Below are positions 1 to 64,000 of a stretch of 64,000 nucleotides of DNA, piece by piece. This DNA comes from Candidatus Endomicrobiellum devescovinae (GTDB taxonomy: Bacteria; Elusimicrobiota; Endomicrobiia; Endomicrobiales; Endomicrobiaceae), in contig JAIRYK010000022.1 in assembly GCA_031267795.1 (NCBI GenBank), forward strand, positions 1 to 64,000. Direction: 5' to 3'. The notes under the pieces are model-generated. The model made no database searches. It worked only from the letters and a program-made list of their open reading frames with translations, and was not told the DNA's origin. Position 1 is the stretch's first letter. Each line of letters opens with the position of its first letter. The translations under genes and the position numbers were made by a program.

Positions 1-8226: not shown

Positions 8227-10296
8227 TTACAAAGCCGCTTTAATGCTTAAGTTTATTCTGCCTTTATCATCAATCTCTGTAACTTTAACTTTAACTTTAT
8301 CGCCTTCTTTAACCACATCTTCAACCTTCTTTGTATGACCTGCGGCAAGTTGAGAAATGTGTATCAAGCCTTCTTTACCCGGCAATATTTCAGCAAAAGC
8401 GCCAAATGACATCAACTTTGTGATTCTTGCTTTATATATTTTTCCTACTTCAGCTTCGGCAGTCATAGACTCCACATATTCTTTTGTAGCTCCAACTCCA
8501 ACAGAATCAGTTCCAGAAATAAATACTTTACCGCTTTCTTCAATATCTATTTTTACGCTATTTTCTTCCTGAATCTTTCTTATGTTTTTCCCTCCAGGAC
8601 CTATAAGTTCTCCTATCTTATTTTGAGGAATCATCAAGGTTGCCATACGAGGTGCATAATCGGACAGATCGTTTTTAGGAACAGATATTGCCACATCCAT
8701 TTTGTCTAATATAAAAAATCTGCCTCTCTTAGCCTGATCAAGAGCTTTTGCCATAATCTCGGTAGTAAGTCCTGTGATTTTTATATCCATCTGAAGAGCA
8801 GTTATTCCCTTTCTTGTTCCCGCTACTTTAAAATCCATATCACCGAGATGATCTTCCATTCCCATAATATCCGTCAAAACAACATAATTATCGCCTTCTT
8901 TCATAAGACCCATAGCAACGCCTGCACAAGCAGCCTTAACAGGAACGCCAGCATTAAATAAAGCAAGTGAGCCGCCACAAACTGAAGCCATTGACGAAGA
9001 ACCATTAGATTCCAATATGTCGGAAACTATTCTTAGTGTATAACCAAAATCCTCTTCGTTAGGTAAAATAGGAATAAGAGCTCTCTTAGCTAAGTTGCCA
9101 TGACCTATTTCTCTTCTACTTGTAGATCTCTCGCCTTTAGCTTCTCCCGTTGAAAATCCGGGGAAATTATAATGAAGCATAAAGCGTTCTTTGTATTCTC
9201 CAGAAAGTTCGTCCATAATCTGCATATCGCCCGGAGTTCCAAGTGTAACCGTTACTAAAGCCTGTGTTTGACCTCTGGTAAATAAGCTTGAGCCATGCGC
9301 TCTTGGAAGAATATCTGTCTCGCAGGTTATCGGTCTTATTTCTTCTAAACCGCGACCATCTGTACGGACTCTTTTGTTTAAAACAAGTTCTCTAGCTTTC
9401 TTGTAAAAAATATCTTCTAGTATAGCATCAATAGTTGAAGCTAATTCTTGAGGATACTTCTCAACAAGTCTTGTCGTTATATCTTTCTTAAAGGAAGCCC
9501 AGAAGAATTCTCTTTCGCCTTTCTCTTTAATTGTTACGCCTTCTTCGGCTTTGGCTATAGCTTCAGCTTCAATATCAGCATTTAAAGACGCATTATATTG
9601 AGGCTCATGAACAATAGTCTTTACTTTTGTCGGAAAAGACTTCTGAATCAAACATATTGCCTTTATTGTCTCTCTTGCAAGGTTCAATGCTTCGAGCATA
9701 TCCTCTTCGGAAAGCTCTTGTGCTCCTGCTTCAACCATAGTCAAAGCGTCTTCAGTTCCGCTAACAACAAGATCTAAAACACTAAGTTTCTGCTCAGAAA
9801 TAGTAGGATTTAAAACAAGCTTACCATCAATCTTTCCTACTCTTACAGACGCTATGGGCATATTAAACGGCAAATCCGACACGGATAAAGCTACTGAAGC
9901 TCCAATTATTGAAGCTATATCAGATTCATTTTCTCCATCATGAGAAAGCACAATAGCCGAAATTTGAGTATCGTTTCTCCAATACTCAGGAAACATAGGT
10001 CTAATACTTCTATCTATAAGTCTGCTTACAAGTATTTCGCTTTCTCTTGGTTTAGCTTCCCTTTTAAAAAAACCGCCCGGTATTTTGCCGGCGGCATAAG
10101 TTCTTTCTCTGTAATCTACAGTTAAAGGCATAAAATCCACGCCCGGTTTTGGATCTTTTGAAGCCACCGCAGCAACTAAAACCATTGTGTCTCCGACTCT
10201 TACAGTACAAGATCCACTTGACTGCTTTGCAACTTTTCCGGATTCAACAATAAATTTTTTACCGGCAACTTCCACTTCTTTCTTAAAATATTCCAT
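8227..10296 (-). CDS. pnp: Polyribonucleotide nucleotidyltransferase (PNPase)
   Basis: A 689-residue phosphorolytic 3'-5' exoribonuclease with the full family order: two RNase PH domains (about 1-220 and 300-530) separated by an alpha-helical region, then a KH domain (IGPGGKNIRKIQEE) and an S1 domain (GKIYKARITKLMSFGAFAEILPGKEGLIHIS). The core motif RREIGHGNLAKRAL is intact. It is downstream of rpsO, the classic rpsO-pnp arrangement, with a long stem-loop in the spacer that could be an RNase III-type control site. Confidence 0.97.
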   Translation of the reverse strand: MEYFKKEVEVAGKKFIVESGKVAKQSSGSCTVRVGDTMVLVAAVASKDPKPGVDFMPLTVDYRERTYAAGKIPGGFFKREAKPRESEILVSRLIDRSIRPMFPEYWRNDTQISAIVLSHDGENESDIASIIGASVALSVSDLPFNMPIASVRVGKIDGKLVLNPTISEQKLSVLDLVVSGTEDALTMVEAGAQELSEEDMLEALNLARETIKAICLIQKSFPTKVKTIVHEPQYNASLNADIEAEAIAKAEEGVTIKEKGEREFFWASFKKDITTRLVEKYPQELASTIDAILEDIFYKKARELVLNKRVRTDGRGLEEIRPITCETDILPRAHGSSLFTRGQTQALVTVTLGTPGDMQIMDELSGEYKERFMLHYNFPGFSTGEAKGERSTSRREIGHGNLAKRALIPILPNEEDFGYTLRIVSDILESNGSSSMASVCGGSLALFNAGVPVKAACAGVAMGLMKEGDNYVVLTDIMGMEDHLGDMDFKVAGTRKGITALQMDIKITGLTTEIMAKALDQAKRGRFFILDKMDVAISVPKNDLSDYAPRMATLMIPQNKIGELIGPGGKNIRKIQEENSVKIDIEESGKVFISGTDSVGVGATKEYVESMTAEAEVGKIYKARITKLMSFGAFAEILPGKEGLIHISQLAAGHTKKVEDVVKEGDKVKVKVTEIDDKGRINLSIKAAL

Positions 10297-10322
10297 TTTA
10301 ACTCCATACCCGGCAACTTCTA

Positions 10323-10377
10323 CACAAAAGATCCAAGCAAACGCTTATATTTCAAGCGTCTCCTTGCATCCTTTGTG
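10323..10377 (-). promoter_or_regulatory. Long imperfect stem-loop in the rpsO-pnp spacer
   Basis: Arms at about 10323-10346 and 10354-10377 pair over 24 positions with a few internal mismatches and a short AT loop; the pairing runs CACAAA, GAT, CAAG, ACGCTT outside-in. In E. coli the equivalent position holds a stem-loop cleaved by RNase III that mediates pnp autoregulation. The same role here is inferred from position and shape. Confidence 0.6.
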
Positions 10378-10398
10378 AGCTTATGCCGAGTCTTTTAT

Positions 10399-10659
10399 TT
10401 ACTTTCTAAGATCTAATTTTTTTATCAAGGTAGAATAGCTCTCCTTGTTGTGCTTCTTCAAATAATCCAGCAGTCTTCTTCTCTGACCTATCATCTTAAG
10501 AAACCCTACTCTTGAAGCAAAATCTTTAGGGAATTTCTGAAAATGATCTGAAAGATACTTTATTCTTGTGGTAAGAAGGGCGACCTGCACTTCAGGAGAA
10601 CCTGTATCTGTTTCGTGAGTCTTGAATTTTTCAACTACTTCTTTCTTAGCAAATGCCAT
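10399..10659 (-). CDS. rpsO: 30S ribosomal protein S15
   Basis: An 86-residue S15 with the family's TGSPEVQVALLTTRI signature and the RRRLLDYLKK helix. It binds the central domain of 16S rRNA. Length is normal. AAGGAG precedes the ATG and a good promoter lies 55-85 bases upstream. It is the first gene of the rpsO-pnp unit. Confidence 0.97.
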   Translation of the reverse strand: MAFAKKEVVEKFKTHETDTGSPEVQVALLTTRIKYLSDHFQKFPKDFASRVGFLKMIGQRRRLLDYLKKHNKESYSTLIKKLDLRK

Positions 10660-10713
10660 CTTTATTACTCCTTACTTTTCATTGCTTTTTAAGCGCATAT
10701 TACTACAAGTTTA

Positions 10714-10743
10714 ATTGTAACAAAATTTTTATTTCCTGTCCAA
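10714..10743 (-). promoter_or_regulatory. Promoter of rpsO-pnp
   Basis: On the minus strand TTGGAC (10743-10738) and TACAAT (10719-10714) are separated by 18 bases. A TG one base upstream of the -10 box gives an extended -10 element. Transcription would start about 50 bases before rpsO. Confidence 0.6.
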
Positions 10744-10788
10744 TTTTTGTAGTATCTCGTAAAATAACAAAGTTTTTCATGGAGATTT

Positions 10789-12456
10789 ATGTTTTTACCT
10801 ACTACTAAAGAAGAGATGCAAAAACTCGGATGGGACACGCCCGATATAATCTTAATTTCAGGTGACACTTATATTGACAGCCCTTTCATAGGAACGGCAG
10901 TAATAGGAAATTGGCTTTACACGCATGGCTTTAAAGTAGCCGTAATAGCACAACCTGACGTTAAAACTGACGAAATCGCAAGACTTGAAGAGCCAAAGCT
11001 CTTTTGGGGTGTAAATGCTGGAGCAATGGACTCACTTGTTGCAAATTATACTGCCCTTAATAAAGTTAGAAATAACGATGATTTAACACCAGGAGGCATA
11101 AATAACAAGCGTCCCGATAGAGCGTGCATGGTTTATACAAATCTTATAAGAAGGTACTTTAAAAATACAAAACCTATAGTTCTTGGCGGACTTGAAGCAA
11201 GTTTACGAAGAATAACACATTATGACTACAGCGATAACGGTTTAAGACGTTCAATATTATTTGACGCAAAAGCTGACATTATAGTTTACGGAATGGGCGA
11301 AAGAGCCTCTTTGGAGCTTGCAAAACACATGAAAGAAGGAAAAGATTGGAAAGATATTAGAGGCATCTGCTATATTTCAAAAGAAAAACCTGAAAATGTT
11401 GATGAACTTTCATCTTTTGAAGAGTGTAAAGAAGACAAAGGCAAATTTTTTGAAGCTTTTAAAGTTTTTTACGAAAATGCGTGCAACCAAAACAGTAAAA
11501 TTTTAGTTCAAAAACATGCAGATAGATACCTTATACATAACCCAAGACAAGAGGCTCTTTCACCGCAAGAGCTTGATAAAGTGTACGACATTGATTACAC
11601 AAGAGAAGTACACCCATATTATGAAAAGTTTGGCAAAGTAAAAGCTCAAGAGACAATAAAGTTTTCTATCACAACGCATAGAGGGTGTTTTGGAGAGTGC
11701 AACTTTTGCTCTATAGCCGTTCATCAAGGAAAAGAAGTAATTTCAAGAAGCGAAGAATCAATAATTAAAGAAGCAAAAAGAATTACACAATTAAAAGATT
11801 TCAAAGGATATATTACAGATTTAGGCGGACCTACGGCAAACATGTTTGAAACAAAATGTTCCATCAATAAAAATGCAGGAAAATGCGAATATAAACGCTG
11901 TTTATTTCCAAAACCGTGCAAAAATCTTGTATTCGGACATGAATCTCAAATTAAACTTTTAGAAAAAATAATGTCATTGCCAAACGTTAAAAAAGTGTTT
12001 ATTTCGTCAGGTTTAAGATACGATATGATTTGCTCAGATAAAAATTATGGACAAAAATATCTTGATAGTATAGTTGAAAATAATACGTCGGGACAAATGA
12101 AAATAGCTCCTGAACATTGTGATGATAAAGTATTAAATTTGATGGGAAAGCCCGAGTCAAAAGTTCTGACGCAATTTATAGAAATGTTTAAGAAAAGCGC
12201 TAAAAACAAACAATTTCTGACTTATTATTTTATAGCTGCATACCCCGACTGCGGTGATAAAGAAATGAGAAATTTACAGAATTTTATAGGAAGGAAATTA
12301 AAAATCCACCCTGAACAAGTGCAAATATTTACACCAACGCCCTCTACAAATGCGACGTTAATGTATTATTGTGAAAAAGATTTATTAGGAAGTAAAATTT
12401 TTGTAGAAAAAGACAGAAATAATAAACAAAAGCAAAAAAGAATAATTTGCAGATAA
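10789..12456 (+). CDS. YgiQ family radical SAM protein
   Basis: A 555-residue UPF0313/YgiQ-type protein. A B12-binding-like N-terminal region (SGDTYIDSPFIGTAVIG) is followed by the radical SAM cluster motif C300-x3-C304-x2-C307 (CFGECNFC) and the family segments TDLGGPTANM, APEHCDD and QVQIFTPTPSTNATLMYY. The reaction is unknown. GGAG lies eight bases before the ATG. It is one of the few plus-strand genes and is divergent from rpsO. Confidence 0.9.
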   Translation: MFLPTTKEEMQKLGWDTPDIILISGDTYIDSPFIGTAVIGNWLYTHGFKVAVIAQPDVKTDEIARLEEPKLFWGVNAGAMDSLVANYTALNKVRNNDDLTPGGINNKRPDRACMVYTNLIRRYFKNTKPIVLGGLEASLRRITHYDYSDNGLRRSILFDAKADIIVYGMGERASLELAKHMKEGKDWKDIRGICYISKEKPENVDELSSFEECKEDKGKFFEAFKVFYENACNQNSKILVQKHADRYLIHNPRQEALSPQELDKVYDIDYTREVHPYYEKFGKVKAQETIKFSITTHRGCFGECNFCSIAVHQGKEVISRSEESIIKEAKRITQLKDFKGYITDLGGPTANMFETKCSINKNAGKCEYKRCLFPKPCKNLVFGHESQIKLLEKIMSLPNVKKVFISSGLRYDMICSDKNYGQKYLDSIVENNTSGQMKIAPEHCDDKVLNLMGKPESKVLTQFIEMFKKSAKNKQFLTYYFIAAYPDCGDKEMRNLQNFIGRKLKIHPEQVQIFTPTPSTNATLMYYCEKDLLGSKIFVEKDRNNKQKQKRIICR

Positions 12457-12461
12457 ATTGT

Positions 12462-13415
12462 TTACCAAATAAAGCTCGTAGGGTTTAAAGACTTATCACC
12501 TTTCTTTATTGTAAAATGCAAATGCGGTCCGGTTACTCTGCCAGTAGCGCCACTTTTTGCTATCATCTGTCCTTTTTTCACTTTTTGCCCTACTTTGACA
12601 TGTATAGATGACAGATGTCCATAATGCGTAACATATCCGTTTTTATGATCTATAAATACCGCTGTGCCGTAGTGTCCTACATTATGGCTGGCAACCGTAA
12701 CTACTCCATCGGCTGCTGCCCCAACCCAAGAACCCGATGGAGCGGCAATGTCTAAACCGCCGTGAAAACTTGATTTGCCTGTTACAGGATGTTTCCTCTT
12801 ACCGAAACCGCTTGAATATCTTCCTTTAAGTGGCGACCTAAACAAAGAGCGAAGCTCATATTTTGCCTGCATATCTTTATTCATCAAATCTATAGCAGGC
12901 TGCTTGCCGGGTATAAAAACATATTCACCCGGAACAAGCGTTAAAATACCAAAATTTACATCTTGCAGCATTTTTTCATCAACATCATATCTCTCAGCGA
13001 TCTTGTGCCAAGTATCGTTGTCTTGTATCGGATGCAAAGAGCCACCTGATGACGGCAATAAAATTTTCTGATTAAGATTTACATTGTAAGTCTTTAATTG
13101 AGGATTTGTTCCTATTATGCTATGCACTGTGTAGCCATATCTCTTAGCAATCTGCCACAAATTATCTTTCGGCTTTATGGAATATACAAAAAAATGCGTA
13201 TCTTTAACACGCAAAGCAAGATATTTTGCTCTTGCTTCAACATCATTAAGAAGAACATCGTGTGTATAAGAAGGCATAGAAACTGCTGGGACAGAAGATA
13301 GAATAGCTGAAGCTTTTTTAGTAACTATAAATTGAGAAAAAACACAACAGGAAAGAATTAAAACTATAAAAACAGTCCATCTAATAATAATGTTCTTTAT
13401 ATTCTCAAACGCCAT
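12462..13415 (-). CDS. LysM-containing M23 family metallopeptidase
   Basis: A 317-residue exported cell-wall hydrolase or NlpD/EnvC-like activator. An N-terminal hydrophobic segment is followed by two LysM motifs (YSIKPKDNLWQIAKRYGY and IQDNDTWHKIAERYDVDEK) and a C-terminal peptidase_M23 domain with FHGGLDIAAPSG, VTHYGHLSS and the HLHF zinc motif. These residues suggest an active endopeptidase. The ATG at 13415 is chosen because GGGAG lies eight bases upstream; an in-frame GTG five codons earlier overlaps that site. Confidence 0.88.
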   Translation of the reverse strand: MAFENIKNIIIRWTVFIVLILSCCVFSQFIVTKKASAILSSVPAVSMPSYTHDVLLNDVEARAKYLALRVKDTHFFVYSIKPKDNLWQIAKRYGYTVHSIIGTNPQLKTYNVNLNQKILLPSSGGSLHPIQDNDTWHKIAERYDVDEKMLQDVNFGILTLVPGEYVFIPGKQPAIDLMNKDMQAKYELRSLFRSPLKGRYSSGFGKRKHPVTGKSSFHGGLDIAAPSGSWVGAAADGVVTVASHNVGHYGTAVFIDHKNGYVTHYGHLSSIHVKVGQKVKKGQMIAKSGATGRVTGPHLHFTIKKGDKSLNPTSFIW

Positions 13416-13562
13416 ATTATATACTCCCACTGCAATTTAATTCTATGAAAATATTATAATAAATTTGCATATCAAAAGATAGAATAGAGTTGAATGATCC
13501 TACCTTTACAATTATAGAGCTTCTTTGACAAATTGCGGAATATATGCCACAATATAAGAGTG

Positions 13563-13664
13563 AGGATAATAATCTTATTATATGGTGGAGCTGATAAAAA
13601 ACAACAAGCAAAAGATATAGAAAAGGCAATAATAATAAAAGAAACATTAAGGAGAGGAATATGA
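13563..13664 (+). pseudogene. Remnant of a HigB/RelE-like toxin (addiction module killer protein)
   Basis: Before the antitoxin, the frame ending at 13664 reads IIILLYGGADKKQQAKDIEKA and then an arginine-ending tail. This is the characteristic C-terminus of phage-derived Gp49/HigB-like toxins (family pattern ILLCGGDKSxQxKDIxxA). Upstream this frame runs into a stop at 13515-13517 and lacks the N-terminal two thirds. Its stop overlaps the antitoxin ATG by the ATGA arrangement typical of toxin-antitoxin operons. I interpret it as a decayed toxin. Confidence 0.7.
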
Positions 13665-14005
13665 AAAAAATAACAAGAATAGAAGGGATAAAACTAGAAG
13701 ATGGCGATGTTTTAGATATAGATTTTTCAGAATACTATGCAAGTTATTTAAAGAAAAATCCAAAAAAACTAAAGAATTATAAAAAACACATTAAATCTGA
13801 GTATAACAAAACAAAGGATATTGCAGTTTTTTTAGAGAATTTAAAGATAGTAGCGATGGCAAAAAAGAAAGTATCAGAACTTGCAAAAACAGCAAAAATT
13901 GAAAGGAGCAGCGTATATAAGATTTTATCAAAAGATGCTAATCCTTCATTTTATACGGTAGTATCATTGGCACATAATTTGGGAATGGATTTTAGGTTAA
14001 GTTAG
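13661..14005 (+). CDS. HTH antitoxin of an addiction module (orphaned)
   Basis: A 114-residue DNA-binding antidote protein. The N-terminal part (FSEYYASYLKKNPKKLKNY) and the C-terminal Xre helix-turn-helix (VSELAKTAKIERSSVYKILS, then a NPSFYTVVSLAHNLGMD-type ending) match the antidote family paired with HigB-type killer proteins. An AAGGAGAGG ribosome site lies at 13648-13656, inside the decayed toxin. The frame is complete although the toxin is broken, so it may persist as an orphan regulator or immunity gene. Confidence 0.82.
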   Translation: MKKITRIEGIKLEDGDVLDIDFSEYYASYLKKNPKKLKNYKKHIKSEYNKTKDIAVFLENLKIVAMAKKKVSELAKTAKIERSSVYKILSKDANPSFYTVVSLAHNLGMDFRLS

Positions 14006-14105
14006 GGTTGCCCCATCAGGTTTGATTTGGTAGAATTGAAAAGAAGACCTAGAGTATAAAATACATGGGGACATTTTGTCCTTAAATAAAAATAAGGAGC
14101 TTAAC

Positions 14106-14234
14106 ATGAAAAAATTTTTTGTATTAAGTTTTTGTTTCGTATTATTCTTACCTTTTTTATTTAAATTTCTTTCAGGTGATGGTAGGTACGGTTCATGGTG
14201 TGTTGATACTGGAAACACCTGTATTTGTAATTAG
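14106..14234 (+). CDS. Very small cysteine-containing secreted peptide, 42 aa
   Basis: I do not recognise this gene. It has an AAGGAG ribosome site at 14094-14099 and an ATG at 14106. The first 22 residues are a signal-like segment with aromatic and leucine residues. The remaining 20 residues end GSWCVDTGNTCICN, with three cysteines in the last ten positions. It lies in an accessory pocket beside a broken toxin-antitoxin pair. It could be a secreted peptide, a type I toxin-like membrane peptide or a degraded gene fragment. Confidence 0.4.
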   Translation: MKKFFVLSFCFVLFLPFLFKFLSGDGRYGSWCVDTGNTCICN

Positions 14235-14236
14235 CC

Positions 14237-14425
14237 ATGGTTATTGACGATACTTTACCTATAACTATTCGGAGCGCAATAGCGTCGGGCATTGTTACAA
14301 CGGCAATATTGTGGGTAGGAACAAAATGGAACGAGTTTTGGCTATGGATTATATACATTATAGTATTAGCACAAATCTTTACAATATTATATTTTGGATA
14401 CATTGTTATAAAAGGAACTATATAA
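14237..14425 (+). CDS. Small membrane protein, 62 aa
   Basis: I do not recognise this gene. It starts two bases after the preceding peptide stop, with no clear ribosome site of its own, so any translation would be coupled. Two hydrophobic helices are visible, about residues 12-29 and 35-58, separated by a short KWNEFW turn. The close spacing suggests a two-gene unit with the secreted peptide. Confidence 0.4.
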   Translation: MVIDDTLPITIRSAIASGIVTTAILWVGTKWNEFWLWIIYIIVLAQIFTILYFGYIVIKGTI

Positions 14426-14508
14426 GAAAGGATGCCCCTTCAAATAGTCATCATTGTTAGAGTGCAAAAGTTCAAAGACATATTAGACTTTGAAAATACA
14501 TAATCTTT

Positions 14509-14540
14509 TGTCAACGGCTGGATTAAACCAGTCGTTGACA
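14509..14540. repeat. Inverted repeat with a 13-base stem
   Basis: Arms at 14509-14521 (TGTCAACGGCTGG) and 14528-14540 (CCAGTCGTTGACA) pair over all 13 positions with one G-U and leave a 6-base ATTAAA loop. It is much stronger than random hairpins in this AT-rich DNA. No proper U-tract follows on either strand, so terminator function is uncertain. Confidence 0.6.
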
Positions 14541-14566
14541 AGGACAAAAATTTTTGAGGTTTTAAT

Positions 14567-14725
14567 ATGGGGTATATTCAAAATTCCAACCAACCGAGCA
14601 ATAAAGGGATTACAAAGAGCGCAAAAGCACGACTAAGTATGATTTACTTGTATAAGCATTATAGAAAATCTAGTATCTATAAAATTATTGTTCAGATATA
14701 CTCATGTATGGCTGTGTATGAGTAA
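14567..14725 (+). CDS. Doubtful small open frame, 52 aa
   Basis: The ATG at 14567 follows a TGAGGT stretch and opens 52 codons rich in lysine, tyrosine and isoleucine. I see no family signature or signal peptide. It lies between the inverted repeat and the end of trpA, on the opposite strand. It may be chance or a fragment of a lost gene. Confidence 0.2.
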   Translation: MGYIQNSNQPSNKGITKSAKARLSMIYLYKHYRKSSIYKIIVQIYSCMAVYE

Positions 14726-14768
14726 CTTTACAGATGACAAAGTTAAAAATGTTTTAATAATTTTTATA

Positions 14769-15545
14769 TCAATTGAGTATAATAGCTTTTTTAAGTTCAG
14801 ACGCATAATTTGCTAGTTTTACAGCCGCATTAACTTTATATTGTTCTATTATTTTTACAACAGCGCTGCCTATTATTACACCATCTGCACATTTTACAAT
14901 TTCTTTTGCCTGAGAAGTTTTTGAAATACCAAAACCAACAGCAACCGGAATATCTGTAACATTTTTTATTTCAGACATAATCGCTTTAATATCTGTAGTT
15001 ATCCTACTTCTTAGTCCTGTAACGCCAAGCGACGAAACAAGATATATAAATCCTTCAGCTTGTTTTGCTAAAATAGGTATTCTTTTTTTAGAAGTCGGAG
15101 CTATCAAAGTAATAATTGTTATGCTGTATTTTCTTGCAAAATGTTTAACTTCTTCCTGTTCTTCAAAAGGCATATCAGGAACAATTATTCCATCTAGTCC
15201 TACCTCTTTACATCTTTTAAAAAATTTCTCATAACCATAAAAGAACATAGGGTTTAAATATGTCATAAAAACTAAAGGAATATCAGATTTTTTTCTGACA
15301 TTGAGAACTATGCCAAAAATATCTTCTAAATTTATATTTTTAGATAATGCTCTTACCATAGCATTTTGTATTGTTTCCCCTTCTGCAACAGGATCTGAAA
15401 ACGGAATTCCTATTTCTATTAAATCAGCTCCGTTTAAAGCCATCGCTAAAATATACTCTTCAGTTTTAGAAATATCAGGATCGCCAGCAGTAAGATATGT
15501 TATTAAAGCTTTATTATTTTTAAATATTTTAGTTATTCTATTCAT
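14769..15545 (-). CDS. trpA: Tryptophan synthase alpha chain
   Basis: A 258-residue TIM-barrel enzyme that cleaves indole-3-glycerol phosphate to indole and glyceraldehyde-3-phosphate. The N-terminal signature LIEIGIPFSDP is present with catalytic E44. The position of the second catalytic acid (Asp60 in Salmonella) carries Glu in PVAEGETIQ; I believe some homologues do the same. It starts one base after trpB ends and is the last gene of the operon. Confidence 0.96.
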   Translation of the reverse strand: MNRITKIFKNNKALITYLTAGDPDISKTEEYILAMALNGADLIEIGIPFSDPVAEGETIQNAMVRALSKNINLEDIFGIVLNVRKKSDIPLVFMTYLNPMFFYGYEKFFKRCKEVGLDGIIVPDMPFEEQEEVKHFARKYSITIITLIAPTSKKRIPILAKQAEGFIYLVSSLGVTGLRSRITTDIKAIMSEIKNVTDIPVAVGFGISKTSQAKEIVKCADGVIIGSAVVKIIEQYKVNAAVKLANYASELKKAIILN

Positions 15546-15546
15546 T

Positions 15547-16722
15547 TTATATAACTCCTTTATACTCAGCTATCATCGCAACGTCCTTGTCTCCTCTGCC
15601 AGAAATACAAACAACTATTATTTCATCTTTTGACATTTTTGGAGCAAGCTGCATTGCATAATACATTGCATGAGCAGATTCTATTGCCGGAATAATTCCT
15701 TCAGTTTTTGATAGAAATTCAAAAGCTGCAACTGCTTCATCATCAGTGACGGGAATATATTCAGCTCTTTTTGTATCGTGCAGATAAGCATGCTCAGGAC
15801 CTATGCCTGGATAATCAAGACCTGCCGATATTGAATATACGGGAGCAATTTGCCCATTTTCCGTCTGGCAAAAATAAGATTTCATTCCGTGGAATATCCC
15901 GACTTTTCCTTTTGTAATAGTGGCAGCCGTTTCTAAAGTATCAACGCCTTTGCCCGCAGCTTCACAGCCTATAAGTTTAACTTCTTTATCATTTATAAAA
16001 TTATAAAAAGCGCCTATTGAGTTTGAACCGCCTCCAACGCAAGCAATAACAACAGACGGCAGTTTTGATTCTTTTTTAAACAACTGTTCTTTTATTTCTT
16101 TGCTTATAATGCTTTGGAAATCTCTTACAATGTGAGGATATGGATAAGGTCCCATTGCAGAACCTAAAACATAAAATGTATCGTCAATCCTGCTGCTCCA
16201 TTCTCTCATTGTTTGGCTTACAGCATCTTTTAAAGTTTTTGTGCCAGTTTCAACAGAATTGACTTTAGCACCCAATAGTTGCATTCTAAAAACATTTAAA
16301 GACTGTCGTTCAATATCTTCTCGCCCCATAAAAATTTCACATTCCATAGTAAGCAGTGCAGCAGCAGTAGCTGTTGCAACGCCATGCTGCCCGGCGCCTG
16401 TTTCTGCTATAACTCTTGTTTTGCCCATCTTTTTTGCAAGTAAAATCTGTCCTAAAACATTGTTTATTTTATGAGATCCTGTATGATTTAAATCTTCTCT
16501 TTTTAAATATATTTTCGCACCGCCAAGTTTTTCAGTAGCATTTTTAGCAAAATACAATCTTGACGGTCTGCCTGCATATTCATTAAGCAAACATTTAAGC
16601 TCATTATTAAACTGCTTGTCATTTTTAAAATGATTGTATGCCGTTTCCAATTCATTTACAGCATTCATAAGCGTTTCAGGTATATATTGACCACCGTATA
16701 TTCCAAATTTTTCTTTTGACAT
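15547..16722 (-). CDS. trpB: Tryptophan synthase beta chain
   Basis: A 391-residue PLP enzyme that condenses indole with serine to tryptophan. The PLP lysine is K85 in [15 protein letters not shown], and the phosphate-binding loop GGGSNS is present. The length is typical of the TrpB1 type that pairs with TrpA. An AGGAG site precedes the ATG. It lies between trpF and trpA. Confidence 0.97.
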
Positions 16723-16732
16723 AGAGTATCTC

Positions 16733-17347
16733 CTATTTCACATCAAAATGTTTTCTAACAATTTGTATTATTTCTTTTATCTTCTTTAAATCTTTTATTC
16801 CGTTTATTTCAACTCCGCTACTTAAATCTACACAATAAGGTTTTAATTCTGTTAATGCATTTTCTATATTGTCCTTATTCAAACCTCCAGCAAGAAAAAA
16901 TGGCTGTTTGTATTCTCTAATTAAATGCCAATCAAAAACTTTACCACAGCCTCCATATTCAAAATTGCTGTACGTATCAAAAAGAACAAAGTCCGCTTTT
17001 GTGTTAATATCGCATATCTTTTCTTTAACTCTGATAACTTTTATAATAGGCTGTTTTACTTTTTCTTTTAATTTAGATATATAAACTTCGTCTTCATCGC
17101 CGTGAAGCTGCACTAAATCAATAACACAATCTTTGCATAAGTTCAAAATATTATCCATATCTGCATTTGCAAATACCCCAACCGTTTGAATTTCTTTATT
17201 AAGCAAAGATTTCAACTTTGTAGCGATATTAAAATCTATTTTTCTCTTTTCCCCTGCAAAAACAAAACCTATATAATCAGGTCTTGCAATATTTACAAAA
17301 CTTATATCTTCTTCTCTTTTAAGACCACATATTTTTATTTTTGTCAT
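16733..17347 (-). CDS. trpF: Phosphoribosylanthranilate isomerase
   Basis: A 204-residue TIM-barrel isomerase of the tryptophan pathway. The family start [10 protein letters not shown] contains the catalytic cysteine; VQLHGDE, the aspartate of LFDT and the C-terminal DLSSGVE phosphate-binding motif are all present. It is separate from trpC, unlike the fused enterobacterial enzyme, and lies between trpC and trpB. Confidence 0.95.
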
Positions 17348-17357
17348 TTTTCTATTC

Positions 17358-18134
17358 CTAAGACATTAGCTCTTTAAGTTTTAAGTTAATATTGCCGCTT
17401 CTCATCAATTCTTCGCCAATTAAAACAGCATTAATATTGTTTGCTTTTAGCATGTCTATGTGTTCTTTTGTTTTAATTCCGCTTTCTGAAACAAAAATTT
17501 TATCATTAGGCACAAGCTTGCGAAGTCTTATAGTATTATTTAAATCCACTTTAAAATTTTTAAGATTTCTATTGTTTACTCCTATGATTTTAGCCCCAAT
17601 GTTTAATGCCATATCAAGTTCTTTTTCATTATGAACTTCAACAAGGCAAGATAGACCAATTACATTTGCTATTTCAAAAAAATCTTTTAAAACTGGATTG
17701 TCTAAAATAGAGCATATTAAAAGTATTGCGTCTGCCCCTATAATTTTAGATTCATATATCTGATAAGAGTCTATTATAAAATCCTTACGCAATACAGGAG
17801 CGGTAACAATATCTTTTATTTCTTTAAGATAATCTCTGTTTCCAAGAAAAAAGTCAGGCTCGGTAATAACAGAAATTGCAGCAGCTCCAGAGTTTTGATA
17901 TTCCATAGCTATTTCTTTATAATTAAAATTATCTGAAATTAGCCCTTTTGACGGAGACGCTTGCTTTATCTCGCAAATAAAGTTTATGCTCGGTTTTGAC
18001 AATGCTTCTTCAAATTTATAAGACAATTTTTCTGCTGTGTTTAATGCTTCTTTTTTTACTACATCAAAAGATTTTTTACTTTTCTCTTTATTTACTCTTA
18101 TTCTTGTGGCAGCAACTATTTTGTCTAAAATCAT
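17358..18134 (-). CDS. trpC: Indole-3-glycerol phosphate synthase
   Basis: A 258-residue TIM-barrel enzyme that closes the indole ring. Family motifs are visible in order: FICEIKQASPSKGLI with the active-site lysine, VLRKDFIIDSYQI, VEVHNEKE, IGVNNRNLK and VSESGI. A GAGG site precedes the ATG. The order trpD-trpC-trpF is preserved. Confidence 0.96.
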   Translation of the reverse strand: MILDKIVAATRIRVNKEKSKKSFDVVKKEALNTAEKLSYKFEEALSKPSINFICEIKQASPSKGLISDNFNYKEIAMEYQNSGAAAISVITEPDFFLGNRDYLKEIKDIVTAPVLRKDFIIDSYQIYESKIIGADAILLICSILDNPVLKDFFEIANVIGLSCLVEVHNEKELDMALNIGAKIIGVNNRNLKNFKVDLNNTIRLRKLVPNDKIFVSESGIKTKEHIDMLKANNINAVLIGEELMRSGNINLKLKELMS

Positions 18135-18143
18135 ATAAACCTC

Positions 18144-19157
18144 TCAATTAAAACTGTTGGACATTTTGATAAAGTCATTTAATTTGTTTAAAGCTTTTTT
18201 GCTGTCTATCATCTCTTGAGCAATTTTTATACACTCTCTTAGAGTTACGTCATTGTAAAACATATACAAACATACGGCGGAATTTAAAACGACAGTATCT
18301 CTCTTTGCTCCATGCTCGCCGTTTAACACGCTTAAGGCAATTTCTTTATTTTTTTCAGGAGATCCTCCTATAAGCTCAGATAATTTGCACCTTTTTAATC
18401 CAAACTGTTCAGGAGTAATAAAGAAACTGTTTATTTTGCCGTCATTTACTTCACAAACAGTTGTAGTATCAGACAAAGTAACTTCGTCAAGACCGTCATG
18501 TCCATGCACAACCATCGCTCTCTTTACGCCAAGGTTTGCAAGAACATTGGCTATAGGTTCAACAAGGTTCTCATCATAAACACCTATAAGCTCATAATTC
18601 GCTCTAGCAGGGTTTGCCAAAGGTCCTAAAATGTTAAATATTGTTCTTATACCTAGTTCTTTTCTAACTTTAGCAACATACTTCATTGACGAATGAAATG
18701 TCTGAGCCATTAAAAAACATATGCCTGTTTTTTCTAATACTTCTTCACACTGATTAGGAGTAAGCATTACGTTTACACCTAAAGCTTCAAAAATGTCCGC
18801 ACTACCACATTTGCTAGATACACTTCTGTTTCCGTGCTTTGCAACGGGAATTCCTGCAGCAGCAATTACCAAAGAAGATATTGACGAAATATTAAACGTT
18901 GCAAGTTCGTCCCCTCCTGTGCCTACAATATCAAGTACATCATATTTAGGGTTTAACTTTTGACATTTTTCTCTCATAACCATTGCGCAAGCTGTTATTT
19001 CTTCTATTGTTTCACCTTTAAGCCTTAACGCCGTTAGAAAAGATGCAATTTGTGCGTCGGTTGCGGCACCGTCCATTATCTCGCTCATAACTTGTTTTGT
19101 TTTATCTATTGTAAGATTTTGTTTGTTTACTATTTCGTATATTGATTCTGTTATCAT
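18144..19157 (-). CDS. trpD: Anthranilate phosphoribosyltransferase
   Basis: A 337-residue enzyme joining anthranilate to PRPP. The GTGGDE motif, KHGNRSVSS, and NILGPLANPARA identify the family. It is not fused to trpG; trpG is encoded separately just upstream. An AGAGG site precedes the ATG. Confidence 0.96.
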   Translation of the reverse strand: MITESIYEIVNKQNLTIDKTKQVMSEIMDGAATDAQIASFLTALRLKGETIEEITACAMVMREKCQKLNPKYDVLDIVGTGGDELATFNISSISSLVIAAAGIPVAKHGNRSVSSKCGSADIFEALGVNVMLTPNQCEEVLEKTGICFLMAQTFHSSMKYVAKVRKELGIRTIFNILGPLANPARANYELIGVYDENLVEPIANVLANLGVKRAMVVHGHDGLDEVTLSDTTTVCEVNDGKINSFFITPEQFGLKRCKLSELIGGSPEKNKEIALSVLNGEHGAKRDTVVLNSAVCLYMFYNDVTLRECIKIAQEMIDSKKALNKLNDFIKMSNSFN

Positions 19158-19165
19158 GTTTGCCT

Positions 19166-19744
19166 CTATTTAAAATTTTGTAACTTAAGAAAATTTTCAA
19201 TTATTGTTATTCCGTTTTTTGTAAGTATTGATTCAGGGTGAAACTGAACTCCATAAATATCAAAATCTTTATGTTTCACACCCATTGCCTGAGACTCTTC
19301 ATCTTCGGCTATTACAAGTAAGTCATCTGAAAAACTAGCTCTACTAGCAACAAGAGAATGGTATCTTGCAGCTGTAATAACAGGAGAAAGACCTTTAAAA
19401 ATAGGGCTGCCATTAGCAATGTGTATATTGCTTGTCTTGCCGGGCATCAACTTTTGCGCATATGTAATTTTTGCTCCGAAAACTTCGCATATAGCTTGAT
19501 GCCCTAAACAAACGCCAAGTATAGGAACCCTCTCTTTAAAATATTTTATTGCCTCTTCACATATACCAGCAGCGTTTGGTCTTCCGGGTCCTGGAGAAAT
19601 TATTAAATGTGTAAATTGCAAATTATCCATTTCCTTAACTGTCATTTCGTCATTCTTGACGACTCTAACATCTTTATTTATAGCTCCAACATATTGGTAG
19701 AGGTTATAAGAAAAACTATCATAATTATCTATAATCAAAATCAT
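19166..19744 (-). CDS. trpG: Anthranilate synthase component II (glutamine amidotransferase)
   Basis: A 192-residue class I glutamine amidotransferase that supplies ammonia to TrpE. The nucleophile motif GVCLGHQAI and the C-terminal FHPESI (His-Glu of the triad) are present, as are DNYDSF and ISPGPGRP. The ATG at 19744 overlaps the trpE stop (ATGA) and has GGAGG upstream; the longer frame into trpE is not used because trpG homologues begin MILIIDNYDSF. Confidence 0.96.
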   Translation of the reverse strand: MILIIDNYDSFSYNLYQYVGAINKDVRVVKNDEMTVKEMDNLQFTHLIISPGPGRPNAAGICEEAIKYFKERVPILGVCLGHQAICEVFGAKITYAQKLMPGKTSNIHIANGSPIFKGLSPVITAARYHSLVASRASFSDDLLVIAEDEESQAMGVKHKDFDIYGVQFHPESILTKNGITIIENFLKLQNFK

Positions 19745-21177
19745 AATTCCTCCGTTTGCGCCAAATTCAATGCATTTATAATTGCTTGAGCTTTTTGACA
19801 ACATTCGTTATATTCTTTTTCAGGATTGCTATCTGCAACGATACCAGCGCCTGATTGAACATAAACTTTTCCATTCTGAAGTTTTGCCATTCTTATTGCA
19901 ATACACATATCCATGTTTCCTGCAAAATCTATGTAACCTATTGCGCCACCATAAGTTCCGCGTTTATGCTTTTCAAGTTTATTTATAATTCCGCATGCAG
20001 TTTTTTTAGGTGCTCCAGACAAAGTTCCTGCCGGCAAAACTGCAGATAAAGCGTCTAAATGATCGTATCCTTTCTTTATCCTTGATTTAATTACAGAAGT
20101 TATGTGGCTAACATGCGACAACTTTAGAATTTTCATATGTTCAGTTACTACAACGGAGCCAAATTCACTTATTTTGCCTAAATCATTTCTTCCCAAATCT
20201 ACAAGCATATTATGCTCCGCAATTTCTTTTTCATCTTCAACATCATTTTCACCACGTCTGCATGTGCCGGCTAGAGCATAATTCGTTAATTCCCCATCTT
20301 TCAATGTAACAAGTGTTTCAGGAGAAGCACCTGCAATTTCAATATCTCCAAAATTTAAATAAAACATGTACGGCGATGGGTTTATAGTCCTTAATATTCT
20401 ATAAGTCTTGAGAAGACTGCCTTCAAAATCTGCTTCCGTTCTGTTTGATAGCACAGCTTGAAAAATATCGCCTTCAGAAATATGATGCCTTATCTTTCCA
20501 ACCATTATTTTAAATTCTTCTTTACTGTAAAGCATTTTAAAGTCTGATTTGAGTTTTGATTTATCATCTTTCTTTACTAATGTACTTTTTATAAGCTCTT
20601 CTACTTCTTTAATTTTTTTCTCTGTTTTCTTAAACTCATCTTCAAAATTTTCCACAGGAGTGTTTACTACAATAAAAATCTTTTGCTTTAAATGATCAAA
20701 AGCCACAACAGTATCAAAAAGCATAAGGTAAAAATCGTCAAAGCCATCATTGTTAGAATTTAAAAGATTTACAGATTTTTCGTTATATTTAAAAAAATCA
20801 TAAGAAAAATAACCGACAAAACCTCCTGTAAATAACGGCATATATTCAAGTCTGGGACTTTTATATTGAGAAATAATATTCCTCAACGATGTTACGGGAT
20901 CATTTGTAATTATTTCTTCATTTTTTTCGCCGTCTATAAAAATTTTATTGTCTATGCATCTAACTGTAAGTTTTGGATTGTATCCAATAAAAGAATACCT
21001 ACCCCAGCTACGACTGTTTCCGACGCTTTCTAATAAAAAACTCTTTTTGTTTTTCTCCATAAAATTCTTGACAACTTCTACAGACGTTTTAATATCTGCG
21101 AAAATCTCTTTACATACAGGAATCACGGTGTAATTGCCAAAATACTTTTTTGCTTCCTCTACTTGAGGTTTAATCAT
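19741..21177 (-). CDS. trpE: Anthranilate synthase component I
   Basis: A 478-residue chorismate-utilising enzyme, the first step of tryptophan synthesis. The LLES segment with downstream GRYSF near residues 48-62 is the usual tryptophan feedback site. The C-terminal catalytic domain has AGTCRRG, DLGRNDLG, LPAGTLSGAPK and SGAGIVADSNPE. The ATG at 21177 follows a GGGAG site. It is the first gene of the operon, directly behind a T-box leader, so expression is expected to rise when tRNA-Trp is uncharged. Confidence 0.97.
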   Translation of the reverse strand: MIKPQVEEAKKYFGNYTVIPVCKEIFADIKTSVEVVKNFMEKNKKSFLLESVGNSRSWGRYSFIGYNPKLTVRCIDNKIFIDGEKNEEIITNDPVTSLRNIISQYKSPRLEYMPLFTGGFVGYFSYDFFKYNEKSVNLLNSNNDGFDDFYLMLFDTVVAFDHLKQKIFIVVNTPVENFEDEFKKTEKKIKEVEELIKSTLVKKDDKSKLKSDFKMLYSKEEFKIMVGKIRHHISEGDIFQAVLSNRTEADFEGSLLKTYRILRTINPSPYMFYLNFGDIEIAGASPETLVTLKDGELTNYALAGTCRRGENDVEDEKEIAEHNMLVDLGRNDLGKISEFGSVVVTEHMKILKLSHVSHITSVIKSRIKKGYDHLDALSAVLPAGTLSGAPKKTACGIINKLEKHKRGTYGGAIGYIDFAGNMDMCIAIRMAKLQNGKVYVQSGAGIVADSNPEKEYNECCQKAQAIINALNLAQTEEL

Positions 21178-21204
21178 TTCCTACTCCCTTTGCCAAAGAC
21201 AGAC

Positions 21205-21525
21205 AAAAAAAACGTCCGTCCAAAGCATAAAATATGCCAAGGACGGACGTTAAAATTTGTCCGCGGTGCCACCTTGATTTATAGGCAAAGCAATAAAAAG
21301 CTAAACCTATACTCTTTTCAGAGCGCCAACACGCTCGTCGCAAGTAACGCCTGCGATGCGTCGCGGAATACTAGGGATTTATAACCCTTTTGACCGCACC
21401 CTCTGTGGTCCATTTGATAATCTGCGTTGTGCGGGAATCTCAGCTGCGCCCGCTCTCTGTAACTGCACAATTACCGTTATCTCCACATCAACGGTTTTGA
21501 GGGGAATACCCTCTATAGTCAATTT
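21205..21525 (-). ncRNA. Tryptophan-specific T-box leader of the trp operon
   Basis: The minus-strand leader carries the T-box core AAGGTGGCACCGCGGAC (21275-21259), a Stem I region with a CAGAGAGC motif, and a UGG triplet at 21412-21410 followed by ACC, as expected for a specifier codon for tryptophan. The bulge UGGC would pair with an NCCA end whose discriminator is G, as in bacterial tRNA-Trp. An 11-bp terminator (arms 21241-21251 and 21211-21221) ends in eight U residues (21212-21205). Charged tRNA should allow termination and uncharged tRNA-Trp should stabilise the antiterminator. The trpE ribosome site lies just after it. Confidence 0.9.
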
Positions 21526-21531
21526 GATATT

Positions 21532-21560
21532 AGTATAATACAAGTTATACTAAATGTCAA
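21532..21560 (-). promoter_or_regulatory. Strong promoter of the trp operon
   Basis: On the minus strand a consensus TTGACA (21560-21555) and TATACT (21537-21532) are separated by exactly 17 bases. Transcription would begin near 21525, immediately before the T-box leader, so control is expected at the level of attenuation rather than initiation. Confidence 0.85.
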
Positions 21561-21611
21561 CTTTTAGTTCGGCAAAATCCTAAAGTTTATCGAATTAGAT
21601 AGTTCAATTGT

Positions 21612-24074
21612 TTAATTGCTTATCTTCTTTTCATAAAAATCTTTTTGGAGAATGTTAAATTTAAAATTTGCACCTACATTACAGTAAAATCCTCTTTTAA
21701 TATCAAGGTCTGAGACAATACTGTTTAGATTTGCGTAAACCCCTAAATATTTAGTAATGTCATAAATTATTCCTAATCCGAATATAACATTGAATAGATC
21801 ATTTTCTAAACCTTTAATATTCATCTCTTGCAAACCATTTTTTAATTTTGCTTTAACATCACCTGTCCTTCCATAAAGAAATAAATATGCCTTTAATTCT
21901 GCCTGCCATTTAAATTTTGACTCAATGCCATTGTTTACTCGCAATCCAAATAATGTTTCAGCCATATTATAAGAATTACTGAATACGTTCAAATCTGCGG
22001 CGTTAGCTCCTTTTTCAATAAAATCATCTGTATGAACATAACTGTAGAAAAGATTAACAAAGGGTTTTATACATAGCGTATTGTTATAGTAATGATTGTA
22101 CGCTAGTTCCGCAGCAGCATTAACATTATACCCTGCAAATTCTGCCCCTGTTTTTCTTTTTAAAAATTTTACGTTTCTTTTAGAAGTGTATTTATCTCTA
22201 CCGCCAATAAGCAGAACTCTTGTCTCCAAATTATTATCAAAAAAATATGAACCATAGCAGCCAACATTATATCCATTTATATCAACTTTATCGTCATTCT
22301 GACTGGAATTAGAATCAACAGAGCCAACAGTTATACCAAAAACATGAGCATCTTCTTTTAATGTGTCTTAATGTGTCAAAGCCTACTTGAAAACCCTTCT
22401 GATATGATTTAAAGTCGTCCTGAGAATTATTGTCGCCTTTGCATAAATTATTTGCGCTATACCAATGACCCCATATATTTCTCTTGCTTAATGCGCCATC
22501 GTTTGAGAAATAGTTTCTTTCAAGTCTTGATAAAATATTATTTCTTACAGCGTTTAACGCCGGAACTGTAATCGCATTAGCGTAAACATATCCTGAAAGA
22601 TCATTCAAAGCGGCTTTTATGTTTACAATATTATCCTTATAGTGCGGATTATTTTATCTATCGTATCAATTATAAAAAATAAATCACCTACGGCATCTCC
22701 ATAATCACTATCCAAAGCAAAAGCTACGCTACGTTCATTATCTGATAAACCGTCAACACTACTTAATTGATCAACTTGAAGCGTCAAATTAACTTCATGC
22801 CACAAGTTTGGATTTCCGCTAACGCCATAATCAATAGCCGAATGAACTCTAGTCATAAAACGACCTTCAGAATTAGTATTGTCAAAACTGATAGAGCCAC
22901 TACCACCGCTGCCACCAACACTTGTTGCCACAATTATATTGTATGTTACGCTTCCAGAATAAACACCTGAAAATACAGCTTTGATCTTGCTGCCATCCAT
23001 TTGTGCCCTATTTTCAATAATTATTTTGTCTGAAAATTTATTCTCCAAATTTATGTCATAACATATAGAAGCTGAGGAAGTTAAATTGAAAAATTTCAAC
23101 TCGTTTGAGCTTTGAGTTCTCATATTTATAAAAACGCCTGTCGCAAAATAAACCTCCCTAGCATAAAAAGTTGATCCATCACCAAAATTCATAACGCCTT
23201 CATAAACATTAAATGTTCTAAGATCAAAATCACCATTAAAAACAAGAGTTCCCTTTCCAGTTTTATTAACAATACTATCACTATTGTCACATAATATTCC
23301 GCCGTCAAGAGTTATTGTTCGGGAAACAGCCGCATCAAAGATTAAAATATTTCCTCCCTGTATGTATATGTCGTTTCTTATATAAGCACCAAGCTCATTT
23401 TGCATTGTATTGCCAGAAAATGACATATCTTTTGTTACGGCTTTAAATGTTGAAATACTTCCTCCATTTAGGAATATTGCGCCACCTAATCTGCTGGCTT
23501 TATTGTTAACAAAATATCCTCCGTCATTTAAACTAACATCGTTTGAATATACTGCTCCTCCCAAAGACGCTTCATTGCTTTCTGCCACAACATAAGAATT
23601 AAAAACTACGCTTCCTGAAGAACAATAAATAGCTCCGCCGGAGCCTTCGCTAGCAGTATTTTGTATAAAAGACGCATTCCCTTTTAATGTGAAATTCTCT
23701 CCGGGAACGCAAATTGCAGCGCCACCTCTAAAAGAACTTCCTTTATACGTACCGCCTTTTAAAACTAAACCGTCTATAGTTAAAGATGTATTCAAAGAAT
23801 TTTCAGGAAGAGAAAAAAAGTTATTGTTTTTGTTTGCAGTAAGAGTTCTTATTATATTGGAATTGTTGGTAGAAAGTTTTACACCTGATTGAAGAGCAAC
23901 TGATGTTGACAGAAAAAAGTCGCCATAGAAAATACCTGCGGTGTCAGCGTTAAGAGCTGCCCAATTAGCAGGGTTATCCACATCTGTTTGTGTTTTAAAA
24001 TCTACAGCGTGCAGAAACGCTGTAATGTAAAAGAAAAAGCAAATAATAGATACTATTACTTTTAACTTTTTCAT
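21612..24074 (-). pseudogene. Autotransporter (Pmp-like passenger plus beta-barrel), broken by two frameshifts
   Basis: Three consecutive frames together encode one autotransporter. The first (from 24074) has a signal peptide, then a passenger with repeated GGAI/GGAV-type motifs (GGAAICV, GGAIYCSSG, GGAVYSND, GGAIFLNGG) as in polymorphic outer-membrane proteins. The reading then shifts frame near 22635 and again near 22358-22377, and continues as an autotransporter barrel with alternating strands and an aromatic-containing end (VGANFKFNIL). The second break coincides with a perfect 10-base tandem duplication. An intact ancestor would be about 810 residues and would display the passenger on the cell surface. 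Confidence 0.8.
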
Positions 24075-24131
24075 CTAATAGGATTTTATATAATACTTTA
24101 AGATGTGTAAATAGGGATAGACAACTTAAAG

Positions 24132-24401
24132 TTAGTCATTAACCGAAAATCTGTACTCTATTTCGTCTGGCGATGCAACGTTTAATTCGCTGCGAACCAT
24201 TCTTTCTAAATAAGAAGGCTCATTTTCAAGATAATATATTCTTTTTTTAAGCAATTCGTTTTGATATTGAGCATATTTAATACTTCTATTTAATTTATTT
24301 ATCTCAAAACATCGTCTAACAAGTGTCCTATTTCCTTCATTAAAAATTAAAATCAAGAGAAAAACTAGCAATATAATATAACGAATTTTTATTTTTTTCA
24401 T
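24132..24401 (-). CDS. ftsB: FtsB/DivIC-like septum formation initiator
   Basis: An 89-residue bitopic protein: a short basic N-terminus, one transmembrane helix (about residues 7-20) and a coiled coil containing NRSIKYAQYQNELLKKRIYYLENEP, followed by the ERMVRSELNVASPDEIEYRF ending typical of FtsB/DivIC. It would join the FtsQLB divisome complex. It lies 27 bases downstream of the lptE-like gene. FtsL is an alternative, but the RxELNxxxPDE ending favours FtsB. Confidence 0.8.
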   Translation of the reverse strand: MKKIKIRYIILLVFLLILIFNEGNRTLVRRCFEINKLNRSIKYAQYQNELLKKRIYYLENEPSYLERMVRSELNVASPDEIEYRFSVND

Positions 24402-24427
24402 AGTTTTATTTTTAACAATATATTTAA

Positions 24428-25009
24428 TTATTGCACAGGAACTTTTTTTTCTGATATGCTAGTTGCGGAGCCAAAACCTTTAATAACCCTTCTTACAATA
24501 TTTCTAGACATCTTAATCCAAACAATTTCTCTTGCCTCTTCTTCACTCATTCCATCATCTATAGAATCTTCTCTGCTTGGTCTTCTATTTATATCGCGAT
24601 AAATTTGTATTCCTTCCATATTTGGCTCAGTCCATAGAGTTACATTATTGTCATTATCAACTAATGAAACACTTGCAATAATCCACATTTTATATTGCTC
24701 TGCGACATTGTTTATATCATAGGTAAGCGGCTGCAAAATGTATCTCTTAATTGTCACCGTAAGAACTCCGTCTGCATCTTTTTCTTTGTTTACTAAAGAT
24801 AAACGCCCGCTGTTAATTATTTCTTCTATAACTTCGTTTGTAAATTTTGATTCTATCCCAAATTGGTTAGTATTATTCCCAAAAGGTTTAACATAAACTT
24901 TTTTAATATGTTCTGGCAAGAGTTGAACTGCTGGCTCATATAGAGATGTGCATGAACTGAGACTTATAAACAAAAAAGCCGCAAATAAATAAACAATAAT
25001 TTTTTTCAC
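24428..25009 (-). CDS. lptE: LptE-like outer-membrane lipoprotein
   Basis: A 193-residue predicted lipoprotein. The signal peptide ends in the lipobox LSSC with the lipidated cysteine at 20. The following sequence (HIKKVYVKPFGNNTNQFGIE, LTNEVIEEI-type helix and repeated beta strands) fits the LPS-assembly LptE/DUF4136-like family. LptE plugs LptD in the outer membrane. It lies between leuS and ftsB. The family is poorly conserved, so the name is tentative. Confidence 0.7.
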   Translation of the reverse strand: MKKIIVYLFAAFLFISLSSCTSLYEPAVQLLPEHIKKVYVKPFGNNTNQFGIESKFTNEVIEEIINSGRLSLVNKEKDADGVLTVTIKRYILQPLTYDINNVAEQYKMWIIASVSLVDNDNNVTLWTEPNMEGIQIYRDINRRPSREDSIDDGMSEEEAREIVWIKMSRNIVRRVIKGFGSATSISEKKVPVQ

Positions 25010-25022
25010 AGAGCCTCCATAA

Positions 25023-27461
25023 TTACTTTACCACTATAGTAACTATCTTATTTTTAACATATATAAATTTAACTACCTGTTTATCTTTTAAATAAGCTGA
25101 TATTTTCTCATCTGAGTTTACAGCTTTCTTTACTTCGTCTTCTGGCACATCGGCAGAAACAGTTATTCTTCCTTTTAATTTTCCATTTATTTGTATAGGA
25201 ATTTCAATAGAAGATTCTTTGATCATACTTTCATCAAAAACAGGCCATGCATGAATTGAGATACATTCATTATTTCCAAGTTTTTCCCAAATTTCTTCAC
25301 ATAAATGAGGAGTAATAGGTGCAAGTAGTAATATCAATGTCTTATATACTTCCAACGATACTCCGTCGTCATTAGCATGATATTTATAGGAATATAGTGC
25401 GTTCACAAGCTCCATAATTGATGAAATCGCAGTATTAAACTGAAATTCTTTTTCAATATCAGACGTAACTTTCTTTACGGTCTTATGCATAGTTCTCAAA
25501 ATATCGTCTTTATCCTTTTGAGAAGCAGCAGCTATAGACTTTGTATTTACAACATCAAAAAGACGCCATACTCTATTTACAAATCTCCAACATCCTTCTA
25601 TTCCATCGGAAGACCAATCAAGCTGTTTCTGAGGAGGCGCTGCAAAAAGAATAAACAATCTTGCTGTATCAGCTCCATACTTTGGAAGTATTTCGTCAGG
25701 ACTTACAACGTTTCCTTTAGATTTTGACATTGCGCTGCCACCAAGAGTTACCATTCCTTGAGTTAGCAAATTCGTAAAAGGTTCATCGTATTTTACAAGA
25801 CCTAAGTCTCTCATGACTTTAAACCAAAAACGGGCGTATATCAAGTGCATGCAAGCGTGTTCTATTCCGCCGATATACTGATTTACAGGCATCCAATAAT
25901 TTGCTTTTACGCTGTCAAAAGGAGCATTGTCATTGTGTGAGTCGCAATATCGTGCATAATACCATGAAGAGTCAACAAAAGTATCCATCGTGTCGGTTTC
26001 TCTGCTCGCATCTTTACCACATTTTGGACATTTAACATTTACAAATGTCTTACTTGTCTTTAAAGGAGACTCGCCTGCTCCTGTGAATTCTACGTCTTCA
26101 GGAAGCAGAACAGGCAACTCTTTTTCAGAAACAGGGACAATGCCGCAGTTATCACAATGAATCATTGGTATAGGAGCGCCCCAATATCTCTGTCTTGAAA
26201 CTAACCAGTCTTTAAGTTTAAAATTTACAGTCTTTTTCCCAAAACCTTGTTTTTCAATCCAGCTTGAAACAACATCAAAAGCATCAGCAGATTTAACTCC
26301 AGAAAATTCTCCAGAATTTACAAGAATACCTTCATCTTCATAAGCATGTTTGCTTATGTCAGAATTATTGCCTTTTATTACTTCTATGACAGGAACATCA
26401 AACTTTTTAGCAAACTCCCAATCTCTTTGGTCGTGAGCAGGCACAGCCATAATAGCACCCGTGCCGTATCCAGTTAAAACGTAATCTGCTGTAAAAATAG
26501 GGATTTCTTTCCTCGTAGCAGGATTTAAGGCATTTATGCCTTCCAGTCTTATTCCTGTTTTTTCTTTGCTTGATGCCCTTTCTATATTTGATTTTCTGCC
26601 GCTTGCAAGAATATATTGGGCAACTTGTTCATAATTTTTAATTTTAGATTTTAACTCATTGATTATTTCATGTTCGGGAGCTACAACCATAAAAGTTACG
26701 CCAAAGATTGTATCAGGACGCGTAGTAAATATTTTTAAATTTTTACCAGAAACTGAGATTTTAAAGTCCACTTCGGTTCCGTAAGATTTGCCTATCCAAT
26801 TTTTCTGCATTGATAAAACTTGTTCTGACCATCCGCCAAGCTGTTTGTGTCCTTCCAAAAGTTCATCTGCATAATCTATGATTTTTATAAACCACTGCTC
26901 CAAGTCTCTATGCTCGGTATGGCTGTCGCATCTCCAACATACGCCGTTTGAAACTTGTTCGTTTGCAAGAACTGTTTGACATGACGGACACCAATTAACA
27001 TTAGCATTCTTTCTAAACACTAAACCTTTTTCCCACATCTTTATAAAAAACCACTGAGTCCATTTGTAATATTCAGGGTCGCATGTTGCGGTTTCTCTGC
27101 TCCAATCGTAGGAAAACCCTAAAGATTTCAATTGTTCTCTCATACGGGCGATATTTTGTTTAGTCCATTTTGCAGGGTGTATTTTATTTTTAATTGCAGC
27201 ATTTTCAGCAGGAAGACCAAAAGCGTCCCAGCCTGCTGTATATAAAACATTTTTGCCCTTCATTCTGTGAAAACGAGCGTAAACATCTCCTATGCTATAA
27301 TTACGGACATGTCCCATATGCAGATTGCCTGAAGGATAAGGTAACATTTCCAGACAATAGTATTTTTCTTTTTTAGAGTCTTCTTTACTCTCAAATATTT
27401 TGCTTTCAGACCATTTTTTCTGCCACTTTTTTTCCACTTCTAAATGATTATATTCTGTCAC
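25023..27461 (-). CDS. leuS: Leucyl-tRNA synthetase
   Basis: An 812-residue class I synthetase. The HIGH-type motif is HMGH at 48-51, the zinc ligands CPSCQTV and CWRC follow, and the editing domain contains FTTRPDTIFG and GTGAIMAVPAHD. The KMSKS position reads AMSKS, common in LeuRS. The anticodon-binding and C-terminal domains are complete. It is preceded by the broken tlyA and followed by lptE. Confidence 0.97.
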   Translation of the reverse strand: MTEYNHLEVEKKWQKKWSESKIFESKEDSKKEKYYCLEMLPYPSGNLHMGHVRNYSIGDVYARFHRMKGKNVLYTAGWDAFGLPAENAAIKNKIHPAKWTKQNIARMREQLKSLGFSYDWSRETATCDPEYYKWTQWFFIKMWEKGLVFRKNANVNWCPSCQTVLANEQVSNGVCWRCDSHTEHRDLEQWFIKIIDYADELLEGHKQLGGWSEQVLSMQKNWIGKSYGTEVDFKISVSGKNLKIFTTRPDTIFGVTFMVVAPEHEIINELKSKIKNYEQVAQYILASGRKSNIERASSKEKTGIRLEGINALNPATRKEIPIFTADYVLTGYGTGAIMAVPAHDQRDWEFAKKFDVPVIEVIKGNNSDISKHAYEDEGILVNSGEFSGVKSADAFDVVSSWIEKQGFGKKTVNFKLKDWLVSRQRYWGAPIPMIHCDNCGIVPVSEKELPVLLPEDVEFTGAGESPLKTSKTFVNVKCPKCGKDASRETDTMDTFVDSSWYYARYCDSHNDNAPFDSVKANYWMPVNQYIGGIEHACMHLIYARFWFKVMRDLGLVKYDEPFTNLLTQGMVTLGGSAMSKSKGNVVSPDEILPKYGADTARLFILFAAPPQKQLDWSSDGIEGCWRFVNRVWRLFDVVNTKSIAAASQKDKDDILRTMHKTVKKVTSDIEKEFQFNTAISSIMELVNALYSYKYHANDDGVSLEVYKTLILLLAPITPHLCEEIWEKLGNNECISIHAWPVFDESMIKESSIEIPIQINGKLKGRITVSADVPEDEVKKAVNSDEKISAYLKDKQVVKFIYVKNKIVTIVVK

Positions 27462-27472
27462 GTTTCTCCCCT

Positions 27473-28208
27473 TTACTTTTCTAGTAAAACAAAATGTTCT
27501 AGGTTTCCTTTGGGTCCTTTAAGTTCTGAGTCAGCTTCAGAAATTATCTTAAAGCCCAAGCTTAAAGCAAAATTTTTAATTTTACTTATAGCTTTTTGCC
27601 TCAACTTTTCATCCCTTACAACGCCTTTCTTTATTTCCGAAGGTTCAAGTTCAAATTGAGGTTTTATCATAGCTAAAACAGAGCTATTTTCACAAATGGT
27701 TTTATATACCATTGGCAAAATCTTATCAAGCGAAATAAAAGAAACATCTATAGTCGTAAAATCTACTCTATCTTTTAATAAAGCATCGTCAAAATATCTA
27801 AAATTGATGTTTTCTATATTTATTACTCTTTTGTCATTTCTTAATTTATAATGAAGCTGCCCAGAACCGACATCAACAGAATAAACTTTAATGGCTCCCT
27901 TTTGAAGCATACAATCTGTAAAACCGCCTGTTGATGCCCCTTATATCAAGACAAATATACCCTTTAACATCAATATTTAAAGCCCTCAAAGCCGACTCTA
28001 ATTTTAGCCCGCCTCTGGAAACATAAGGATTTATATTTTTTATTTCAATTATATCTTCGTCGCCGACCAATACGCTCGGTTTGTACTGAACTTGATTATT
28101 TACAAAAACACTGCCGCTCATTATAAAGGCTTGAGCTTTGGTTCTTGTTTCCGCAAAGCCTTTTTCAAACACTAAAATATCTAAACGTTTCTTCTTATTT
28201 TTTTCCAT
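27473..28208 (-). pseudogene. tlyA: TlyA-family rRNA methyltransferase with a single-base frameshift
   Basis: The N-terminal frame (27888-28208) gives an S4 RNA-binding domain (RLDILVFEKGFAETRTKA) up to CLDI, then changes to non-family sequence. The second frame (27473-27910) resumes exactly as MLQKGAIKVYSVDVGSGQLHYKLRND, the FtsJ-like methyltransferase core. Removing one base near 27942 restores CLDI-GASTGGFTDCMLQKG. TlyA 2'-O-methylates 16S and 23S rRNA. The first ATG used here (28208) lies inside the end of dxs. Either a recent pseudogene or a sequencing error. Confidence 0.85.
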
Positions 28209-30051
28209 CTGCAAACATCTTTAAAGCTTTGTTGGCTACCCCTTCAGGTGTAAGACCGTACTTCTTTCTTAGTACTTTTACATTTCCATGCTCTATAAAT
28301 TTATCTGGAAGCCCTATACATTCAACTTCAGCTCCTGTACCAAATAACACATTCTTTACGCTTTCGCCAAAACCGCCGATTAAAGAATTCTCTTCAACTG
28401 TAACAAATTTCTTAGTTTTTGAAAGAGCCTCTTTTATTATGTCAACATCCAAAGGTTTTAAAAACCTCATATTTATTACAGAAGCATTTATATTTTCCTT
28501 TTCTAACAGTTGGGCGGCTTTTAAACACGTATTTACGTGGCTTCCTATAGCAAGAAAGCAAATATCATCACCTTCTTTTACAACAGTTCCTTTCCCGATT
28601 TTTAAAACACATGGAGATTTATCAAGTTTGCCCCCTACTCCAGCTCCTCTAGGATAACGTATAGCGCAAGGTTTATTGGAGTTTAATGCAGTTTTTAACA
28701 TGTGCTGTAATTCGTTCTCGTCGGCAGGAGACATAATAATTAAATTAGGTATATAATTCAGATAAGACAAATCAAAAGCCCCGTGATGAGTTCCCCCGTC
28801 TTCACCAACGAGACCCGCTCTGTCCAAAGCAAAAGTAACTGGAAGATTCTGCAAAGCCACATCGTGTATAATATTGTCTATTGCTCTTTGCATAAATGTT
28901 GAGTAAATAGCGCAAACAGGTTTCATGCCGTCTGCTGCCATAGCGGCGGCAAAAGTAATGGCATGCTCTTCAGCAATACCTACATCAAAATATCTGTTAG
29001 GAAACTCTTTAGCAAATTTATCAAGCCCAGTTCCTTCAGGCATTGCAGCAGTTATAGCAACTATTTTTTTATCGGAATGAGCAAGTTTTATAAGAGTGTC
29101 TGAAAAAACTTTTGTATATGTAACCTCATTAGTTTTTACAATTTCGCCAGTTTTTACGTCAAACTTGCCTACTCCGTGAAATTTTATCGGTTCAGTTTCA
29201 GCGGGAATGTACCCCTTACCTTTTTTTGTAATAACATGCAATAGAACAGGTCCTTCCATGTCTTTGATATTTTCAAGAATAACTGTTAAATTATTGATGT
29301 CGTGCCCTTGCACAGGACCAATATACGTAAATCCCATTTCTTCAAAAAGCATGCCTGGAAAAAGTATTACTTTGGCTCTTTTTATAAACTTTCTAAAAGG
29401 CGAACCAAAACCGTGGAATCTACTTACAGTTTTCATCACCTTTTCTTCAACTTTTCTTGCCATACCCACAGTTAAAAGTTTAGCTAAATATCCCGCAACT
29501 GCGCCAACTTTTTGCGATATAAACATTTCATTGTCATTTAATATTACGAGCATGTTTTTTTTAAGATGTCCAGCATTTTGTAAACCTTCAAACGCAAGAC
29601 CTCCAGTCATAGAACCGTCGCCAATAACTGCTACTACTTTATAATCTTCATTCTTTATATCTCTAGCGGTTGCAAAACCCAAAGCCGCAGAAATTGAAGT
29701 TGAAGAATGCCCTACACCAAACGCATCATGCTCGGATTCAGATCTACGCGGGAAACCGCTAAGTCCATTATGCGTTCTTATTGTTTTGAATTTATTTTTC
29801 CTTCCGGTAAGAATTTTATGTGCATAAGACTGATGACCGACGTCCCAAATTATCTTATCACGAGGTGAATCAAACACGTAATGCATTGCAACTGTCAATT
29901 CTACAACGCCAAGACTTGGTGCTAAATGACCACCGTTTACTGAAATTGTATTTACTATTTCTTCTCTTATTTCCTTTGCAAGAAGAGAAAGTTCTTCTTT
30001 ACTTAATTTTTTTAAATCTTGAGGATTATTCACAGCGTCTAATATTTTCAC
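28195..30051 (-). CDS. dxs: 1-deoxy-D-xylulose-5-phosphate synthase
   Basis: A 618-residue thiamine-diphosphate enzyme that makes DXP from pyruvate and glyceraldehyde-3-phosphate, the first step of the MEP isoprenoid pathway. The TPP motif GDGSMTGG, VGHQSYAHKILTGR and the C-terminal EENSLIGGFG are visible. GTG at 30051 is preferred as start because AGGGG lies five bases upstream and homologues begin near KILDAV; an upstream ATG at 30072 lacks a ribosome site. ispA lies directly upstream. Confidence 0.94.
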   Translation of the reverse strand: MKILDAVNNPQDLKKLSKEELSLLAKEIREEIVNTISVNGGHLAPSLGVVELTVAMHYVFDSPRDKIIWDVGHQSYAHKILTGRKNKFKTIRTHNGLSGFPRRSESEHDAFGVGHSSTSISAALGFATARDIKNEDYKVVAVIGDGSMTGGLAFEGLQNAGHLKKNMLVILNDNEMFISQKVGAVAGYLAKLLTVGMARKVEEKVMKTVSRFHGFGSPFRKFIKRAKVILFPGMLFEEMGFTYIGPVQGHDINNLTVILENIKDMEGPVLLHVITKKGKGYIPAETEPIKFHGVGKFDVKTGEIVKTNEVTYTKVFSDTLIKLAHSDKKIVAITAAMPEGTGLDKFAKEFPNRYFDVGIAEEHAITFAAAMAADGMKPVCAIYSTFMQRAIDNIIHDVALQNLPVTFALDRAGLVGEDGGTHHGAFDLSYLNYIPNLIIMSPADENELQHMLKTALNSNKPCAIRYPRGAGVGGKLDKSPCVLKIGKGTVVKEGDDICFLAIGSHVNTCLKAAQLLEKENINASVINMRFLKPLDVDIIKEALSKTKKFVTVEENSLIGGFGESVKNVLFGTGAEVECIGLPDKFIEHGNVKVLRKKYGLTPEGVANKALKMFADGKK

Positions 30052-30249
30052 TATTGCCCCTAATAAAAACATTGAAATAAAATATGACAAAAACCTGACA
30101 CTTACCTAAGACCAACTATTTCTCAACAACTATAGATTATGGATATTGCGATTTTCGCAGAAATGACAGCACAACAAAGCCGCAACAACAAATTTCTATA
30201 CAAATCCTTAAATTGATTGATGACGACATATCAAAGACAAATTAAAAAA

Positions 30250-31143
30250 TCAGCAATTTCTTGATGTCATGTAATCTGCAAGATGTAGAAATATTTCGGC
30301 TTTATCTCCGAATATAGATAATGCATTTTTTGCTTTATTTATATGCCTGTACGCTATTCTTTCCGCTTCTTCTTTGCCAAACAACGAAAGAGCGGTCAGT
30401 TTATCGTTGTCTGCATCGCTGCCATTTTTACCTAAAAGTCTTTTATCAGCATAAACGTCCAAAATATCATCTGTAATTTGAAAAGCTATTCCTATATTTG
30501 TTCCGTAAGCTTCTAATGATTTTAAACCTTTTTCATCTGCGTCGGCTAAAAGTGCACCTATTTTTAAACTTGCAACTATCAACGCAGCAGTTTTTTTTAT
30601 CTGTATAAATTTTAACTTTTTCTCTAAAATTTCTTTATTTTTCTCGCTCCAGCTGCCTGTCTCTAGAGTATCTTCGGCTTGTCCTGCAATCATACCTTTA
30701 TATCCGCTGTAATCAGCGAGAACATTTACTGCTTTGTTAATATTCTTATCTTCAGCATTAGCTTTTGTTATAAGATTAAAGGCTTCCGTAAGCAAAGCAT
30801 CGCCGCATAAAATAGCGGCAGCTTCGCCAAACTTTTTGTGATTGGTAGGCATTCCCCTGCGCAAATCATCGTTATCCATAGACGGCAAATCATCATGAAC
30901 TAACGAGTACGTATGCAAATATTCTACCGCACAAGCCGCTGGAAGAACGTCTTTAGCTTTGCCGCCAAAAAGTTCTGCAGCTAAAAAAACACAAATAGGA
31001 CGCAGTCTTTTTCCACCTGCCATAACGCTATAACGCATACCTTGAGAAATTACAGAATTGTCTTTAGGCAAAAATCTTTTTAATGCCGAGTTTACATATT
31101 TTGCTTTTTTTGACAAATATTTCTTTAAATTAACTTTTTGCAA
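30250..31143 (-). CDS. ispA: Polyprenyl (farnesyl/geranylgeranyl) diphosphate synthase
   Basis: A 297-residue trans-prenyltransferase. The first aspartate-rich motif is DDLPSMDNDD followed by LRRGMPT, and the second is DDILD. GGKRLRP and the QAED segment fit the short-chain IspA class. It condenses IPP units to farnesyl diphosphate or slightly longer products. It is four bases downstream of xseB, and dxs follows, so isoprenoid steps are clustered. Confidence 0.92.
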   Translation of the reverse strand: MQKVNLKKYLSKKAKYVNSALKRFLPKDNSVISQGMRYSVMAGGKRLRPICVFLAAELFGGKAKDVLPAACAVEYLHTYSLVHDDLPSMDNDDLRRGMPTNHKKFGEAAAILCGDALLTEAFNLITKANAEDKNINKAVNVLADYSGYKGMIAGQAEDTLETGSWSEKNKEILEKKLKFIQIKKTAALIVASLKIGALLADADEKGLKSLEAYGTNIGIAFQITDDILDVYADKRLLGKNGSDADNDKLTALSLFGKEEAERIAYRHINKAKNALSIFGDKAEIFLHLADYMTSRNC

Positions 31144-31146
31144 AAT

Positions 31147-31362
31147 TTACTCCTTAAAAGGCTTTACTTCTCCTGAAGAAGTTATAATTTCAATTTTCTT
31201 TTTTGTTTCGTTGAGTTTTTCGGAACAAAATTTTACGAGCTGTGCTCCTTCAGAAAACAAAGCCAATGCTTTATCTAAATCAGGCTCGGCGTTTTCCATT
31301 TCTGAAACTATAGCTTCTAGTCTTTGCAAAGACTTTTCAAAATTTAATTGTCTTTTAGTCAT
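31147..31362 (-). CDS. xseB: Exodeoxyribonuclease VII small subunit
   Basis: A 71-residue XseB with the family pattern NFEKSLQRLEAIVSEMEN, then DLDKALALFSEGAQLVKFC and a coiled-coil end. It overlaps the end of xseA by eight bases, as usual for this pair. With XseA it degrades single-stranded DNA to short oligonucleotides. Confidence 0.93.
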   Translation of the reverse strand: MTKRQLNFEKSLQRLEAIVSEMENAEPDLDKALALFSEGAQLVKFCSEKLNETKKKIEIITSSGEVKPFKE

Positions 31363-32575
31363 AAGATTTTACCTCGGCATTAAAACCACCAGACGCAAGT
31401 TTTATATTCACAATATCGCCTTTTTTGACTTCGTTTGAATTTTTAATAATTTTATTATTGCTGTCAAAACAAATTGAAAAGCCTCTTTCCAAAACAGCCA
31501 AAGGTGACAATATATTTAATTTATGAGCGGCATTTTTCAATCTTTCAGATTTCGTTTCAAAAAGTCTTTCTGCATTATTTTTAAGTCTTTCGCCCATATC
31601 ATCAACGTAAGCTATTTTATCTTCATATATTAAATGCGGCTTTATTAAACTTCTTGAAGACTTCAATCTTTTAAATCGCTCAAGATAATTGTTGAATATT
31701 AAATCCATTGCGTCGTTTAAAGAATTTCGCAACTGTTCTACTTGTCCGGATATAACGCTTCTTTTCCTTAAAACCATTTCTACTGCTGCAGACGGAGTCG
31801 GCACTCGCATATCTGCAACAAAATCTGCTATTGTAAAGTCCACTTCATGCCCGACACAAGAAACCGTAGGTATTTTAGAGTTAAAAATTGCTCTAGCCAC
31901 AACTTCTGTGTTAAACGCCCACAAATCTTCTATTGAACCGCCACCGCGACCAATAAGAAGAACATCTAAATCTTTATAATTATCGTTTAAGTATTTTATA
32001 GCTTTTGTGATTTCCTTTCCAGCCTCGCTCCCCTGCACTCTTGCAGGACATATCAAAACTTCAACATCAATTTTCAAATTATATATAACGCGCAAAATAT
32101 CATGTAAAGCTGCGCCGTCTTGAGAAGTAACAACTCCAATTTTATTTACAATATCAGGAATTGTTTTTTTTACACTTTCGTCAAACAAACCTTCCAAATC
32201 AAGTTTTTTTTTAAGTTTCTCATATGCCTCGTAAAGTTCACCTTTACCATACTGCTCCATATGGTTTACAATAATCTGGTAATCGCCATATTTAGGGTAT
32301 GAGCTGACTCTCCCATAAACTAAAACTTTCATACCGTCTTCAGGAGCAAAAGTCAACCCTGTATTTGCATTTTGAAACATTACGGCTTTTATTTGAGCGT
32401 TAGCGTCTTTAACACTAAAATACATATGCCCTGAGTTGTAAAGTTTAAAGTTTGAAATCTCGCCTTGTACCCAAACACATGGATAAGAATCTTCCAAAAT
32501 AAGCTTTATTTCAGCGCTTATTTGAGAAACAGTATAAATCAAACGCTCGTCATTATCGCTATTCTCAATTCTCAT
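31355..32575 (-). CDS. xseA: Exodeoxyribonuclease VII large subunit
   Basis: A 406-residue catalytic subunit. An N-terminal OB fold ([21 protein letters not shown]-type segment) precedes the catalytic region with [61 protein letters not shown]-like VPTPSAAVE, and a long coiled coil. It is four bases downstream of rny and overlaps xseB. Confidence 0.95.
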   Translation of the reverse strand: [406 protein letters not shown]

Positions 32576-32578
32576 ATT

Positions 32579-34123
32579 TTATTTGGCTATATCTTGCGCT
32601 CTTGTTTCCCTTATTACCGTTATTTTGATTTGTCCTGGATATTCAAGCTCTTGCTCAACTTTCTTGGCTATATCATGAGCCAAAACTTGAGCTTGCTTGT
32701 CGTCAACATGTTCAGGCTCAACAAGTATTCTTACTTCTCTTCCAGCTTGGACGGCATAAGCTAAAGAAACACCTTGAAATTCTTTAGCCACTTTTTCAAG
32801 CTTCTCAAGACGCTTTAAATAATGCTCTACAGACTCTCTTCTTGCTCCAGGTCTTGCAGCCGAAATTGCGTCTGCAGCAGCTATTACAAAAGCTTCAGGG
32901 CTTGCAGGAGCTTCAATTCCTTCATGGTGCGACAAAATAGCATTTATCATCTTTTGAGATTCACCGTATTTCTTAGCTATATCCGCAGAAATCTGATGAT
33001 GAGTTCCCTCAACTTCGTGGTCAACAGCTTTACCTATATCGTGGAGCAAAGCTGCTTTCTTGCAAAACATAACGTCCAGACCAAGCTCCCCAGCTATAGC
33101 GCCAGCAAGCCATGTAACTTCTAGGGTGTGCTGAAGCTGGTTCTGACCATAAGACGTTCTATATTTTAATTTGCCCAACAATTTAATTATCTCAAGGTTA
33201 AGACCCGGAACGCCTGCGTCAATAGCAGCCTGTTCACCGATTTCTTTAAGGTGCTGGTCCATTTCCCTTTTAACTTTTGCAACAACTTCTTCAATTCTGG
33301 CAGGGTGTATTCTACCGTCCGCTATCAATCTTTCCAATGCAATTTTAGCCGTCTGTCTTCTTACGCCGTCAAAAGCAGAAATAGTAATAGCTTCTGGAGT
33401 GTCATCAACTATCAAGTCCACTCCTGTGGCTTGTTCAAAAGCTCTTATATTTCTTCCTTCTCTACCTATAATTCTTCCTTTAATTTCGTCGCTAGGTATT
33501 TGAATGGTTGAAGTAGTAATATCTGCTGTATGGTCTGCAGCTATGCGTTGTATTGCAATGGAAAGAATTTCTTTTGATTTCTTATCCGCATTTTCGCGAG
33601 TTTCTTGTTCAAGTTTCTGAGCTAAAATAGCCGCATCTTGTCTTGCTTCTTTTTCCATCTCGTTTATTAGCGTCTTCTTGGCTTCTTCTCTTGTCATTCC
33701 TGATACGCGTTCCAAAACTTTTTTCTGTTCTTCTTTTATTCTGTCAACTTCGGAAAACTTTATTGTAAGATGATGTTCTTTGTTTGAAATTTCTTTCTCT
33801 TTACCTGCTAAATCTTTTTCTTTCCTATCTATGGCGTCCATCTTGCGCTCTAAATTCTCTTCGCGCTGATTGGTTCTATTTTCCATGTTTTGGACTGATC
33901 GTTTTCTTTCTTTTATATCAAGCTCAAACTCTTTTCTTTCTTTATCAACTATGACTTTTGCTTCAAGCAAAGCCTCTTTTGTTTTAGTCTCCGCAACCAT
34001 TTTTGCTTCTTTTATTATTCTTTCTGAGACTTGCTCTGCAGATTTTGCGTTTACTTTTGCATAAACTAGACGCAAAACATATCCTGTAATTGCTGCTAAA
34101 ACTCCTATAATAATCGCTCCCAT
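32579..34123 (-). CDS. rny: Ribonuclease Y
   Basis: A 514-residue membrane-anchored endoribonuclease. One N-terminal transmembrane helix (residues 1-20) is followed by a coiled coil (30-190), a KH domain ([20 protein letters not shown]) and an HD domain with the metal motif [20 protein letters not shown]. The domain order and length match RNase Y. It initiates mRNA decay and is expected to act with PNPase, encoded elsewhere in this window. Confidence 0.96.
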
Positions 34124-34133
34124 CTTTCACTCC

Positions 34134-34724
34134 TCACTTTATAGTTTGTATGATCCTTTGCTCAGTAACGATAGTTCCAATCGGCAGATCATGTTTTCCG
34201 ATTGGAAGTTTGTCCGTAATTTGAAAATCATAAGCAAGACCTACCGTCTTGCTTAAAGGCACGTCTTTTAACCATCTATCGTAATAGCCCTTACCGTAAC
34301 CAAGTCTGTAGCCCGAAAGATCAAAAGCAATCCCTGGGATCAAAGCTAAATCAATAGAATCTTTTGAAGCAACATCGTCCGAATTTACTTCAGGCTGCCT
34401 TATTCCATAAACTAACTGATTGGCGTCTTCAAGCCCTACTATTCTTACAGTCTGCATAAACGAATCTCCGGGATTTTTTATCGCAGGAACAACAACATTT
34501 TTCCCTTCTTCAATAGCTGACTTCACAATAAAATCAGTTATTACCTCAGAACCATAAGACAAGTAAATCATAAGAGTATTCGCCTGTTCGTATAGAGAAA
34601 ACTTTTTAAGTGCGGCAAGAATAGCAGTACTGCAAACTAAAGCCGAAGTCGGATCAAGCCTGTTTCTCATAGACAAAAACTCAGATCTCACTTTTCTTTT
34701 TTCTAATTCCAAGTAATCGTTCAC
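34134..34724 (-). CDS. 5-formyltetrahydrofolate cyclo-ligase
   Basis: A 196-residue enzyme that converts 5-formyl-THF to 5,10-methenyl-THF with ATP. Signatures are LELEKRKVRSEFLSMRNRL and the C-terminal LIPGIAFDLSGYRLGYGKGYYDRWL motif. The start is set at GTG 34724, with GAGGG eight bases upstream; the longer frame lies wholly inside rarA. It overlaps rarA by 44 bases. Linkage of this gene with zapA and 6S RNA is also known from gammaproteobacteria. Confidence 0.88.
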   Translation of the reverse strand: MNDYLELEKRKVRSEFLSMRNRLDPTSALVCSTAILAALKKFSLYEQANTLMIYLSYGSEVITDFIVKSAIEEGKNVVVPAIKNPGDSFMQTVRIVGLEDANQLVYGIRQPEVNSDDVASKDSIDLALIPGIAFDLSGYRLGYGKGYYDRWLKDVPLSKTVGLAYDFQITDKLPIGKHDLPIGTIVTEQRIIQTIK

Positions 34725-36000
34725 GTATTTTACCCTCGTAGCCTTCTTTTGTAGGCGTATAAAGTTCCACAGGATCTGTCCAATATTCCTGTTTGACATA
34801 ATGTCCTTCAAAATCGTGTGGATACTTGTAGCCTTTTCCGTGCCCCAGCTCTTTTCTGTCAAGAGTTGCGTCTTTTAAGTGATTCGGAACGTTTCTATCT
34901 TTGCCATTTTTAACCTCCGCCAACGCATTCTCAATTGCTAAGTAAGAAGCGTTAGATTTTGGAGCACATGCAACATAAATAGCTGCCTGAGCTAAAATAA
35001 TCCTCGCTTCAGGCATACCTACAAACTCAATAGCATTAAGAGCAGAAACGGCAAGAGTCAAGGCTCTAGGATCCGCTATGCCTACGTCTTCAGAAGCACA
35101 AATTATTATTCTTCTAGCGATAAAACGGGGATCTTCCCCAGCGGCAAGCATCTTTGCCAACCAATAAGCAGTTGCGTCAGGATCTGTTCCTCTCATTGAT
35201 TTTATAAACGCCGAGATATGATCGTAGTGAGCGTCTCCTGAACGATCATAAACAACTGCTTTTTTCTGCATTGATTCTTGAGCCACGTTTATGTCAAAAA
35301 ACCTGACACCGTCCTTATTTACTTTTGTTGAAAGAACGCCTATTTCAAGAGCATTGAGAAGCTTTCTTGCATCGCCACCCGAATTGGCAATAAGATGTTT
35401 TTTTGCTTCTTCGGACATTCTGACATTGTACTTGCCAAGACCTTTATCTTTATTATTCAGAGCCGACTCCATAATCGCAGATAAAGCTTTTTGCGACAAA
35501 GAATTAAACTCAAAAACAGTGCTTCTTGAAATAATCGCCGCATTAATATAAAAAAACGGGTTTTCTGTTGTTATTCCTATTAGGGTTATGATTCCTCTTT
35601 CAACATCTGGAAGTAAAGCGTCTTGCTGAGAACGATTAAAATGATGAATTTCATCAAGCATCAAGATAGTCTTTTTACCTGATAGTTCCGACCTAGATTT
35701 AGCTGACTCTATTATTTTTCTTATGTCGGATATTCCTATAGTTACAGCATTTGCTTCTTCAAAATATGATTTTGTTTTTGAAGCTATTATTCTCGCCAAT
35801 GCACTCTTTCCGCTTCCAGGTGGTCCAAAAAATATAACAGAACCAAGATTGTCGGCTTCTATGGCGCGGCGCAACAGCTTGTCGTTTCCGACAATGTTGT
35901 CCTGTCCCATAAACTCTTCAAAGCCACAAGGCGCCATTCTTGCCGCCAATGGTTTATTTTTTTGGCTTGCTGCCTCACTAAAAAAATCTGTTTGTTTCAT
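34681..36000 (-). CDS. rarA: Replication-associated recombination protein A (RarA/MgsA)
   Basis: A 439-residue AAA+ ATPase. Walker A is GPPGSGKS, Walker B is ILMLDEIHHFN, the sensor region reads IGITTENPFF, and the C-terminal MgsA_C region includes FIARRIIICASEDVGIADPRAL. It acts at stalled replication forks. The ATG follows directly on the 3' end of the 6S-like RNA and has no strong ribosome site, so translation initiation may be weak. Confidence 0.95.
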   Translation of the reverse strand: MKQTDFFSEAASQKNKPLAARMAPCGFEEFMGQDNIVGNDKLLRRAIEADNLGSVIFFGPPGSGKSALARIIASKTKSYFEEANAVTIGISDIRKIIESAKSRSELSGKKTILMLDEIHHFNRSQQDALLPDVERGIITLIGITTENPFFYINAAIISRSTVFEFNSLSQKALSAIMESALNNKDKGLGKYNVRMSEEAKKHLIANSGGDARKLLNALEIGVLSTKVNKDGVRFFDINVAQESMQKKAVVYDRSGDAHYDHISAFIKSMRGTDPDATAYWLAKMLAAGEDPRFIARRIIICASEDVGIADPRALTLAVSALNAIEFVGMPEARIILAQAAIYVACAPKSNASYLAIENALAEVKNGKDRNVPNHLKDATLDRKELGHGKGYKYPHDFEGHYVKQEYWTDPVELYTPTKEGYEGKIRERLLGIRKKKSEI

Positions 36001-36009
36001 AAAATAGAA

Positions 36010-36159
36010 AAACCCGCAATGCCGTTAGTTTTAACCAGTTTAAAGCCCTCTTTGTTTAAGTGAGATACAGTGGCATAAGCCCACGAGCATACGCTCGACT
36101 GCTGTTCTCTAAAGTTGACTTGTAGGAATAAACCGACTAAAACATCACCAACATCGCAG
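36010..36159 (-). ncRNA. ssrS: 6S-like RNA
   Basis: The 176-base gap between zapA and rarA folds on the minus strand like 6S RNA. A closing helix of 8 pairs (36152-36159 with 36014-36021) is followed by a 15-pair helix around GUUUUAGUCGGUUUA, a large open bubble, and an apical CGAGC-GUAU-GCUCG hairpin. A TATAAT box (36168-36163) lies just upstream and a U-run (36012-36007) follows. Position next to zapA and the formyl-THF ligase is the classic 6S location. 6S RNA binds housekeeping RNA polymerase by mimicking an open promoter. Confidence 0.7.
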
Positions 36160-36162
36160 ATT

Positions 36163-36168
36163 ATTATA
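36163..36168 (-). promoter_or_regulatory. -10 box of the 6S-like RNA
   Basis: A perfect TATAAT on the minus strand ends three bases before the first paired base of the RNA (36159). The -35 region, inside the end of zapA, reads GATTAC at 17-base spacing and is weak. Confidence 0.5.
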
Positions 36169-36176
36169 AAAATATT

Positions 36177-36467
36177 TCAATTCGCGTAATCGGACTCGTC
36201 AAGTTGCCTAATTAGGTCTCTAATTTTCTTATCATAATTATTTGAAATACTTTCTTGCAAATCTCTTAATTTAAGCAGTTCTGCCGCTATTTTCACAGCG
36301 GTTAAAGCAGCTATTTTCTGCGTGTCGGGCACATTAAAATTCTCTTTTTTTACTTCAATCCACTGCTCATTTACAAAATTTACGACCCTGTTAAAACTCA
36401 ATTCATCTAAATTGTCTATATTAAATTCTATATCTCTTCCCATTATTCTTTCGCGGGTAGTAGCCAT
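36177..36467 (-). CDS. zapA: Cell division protein ZapA
   Basis: A 96-residue ZapA-family protein that bundles FtsZ filaments. MGRDIEFNIDN, the DTQKIAALTAVKIAAELLKL helix and the terminal coiled coil are diagnostic. The ATG at 36467 lies one base after the stop of the preceding gene and follows AAGGG; an upstream in-frame start would overlap that gene. Confidence 0.85.
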   Translation of the reverse strand: MATTRERIMGRDIEFNIDNLDELSFNRVVNFVNEQWIEVKKENFNVPDTQKIAALTAVKIAAELLKLRDLQESISNNYDKKIRDLIRQLDESDYAN

Positions 36468-36468
36468 A

Positions 36469-36699
36469 TTACGAAACCCTTGCCGTATCAATCTTTTTCA
36501 TTATTCTTTCTACTCTAGAGACTGTTTCTTTTGCGTTTCTTTTTAATGCCGCATATTCGCTTACAATGCTCCTATTGCGTTCATTTTCTTTTCTCAAATA
36601 TTCAACTTCCAACTTTAATTTATGGTTTTCATTCGTAAATTTTTTTAAATTTTCAGCTGCTTTTCTAACTTTAACAGCTAAAATTTCAATATTTTCCAT
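36469..36699 (-). CDS. Small coiled-coil protein (ZapB-like)
   Basis: A 76-residue, almost entirely helical protein with heptad-like leucines and charged residues (ENHKLKLEVEYLRKENERNR). The size and pairing with zapA suggest a ZapB-type division factor, but coiled coils carry little family signal. A consensus promoter (TTGACA-17-TAGAAT) ends six bases before its ATG, so the mRNA is predicted to be leaderless. Confidence 0.65.
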   Translation of the reverse strand: MENIEILAVKVRKAAENLKKFTNENHKLKLEVEYLRKENERNRSIVSEYAALKRNAKETVSRVERIMKKIDTARVS

Positions 36700-36705
36700 G
36701 CCAAT

Positions 36706-36734
36706 ATTCTATAAATTGCCCTAATGAATGTCAA
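36706..36734 (-). promoter_or_regulatory. Consensus promoter directly before a start codon
   Basis: TTGACA (36734-36729) and TAGAAT (36711-36706) are 17 bases apart on the minus strand. The -10 box ends six bases before the ATG at 36699, so the predicted transcription start falls on or next to the A of the start codon. Confidence 0.8.
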
Positions 36735-36820
36735 TGCGTTATTTTATATTTATGAAACATTTATATACAATCTAATGCCTAATCTTCCAGTTAGAACCTA
36801 AAAATTTATATATAAAATAA

Positions 36821-36856
36821 AAAACGAACGGACAAAGTATATTATCCGTTCGTTTT
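36821..36856 (-). terminator. Terminator of the por operon
   Basis: Arms AAAACGAACGGA at 36821-36832 and its exact complement at 36845-36856 form a 12-bp stem with a 12-base loop. On the minus strand a T-rich tract (TTATTTTATA) follows. It lies 27 bases after the porB stop codon. Confidence 0.85.
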
Positions 36857-36882
36857 AAATATTGAAATTTACTAATAAAAAT

Positions 36883-37818
36883 CTATGCCTGACAGCCTGC
36901 TGAAGCTTTACGTTGCAAAAGCTCCCAACTGTTGTCAACATTTTTCTGAATAGCTTCAAGAATTGGAGCATTCTCAGGCTTGAAAAGATGTTTGAATCTA
37001 CCCTGAGGCTTTAAGAACTCCGTTACAGGTTTCTTTTCTTTGGGCATAACGTTTATTTTGTAAACACCATACTCAACTTCAAAAGAAGGCCAAATACAGG
37101 TTTCAACAGCAAGTCTTGCAAGAGACATTGTATCTTCAGGCTTATAGTTCCAGCCCAGTCTGCATGGCGTCAAAATATTTATAAACGACGAGCCGTCTAT
37201 TGATAAAGCTTTTTGTACTTTTGTTATAAAGTCGTTCCAGTTTCCAACATACGCTTGAGCGACATAAGGAATATTATGAGCTACCATTATCTGTGTTAAA
37301 TCTTTTTTGTTCTGCTCTTTTCCTTGGTGGGCTTTTCCAGCGGGAGCTGTGGTTGTATGCGCACCGAGAGGCGTTGCTCCAGATCTCTGTATGCCAGTGT
37401 TCATATATGCTTCGTTGTTGTAGCATATATAAAGCATTCTATGCCCTCTTTCCATAGCTCCTGATAAAGACTGCAAACCTATATCGTACGTGCCGCCGTC
37501 ACCGCCAAATGCAATAAATCTGATATCTTCCGTTATTTTTCCCTGCTTCTTTAAACTTCTGTAAGCTGTTTCTATACCGCTACATGTCGCCGCAGAATTT
37601 TCAAAAGCACTGTGAAAAAAGGAATTTTTCCAAGCCGTATAGGGGAAGATAGTAGTAGAAACTTCCAAACAACCAGTCGCACTGGTAACAACAACCGGCG
37701 TGTTCCCTGCAGCTATCATAGCCTGTCTAGCGACTATACCTGCTCCGCAACCTGCACAAAGACGATGTCCGCCTGTTACACGTTCCGGATTTTTACTCAA
37801 ATCTTTTAAATTTGCCAT
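36883..37818 (-). CDS. porB: Pyruvate:ferredoxin oxidoreductase, beta subunit
   Basis: A 311-residue thiamine-diphosphate subunit. Cluster ligands appear in LCAGCGAG (C21, C24) and TGCLEV, and the TPP site in GGDGGTYDIGLQ with CYNNEAYMNTG. With PorA, PorD and PorG it oxidises pyruvate to acetyl-CoA and CO2, reducing ferredoxin. It is the last gene of porGDAB and is followed by a terminator. Confidence 0.93.
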   Translation of the reverse strand: MANLKDLSKNPERVTGGHRLCAGCGAGIVARQAMIAAGNTPVVVTSATGCLEVSTTIFPYTAWKNSFFHSAFENSAATCSGIETAYRSLKKQGKITEDIRFIAFGGDGGTYDIGLQSLSGAMERGHRMLYICYNNEAYMNTGIQRSGATPLGAHTTTAPAGKAHQGKEQNKKDLTQIMVAHNIPYVAQAYVGNWNDFITKVQKALSIDGSSFINILTPCRLGWNYKPEDTMSLARLAVETCIWPSFEVEYGVYKINVMPKEKKPVTEFLKPQGRFKHLFKPENAPILEAIQKNVDNSWELLQRKASAGCQA

Positions 37819-37854
37819 TTTATATCTCCTAAAAGCTTAAGCTTTTAAAGCTTT

Positions 37855-39060
37855 CTATTTCTTTCTTACGTTTATATATTCTACTTGATTAGCTGGATTT
37901 TGGGCTCCTGAAGCTATCTTGTCAAGAATCTCATAAACCTCAGATATATGCTTAGTATTGATTTCTCTTCCGCCAAGTCCATAAACATAATTTACAACTT
38001 TAGGGGTTGTAACTCCTGCAGCGTACAAAGAGGACACAACATCCGCATGTAGAGGAGCAAAAGCTCCCGAGCAAGAATCAGCTCTATCCAACACAGCTAT
38101 AGCTTTTACATGAGCCAAATCTTTGGCAATCTGTTCCGTTGGAAAAGGTCTGAAAACTCTTATTTTCAAAAGACCGGCTTTAATACCTTTTTCTCTTAAT
38201 TCGTTTACAACAACTTTTGCAGTTCCAGCTGTTGATCCGATAACTACTATTGCAATTTCAGCGTCGTCAAGCATAAATTTCTCATACATTTCATACTTAC
38301 GTCCAAACGTTTTCTCAAAGTCTTTGGCTACGTTTAAGATTATGTCTTTTGAGTCTCTCATAGCTTGAGCAAGCTGGTATCTATGTTCAAAGTAATAGTC
38401 TTGCAAGTCAATTGAACCTAAAGTGTAAGGCTTTTTGGTGTCCAATAAGTATCTTTCAGGCTTATACTCACCTACAAAAGCTTTTACATCAGCGTCTGGA
38501 TAGAGCTCTACTACTTCCATACAGTGAGAAATAATAAATCCATCGGTCGTTACAAGCGTAGGAAGTTTTGCCTTTTCAGCAATTCTTGTAGCTTGAATCA
38601 TATTGTCATAAGCCTCTTGAGAATTTTCTGAATAAATTTGAATCCAGCCTGAATCTCTTGCACCCATTGTGTCTGACTGGTCGCCGTGAATATTAAGAGG
38701 AGCGGAAATCGCCCTGTTAACTTCTGCCATAACTATAGGAAGCCTCAACCCCGAAGCGATGTAGAGCATTTCCCACATAAGGCACAATCCTTGCGAAGAA
38801 GTACCAGTCATAGCTCTAGCTCCAGCTGCAGAAGCCGCTATAGTCGCTGACATTGCAGAATGTTCGCTTTCAACAGCTACATACTCGCTTTTTACAACGC
38901 CATCTGCGACAAACTGTGAGAATATCTGCACAATTTCTGTCGCAGGGGTTATAGGATACGCCGCTACTACATCCGGCTCTATTTGGTGCATTGCTTCCGC
39001 CATAACTTCGTTGCCTGTTTTTGCAACAAGTTTACCTTTTGAAAAAACTGTCTTTATCAT
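37855..39060 (-). CDS. porA: Pyruvate:ferredoxin oxidoreductase, alpha subunit
   Basis: A 401-residue alpha subunit containing AYPITPATEIVQ, VESEHSAMSATIAASAAGARAMTGTSSQGL (split here by description) and the C-terminal AVLDRADSCSGAFAPL motif. This is the substrate-binding, pyrimidine-domain partner of PorB. Pyruvate rather than 2-ketoisovalerate or 2-oxoglutarate is the likeliest substrate given the complete four-subunit set. Confidence 0.92.
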   Translation of the reverse strand: MIKTVFSKGKLVAKTGNEVMAEAMHQIEPDVVAAYPITPATEIVQIFSQFVADGVVKSEYVAVESEHSAMSATIAASAAGARAMTGTSSQGLCLMWEMLYIASGLRLPIVMAEVNRAISAPLNIHGDQSDTMGARDSGWIQIYSENSQEAYDNMIQATRIAEKAKLPTLVTTDGFIISHCMEVVELYPDADVKAFVGEYKPERYLLDTKKPYTLGSIDLQDYYFEHRYQLAQAMRDSKDIILNVAKDFEKTFGRKYEMYEKFMLDDAEIAIVVIGSTAGTAKVVVNELREKGIKAGLLKIRVFRPFPTEQIAKDLAHVKAIAVLDRADSCSGAFAPLHADVVSSLYAAGVTTPKVVNYVYGLGGREINTKHISEVYEILDKIASGAQNPANQVEYINVRKK

Positions 39061-39097
39061 TTCATTTAACCCCTTGAGGCAAAAAGCCTCTTAATAA

Positions 39098-39415
39098 TTA
39101 TTTCTTTTCTTGTTCCATTGTAATAGCTTGAACTTTAACGGGACATTCTTTAGAGCAAATTCCGCAACCCTTGCAGTGATCGTAATCTATCCCCGTGACA
39201 ACTGTTCCTTTTTTTTCGTCTGGCGCAATTTTTATGGAAGCATCAGGGCATGAAATCCAACAAGTTAAGCAATGTATGCACTTATCTTTGTTCCATACAG
39301 GTCTTATTGAACGCCAGCTCCCAGTATCAAAAGCTGTGGCTGTTCCCGGTTCTACATAATCCCCAACGGGGAGTTCCGCAGCTGTCAATTTTTTATTAGT
39401 ACTTTCTTTATTCAC
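39098..39415 (-). CDS. porD: Pyruvate:ferredoxin oxidoreductase, delta (ferredoxin-like) subunit
   Basis: A 105-residue subunit with two [4Fe-4S] cluster motifs, CIHCLTCWISCPD and CKGCGICSKECP. It relays electrons from the TPP site to external ferredoxin. The N-terminal extension WRSIRPVWNKDKC is typical of PorD. It lies between porG and porA. Confidence 0.93.
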   Translation of the reverse strand: MNKESTNKKLTAAELPVGDYVEPGTATAFDTGSWRSIRPVWNKDKCIHCLTCWISCPDASIKIAPDEKKGTVVTGIDYDHCKGCGICSKECPVKVQAITMEQEKK

Positions 39416-39460
39416 TTTATTCCTCCAAGGAGCAAAAGGCTCCCTATAGTATTTTTAAAT

Positions 39461-40042
39461 TTAACGGCTTTTTACTTCGTCAAAAGCGCGTTTTATAGAT
39501 GAAAGATTCCCATCTATAACTTCAGGTTTGTGTCTGAATTTTGCCATAAGTTTGCCTTTTGTATCTTCAAGAACACCGTTAATATCAAGTGTTCCTATTA
39601 CTTTGACTAAAGCTCCAAGCATAGGCGTATTTGGTATGTCTTTTCCTATTGTTTCACGGGCTATTTGGCTTGCATTTACGACATAAACCTGATTTGCATC
39701 AATTCCGAGCTTTTTAGCAATTTCATCTGAGCTGAAAGAAGTATTTACTATAACTTTGCCGGTAGTTCCTATACCGTCTGTAACCGGCACTGACTCCATA
39801 AGAGAAGGATCCAATATAACAACATAGTTGGGATTTGTAACGCCTGAATGAATTGTTATAGGATCTTCGCTTACTCTATTGAAAGACTGAACTGGCGCTC
39901 CCATTCTCTCCGGACCGTATTCAGGAAAAGCCTGAATATACTTACCTGTTGCTAAAACAGCTTCGGCAAATAAAAGCGCTGCTGTTTTGGCGCCTTGTCC
40001 ACCGCGTCCGTGCCAACGGACTTCAATCATTTTTGCTGACAT
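39461..40042 (-). CDS. porG: Pyruvate:ferredoxin oxidoreductase, gamma subunit
   Basis: A 193-residue gamma subunit beginning IEVRWHGRGGQGAKTAA, with FPEYGPERMGAPVQSF and LDPSLM, the standard PorG signatures. AAGGAG precedes the ATG. It is the first gene of the porGDAB set and follows recR after a 124-base gap. Confidence 0.93.
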   Translation of the reverse strand: MSAKMIEVRWHGRGGQGAKTAALLFAEAVLATGKYIQAFPEYGPERMGAPVQSFNRVSEDPITIHSGVTNPNYVVILDPSLMESVPVTDGIGTTGKVIVNTSFSSDEIAKKLGIDANQVYVVNASQIARETIGKDIPNTPMLGALVKVIGTLDINGVLEDTKGKLMAKFRHKPEVIDGNLSSIKRAFDEVKSR

Positions 40043-40166
40043 TTTTATGCTCCTTTATTGAGAAGTAAAAAGCAAACAACGACATCAGATTAAGCTTATT
40101 TAAAGCTCTTTTCCAATCTCGCTTCTTCTTTTTACACTAATTAATTTTGAGTTTAAAGAACACTCT

Positions 40167-40763
40167 TTACATCTCTTTGCGACCTGCAATTGCACGTGAA
40201 ATAGTTACCTCATCGGCATATTCAATATCCCCGCCAACGGGTAAACCATATCCAAGTCTTGTTACTTTAATACCTAGTTTTTTTATAAGTTCCGCGAGGT
40301 AAACTGCAGTCATTTCGCCTTTAGAATCGGTATCGGTAGCAATTATTACCTCACTAATGTTATCACTTTTTAGTCGTTTTATCAAATTGTCAATTCTTAT
40401 ATCATCAGGACCTACTGCATCTAAAGGAGACAACGCTCCGCCAAGAACAAAATAGAGACCTTTATAATCCTTAACTTTGCTTACTGCTATTAAATCTTGA
40501 GGAGTTTCCACTACGCAAACAGTATTGTGATCTCTTGCTGAATCAGAACATACAGGACATGGGTCATGTTCACTTAGGTTATAGCAAATGCTACAACTTT
40601 TCATTGTCTGCCTTGCTTTGAGTATAGAATCTACAAGCCTGCTTACCTCATTCTCTGACATCTTTAATATATGATAACTTAAGCGTTCTGCCATTTTTGG
40701 TCCTACTCCCGGCATCCTTTTTATTATTTCAATCATTCTTTCTATGGATTGAGGTCTGTTCAT
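40167..40763 (-). CDS. recR: Recombination protein RecR
   Basis: A 198-residue RecR. The helix-hairpin-helix MPGVGPKMAERLSYHIL, the zinc finger C-x2-C/C-x2-C (CSICYNLSEHDPCPVC), and the Toprim domain (VVETPQDLIAV, IIATDTDSKGEMTAVYL) are all present. It acts with RecO in loading RecA at gaps. It lies one base after dnaX, the usual dnaX-recR pair. Confidence 0.95.
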   Translation of the reverse strand: MNRPQSIERMIEIIKRMPGVGPKMAERLSYHILKMSENEVSRLVDSILKARQTMKSCSICYNLSEHDPCPVCSDSARDHNTVCVVETPQDLIAVSKVKDYKGLYFVLGGALSPLDAVGPDDIRIDNLIKRLKSDNISEVIIATDTDSKGEMTAVYLAELIKKLGIKVTRLGYGLPVGGDIEYADEVTISRAIAGRKEM

Positions 40764-40764
40764 A

Positions 40765-42384
40765 TTATTTATTGTCCGTGATCTTTTTAGCGGTAGATTT
40801 AAACTTCTTAGCTATATCTTCTATGTGTTTTGGCACAGCTGTCTTTGCCGTTTCTTTTAAATCTTCTTTAATTGTATATTCAACGGGAGATATAGGTTTT
40901 GCGTCTTTTACTACTATGTCTTCTTGCTTGTTTGGCAAAGCGTTTTTTTCAATCATAACTTTAATTTTTACATTTATTCCTGTCTTTCTTTGGAACAATT
41001 TTGTAATCTGCTCTTGGAATCCCATGATGCCTTCGTAATCAAACTGTCCAGTAACAGACAACTGTATAGACGCATCGCCAGTAACCTTGATTACAGCCTT
41101 TTTTAAAGACTGTGCTGTAAGAGGATGTTTTTTCATTATTTCAGCAACCAATTCGTCCCATACGCTTATTAAGTCGGCAGTCGCAGCAACGTTGTAACTT
41201 TCTTTTATCTCTGCTTGCTCAGTCACGGAGCTTCCAAAACTGCTTTCCTTATTAATAGCATTCTTTTCAAGTTCGGCGATTCTATTTATAAGATCGCTAA
41301 CGTTATAATAAGGTTCAGACATTTTAAGCAAATACATTTCAAGAAGAATTCTCGGCTGGTCGTGCCAACGCATCTCTTCCAAAGCTTTTGACAGCAAATT
41401 GTTCATTCTTATATGGCGTGAAACCGTGAACAAACTCTTTTGAATTTCAAAAAGTTTTTTATCTTCTGTAGAAGTTTCCGCTACTTCTGGATTTATCAAG
41501 TAAATCATAACTTGTCTTAAGTGGTCTCGCAGATCTCTTGCAAACTGCAAAATATTATATCCATCATCGTTAATTTTCTTGACGATTTTTAAAATAGCTT
41601 GAATATCGCCTTTGGCAATATTTTCAGTAACCAAAGCAATTATATCTTTTGGAAGAAGACCAAGAAGCCCTCTTATATATTCGCCTGTTATCTTTCCTGA
41701 ATTTGAAGATACTGCTTGGTCTAATAAACTTAAGGCATCTCTCATAGAACCGCCAGAAGATGCGGTAATAATGCCTAAAGCGTCAGAATCTATCTCAAAA
41801 CCTTCTTTTTGAGCGATGTTTTGTATAGCTGAAGCCATTTCTGAAGCAGCTATAAGTTTAAATCTATATTTTTGACATCTTGAAAGAATAGTAACTGGAA
41901 TTTTATGCTGCTCGGTAGTAGCCATTATAAAAATTACATGGGCAGGAGGCTCTTCCAAAGTTTTAAGGAGTGCATTGAACGCCTGAGTAGTTATCTGATG
42001 CGCTTCGTCTATAATATAAATCTTGTAATTTGAGTGAGCGCTTGCAAACTTTACGTTCTCTCTTAACGCTCTTATTTCGTCTATGCCATTGTTTGACGCA
42101 CCATCTATTTCTAATACGTCAACGCTTGAGCTTTTTGAAACTTCAAGACAGTTTTCGCAAATACCGCAAGGAATAGCAGTAGGACCATTTTTGCAGTTTA
42201 ACGCTTTGGCAAGTATCCTTGCCATAGTTGTTTTCCCACAGCCTCTGGGACCGCTAAACAAATAAGCATGCGATATTCTTTTTTCAGAAATAGCGTTTTT
42301 AAGAGTTTGGGAAATATGGTCCTGCCCTATGACTTCGTCAAAGTTTTGAGGTCTGAATTTTCTTGCTAATCCAAGGTATGACAT
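40765..42384 (-). CDS. dnaX: DNA polymerase III subunit gamma/tau
   Basis: A 539-residue clamp loader ATPase. MSYLGLARKFRPQNFDEVIGQ begins the family, followed by Walker A GPRGCGKT, a four-cysteine zinc module (CKNGP, CGICENC) and YIIDEAHQ. The C-terminal half is degenerate, as usual for tau. The ATG at 42384 follows AAAGGTG; an in-frame start 11 codons upstream is not supported by homologues. recR follows. Confidence 0.93.
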   Translation of the reverse strand: MSYLGLARKFRPQNFDEVIGQDHISQTLKNAISEKRISHAYLFSGPRGCGKTTMARILAKALNCKNGPTAIPCGICENCLEVSKSSSVDVLEIDGASNNGIDEIRALRENVKFASAHSNYKIYIIDEAHQITTQAFNALLKTLEEPPAHVIFIMATTEQHKIPVTILSRCQKYRFKLIAASEMASAIQNIAQKEGFEIDSDALGIITASSGGSMRDALSLLDQAVSSNSGKITGEYIRGLLGLLPKDIIALVTENIAKGDIQAILKIVKKINDDGYNILQFARDLRDHLRQVMIYLINPEVAETSTEDKKLFEIQKSLFTVSRHIRMNNLLSKALEEMRWHDQPRILLEMYLLKMSEPYYNVSDLINRIAELEKNAINKESSFGSSVTEQAEIKESYNVAATADLISVWDELVAEIMKKHPLTAQSLKKAVIKVTGDASIQLSVTGQFDYEGIMGFQEQITKLFQRKTGINVKIKVMIEKNALPNKQEDIVVKDAKPISPVEYTIKEDLKETAKTAVPKHIEDIAKKFKSTAKKITDNK

Positions 42385-42693
42385 GTATGACACCTTTAAC
42401 AGCGGTAATAAAAACAAAAAAATTACTGTGTTTTAAGTTTAGCAAATATAGGACTTTTATTACAATTTTTTGCAATTTTTTTACACAAGAAAGCATTTTT
42501 AATAAAAATATGCGCCTCAGTTTTTTGTTGGGGCACCAAATATAATTTTGACACAGATACGTTTTTTGTGTAGAATTTCTTTCGTTATCTTAATCTTACG
42601 CGTTTTTCTAATTTTTAACTTTTTAGAGAAACTTTGGATCATCTCAAAAAACTTTTCTTTTTGTTTCTAAGTCAATTATAAAAAGAGGTTCTC
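42385..42693. other. Divergent intergenic region between dnaX and the flavoprotein gene
   Basis: About 309 bases without a convincing gene. It holds one clear plus-strand promoter (42548-42576) and several A/T runs. I looked for an SRP RNA, which often lies upstream of dnaX, and did not find its conserved hairpin. Confidence 0.5.
42548..42576 (+). promoter_or_regulatory. Promoter of the flavoprotein-GtrA-glycosyltransferase unit
   Basis: TTGACA at 42548-42553 and TAGAAT at 42571-42576 are separated by 17 bases. The resulting 5' untranslated region would be about 110 bases. Confidence 0.75.
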
Positions 42694-44157
42694 ATGTCTT
42701 CCAAGCGTGCAATAATTATTGGGGCAGGTCCTGCAGGGCTTACGGCAGCTTATGAACTCTTAAACAAAACTGATATCAAACCAATAATAATTGAAGCATC
42801 AAAAGAAATCGGTGGAATTTCAAAAACATACAATTATAAGGGCAATAGAATGGACATGGGAGGACATAGATTCTTCTCAAAGTCTAACAGAGTATTGCAG
42901 TGGTGGCTTGATATTATGCCGTTGCAAACAATGCCTTCAAAAGATGATATATTATTAAACAGAAAACTTATCTTCAAACAATCTAATACGCAAAATAATC
43001 CTGAAACTGAAGACAAAGTAATGTTAATGCGAAGAAGATTATCAAGAATTTTCTTCTTAAGAAAATTTTTTGATTACCCAATATCTTTAAGTTATAAAAC
43101 AATAAAAAACCTTGGTATTACTAGAATTCTTAAGTCAGGCATGAGTTATATATATTCTTTTTTTGTTAAAAGAAATGAAAAATCTCTTGAAGATTTTATT
43201 ATAAATAGATTTGGTAAAGATTTGTATTCAACATTTTTTAAAGATTACACGTATAAAGTTTGGGGAATAGAACCAAATAAAATACCAGCAGACTGGGGTG
43301 TTCAAAGAATAAAGGGTGTTTCTATAATAAAAGTTTTAGAAGATGCATTAAGAAAATTGTTTAACATAAAACAAAAAAATATTGAGACTAGTCTTATAGA
43401 ACAATTCTATTATCCTAAATATGGACCAGGTCATTTTTGGGAAACTACGGCAAACGAAATTAGAAAAAAAGGTGGGGAAATAATTTTTGACCAAACCGTA
43501 TGCAAGATAGTTACAGAAAACAATAAAATAGTGTCTGTTTCTGCAAAAGATCATTTAGGAAACTTACAGAATTATAAAGGTGATTACTTTATAACAGTAG
43601 GATTACTTATGAAAAAGCTTGAACTTTTAAATGATACAAGAATACCATCATATAAGAACATAACTCCTGACTTATGGATTTACATTCAAGAAAAAGATGT
43701 AAAAATAGGGCGTCTTCAAATATTTAACAACTGGAGTCCATATCTTGTAAAAGATTATGAGAATACTGTATGGATAGGGCTTGAATATTTTTGCAATGAA
43801 ACCGATGATTTATGGAGTATGAATGAAAATGATTTTATTAATTTTGCAATAAGCGAACTTGAAAGAATAAACATAATAAAGAAAGAGAATGCTATTGATC
43901 GTTGTTTAGTAAAAGTGCCTAAAGCATATCCAGCCTATTTTGGCTCTTATAATAATTTTGATTTGATAAGAAATTTTACCGATAAATTTGAAAATCTGTT
44001 TCTAGTCGGAAGAAATGGTATGCATAAATATAACAACATGGATCATTCTATGCTTACGTCAATGATAGCTGTTGAGAACATAGCTAACAATATAAAGTAT
44101 AAAGACAACATATGGAAAGTAAACACTGAAGCTAATTACCATGAACAAAAGCAATAA
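42694..44157 (+). CDS. FAD/NAD(P)-dependent oxidoreductase of the protoporphyrinogen oxidase/amine oxidase superfamily
   Basis: A 487-residue flavoprotein. The dinucleotide-binding motif [13 protein letters not shown] lies at residues 10-22, followed by [14 protein letters not shown] and [12 protein letters not shown]. The C-terminal [15 protein letters not shown] segment binds the FAD. Such proteins occur beside GtrA and membrane glycosyltransferases in polyisoprenyl-sugar or surface-glycan loci. The substrate is unknown. An AGAGG site precedes the ATG. It overlaps the GtrA gene by 17 bases. Confidence 0.85.
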
Positions 44158-44545
44158 TATTACAATTCAATTTATAAAATATTTTTTTGCGAGTGCTTTG
44201 GCATTAATAACGGATTTTGCACTTCTCTATATTTTGACAGAATTCTTAAGTTTCTACTATCTGGTTTCTGCTTCTTTGTCATTTACTGCAGGTCTGTTAG
44301 TAACGTATATTTTAAGCAAGAAATATATATTTACAGAAAGTACTATATCAAATACGAAATATGAATTTGCAATTTTTGCAGCAATAGGCATTGTAGGACT
44401 TGGAATAAACAGTTTATCTTTGAAATTTTTGACAGAAAAATTAGGTCTTTATTATATGTACTCTAAATTTATAACTGCATTTATTACATACCTTTGGAAT
44501 TTTTTCTGTAGAAAATATATCCTTTTTAACAGGAGAAACTCTTGA
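44141..44545 (+). CDS. GtrA family membrane protein
   Basis: A 134-residue protein with four predicted transmembrane helices and the GtrA pattern [21 protein letters not shown] and [13 protein letters not shown]. GtrA proteins are thought to help flip polyprenyl-phosphate-linked sugars. It overlaps the flavoprotein gene upstream, and its stop overlaps the TTG start of the following glycosyltransferase locus (TTGA). Confidence 0.88.
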
Positions 44546-46156
44546 TAATAAGCTTCTTTAGAAACGAAAAAATAAATTTTTCCGTATTAGCTTTCTGTCT
44601 TTCGGCAATTATTTTTGCTGTTTATTTTCACGCTCTTGATTTTGGTTTCACAAATCTAGATGACAATAACAGTCTGCACAGGGTTGCTGGCGACTTGGCA
44701 AAAAAAACAGCTTTTATAGATGTATTTAAAAAAGACGTTATGCTTGGCAAATCTCCAACACCTTACTATCGTCCTATGGTAGCGCTGTCTTTTGTATTTG
44801 ATTATAAAATAGCAGGTGAATCGGAATGGTATTCCCATTTTTCATGCATAGCTCTTCACTGCATAACCACAATTTTGATATTCTTGTTTCTCAAAAAATA
44901 TTTATTAAAAAAACTGTTGCCATCTTTTTTAGCCGCTCTTGTTTTTGCTGTCCACCCTTCTTGTATGTACACAGTCATATGGGCTACAGGAAGAAATGAA
45001 TCTCTTCTTTTAATGAACTTCTTAATATCTTTGATGTTTTTCATTGAATACGTAAATACCAAAAAGCTAGGATTTCTTGTCGCACATATGTTTTTTATTT
45101 TACTGTGCTTCTTTACAAAAGAATCTGGCATTATATTTCCATTTGTTACTTCTTCTTTACTTTTTTCTTACAAAAGAAAAAAACCAACAACTTAAGATAT
45201 ATATTTATTTGATTTGGATTGCTTTGATTTTGTTCTTTATGATTTCAAGGAAGTTGGCTGTCAACCCCGGAGGCTTTTCAATTCCATTTTGCAAAGACGG
45301 TATAGTTATGTTTTTTGATTATTATTCCTCAATGTTTTTTTTTAGAACCCCTTTCGGCGTAGCTAACATGAGTTTAAAGTTATTTTTTTTAGGTCTTTCG
45401 GGCTTCTTGCTTTCTTTATTTTTTGCTTTCTACAATGTAACAAACAAAAAAATTATAAAGAGAAACTCTTTCTTTGTACTCTTAACCCTTATAAGCATAG
45501 GCACAAACTGCATGACAGGAACAAGATTATGGTTTCAAGGCAATAGGATGTATGTTCCAATGTTGGGTGTAATAATTGTCTTCATATCTTTCTTAACTCC
45601 GTATTTAGAAAACAAAAAAACAAAATCTTGAATTATTTATTGTTTTTCTGTTATTATGCTAATTTGTGTTGCAACAAATGTTAAAGCATCGTATAAATTC
45701 AAAAATAGTATCGCATTTTGGGGAAATGTCATAAATGAAAACGGATCTACTGAAATTACTTCTTATAAATTTCACGCTTATGCATTAATGGATAACGGAA
45801 GATTTCAAGAAGCTGTAAATGAATTGCTGCCTATAGCTCAAGGACTAAACTTCGGCTATAGCGAAGTAAACTATGCATTAGGAAGCGCTTTTATGTTGAA
45901 TAAGGATTATGCAAATGCCGCAAAAATATTTGAAATAATAGTTCAAACTAGACAAATGCTTATACCGCAAGTATATGCAAACATCATTTTGGCAATGCAT
46001 TTTTCAAACAATGAAGAAAAGGCAAATTATTACTTTAACGAGTTTATGAAAACCACAAATTTGGATAACACCGCTGCAAACGCTTATATAAACAACTTCA
46101 ATAATTTTATAAATACGCAAAGAGAAATTGATCTGTCGCGACCAAAAACTGTATAA
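44542..46156 (+). pseudogene. GT-C-like membrane glycosyltransferase with TPR tail, frameshifted and interrupted by a stop
   Basis: Three pieces form one gene. The first (TTG at 44542, AGGAG upstream) has repeated transmembrane helices and motifs FTNLDDN, YYRPMVALSF, FAVHPSCMYTVIWATGRNE resembling O-mannosyltransferase-type proteins. At an A7 run near 45178-45184 the frame shifts, and the sequence continues as NQQLKIYIYLIWIALILFFM to a TGA at 45629-45631. The same frame then resumes at 45632 with a TPR-like tail (ALMDNGRFQEAVNELLPIAQ). Removing one A and reading through the TGA would restore about 537 codons. Confidence 0.75.
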
Positions 46157-46166
46157 ATTTATATTT

Positions 46167-47914
46167 TTAATTCAAATGTTTCTTTTTGAATTCCAGCTCT
46201 TCTTTGTTGCTTCTTGTAAAATTAACGGTAATTTTATCCCCTTCTTTGAACTCGCCAGCGATTAGTTTTGAAGAAAGAGGATTCAGCAAATATATCTGTA
46301 TTGCTCTTTTTAAAGGTCTGGCTCCAAAAGCAGGATCATAGCCTTTTGATGAAATAAAATCTTTTGCTTTATCCGTAAGCTCAACATTTATTTTCCTGTC
46401 ATCTAAACGTTTTTCAAAAGATTTAAGCTGTATATCAATAATTCTGTTTAATTCTTTTTCGCCTAAGCTCTGAAATATTATAGTCTCGTCTATTCTGTTT
46501 AGAAATTCAGGTCTAAAATATTTATGCAGCTTCTGCATTACTTTATTTTTCATATCTTCGTAATTGTCATACTCTTGAATATATTGAGAACCGATATTTG
46601 ACGTCATTATTATAACAGTATTTTTGAAATCAACCGTTCTTCCTTGACCGTCAGTAAGTCTTCCGTCATCAAACAATTGAAGCATAACATTAAATACTTC
46701 AGGATTTGCCTTTTCAACCTCGTCAACCAAATCTATGGCTTTGTCGGGCAAATATCTATCTGTTATATATCTTGCGCTAAGAGTTGCTGCAGCAACTAAA
46801 GCCGAATCTTTTATTTTTACCCCATGGTGAACTTCGTATTTTTCCTTGATCCCTCTAAGAATTGCTATCGTATCTTCAACAGATGGTTCGCCTGCATAGA
46901 CAGGCTGAAAACGCCTTTCCAATGCTGCATCTTTTTCAATATATCTTCTATATTCGTCTAATGTCGTAGCACCGACAAGCTTAAGCTCGCCTCTGGCAAG
47001 CATAGGCTTTAGCATATTTGCCGCGTCAACGGCTCCTTCGGAAGAGCCTGCTCCGACTATCGTGTGTAGCTCATCTATAAAAAGAATTATTCTGCCTCCC
47101 GCGACCTGAATTTCTTTAAGCACTGCCTTTAATCTATCCTCAAATTCTCCTCTGTATTTGGCGACTGCAATTAAAGCTCCCAAATCTAAAGCTATAACTT
47201 TTTTGTCCTTCAAACTCTCAGGAACATCGCCCGAAACTATGCGTTGAGCCAAACCTTCAACTATGGCAGTTTTTCCTACTCCGGGCTCGCCGATTATTAC
47301 GGGGTTGTTCTTCTGGATAGTACCTGCACACATCTACGAATCTCTTCATCTCTGCCTATCACTGGGTCAAGCTTGCCTCGTTTAGCTAAGTCAGTTAAAT
47401 CTTTGCCATATTTCTCTAAAGCTTGGTATTTATCTTCGGGGTTTTGATCCGTCACTCTCTGATCGCCTCTTATGCTTACAAGGTTTTTTAGAACAACATC
47501 TTTTGTAAGTCCGTATTTTTTAAGTATTTTTGAAGCTATTTCTGAAGATTCATCTGCTATTGCAATAAGTATATGTTCCGTAGAAATGTAATCGTCTTTC
47601 AAATTTTTTGCCAATTTTTCGGAATTGTTTAAAATCTTTGTAAGTCCTTGAGAGAGATATACGTTTCCACCTGAAACTTTTACTTTTTTTTCTATCTCGG
47701 AAACTAAATCTTTTGATATGTTTGAAAACAGCATATCTTCCTGACCAGTAGCAGCACTTTTCTTTATAATTGCTCCAACTATGCCGTCTTGCTGTTTAAC
47801 TAAAGCGTACAAAACATGTTCGGCGGCAATTTCTTGATTACCATACTCAGACGCTATATTTTGCGCATCTGCCAACGCCTCTTGGGATTTAATCGTAAAC
47901 TTAGAAAGATTCAT
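46167..47914 (-). pseudogene. clpB: ClpB chaperone, frameshifted and lacking its middle domain and most of NBD2
   Basis: The first frame (47297-47914) encodes the ClpB N domain and the beginning of NBD1 up to SRRTTP-stop. The second (46167-47333) resumes [21 protein letters not shown] with Walker A of NBD1. About 7 bases appear missing near 47322. Later the sequence jumps from DKAIDLVDE straight to [19 protein letters not shown], joining the end of NBD1 to the middle of NBD2 (junction about 46715-46725). The M domain and second Walker A, roughly 270 residues, are gone. The gene cannot make a working disaggregase. Confidence 0.88.
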
Positions 47915-47956
47915 AGGTTTCCTCCGTCTGATAAAACCGCGATAAGTGTTGATATA

Positions 47957-48628
47957 TTATTTATTTGAAATGGACTTTATTTTTTCTTCAAGAAGCCTAA
48001 TTCTATCCGCTATTTTTTGTTCTAGCATTTTTTGTTCTTCCAAAACAAATTTCATAGCTTCAGATATTGGGTCTGGCAGTTTTGCATGCTCAAGCTTATT
48101 TACCTCGTCAGGACTATGTCCGAGGCTTATTCTAGCAGGAACTCCAATAGCGGTGGCATTTGCAGGCACATCGTGTGTAACTACAGAAGCTGCAGCTATT
48201 ATGGCGTTTTTACCTATATTTATGGCTCCTAAAAGTATGGCATTTGAGCCTAATACCACATTATCGCCAATAGTAGGATGTCTTTTTTTCTTTTCCAAAG
48301 TCGTCCCACCTAGAAGAACACCCTTGTATATTAGAACATCATTGCCTATTTCTGCAGTCTCGCCTATTACAACCCCCATTCCGTGATCAATAAAAACTCT
48401 TCTTCCTATTACTGCACCAGGGTGGATTTCTATTCCAGTTACAAACCTGCTTATATGGGAAATAAACCTTGCCATAAAATAAAATTTATTTTTCCAAAGT
48501 TTGTTGGCAAATCTGTGCAGAATAACAGCATGTAGTCCGGGATAAGAAAATATAACTTCCAACTTTGATCTCGCTGCAGGGTCTTTGAGAAAAACGGTTT
48601 GGATATCTTCTCTTATCAGCTTAAACAT
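47957..48628 (-). CDS. cysE: Serine O-acetyltransferase
   Basis: A 223-residue left-handed beta-helix enzyme making O-acetylserine for cysteine synthesis. An N-terminal helical domain ([25 protein letters not shown]) precedes hexapeptide repeats with [15 protein letters not shown] and [18 protein letters not shown]. The ATG at 48628 is preferred over an upstream TTG; a TATAAT box lies only ten bases before it, so the mRNA may be nearly leaderless. Confidence 0.92.
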
Positions 48629-48637
48629 AGTGGTGCG

Positions 48638-48643
48638 ATTATA
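48638..48643 (-). promoter_or_regulatory. -10 box placed almost at the cysE start codon
   Basis: TATAAT on the minus strand ends nine bases before the cysE ATG at 48628. A transcription start seven bases downstream would leave two or three untranslated bases. The -35 region is weak (TGTAAT). Confidence 0.5.
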
Positions 48644-48826
48644 CAAAATAATAAAGAATTATTACAGAAATAGAAGTATTTGTAGGCTAAATTTAGAGGA
48701 AGAACTAACTTTTTTTTCTTAAATCTATCTTTTTTATAAAAAATTCACAAACTTAAAGAATATTATTAATAAAGAACTTAGTATAAAATAATTAGAAAAT
48801 AAAAATTTTGTAGAAGAGGTACATTT

Positions 48827-50034
48827 ATGACTAGAATGAGAAAGAAAATTATGTGTTTGGCTTTGTCTCTTGCGTTTGGGGTGATGTCTTCACAAGCACA
48901 AGCCATTGGTAATTCAACCCAAATTCTGGCAGAAAGAGATTCAACAATTTTAAAGTTTCGTGATTTGGGAGGTTTTGGTTGGCGTTCTCAGCCACGTTCA
49001 ATTGTTTTTCATCCTTATTATGTCAAAAATTCTGAAGATTTCAATATTTACATCTCTTATGTAAAGTCATTATTGTTATCCAACCAGCGATGGACACCGT
49101 ACGCTATTCTCGGCACGATAGAACACACTAAAAAAATAATTGAGGAAAAAATTCGTTGGCGACGAATCTATTTGGCTCGTTGCGGCAAATTGCAATTGCT
49201 ACCGACGGGAAATATACACGCGGAGGGACGCAAATTTTAGAACAGCTGACTTCCGATAAACACGACTTAGCTAAAATTGGCGAAGGAATTGGGTACATTC
49301 TTAAGGGCAGGGATTGGCGTTACTATTATCCATTTATTGGAGCCTCACAGTCTTTAGTCTCGTCATATCGCGCATTCTCCACCCCGATTCGCGCTCAGCA
49401 TTATACTCCATCAACTATTTACAACGAGCTTACAGAAATTCCTAAACAGATAGGCGCAATCATTGACATGACGCTTGGAATGAATACTGCACGGCGTAAT
49501 CTATTTTACAGCATTAGAGGGACAATGGGGTCAGGCGAACAGCTGACACGTATGTTGTTGAATTATGATGTTATGGACGAACCTACATGCAGAGTTTTAA
49601 CGCACGGGCTACGCGGAGTGCGGCACGGACTCGCAGTGGCGACTCCGATATGGACTGCAGCATACTGGTTTGGGTCGCTTCCGTTAGCTATAGGTGGCGC
49701 TATATTTTACAGTGCGGCTATGGTGGGCTCGTGGATGCATTCAATATTTACTCCCTCTTCCGACGAAACCGATATTATTCCGCCCTATTTAAATATTACT
49801 CTTCCTCGCATAATTAAAATCTCAGTAAATGAAAGAGAGCAAGATGCAGAGTCTATAAAGATTTTGAGACATTATGGGCATAGATATTTTGAACTCCCCA
49901 AAGAAGAGGTTGCACAACTTAAGAGTGAAAAAGGGTGGGAAGCACTCCACATAGACATCAAGTATTTAAATTTTCCACGTTACTTTATATCACGAGACAA
50001 TAATGATCCTAACCCCAACACTAGAGATTTATAA
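48827..50034 (+). pseudogene. Unrecognised secreted/membrane protein, probably one gene with an A-tract frameshift
   Basis: I do not recognise this family. The first frame (48827-49240) has a signal peptide (residues 5-27, ending AQA) and runs to EEK. At an A6 run (49146-49151) restoring one A leads into the second frame (to 50034): NSLATNLFGSLRQIAIATDG, then KYTRGGTQILEQLTSDKHDL and a region with two hydrophobic segments (VATPIWTAAYWFG and GGAIFYSAAMVG). Intact length would be about 402 residues. The second half is noticeably richer in G and C than its neighbours. A GAGG site precedes the ATG. A hairpin terminator follows at 50089. Confidence 0.65.
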
Positions 50035-50088
50035 TAATTCTTTTAGGCTAAAAAAGTGAATTGAGTTTTATTGAATAGTCTTCTGAAT

Positions 50089-50126
50089 ACAACATAGCTG
50101 GAATAAAATTCAGCTATGTTGTTTTT
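50089..50126 (+). terminator. Rho-independent terminator
   Basis: Arms ACAACATAGCTG (50089-50100) and its exact complement (50111-50122) form a 12-bp stem with a 10-base loop, followed by a T-run (TTTTT to 50126) on the plus strand. It lies between convergent genes and would end the plus-strand transcript. Confidence 0.85.
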
Positions 50127-50138
50127 ATATGGTAAATT

Positions 50139-51395
50139 TTACGACGACAAATCAAGAGCTGGCAATGCCCCTCCAAATTCACTCGCTAAATGAGCTAATT
50201 CTACAAGACCCATATCTATCCAAATTTTTACATCTTCCGCAGTAGGTTCTTCATTTTCAGCAAGTTGTAATACTAATTCTTTTCTTTCATTTTTAAATAT
50301 TGTTACTTGCCCCTTTCTTACATCCCATATTCCAACTAATTGCCCTTTGTAATATAAATTTTTGCTTATTAGTTCATTATCATACGTAGTGTATAATGTT
50401 TTCCCATCAATGTCATACCATGTGGTTTCGTGGTTTGTTCTGTTAAATGTATATATAAGTTTTGAGCCGTTCCACATATAATCTGTAATTATTGCGCCTG
50501 AAGCATTTTTAGTGTATTGTTGTTTGCCGTTTTTGTAGAAAGTAGTTTCTCTAGTTGATGGATCGTATGAACTTAAAAGTACATAGTTGCCATTTTGATC
50601 ATATTCATAATTATATCTAGCAATAACTAAACCTTCTTTATTTTCGGTGTATGTCACGTTCTGTTTGTCATCGTAATAAGTTTTGTTACCGTACATGTCA
50701 GTTTTTAATGCAAGCCTATTGTTGGCGTCGTATTGATATACCGCCGTACGATTGCCTTCAAAATCTTCATCGTACTTAGCAAGCCCATGTTCAAAGACAG
50801 TTCTGCCTTTGGTCATCTCATCTGTTACATAAGACAGATTTTTTCCATAAGTATCGTACGTATAAGATTTTGTAAGATTTTTATCTTTATCATATTCTTT
50901 TACAATACTTCCGCCAAACCCAGTTTCTTTATACGATATTGTTTCTCCAAACTCGTTCTTAACAACTCTCATATTTGTTCCAGCAATATTCTCTTCAGTA
51001 CTTACAATATTTCCTTGTGCGTCAACAGTTTTTGACATATTTGCAAGATTAAACGTAACATGCCCGTCTTTTGATATGCTTACAGACATTTGTCCAGTAG
51101 GAGTATAATATTGTCTGTTTCCTGAAGAATCTGTCGCAGTAACAGGTCTGTTTGGGAGTACTTCAAACATTTGATTTGGTTTTGCAAAATCTCTTAAATC
51201 TTCAACTGTTCTACCTTCGGGTCCTATATTGTAGGGATTGTGCTGTTGTACAGGCAGCTGAGCATTTGCAACAGAAACCGCAGAAATTGTTGCTAATAGC
51301 AATACTCCAAAGATGCAAAAATACAAACGCCTTACCAAAATGTACCTCGTAAATACAGTATCAGAAAAGAGGAGTTCTAATGCCATCTTCTTCAT
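50139..51395 (-). CDS. Secreted YD/RHS-like repeat protein, 418 aa
   Basis: An exported protein with a hydrophobic signal segment (about 20-46, ending ANA). The body consists of short beta-hairpin repeats of the Y-D-x-x-G-x type: EYDKDKNLTKSYTYDTYGK, YQYDANNRLALKTDMYGN, YNYEYDQNGNYVLLSSYD. These resemble YD repeats of RHS and teneurin-like surface proteins but no C-terminal toxin or RHS core is evident. An AGAGG site precedes the ATG. It forms a set with 51480 and 51918, all on the minus strand. Function unknown. Confidence 0.75.
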   Translation of the reverse strand: MKKMALELLFSDTVFTRYILVRRLYFCIFGVLLLATISAVSVANAQLPVQQHNPYNIGPEGRTVEDLRDFAKPNQMFEVLPNRPVTATDSSGNRQYYTPTGQMSVSISKDGHVTFNLANMSKTVDAQGNIVSTEENIAGTNMRVVKNEFGETISYKETGFGGSIVKEYDKDKNLTKSYTYDTYGKNLSYVTDEMTKGRTVFEHGLAKYDEDFEGNRTAVYQYDANNRLALKTDMYGNKTYYDDKQNVTYTENKEGLVIARYNYEYDQNGNYVLLSSYDPSTRETTFYKNGKQQYTKNASGAIITDYMWNGSKLIYTFNRTNHETTWYDIDGKTLYTTYDNELISKNLYYKGQLVGIWDVRKGQVTIFKNERKELVLQLAENEEPTAEDVKIWIDMGLVELAHLASEFGGALPALDLSS

Positions 51396-51479
51396 AAAGA
51401 ACCTCTTTTATCCCAAATAGGGAATTCATTCTAAATAAAGTAGCAAATAAACCCATATTACTCCCGTCTTTAATTTGCG

Positions 51480-51869
51480 CTATTTTGCTAATTCAAAATT
51501 TACTACACCTATACGCATTCTTACAGGGTTGCCTTCAATTTTTGTGTTATCTGTACCTTTAGCTACATCGTCGTTAACAATAATATTTCCAAATACTGTA
51601 GCTTTTTTATCCTTATTTTTTACCAAGTCAGTAAGTTTATCGCCAAGTAAAATATAATACAGGTTATTATCGCCTTTTAAATAAAGAGTATTATCTTTTG
51701 TTTGTTTTATTGTTCCTGTTACTTTTATCATAAAATCAACGCTGGAAGGTTTTTGCCACTCTTTGTGGCGCTTGCCAATAAACGCGGGAACAGCTGCTAT
51801 CAAAACAGCTACAACAGCTATAGCACCGAAAACTATCAACTTTTTGCCTTTGTTCTTTTTAGACTCCAT
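51480..51869 (-). CDS. Membrane-anchored hypothetical protein, 129 aa
   Basis: A basic N-terminus (KKNKGKK) and one transmembrane helix (residues 11-29) are followed by a small beta-rich domain (MIKVTGTIKQTKDNTLYLKG, KKATVFGNIIV) that resembles an OB-fold or bacterial SH3-like module. No family is recognised. It lies between two secreted YD-repeat-like genes and is probably part of the same unit. Confidence 0.7.
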   Translation of the reverse strand: MESKKNKGKKLIVFGAIAVVAVLIAAVPAFIGKRHKEWQKPSSVDFMIKVTGTIKQTKDNTLYLKGDNNLYYILLGDKLTDLVKNKDKKATVFGNIIVNDDVAKGTDNTKIEGNPVRMRIGVVNFELAK

Positions 51870-51917
51870 TATATGCCTCCGTTTGCTTATTATTTTAATC
51901 TATTTTTTCATGTCTTT

Positions 51918-54383
51918 TTATCTGTTGCCACCGCCAGCCAATCGAGCTAAAGCTGCCCAACCGTCTTTCCAATCTTTCAAGTAACCGCTGGAATCAACAG
52001 CCCCGGCAGCTTGGAATATACCTTGATTTGTTTTCGTATTTTTATACACCCATGAACCTTCTTCCTTGCTAAGCCTATCAATTTCATCAATCATACCACC
52101 GACTTGATTGCCAATTGCATATACTTTGTTGCCTGTTGAATCAAGTCCAAAACCAACACCTGCACCGTTAGTAGTGTTATAAACCTGCATTGTCATTTTT
52201 CCATCAATATCGTTTGTAACTACGCCAACAACCATTACTTGGGCGCCCGTACCTACTGTACCTTTAAAGGCGTCAAACATAGCCATATCTTCAACTGCTA
52301 CAAATATCTGTTCTCCATCTTTGGGATTTACGACATCTTTAAACCCGGCGCCGTCAAACATATTTATTGACTGTGGGTTTAACTGTATATATACTTCCTG
52401 ACCGTTAGCTATCATTTGTCTAGCAGCATCTTCGTTTAAAATGTTGCCATCAGCATCAACAAAAGCTTGAGCTTGACCAACAACAGCAGGATCGTAATAA
52501 TAAGTTGTTCTCTCAGTTTCTCGTTTTACTTCGCCTGTCTTTTCAGAACTTACAGTTCTAAGGTTAGAAGCTGTCTTACGAACTTTAGGCGTAGTAGGAT
52601 CGTCATATTCAAAAGAAAATTTCAAGGTTTTGTCTAAATACTCTTCAAAATATCCGTAAGTTACATTATCTGCCGCATACTGCCCTTTATTGTCTCCCTC
52701 TTCATGCAAAGTCAAATCTCCGGCAGATGTCCCGCTTGATATACCCTGTCCTAAATCTATATGGTGTCCTTCACTATCATAATCCGCTACATGTTCTCTG
52801 CCTTCCACCTTTCCTTCACCACGACGATCTTGCAATTCAGTTTCTCTTCTGCTTGGATCTTCTTCCTCATGAGTACTTTGCCCTGATTCAATCTTAACTT
52901 GAAATGGTCTTTTTTGTTTTGAAAGAGCATCATACATTTCTTTCACGATTTTATAGGCTTGCACTGCAGCAGACTCAGCCTCGCCTTTTTGTCTGTACTC
53001 CTCAATTAATGCATCAACAGCAGCTTGAGGAGTTGCATCTTCGCCCAACTCAACCATCTTTGCTTCCACTTCGGCTTGTTCTTGTTCATCTAAAAAAAAC
53101 GCCATATAAACATATGGATTGTTTAAGTCCTGAGCGGTAAGACTAATTCGGGTTATGCTACTGTTATAAAGATATTCCAAAAGATTATCAGCTGCTTCGT
53201 GAGAATTTAAATTCTTTATCTTGTTGTAAGCAATATCAAGCTGTTTAAATAATGTTTCAGGATCTTGCGTTGTTCCAACCCCCAACTCTTTACCTTTTGG
53301 AGAATACACATATACGCTTTCTTGTACTCCAGTACTACTAGTATAATTTATAATAGTCCTTAAAGTACCTCCTGCATAATATGTATATCTGGCTGTGACA
53401 CTCTTATGACCTGTATCAGGATTAATATGAACAGTCTCTATAGGCTTACCATAACCATAGTACGTAACATTATTTTTTTCTAAATCTCTTTCAGCTATTT
53501 TTGACCCATTTTTATCATATTCATACACAGTAGTTTGAACCTGTTTGTCATAATCTAAATGATAGTTAGTAGGAAACCTTTCAAATTGAGCATCGCCAAT
53601 TACATCACATCTGAAACTAGAGGTTTCCATACCGCGATCATTATAATATGTTACAGTTGCAATCCATTTTTCAGATTCTTTGTCAGTAGGTGCAGAATAA
53701 GAATAAACTATACTTTGTTGCAAAGCACCTGTCGTTTTATCATAAATCCACTCTGCTGATAAATCTCCGTCGGAATCAAACGTATTTTGAGGCTTTCCAT
53801 CATAATTTAAAGTACATCTTAGATTTCCTGTAGCACCGGGCGCAAAACTAAAAGAAGAGTTAAGCCCATTCTGTTGTAAAAAATTAATAATAGTCTCTCC
53901 CATTTTATCGCCGATAGCATGCGCACCACCGATTCCATCATCAAAACCTAAATTTGCCAAATAATCTCCTAACCATTGCGTTGCACCATCTTTTTTTACT
54001 GCATCCCAATCCACATCCGTATATCTCAATTGCATATTAGTTATCTCAAACTTTCCGCTGCCTTCTTCAGTTTCAGATAATGTCGCTCTATAACCACCGG
54101 CATCATACAAAGCAATGCTGCCGTCTCGTTCTTGTATTGCAACTAATTGCCCTACTCTGTAGTGCATAACAGATGTAATTTTGCCAATTAATAAATTCTT
54201 ATCCATTTCATCAATTGACAAAACATTAAGTGCCGTCTTATCAGAGTTTAAGTTATTGTTATTTAGAACTTCCTGTCGGAATTTACTGGCATCGGAATAA
54301 GCATCTCCTGCAGATAAAGCATTTCCAGAATATCCGCATGCCAACATAAAAGCTAAAGCAATACTAACAAGTTTTTTTCTCAC
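51918..54383 (-). CDS. Large secreted YD/RHS-like repeat protein, 821 aa
   Basis: A GTG start with an AGGAGG site opens a signal peptide (residues 1-25, ending LSA). Repeated Tyr-Asp/Gly beta-hairpins follow (YYNDRGMETSSF, YEYDKNGSKIAERDLEKN, RYTYYAGGTLRTIINY, YVYSPKGKELG), then a helical region (400-500) rich in glutamate, an acidic region and a C-terminal beta-rich region. It resembles the 50139 protein and may be a paralogue. Surface or exported location is expected. No toxin domain is visible. Confidence 0.75.
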   Translation of the reverse strand: MRKKLVSIALAFMLACGYSGNALSAGDAYSDASKFRQEVLNNNNLNSDKTALNVLSIDEMDKNLLIGKITSVMHYRVGQLVAIQERDGSIALYDAGGYRATLSETEEGSGKFEITNMQLRYTDVDWDAVKKDGATQWLGDYLANLGFDDGIGGAHAIGDKMGETIINFLQQNGLNSSFSFAPGATGNLRCTLNYDGKPQNTFDSDGDLSAEWIYDKTTGALQQSIVYSYSAPTDKESEKWIATVTYYNDRGMETSSFRCDVIGDAQFERFPTNYHLDYDKQVQTTVYEYDKNGSKIAERDLEKNNVTYYGYGKPIETVHINPDTGHKSVTARYTYYAGGTLRTIINYTSSTGVQESVYVYSPKGKELGVGTTQDPETLFKQLDIAYNKIKNLNSHEAADNLLEYLYNSSITRISLTAQDLNNPYVYMAFFLDEQEQAEVEAKMVELGEDATPQAAVDALIEEYRQKGEAESAAVQAYKIVKEMYDALSKQKRPFQVKIESGQSTHEEEDPSRRETELQDRRGEGKVEGREHVADYDSEGHHIDLGQGISSGTSAGDLTLHEEGDNKGQYAADNVTYGYFEEYLDKTLKFSFEYDDPTTPKVRKTASNLRTVSSEKTGEVKRETERTTYYYDPAVVGQAQAFVDADGNILNEDAARQMIANGQEVYIQLNPQSINMFDGAGFKDVVNPKDGEQIFVAVEDMAMFDAFKGTVGTGAQVMVVGVVTNDIDGKMTMQVYNTTNGAGVGFGLDSTGNKVYAIGNQVGGMIDEIDRLSKEEGSWVYKNTKTNQGIFQAAGAVDSSGYLKDWKDGWAALARLAGGGNR

Positions 54384-54416
54384 GTCTTCCTCCTTGTTAT
54401 ATCAATCTTTAATCCT

Positions 54417-54761
54417 CTATCTTATTATTAAAAGCTTTGAAACTTTCCCACTGGCATCTTTTACTTTCCATAAATAAACGCCGCTTGCAACATACTCTCC
54501 ATTATTATTTTTTCCGTCCCATTTAACGTTTTTATTTCCGCTTTCCCAATACAATTTTCTAACTAATTCTCCCATGGAGTCGTATATGTATATTTCACCT
54601 CCAGAATTATCTAAATCGTCAAAAGTAATGCCTTCAGATATTGTACCTTGATTTTTATTTTTGCCATCTGGTATCCAAGGGTTTGGATATGCCTTTGCTG
54701 CAAAAGATAATTGAACGCAAGCAAGCAAAAAACACAATGAAAACATTATTTTTTTTGTCAT
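54417..54761 (-). CDS. Small secreted FlgD/T9SS C-terminal-like domain protein
   Basis: A 114-residue exported protein: a signal peptide (residues 1-21) followed by one Ig-like module ending YIYDSMGELVRKLYW, WDGKNNNGEYVASGVYLWKVK. This is the FlgD-Ig or T9SS sorting-domain-like fold, normally found at the C-terminus of large secreted proteins; here it stands alone. It overlaps the TPR gene upstream by 4 bases. Together with the PorV-like barrel it hints at a type IX-like export route. Confidence 0.75.
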   Translation of the reverse strand: MTKKIMFSLCFLLACVQLSFAAKAYPNPWIPDGKNKNQGTISEGITFDDLDNSGGEIYIYDSMGELVRKLYWESGNKNVKWDGKNNNGEYVASGVYLWKVKDASGKVSKLLIIR

Positions 54762-55969
54762 TGCATCTTCTCCAAAGCTCTTTTAACTTCCATTTTATCA
54801 GGTCTATAAACTAAAGCCTTCCTCAATAATACAGCCGCATTTGTAAAGTCACCCCTGCTATAATAAGACATGCCTTGTTCATAATATTTTTGCGCAATAT
54901 TGTCAGCAGTTTTATTATATTCTGCAACAGCCGATGCATTTGACGGATTATATTCTATTGCAAGTTTATATTCTTTAAAAGCTTCTTCAAATTTATTTTT
55001 GCTAAAAAACTCAAAACCCTTTCTATAATAAATATCAGATAAGTCTTTGCTTATTTTGGACATATACTCGCGCGAACTTTTTGAATAATCAGCAAAATTA
55101 TATTTATCTGCAAGTTCTTTGCTCTTTTTGAAATATACCATCGCTTTGTCAAGATTGTTTTCATCGTAATAATTTAATGCTCGTTCATACATCTTGTCTA
55201 ATTTATCTCTTACTTTTCCCTGAGCAATAGTAGCTTTTTTATCGTTTTCATATTGAACTGCATTTTTTACATTCTTTTTTGCGGACGCTAATAAACCTCT
55301 AACATCGGCTCTTGAAGGCGACGCAATAACAATCGCCTCAAAGTATCTTATAGAATCTTCATAGTTGCCTTTGTCAAACAAAGCTCTACCCTTGTTATAA
55401 AGTTCAGAAATTTTATCAGATGCAATTTTTGCAAGCTGATTGTCAACATTTGTCATTTCAGTTTTTGCCGCATCATTTTCATGGTCAATGTCCAAAATAA
55501 ATGCAAGAGATTCTTTAGCGTTTACAAGATCTCCATCCTTATAAAACTTCTTAAATCTCTTCCATAAATATTCTATTCTCTTTCTATTTTTGTCTCTGTT
55601 TCTTTCTTTTAAAACTTCTGAAGTATATGCTTCGGTCTTTTCTATGCCGCTTTTGGCAAGCAAATTTTCAGGATCCATAGACAAAACTTTATTGTAGTAC
55701 CTCCTTGCTTTTACAACATCGCCCAAAGCAAGAGCATTATTGGCTTTAGTCATATACTTACTATTTAAACTTGCATTATAAGCATCAACGTAAGATAACT
55801 CTTCGTTAATCTTTTTCAAGTATTTTTGCGAAGCAGCATGGTCTGGATAAACAGCTAAAATTTCGCCAAATGCTTCTCTCGCTTTTATATAATCTTTCCT
55901 ATTATATATTAACTGCTTTTCTAAAATGTTCTTTAAGATAATAATCATACGCAGTCTTTTCAGAAGCAA
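54758..55969 (-). CDS. TPR repeat protein, probably once fused to the PorV-like barrel
   Basis: A 403-codon frame of tetratricopeptide repeats (IKAREAFGEILAVYPDHAAS, ALALGDVVKARRYYNKVLSMDPEN, YEDSIRYFEAIVIASPSRAD, GDFTNAAVLLRKALVYRPDK). It has no credible start or ribosome site: its first 67 bases overlap the end of the PorV-like gene. Inserting one TA unit near 55903-55909 would join that gene directly to IYNRKDYIKAREAF. A frameshifted single gene of about 720 residues is the simpler reading. Confidence 0.6.
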   Translation of the reverse strand: MLLKRLRMIIILKNILEKQLIYNRKDYIKAREAFGEILAVYPDHAASQKYLKKINEELSYVDAYNASLNSKYMTKANNALALGDVVKARRYYNKVLSMDPENLLAKSGIEKTEAYTSEVLKERNRDKNRKRIEYLWKRFKKFYKDGDLVNAKESLAFILDIDHENDAAKTEMTNVDNQLAKIASDKISELYNKGRALFDKGNYEDSIRYFEAIVIASPSRADVRGLLASAKKNVKNAVQYENDKKATIAQGKVRDKLDKMYERALNYYDENNLDKAMVYFKKSKELADKYNFADYSKSSREYMSKISKDLSDIYYRKGFEFFSKNKFEEAFKEYKLAIEYNPSNASAVAEYNKTADNIAQKYYEQGMSYYSRGDFTNAAVLLRKALVYRPDKMEVKRALEKMQ

Positions 55970-56909
55970 AACTTCCTAAAGCACAGCTTAAATTGACACT
56001 GTGCGTTCCATCTATATTTTGCCCTGGAGCATAAGAGTAGTCTATAGTTACGCTTTGAATCTCCAAAGCAAATCCCATTCTGAAATCTGTGTCTAAAGAT
56101 TTTTCAGCAAGCTTTACACCTGATCTTAAATCTAAGAAGTATATAGGAGAAAAAGAAGCGCCCGCAGAAAAGAAGTTGCCGGAATATATCTGTGAATTAT
56201 AGTCTATTGCAACTTTTAAATTAAAAAAATCCTTTTCGCTATAAGCAGCCCCAACCGACAAAACTTGAGGTAAATCGTAACTTTCTTTTATAAATTTCAT
56301 TTTTGAGCCAAAATTTTTATAAGCTACTCCAAGAGATATATTGTCAAAATCGGCAAACCTGAAAATTCCTCCTATGTCAGCAGCAAAAGCTTCCGCACTG
56401 TAATCAGCAAGATTAGACCTTAAAAGTTTTAAGTTTACACCAAGTCCACCGTACATAAATTCAACTGGCATAGTTTCTTTTAAGTCAATTGAATAATTTA
56501 AGATCAAGCCTAAATCGTTAGAAGATGCCATATTTACAGAGTTACCGGAATTATCAAGATGGTCTATATTGCCAAACCCGGCATACATAAATGAAATGCC
56601 GAAATTTCCAATAGAAGAAGGGAATTGAGCGCCCAAAAAGTTATATTGAATTGTGTTGAATATTAAAGAGTTGTTTATTGAACCTGTTATTCTATAAGTA
56701 TCTATTGTTGAAGCTGGATTTAAGATTGATGAAGGTGCATTTCCTGAAATCAAGGCAACACCAGCATCACCCATAGCTGAAGTTACAGGATTTGGGTTAT
56801 ACGAAAACATCCTTCCTCCTGTTACGCCCGCAGCGGCGAAAACCGAAGAGTCAGATCCTAACAATACAATCAAAGCCGCAGCTAAAGAAACTAATCTTTT
56901 TTCTAACAT
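55902..56909 (-). CDS. PorV/PorQ-like outer-membrane protein
   Basis: A 335-residue barrel-type protein. A signal peptide (1-26) is followed by GGRMFSYNPNPVTSAMGDAGVALISGN, NPASTI and a series of alternating beta strands (FNLKVAIDYNSQIYSGNFFSAGASF, MGFALEIQSVTIDYSYAP). This fits the UPF0164/PorV-PorQ family. ATG at 56909 follows AAGGGC; an upstream TTG frame start is not supported. The stop at 55902 may result from loss of a TA unit. It precedes the TPR and FlgD-like genes. Confidence 0.75.
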   Translation of the reverse strand: MLEKRLVSLAAALIVLLGSDSSVFAAAGVTGGRMFSYNPNPVTSAMGDAGVALISGNAPSSILNPASTIDTYRITGSINNSLIFNTIQYNFLGAQFPSSIGNFGISFMYAGFGNIDHLDNSGNSVNMASSNDLGLILNYSIDLKETMPVEFMYGGLGVNLKLLRSNLADYSAEAFAADIGGIFRFADFDNISLGVAYKNFGSKMKFIKESYDLPQVLSVGAAYSEKDFFNLKVAIDYNSQIYSGNFFSAGASFSPIYFLDLRSGVKLAEKSLDTDFRMGFALEIQSVTIDYSYAPGQNIDGTHSVNLSCALGSFASEKTAYDYYLKEHFRKAVNI

Positions 56910-56979
56910 TTCTGCCCTTGTTAAAAATAACAACAGACTTCTGTAAAGTTAGAACTGCTTCTGGGTTTTGTGTACGCTT

Positions 56980-57672
56980 TTATTTCTTATCTGGATCAAA
57001 TCTAAAACCAACTCCAAAAATGGTTTTAATATGTTTTCTTCCCCAGGGTTTTAAAGAGTTTCTTAAATTCTTTATATGGGTATCAATGGTTCTGGTAGTA
57101 ACCGATATGTTATACTCAAAAACGTTTTCCAAAATAAATTCTCTATTTAGAACAACTCCAGGTTTTTGTAAAAATAAGTAAAGCAAATCAAATTCTTTTG
57201 GTCTTAATTGAACTTCTTTTCCATTAAGAAAAACAGTTCTTGATTCCAAAGATAATGAAAGATTGTCTATTTCGAATTTATTGACTTTATCTTTACGTTT
57301 GGAACGCCTGAGCAAAGCCTTAACTCTAGCAACTAGTTCTCTATTGCTGAAAGGTTTCGTTAAATAATCGTCAGCGCCAGAATCAAGACCTATAACTTTA
57401 TTAGTTTCAGTAGATTCTACTGTAAGCATTATGATAGGAATATTTTTTAAAGCAGGAGTTTGCCTTATTGTTCTGCAAAATTCTATTCCGCCTATCTTAG
57501 GCATATTAATATCTACAATTGCAAGATCTGGCTTAGATTTTAACATCCTCTTATATCCTTCATCAGTATCTTTACATGTGATAACCATAAAACCTTCGCC
57601 TTCAAGAAGGTTTTTCACCAAACTTCTTAAACTTTCTTCATCGTCAACCACAATAACTTTTGTTTCTACCAT
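56980..57672 (-). CDS. OmpR-family response regulator
   Basis: A 230-residue regulator. The receiver domain has acidic pair D10/D11, phospho-acceptor D54 (AIVDINMP) and the TKPFSNREL lysine; the C-terminal winged helix carries QLRPKEFDLLYLFLQKPG and TRTIDTHIKNLR. It follows its histidine kinase after a 14-base gap. Target genes are unknown; the adjacent PorV-like and YD-repeat genes are candidates. Confidence 0.93.
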   Translation of the reverse strand: MVETKVIVVDDEESLRSLVKNLLEGEGFMVITCKDTDEGYKRMLKSKPDLAIVDINMPKIGGIEFCRTIRQTPALKNIPIIMLTVESTETNKVIGLDSGADDYLTKPFSNRELVARVKALLRRSKRKDKVNKFEIDNLSLSLESRTVFLNGKEVQLRPKEFDLLYLFLQKPGVVLNREFILENVFEYNISVTTRTIDTHIKNLRNSLKPWGRKHIKTIFGVGFRFDPDKK

Positions 57673-57686
57673 AAAAAATCCTTTTG

Positions 57687-58904
57687 CTAAATAAAAACTG
57701 GCAAAATAAATTTAATTGTTGTGCCTTCACCGACTTTGCTTTCCGCCCAAATAGTACCCTTATACAAAGATATTATCTCGCTTGTCAGAGAAAGCCCCAA
57801 ACCACTTCCTTTTAATTTTTCAAATTTATTTCTTTTTATTTGATAAAACTTTTCAAAAATCTTCTTTAACAACTCTTTAGGGATCCCTATTCCAGTATCG
57901 GAAATCCAAATTTCAACAAACTTATCGCCATAATCCTGAGATAACGTAGCTTTTACAGAAATTGCATCTCCTTCCTTGGTAAACTTAAAAGCATTGTTTA
58001 AAATACCAGACACTGCAAGACCAAGCAAGCCAGCATCACCCAACACCGGAGGAAGCCCATCAACTATATCAATTATAAATTTTTTCTTTTCTAAACTCGC
58101 AACAGATTTAAAATTGCGACTCTCTTGTTCAACAACTTCGTCTATATAAGCTGAAGTTCCTTTCGCTTTAACTTTTCCAGCTCTAAATTCTGCTAAACTT
58201 AAAACATTGTTTATAAAATACTTAAGCCTACCTGTAGAATCTTTTATTGCATTCAATCCTTCAAGCATATCCTGAGAACCGCTCTTTTTAGCTTTCTCCA
58301 TCATTAAATCTGAATAACCTTTTATAGCAGCCAAAGGACTTCTAAACTCATGTGAAACACTTACAAGAAAATCATCTTTGAAACGTTTCTCGGACTCTTC
58401 AAAACTTTTAGTAAAACGTTTAGAAACCAAAAATACTATCAAAATACTCAATAAATAGATAAAAAGAATTTTATTTAAAATAATATAGAACAACCTTCTT
58501 GCTTGAGCATCATAATAAGATCTGTAAAACCCTACCAATAAAGTTCCTGCAATTTTTCCGTCTATAGTTGTTACAGGGTGCGAATATTTATATATACTCT
58601 CTTCTTCTAAAACGCTTTCTTCACCTAAAGAAAAAACTTCGCCTGACGAAGAAAGAAAAGATACATAAGCAACACCTGAATCAAAAACATCAAATATTGA
58701 ATTAAAAAATGATTTCTCTTTTTCTAACTTTGTCAAACTTCCATAAGAACTGAGAAATGATTTTAAAAATTTTTCACTTTCTGCTTGAACAGCAATATTG
58801 AAAAGAAAAGTTCTACAGCTAAAAAAAATAGCTAAGTTAGTGAAAACCACAAAAATAAATAACAAAAAAAGAGAAAATAAAATAAATTTAATTTTCAAAT
58901 TCAT
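57687..58904 (-). CDS. Membrane sensor histidine kinase
   Basis: A 405-residue kinase. Two transmembrane helices (about 7-30 and 143-160) enclose a roughly 110-residue extracytoplasmic sensor. The phospho-acceptor is H185 in SVSHEFRSPLAAIKGYS. The ATP-binding domain shows a variant N box (NNAFKF), the G1 box DTGIGIP and the G2 box GSGLGLSL. It is transcribed just ahead of its response regulator. The signal is unknown. Confidence 0.93.
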   Translation of the reverse strand: MNLKIKFILFSLFLLFIFVVFTNLAIFFSCRTFLFNIAVQAESEKFLKSFLSSYGSLTKLEKEKSFFNSIFDVFDSGVAYVSFLSSSGEVFSLGEESVLEEESIYKYSHPVTTIDGKIAGTLLVGFYRSYYDAQARRLFYIILNKILFIYLLSILIVFLVSKRFTKSFEESEKRFKDDFLVSVSHEFRSPLAAIKGYSDLMMEKAKKSGSQDMLEGLNAIKDSTGRLKYFINNVLSLAEFRAGKVKAKGTSAYIDEVVEQESRNFKSVASLEKKKFIIDIVDGLPPVLGDAGLLGLAVSGILNNAFKFTKEGDAISVKATLSQDYGDKFVEIWISDTGIGIPKELLKKIFEKFYQIKRNKFEKLKGSGLGLSLTSEIISLYKGTIWAESKVGEGTTIKFILPVFI

Positions 58905-58920
58905 TTTATAAAACTTAAAA

Positions 58921-58966
58921 TTCAGGCTACTCCGACAACAAATTTATCCTGATGGAGCAGCCTGAA
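58921..58966 (-). terminator. Terminator between the small membrane protein and the histidine kinase
   Basis: Arms at 58921-58933 and 58954-58966 pair over 13 positions with one G-U. On the minus strand a T-rich tract (ATTTTAAGTTTTAT) follows. It lies directly after the stop of the small membrane protein gene. Confidence 0.75.
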
Positions 58967-58973
58967 AATTCCA

Positions 58974-59264
58974 TTATTTATCTTTAGGCTCAAGAGATAT
59001 AACAACACTACTGTTCAATTTTGAAGCTACAAAATTATAAAGCCATGCTACAACAAGTGCTCCTATTGCCATTATAACTGTGTAAAGCACTACAAATATA
59101 ACCCAAGATAACAACTTTGCACCAAAACCAAGCCCTGCAGCCAAATCGGTTGGGAAAAAGAAGAACGTAACCAAACCTATAAGAGCTCCTAAAATTGCAA
59201 AAACAACAGGTAATACTTTAAGGACTGAAGCTACTTGGACTTTTTTCACATCGTAAAGGGACAT
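58974..59264 (-). CDS. Small membrane protein with DUF3566-like architecture
   Basis: A 96-residue protein with two or three hydrophobic helices (VLPVVFAILGALIGLVTFFF and LLSWVIFVVLYTVIMAIGALVVAWLY). The layout resembles DUF3566-type proteins; the function is unknown. The ATG at 59264 follows GGAGG with six-base spacing. It has its own strong promoter and terminator, so it is a single-gene unit. Confidence 0.7.
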   Translation of the reverse strand: MSLYDVKKVQVASVLKVLPVVFAILGALIGLVTFFFFPTDLAAGLGFGAKLLSWVIFVVLYTVIMAIGALVVAWLYNFVASKLNSSVVISLEPKDK

Positions 59265-59315
59265 TTGCAACCTCCTTTATTTTGTCTTCCAACCAAGCGA
59301 TTGCTTTACGATAAA

Positions 59316-59344
59316 ATAGTAACAGAATATTTTTTCAAAGTCAA
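59316..59344 (-). promoter_or_regulatory. Promoter of the small membrane protein gene
   Basis: TTGACT (59344-59339) and TACTAT (59321-59316) on the minus strand are separated by 17 bases. TG one base before the -10 box adds an extended -10 element. Confidence 0.75.
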
Positions 59345-59404
59345 ATTTAAAAGATATTTCTTACATTCTTGTCACAATCACAAAGCTGAAGATAAAAACT
59401 AAAA

Positions 59405-60400
59405 TTACTTAGAACCATATTCTTTTTTCATATCTTCAAGAGTCTTAGGAGCATAATCCTTTGCATGTCCTGCAGTCCCAAAATCTTTCATTTTTGAAAT
59501 TATAAGATTTGTAAGAGCAGTTCTTGCAGGTCCTAGGTAATCTCTTGGGTCAAACTTCTCAGGAGTTTCCGTAAATACTTTTCTTATTGCAGCCGTAATA
59601 GCAAGCCTTCCGTCAGTATCAACATTAATTTTTGATACGCCAAGTTTAACCGCTTCTTGAAGGCTAGCCATAGGTACACCAGTTGCTCCCGGCATTTTTC
59701 CGCCGTATTTGTTTACTTCGTCAATCAATTCTTTAGGAACTGAAGAAGCGCCGTGCAATACAATAGGAATATTTATCAACCCTCTTATTTTTTTCAAAAC
59801 ATCAAAGGCAAGATTTGCCGCTCCTTTAAATTTATAAGCACCGTGCGAAGTTCCTATAGCTATAGCTAAAGAATCAACGCCTGTTTCATCTACAAATTTC
59901 TTTGCTTCGTTGGGATCAGTCAAATGAATTTTGCCTGAACCAACACCATCTTCAAGTCCGCCGAGAGTTCCTATTTCTGCTTCAACGGAAACACCTCTGG
60001 CATGGGCATATTCAACAACAGAACGGGTAACTTTTACATTATAATCATAAGTGGAAGCAGTTTTGCCATCTTCCATTAAAGATCCGTCTATCATAACAGA
60101 TGAAAAACCTAAGTCTATCGCCTTTATAGCAGATTCCAAAGAGTTGCCGTGGTCTAAATGCATAGCTACTGGAATATCAGGATTTTCAATAACAGCGGCT
60201 TTCATTAAATATCCCAAATAAGTAAAGTTAGAATATTTCAAAGCACCTCTGCTGGCTTGAATAATTACTGGGGACTGAGTCTCTTTTGCAGCAGCCATAA
60301 TAGCCTGAATCTGCTCCATGTTATTGACGTTGTAAGCGCCTACCCCGTAACCTTTCTTTTGCGCTTCTTCCAAAATTTGTTTTGCCGGTACCAATGCCAT
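59405..60400 (-). CDS. fba: Class II fructose-1,6-bisphosphate aldolase
   Basis: A 331-residue zinc aldolase of glycolysis and gluconeogenesis. AMHLDHGNS (D83, zinc ligand H84), VSVEAEIGTLGG, VDSLAIAIGTSHGAYKF and VLHGASSVP are the family motifs. GGAGG precedes the ATG. It follows accA after nine bases. Confidence 0.95.
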   Translation of the reverse strand: MALVPAKQILEEAQKKGYGVGAYNVNNMEQIQAIMAAAKETQSPVIIQASRGALKYSNFTYLGYLMKAAVIENPDIPVAMHLDHGNSLESAIKAIDLGFSSVMIDGSLMEDGKTASTYDYNVKVTRSVVEYAHARGVSVEAEIGTLGGLEDGVGSGKIHLTDPNEAKKFVDETGVDSLAIAIGTSHGAYKFKGAANLAFDVLKKIRGLINIPIVLHGASSVPKELIDEVNKYGGKMPGATGVPMASLQEAVKLGVSKINVDTDGRLAITAAIRKVFTETPEKFDPRDYLGPARTALTNLIISKMKDFGTAGHAKDYAPKTLEDMKKEYGSK

Positions 60401-60409
60401 GTAATCCTC

Positions 60410-61402
60410 CTATTTTTTCTTCATCTTTTTGTTATTTTTCTTAGACGAAGCTTCTTCATAAATTCCTATATTTCTAAATCTTAAATATCTTTCTTGAACA
60501 ACTTTTTTGCTGTTCATCCCATTGTAGGCATGGAGATATTTGCTTAAAACCGTCTTTATATTTGCAGCAGTCTTGTCATGATTGTAATGCGCTCCGCCAA
60601 GATGCTCTTTTATTATTTCATCTATAACTTTTAGTTTAAGCAAATCTTTTGAGGTAAGTTTTAAAGCATCTGCCGCGTCTGCAGCTTTTGAACCGTCTCT
60701 GAAAAGTATAGCGGCACAGCCTTCAGGTGAGATAACAGAATAATAAGAATTTTCTAAGCACAAAACCTTGTTTGAAACGCCTATCCCTAAAGCACCGCCT
60801 GAACCGCCTTCGCCGATAACAACTGTTATAATAGGAACTTTTATGTTGGACATTTCTTTTAAATTTGTTGCAATGGCTTCAGCTTGTCCTCTTTCTTCAG
60901 CGGCAATTCCGGGATAAGCTCCCGGAGTATCTATAAATGTTATTATAGGGCGATTAAACTTTTCGGCAAGGCTCATTACTCTCATAGCCTTTCTATAACC
61001 TTCAGGGTGAGCCATACCAAAATTTCTGTCTAAGTTTTCTTCAAGGGTTCTACCTTTTTGATGCCCAATTACAGCTACTGGTTTCTCATCAAGCTCGGCT
61101 ATTCCACATAAAACGGCTGGATCATCGCCAAAACATCTGTCGCCATGAAGTTCAACAAAATTTTCAAAAATAAGTTTTATATAGTCTTTAGAATAAGGTC
61201 TTTGTGGGTGTCTAGCAATTTGTATGCGCTGCCATGACGACAACGAGCCATAAATTTTTTGTTTCAATTCGTCTCTTGTTTTCTCAAGATCTTTAATCTG
61301 TTCTGACAAATCTATGCTTTGTTCCTGAGCAGATTTCTTTAATTCTTCAATTCTTTTATCAATTTCCACTATAGGCTGTTCAAAATCAAAAGTTATATCC
61401 AT
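60410..61402 (-). CDS. accA: Acetyl-CoA carboxylase carboxyltransferase subunit alpha
   Basis: A 330-residue AccA. The N-terminal coiled coil ([18 protein letters not shown]) leads to [39 protein letters not shown] and [12 protein letters not shown], the carboxyltransferase signature. It works with AccD, which is not in the window, and with the AccB encoded at 7711-8160. GAGGG precedes the ATG. Confidence 0.96.
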
Positions 61403-61439
61403 TTACCCTCTTTCTTTAAAACTATACAAATGTTCCTAA

Positions 61440-62147
61440 CTAAAATTTACCTAAATAACTTATCCTTATCACTCTTTCATTTGGAACTCTTCCCGCGTCC
61501 TTTTTCCCCCAACAATCTCTTACAATGCAATCTATATCTAAATATTCCGTCACAGAAAACCTTAAACCAGAGTTAAGCCTTGCATCAGGGAAATAGTTCA
61601 CGTTGTCATACTCAAGCATAAAAGATACAAATTCTTTATATAAAGGCACTGTTGCGTTTGAAAACCAATAAATTTTTGGTTTAGAAAAATCGTTCACGTT
61701 AATACCTAAGTTAAACATCAACCCTTCAATGAAAAATTCCCTACCTGTAACAAAGTACAATCCTTTGCATCTTTGCACATATCCGCCGTCATAATCTCCA
61801 CTTATAAAAGTTCCCTGCCCATCATAGCCTAAAGCAAATCCTGGCAGGGTCATACTTCCTCCATAAAGCCTAAGTTTTACATGGAGAGCGGGAACAACTG
61901 CTTTTATGTTTTCATCTCCTATAAACTTATCTAATTCCCAAGACACTCCTAAATCTAAGGGCTTAAAAACACCAAAATTAATCTCTGAAATTACGTTTCC
62001 GTATGAGAAAAACCTGAAGTCAGCGCTGTACGAACCGTAACTTAATATGCCCGTAGTAGGCGTATCAAGCACATATGTTTTGCTGGCATAAAGAAAAGAA
62101 ACACAACATAAGACCGCAGCAAACGACCCTAATATTTTCTTCAACAT
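61440..62147 (-). CDS. Secreted outer-membrane beta-barrel-like protein
   Basis: A 235-residue protein with a clear signal peptide (residues 1-21, ending YAS) and a mature part of alternating hydrophobic/polar strands (DFRFFSYGNVISEINFGVF, MFNLGINVNDFS, FVSFMLEYDNVNYFP) and an aromatic C-terminal residue (YLGKF), as expected for an outer-membrane barrel. No family is recognised. It has its own promoter and GAGGAG site. Confidence 0.7.
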   Translation of the reverse strand: MLKKILGSFAAVLCCVSFLYASKTYVLDTPTTGILSYGSYSADFRFFSYGNVISEINFGVFKPLDLGVSWELDKFIGDENIKAVVPALHVKLRLYGGSMTLPGFALGYDGQGTFISGDYDGGYVQRCKGLYFVTGREFFIEGLMFNLGINVNDFSKPKIYWFSNATVPLYKEFVSFMLEYDNVNYFPDARLNSGLRFSVTEYLDIDCIVRDCWGKKDAGRVPNERVIRISYLGKF

Positions 62148-62171
62148 TTATATCTCCTCTCAGCCTGTCTA

Positions 62172-62200
62172 ATTATATAACTTACAACGTCTAAAATCAA
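62172..62200 (-). promoter_or_regulatory. Promoter of the outer-membrane protein gene
   Basis: TTGATT (62200-62195) and a perfect TATAAT (62177-62172) on the minus strand are 17 bases apart. The ATG at 62147 lies about 25 bases beyond the -10 box. Confidence 0.75.
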
Positions 62201-62223
62201 TTTTTAGCTTTGTAAAAAACTGA

Positions 62224-62730
62224 CTAATAGTGGTGTAGAGAGTTTAAAATATTATTTACAACTTGTCTCGGCGTTAATCCATCAGTATTAAAGGCATAAT
62301 CGCAGTCTGAATATACTTCTTTTCTTAATTCTAAAAGTCTTTTTATTTCATCTAAAGGATTTTCGTGCTTTAAGAGCGGTCTTGTTGAATCAGATTTGAC
62401 TCTGTCATATATCACTTCGGGAGAAGCGTAAAGATTTATCATTATTCCCTTATTTCCTAAAAGTTTAATGTTTGACGGATTAAGAACAGCCCCTCCTCCA
62501 CAAGATATTACAGAAGGGTGCTCTTGTTGCGATAAAGTTCTTATAATTTCTGATTCCGTTTGTCTAAACTCTTTTTCGCCAAACTTTTCAAAAATCATGC
62601 TTATTGAAAGCCCTATTTTTTTCTCTATCAAAGCGTCAGTATCAAAAAAAACTCTGTGGAGTTCTTCTGAAAGAAGCTTCCCAGTAACAGATTTTCCGAC
62701 ACCCATAAAACCTGTTAAAACTAAATTCAT
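62224..62730 (-). CDS. aroK: Shikimate kinase
   Basis: A 168-residue P-loop kinase that phosphorylates shikimate. Walker A is GFMGVGKS at 7-14, the shikimate-binding DTDALIE is at about 31-37, and the SCGGGAVL and TRPLL motifs are present. It starts one base into the aroC stop (TAATG), so the two shikimate-pathway steps are coupled. The product chain leads to chorismate, the substrate of TrpE. Confidence 0.95.
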   Translation of the reverse strand: MNLVLTGFMGVGKSVTGKLLSEELHRVFFDTDALIEKKIGLSISMIFEKFGEKEFRQTESEIIRTLSQQEHPSVISCGGGAVLNPSNIKLLGNKGIMINLYASPEVIYDRVKSDSTRPLLKHENPLDEIKRLLELRKEVYSDCDYAFNTDGLTPRQVVNNILNSLHHY

Positions 62731-63887
62731 TATAATGATTTTATCCTTTCTTTGTAATCGCTTACTCTTTTCTTAATATCTTCAATAGAATCTCCACCGA
62801 ATTTTTCTGCTAAAGCTTTAGCAAGCTCTATGGCAACTGAAGCCTCAGCAATAACACCCGCAGCAGGAACCGCACAAACGTCACTTCTAACAGTCTCTGC
62901 TTTTGCTGATTCTTTTGTTTTTAGATTTACTGAGTTAAGGGCATTTACAAGCGAAGGTATGGGTTTCATTGTACAAGTTATAACTATAGGCTCACCATTG
63001 CTCATTCCACCTTCTATACCGCCAGCTCTGTTAGTTTCTCTATAAAAATCTTTTGTTTTATCGTAGAAAATCTCATCATGAGCTTTTGAACCGAAAAGCT
63101 CTGCAAGTTTGACTCCATCTCCAAACTCAACAGCTTTCATAGCCTGAATAGAAATTAAGGCTTGGGCAAGTCGTCCGTCAAGTTTTAAATCATGCTGGAC
63201 ATGGCTTCCAAGACCAACGGGAACATTCTTAGCTACAACTATAATCTTACCACCAAGCGTATCACCCTTTAAAGAAGCTACTTCTATCAATTTTTTCATT
63301 TTCTTATCAGCTTCAACATCTGGAGATCTCAGCTCAGAGCTTTCAACATTATCCCAAAACTTTTCTTCTTCAATTGAAATGTTTTCAACAGCAACGCTTC
63401 CAATTTGCGAAGTGTAAGACATAACACTTATACCAACCTCTCTTAAAAGAGCTTTGCACACAGCTCCAGCTGCCACTCTAGCTGCTGTTTCTCTAGCAGA
63501 CGCTCTTTCAAGAATATCTCTAAAATCTTCTAAACCGTACTTCATAAGACCAGGCAGATCAGCATGCCCGGGGCGAGGACTTAAAAGAGGAGCGCTACTA
63601 GACTCTTTTGAAAAAGGCGACATTATGTCTGCCCAATTTTTAAAATCTTTATTGAAAATAAGCATAGCTACTGGAGAACCCAAAGACTTGCAGCGGCGTA
63701 TGCCTGATAAAATTTTTACTTTATCAGTTTCTATACTCATTCTTTTGCCCCTGCCATAACCTTTTTGTCTTCTCGCAAGTTCTAAATTTATATTATCAAT
63801 ACCTATAATAAGTCCAGCAGGAATCCCTTCAACAATTGCTACCAAAGCTTCTCCGTGAGATTCTCCAGCAGTAGTAAACCTGATCAT
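62730..63887 (-). CDS. aroC: Chorismate synthase
   Basis: A 385-residue FMN-dependent enzyme forming chorismate. The start FTTAGESHGEALVAIVEGIPAGL, the RRQKGYGRGKRM motif, GHADLPG, ERASARETAARVAAG and GIEGGMSNGEP are all intact. The ATG at 63887 follows TGGAG; the in-frame GTG at 63899 overlaps that site. An extended -10 promoter lies at 63926-63934. Confidence 0.96.
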   Translation of the reverse strand: MIRFTTAGESHGEALVAIVEGIPAGLIIGIDNINLELARRQKGYGRGKRMSIETDKVKILSGIRRCKSLGSPVAMLIFNKDFKNWADIMSPFSKESSSAPLLSPRPGHADLPGLMKYGLEDFRDILERASARETAARVAAGAVCKALLREVGISVMSYTSQIGSVAVENISIEEEKFWDNVESSELRSPDVEADKKMKKLIEVASLKGDTLGGKIIVVAKNVPVGLGSHVQHDLKLDGRLAQALISIQAMKAVEFGDGVKLAELFGSKAHDEIFYDKTKDFYRETNRAGGIEGGMSNGEPIVITCTMKPIPSLVNALNSVNLKTKESAKAETVRSDVCAVPAAGVIAEASVAIELAKALAEKFGGDSIEDIKKRVSDYKERIKSL

Positions 63888-63925
63888 AATTTTCTCCACA
63901 GCAAATTAATGTGTATATATTAATT

Positions 63926-63934
63926 ATTATAACA
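63926..63934 (-). promoter_or_regulatory. Extended -10 promoter of aroC-aroK
   Basis: The minus strand reads TGT followed by TATAAT (63931-63926), an extended -10 element; the -35 region is weak. It lies 39 bases before the aroC ATG. Confidence 0.6.
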
Positions 63935-63956
63935 TAAGTATTTTCAATACAAAAAT

Positions 63957-63986
63957 TCCCACGTAAATTTTAACGTGAGAGTTTTT
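63957..63986. terminator. Possible hairpin terminator near the window edge
   Basis: TCCCACGT (63957-63964) and ACGTGAGA (63973-63980) pair over eight positions with one mismatch, and a T-run follows on each strand (982-986 on plus, ATTTTT on minus). It may end a minus-strand gene lying beyond 64000 or a plus-strand transcript. Confidence 0.35.
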
Positions 63987-64000
63987 GTTAAATATATGAA

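Follow-up and report, generated by a model that had tools for sequence, protein, structure and literature searches.

The window analysed here, i.e. the whole stretch of 64,000 nucleotides, carries on its minus strand the tryptophan operon trpEGDCFBA and, directly upstream of it at positions 21205–21560 (minus strand), a complete class I, that is transcription-terminating, T-box. The seven downstream genes were identified in the order in which an earlier note, made from the sequence alone, had placed them behind the leader: trpE, coding for anthranilate synthase I (19741–21177; TIGR00564, E 1.1e-142, 476 bits, below the cut-off of 518), trpG (19166–19804; TIGR00566), trpD (18144–19157; TIGR01245), trpC (17358–18134; NF001377), trpF (16733–17347; NF002300, E 1.4e-52, below its cut-off), trpB (15547–16722; TIGR00263) and trpA (14769–15545; TIGR00262), all on the minus strand and, except for trpE and trpF, with matches above the respective cut-offs. 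The host family is Endomicrobiaceae of the phylum Elusimicrobiota, the phylum supposed in the note; the family contains Endomicrobium proavitum (PMC4505116), represented here by the genome G303. A 16S gene was sought in the window's own genome and not found. Genomes in the window's genus are small, in keeping with the endosymbiont genus Endomicrobiellum of PMC11257099, and from this and from kinship we infer that the window's species is an endosymbiont.

Structure of the leader

All the elements listed in the earlier note—the promoter, the motif ACAGAGAGCGGG, UGG followed by ACC, AAGGTGGCACCGCGG, UGGC and a terminator with eight U residues—are present on the minus strand, to which all the coordinates given below refer. 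The promoter is of the sigma-70 type, TTGACA-17-TATACT (21532–21560), and was found by a consensus scan with 11 of 12 matches, a consensus match being no proof of function. Stem I (21400–21494), delimited by the alignment to the Rfam model RF00230 and by covariation, comprises the specifier loop together with parts that we take to be a K-turn at the base and a distal double T-loop (ACAGAGA / GCUGAGA); its motif ACAGAGAGCGGG occupies 21449–21460, a position obtained from the motif with the single bases counted by hand. The specifier codon UGG for tryptophan, followed by ACC, is located at 21410–21412 according to the same alignment and would pair with the anticodon CCA.

Stem I is followed by Stem II (21363–21397), likewise drawn from the RF00230 alignment and covariation, and by the Stem IIA/B pseudoknot (21338–21361), recognized in the sequence as the helix ACGC/GCGU plus the pairing UCGCA/UGCGA. 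An extra hairpin (21321–21336) stands between the pseudoknot and Stem III (21280–21311); a similar hairpin after the pseudoknot was read by eye in clostridial trp leaders. The T-box, or antiterminator, covers 21239–21275, as indicated by the RF00230 alignment, covariation and folding. Its core AAGGTGGCACCGCGG lies at 21261–21275, again positioned by motif with hand-counted single bases, and the UGGC bulge at 21268–21271 is the complement of the tRNA 3′ end GCCA, the discriminator G having been read by eye. The intrinsic terminator with eight U residues extends over 21205–21250. According to the folds and the pair counts, the antiterminator and the terminator are mutually exclusive, both of them using 21239–21250.

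Concerning the folding energies, the whole leader reaches −117.1 kcal/mol (z −5.7) and the terminator −26.6 kcal/mol (z −8.5), whereas the antiterminator alone gives −12.7 kcal/mol, which at z −1.4 is not significant. A simple terminator scan, the rule of which allows only loops of 3–8, did not list the terminator of the window.

Two further features were observed at the 5′ side. A perfect inverted repeat, TTAGTATAA-6-TTATACTAA, overlaps the promoter at 21530–21553; none was seen by eye in the upstream regions of five relatives. A hairpin immediately 5′ of Stem I (21499–21513) varies in sequence in the relatives while keeping its pairing. For the 36 nucleotides preceding Stem I, the folding energy is −6 kcal/mol or below in 11 of 22 leaders of group A, as opposed to 0 of the 12 leaders of group B that were tried (both groups are defined by the trees described below, group A including the window).

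Match to the T-box model

The model RF00230 matches the leader over its full length (model positions 1–219) at 21236–21500, with 82 bits and E 2.5e-18. The Rfam search proposed in the earlier note thus turned out in favour of a T-box, giving a match to the full model, in the alignment to which UGG stands in the specifier position. It should be noted that 82 bits is below the Rfam gathering score of 93 for this family, which is a curator's cut-off and not a biological trait; the default Rfam scan of the whole window, applying the gathering cut-off, was consequently empty. Nor is the window's leader alone in scoring so low: the two clostridial trpE leaders scored, from Acetobacterium and SZUA-448, also miss the cut-off with 82.4 and 83.3 bits. 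Five of the 14 control genomes match RF00230, only two of them passing the gathering cut-off.

A leader-peptide attenuator of the E. coli trp type would also have a terminator ahead of trpE; against such an attenuator stand the match to the full RF00230 model and the lack of any trp leader family among all Rfam matches up to E 10, so that it deserves practically no credence. Within the window's own genome, the RF00230 search yielded the window's leader and one chance match, with nothing else; the latter (G000:C10:40485–40567, 27 bits) was rejected, being located inside a uvrC-like frame (protein name assigned by eye).

Covariation among the relatives' leaders

The alignment used for the pair counts (A2) comprises 22 group A leaders, the shortened one of G312 and that of G318 having been left out, and the eroded leaders of G011 and G032 as well as the T-box-free G313 being absent. 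The structure was drawn from the row of the window, itself one of the 22. Double-sided changes were found at 26 of the 60 pairs (mean of shuffled alignments 15.3), the cells with such changes numbering 111 (shuffled mean 35.8), and for either value none of 500 shuffles was as high. The number of further pair types, on the other hand, does not exceed that in the shuffles, 439 of the 500 being as high. The drawn structure pairs in 94.6% of the cells, in comparison with 34–51% when the partners are slid by 1–3 columns, part of this gap being expected from a structure drawn from one row.

The changes on both sides affect four of the five pairs of the pseudoknot, four of the six pairs of the extra hairpin, all six pairs of Stem III and, in a separate count for the terminator, eight of its 15 pairs. 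The four basal pairs of Stem II are paired in 100% of the cells. The weak spots are the three pairs at the tip of Stem II (75.8%) and the outermost pseudoknot pair, which, being paired in 40.9% of the cells, is unsupported. The identity of the leader as a T-box, claimed in the earlier note, is therefore borne out by covariation in addition to the model match.

Tryptophan specificity and the proposed control of the operon

The specifier UGG is invariant in all 22 leaders of A2. A text search for UGG with ACC or CCC directly behind it finds a match in 21/21 leaders of group A, in 13/13 of group B and in 45/52 of the named leaders, i.e. those from the named comparison loci. A search with a loosened tRNA-Trp pattern showed that the window's own genome carries a tRNA-Trp with the anticodon CCA; this tRNA (L174) has, as read by eye, the discriminator G and no encoded CCA, and it fits the UGGC bulge, in agreement with the specificity and the discriminator fit that the note had put forward. 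In four genomes (G025, G031, G299 and G319) the bulge reads UGGU, a fit with a G-U pair. The amino acid of the specifier also agrees with the trp genes found downstream. Taken together, the leader can be regarded, with high confidence, as a class I (transcriptional) T-box riboswitch specific for tRNA-Trp.

Its predicted mode of action follows the mechanism already known for such elements. The anticodon CCA of an uncharged tRNA-Trp would pair with the specifier UGG, the elbow of the tRNA would dock on the distal loops of Stem I and the free GCCA at the 3′ end would pair with the UGGC bulge; the bound tRNA would thereby stabilise the weak antiterminator (−12.7 kcal/mol) against the strong terminator (−26.6 kcal/mol), and the operon would be read through when tryptophan is short. 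We infer on these grounds that the T-box controls trpEGDCFBA. As far as protein regulators are concerned, neither TrpR (PF01371) nor TRAP (PF02081) gave a match at E ≤ 0.001 in the 76 genomes of the family, whereas in the controls PF01371 matched in both E. coli and B. subtilis and PF02081 in B. subtilis; this result, covering these two regulators, fits the T-box as the trp regulator.

Occurrence in the Elusimicrobiota

The search of 340 genomes of the phylum with RF00230 gave matches at E ≤ 0.001 in 42 of them, consisting of 39 of the 76 Endomicrobiaceae genomes, two from the family f18 and one (G035) taken as chance; the filters were stricter in this search and six candidates were scored for each genome, which means that weak T-boxes may have been missed. 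The match rejected as chance, of 25.5 bits (G035:C100), overlaps a glycosyltransferase-like frame at its 3′ end (name by eye). Outside the Endomicrobiaceae, credible T-boxes are thus present in only two of the 264 Elusimicrobiota genomes searched, both before thrS; these two, L073 and L075 of the family f18, have a UGGA bulge and a specifier read by eye as ACC (Thr). The earlier note had regarded the T-box as an unusual occurrence, which holds in that it lies outside the usual phyla, but it is not a single odd case, T-boxes being spread family-wide (39/76 genomes).

TrpE was found in 40 of the 76 genomes of the family, 37 of which possess a Trp T-box, situated before trpE in 35 genomes, before trpF in G324 and, in G328, before a gene for DAHP synthase behind which trpE lies. 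The TrpE-containing genomes with no T-box match are G313, G011 and G032; in G313, no T-box was found upstream of trpE and another frame ends just before this gene. Two T-box genomes of the family are not among these 37, namely G318, whose trpE is truncated where its contig ends, and G294, described below. Of the 41 genomes of the window's genus, many being incomplete, 11 contain TrpE.

Several loci of the family deserve a separate description. In G324 (L067, L176) the Trp T-box directly precedes trpFBA and the trpE gene is located on another contig, behind the apparent end of a DAHP synthase gene, whereas in G328 (L072) the trpE behind the DAHP synthase gene reads in two frames. The genome G294 (L077; reverse complement, 1386–1619) carries a T-box whose specifier appears to be UGG, situated upstream of a gene for tryptophanase / tyrosine phenol-lyase that is broken; this is an odd target for Trp specificity, and TrpE gave no match in the genome. 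In the genus g32, a T-box stands before the gene for the large subunit of acetolactate synthase (L009–L012, L063 and L016), the protein having been scanned for L009 and the others named by eye. The specifiers, all read by eye, are GUC in L009, L010 and L012, GUA in L011 and L063—all of these for Val—and UUC in L016, the T-box of which has a shortened Stem I. Four leaders of the same genus (L071, L076, L079 and L072) contain a hairpin-like insertion of approximately 25 nucleotides in Stem I just before the specifier. The trp T-box L069 (G312) is much shortened, seemingly without the usual region of Stem II and the pseudoknot.

Relation to known T-boxes

The closest known system is the class I Trp T-box before trpE in Clostridia, e.g. 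in Acetobacterium wieringae (L080/L081), which shares with the window's leader the order of the elements, the UGG specifier, the hairpin after the pseudoknot, the T-box core, the terminator and the operon order, but differs in the host phylum and in much of the sequence of Stem III and the terminator. In Dehalococcoides (Chloroflexi), according to passages of PMC2494555, trpE and trpB-like genes are preceded by T-boxes, which are, by description, similar in being tied to tryptophan genes outside the Firmicutes but come from a different phylum. The leuA T-boxes of Geobacter and Pelobacter (passages of PMC2494555; for Geobacter also of PMC3766115) are, again by description, comparable as isolated occurrences outside the usual phyla, their specificity being for Leu and not for Trp.

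According to passages of PMC3766115, T-boxes are confined to Firmicutes, Actinobacteria, Chloroflexi and Thermus/Deinococcus, plus Geobacter. The string 'elusimicrob' is absent from the main texts of PMC12452182 and of the TBDB paper (PMC7778990), and the main text of PMC11257099, which deals with Endomicrobiellum, contains neither 'riboswitch' nor a word starting with 'trp'; a T-box paper that does name Elusimicrobium (passages of PMC9413887) ties it to HisR. No report of a T-box in the Elusimicrobiota was found in the open-access literature, although the TBDB entries may list one. The T-box thus seems previously unreported for the phylum. While the mechanism is already known, the phylum, the repeated transfer of the cassette and the erosion of the switch appear to be new. 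The cultured member of the family, E. proavitum, carries a Trp T-box (L068) that looks intact in its sequence, which makes the system testable.

Evolutionary origin of the operon and its leader

The named comparison loci are the best 80 of 592 confirmed ones, chosen as the best matches to the family's own TrpE; the sampling is therefore biased, with other phyla nearly absent (72 of the 80 carry the label Bacillota, the remaining 8 another label or none) and with near relatives of the window possibly omitted. Matches from a search of plasmids were below 60% identity, several of them being PabB, and were kept out of the trees. These best 80 of 592 loci show a TrpE identity of 49–55%, other Elusimicrobiota one of 33–43%. 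The T-box core was found near trpE in 63 of the 80 within 800 nucleotides upstream and in 65 within 1.5 kb, some of the loci having less upstream DNA than that.

Two TrpE trees were calculated. The larger one, with 134 rows, covers 35 of the 40 TrpE-containing genomes of the family (leaving out G311, G313, G314, G324 and G328), 19 other Elusimicrobiota and the 80 named loci; the careful one, with 73 rows, covers 21 family members, 17 other Elusimicrobiota and 35 named loci (17 chosen and 18 random), leaving out the long branches L048 and L058. Group A, which has 22 rows in the larger tree including the window, adjoins Acetobacterium, whereas group B, with 12 rows there, is located among other Clostridia, next to SZUA-448 (99/95 in the careful tree). 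The TrpE of the other Elusimicrobiota is positioned apart from the family, on a long branch of the careful tree. Forcing all the family rows into one clade costs 109 log units and is rejected (p 2.1e-5).

The concatenated TrpG, TrpD, TrpC and TrpB tree, restricted to the 63 of 92 loci with all four genes (five of group A, two of group B, four of other Elusimicrobiota and 52 named), joins group A with Acetobacterium (100) and group B with [Clostridium] viride (98), the node uniting the two being unsupported (4); one family clade costs 167 and is likewise rejected (p 2.2e-34). The neighbour of group B accordingly differs between the gene sets, being SZUA-448 for TrpE and [Clostridium] viride for TrpGDCB. 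In the tree of the leaders, calculated for 86 of 98 of them (L068 and 11 named loci failed the start pattern or the length limits), A and B again form separate groups (99/88 and 99/95), the former with Acetobacterium, two gut Clostridia and Desulfosporosinus nitroreducens (96/84) and the latter with L115 (81/88).

All three trees place the family's operons among Clostridia, and the earlier suggestion that the switch may have come by transfer with the operon is upheld in this respect, with probably two or more transfers, one clade of the family having been rejected. We consider that the switch and the operon came together to the Endomicrobiaceae from Clostridia, a direction suggested by the nesting of the family among Clostridia and by the T-boxes being common there. 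Vertical descent from an ancestor of the Elusimicrobiota, with the T-box and the operon lost in other lineages, could appeal to the two f18 genomes of the same phylum with a T-box (before thrS, with ACC as the specifier read by eye) and to the same gene order in four of five other Elusimicrobiota loci; it is very improbable in view of the rarity of credible T-boxes outside the family (2/264 genomes), the separate position of the TrpE of other Elusimicrobiota and the rejection of all Elusimicrobiota TrpE as one clade, which costs 105 log units (AU test, p 8.4e-4). The gene order itself is no guide to the origin, since it is alike in groups A and B, in Acetobacterium and in those four other Elusimicrobiota loci.

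As the operons of the family fall into two separate lineages within the Clostridia, at least two acquisitions of the operon and its switch are likely. It may be objected that a single acquisition by the ancestor of the family, followed by local gene replacement, could have produced two apparent groups; local replacement does happen, as illustrated by G301, where TrpE alone leaves its group while the leader and the other genes stay, but one family clade is rejected for both TrpE and TrpGDCB and the leader tree is split, too, which renders the single acquisition rather unlikely. In G301 (L161), TrpE is only 53% like that of the window, in comparison with 57–83% for TrpG to TrpA; it pairs with Acetobacterium itself at 91/84 in the careful tree, but at 34 in the larger one, and it seems that trpE alone has been replaced under the native leader. 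A family in which the leader and the enzymes share one story of transfer, apparently twice, bears on the two scenarios outlined in passages of PMC3766115 for the spread of T-boxes, i.e. the rise in Firmicutes with subsequent transfer or the presence in a common ancestor.

Erosion of the leader in the window's genus

Two species of the window's genus, represented by G011 (L034) and G032 (L037), contain remnants of the T-box before open trpE frames. In blastn, they match the window's leader with E 1.6e-16 (G011) and 1.0e-12 (G032), and neither gives an RF00230 match at E ≤ 0.01. As aligned, the specifier UGG is altered in both of them. The leader of G032 has lost the UGGN bulge; that of G011, the Stem I of which is cut by the contig start, has kept UGGC, while the conserved letters surrounding this motif are lost. 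The terminator is still strong in G032 (−24.3 kcal/mol) and weakened in G011 (−13.0 kcal/mol). These are signs that the switch erodes in some members of the genus.

The erosion observed in G011 and G032, both of the window's genus, could be taken to mean that the window's leader, too, is a decayed T-box, unresponsive and retained merely as a terminator; all the functional elements are, however, intact in it and the tRNA matches, so that such a decay is very improbable. As a tentative and rather doubtful scenario, the cassette would have moved from Clostridia at least twice and the RNA would then degrade in some of the descendants that live in flagellates, with the enzyme genes retained, tryptophan production being either uncoupled from the bacterium's own need, as in host provisioning, or shut off. 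Together, such remnants in relatives within the window's genus represent a natural series on the loss of regulation during symbiosis.
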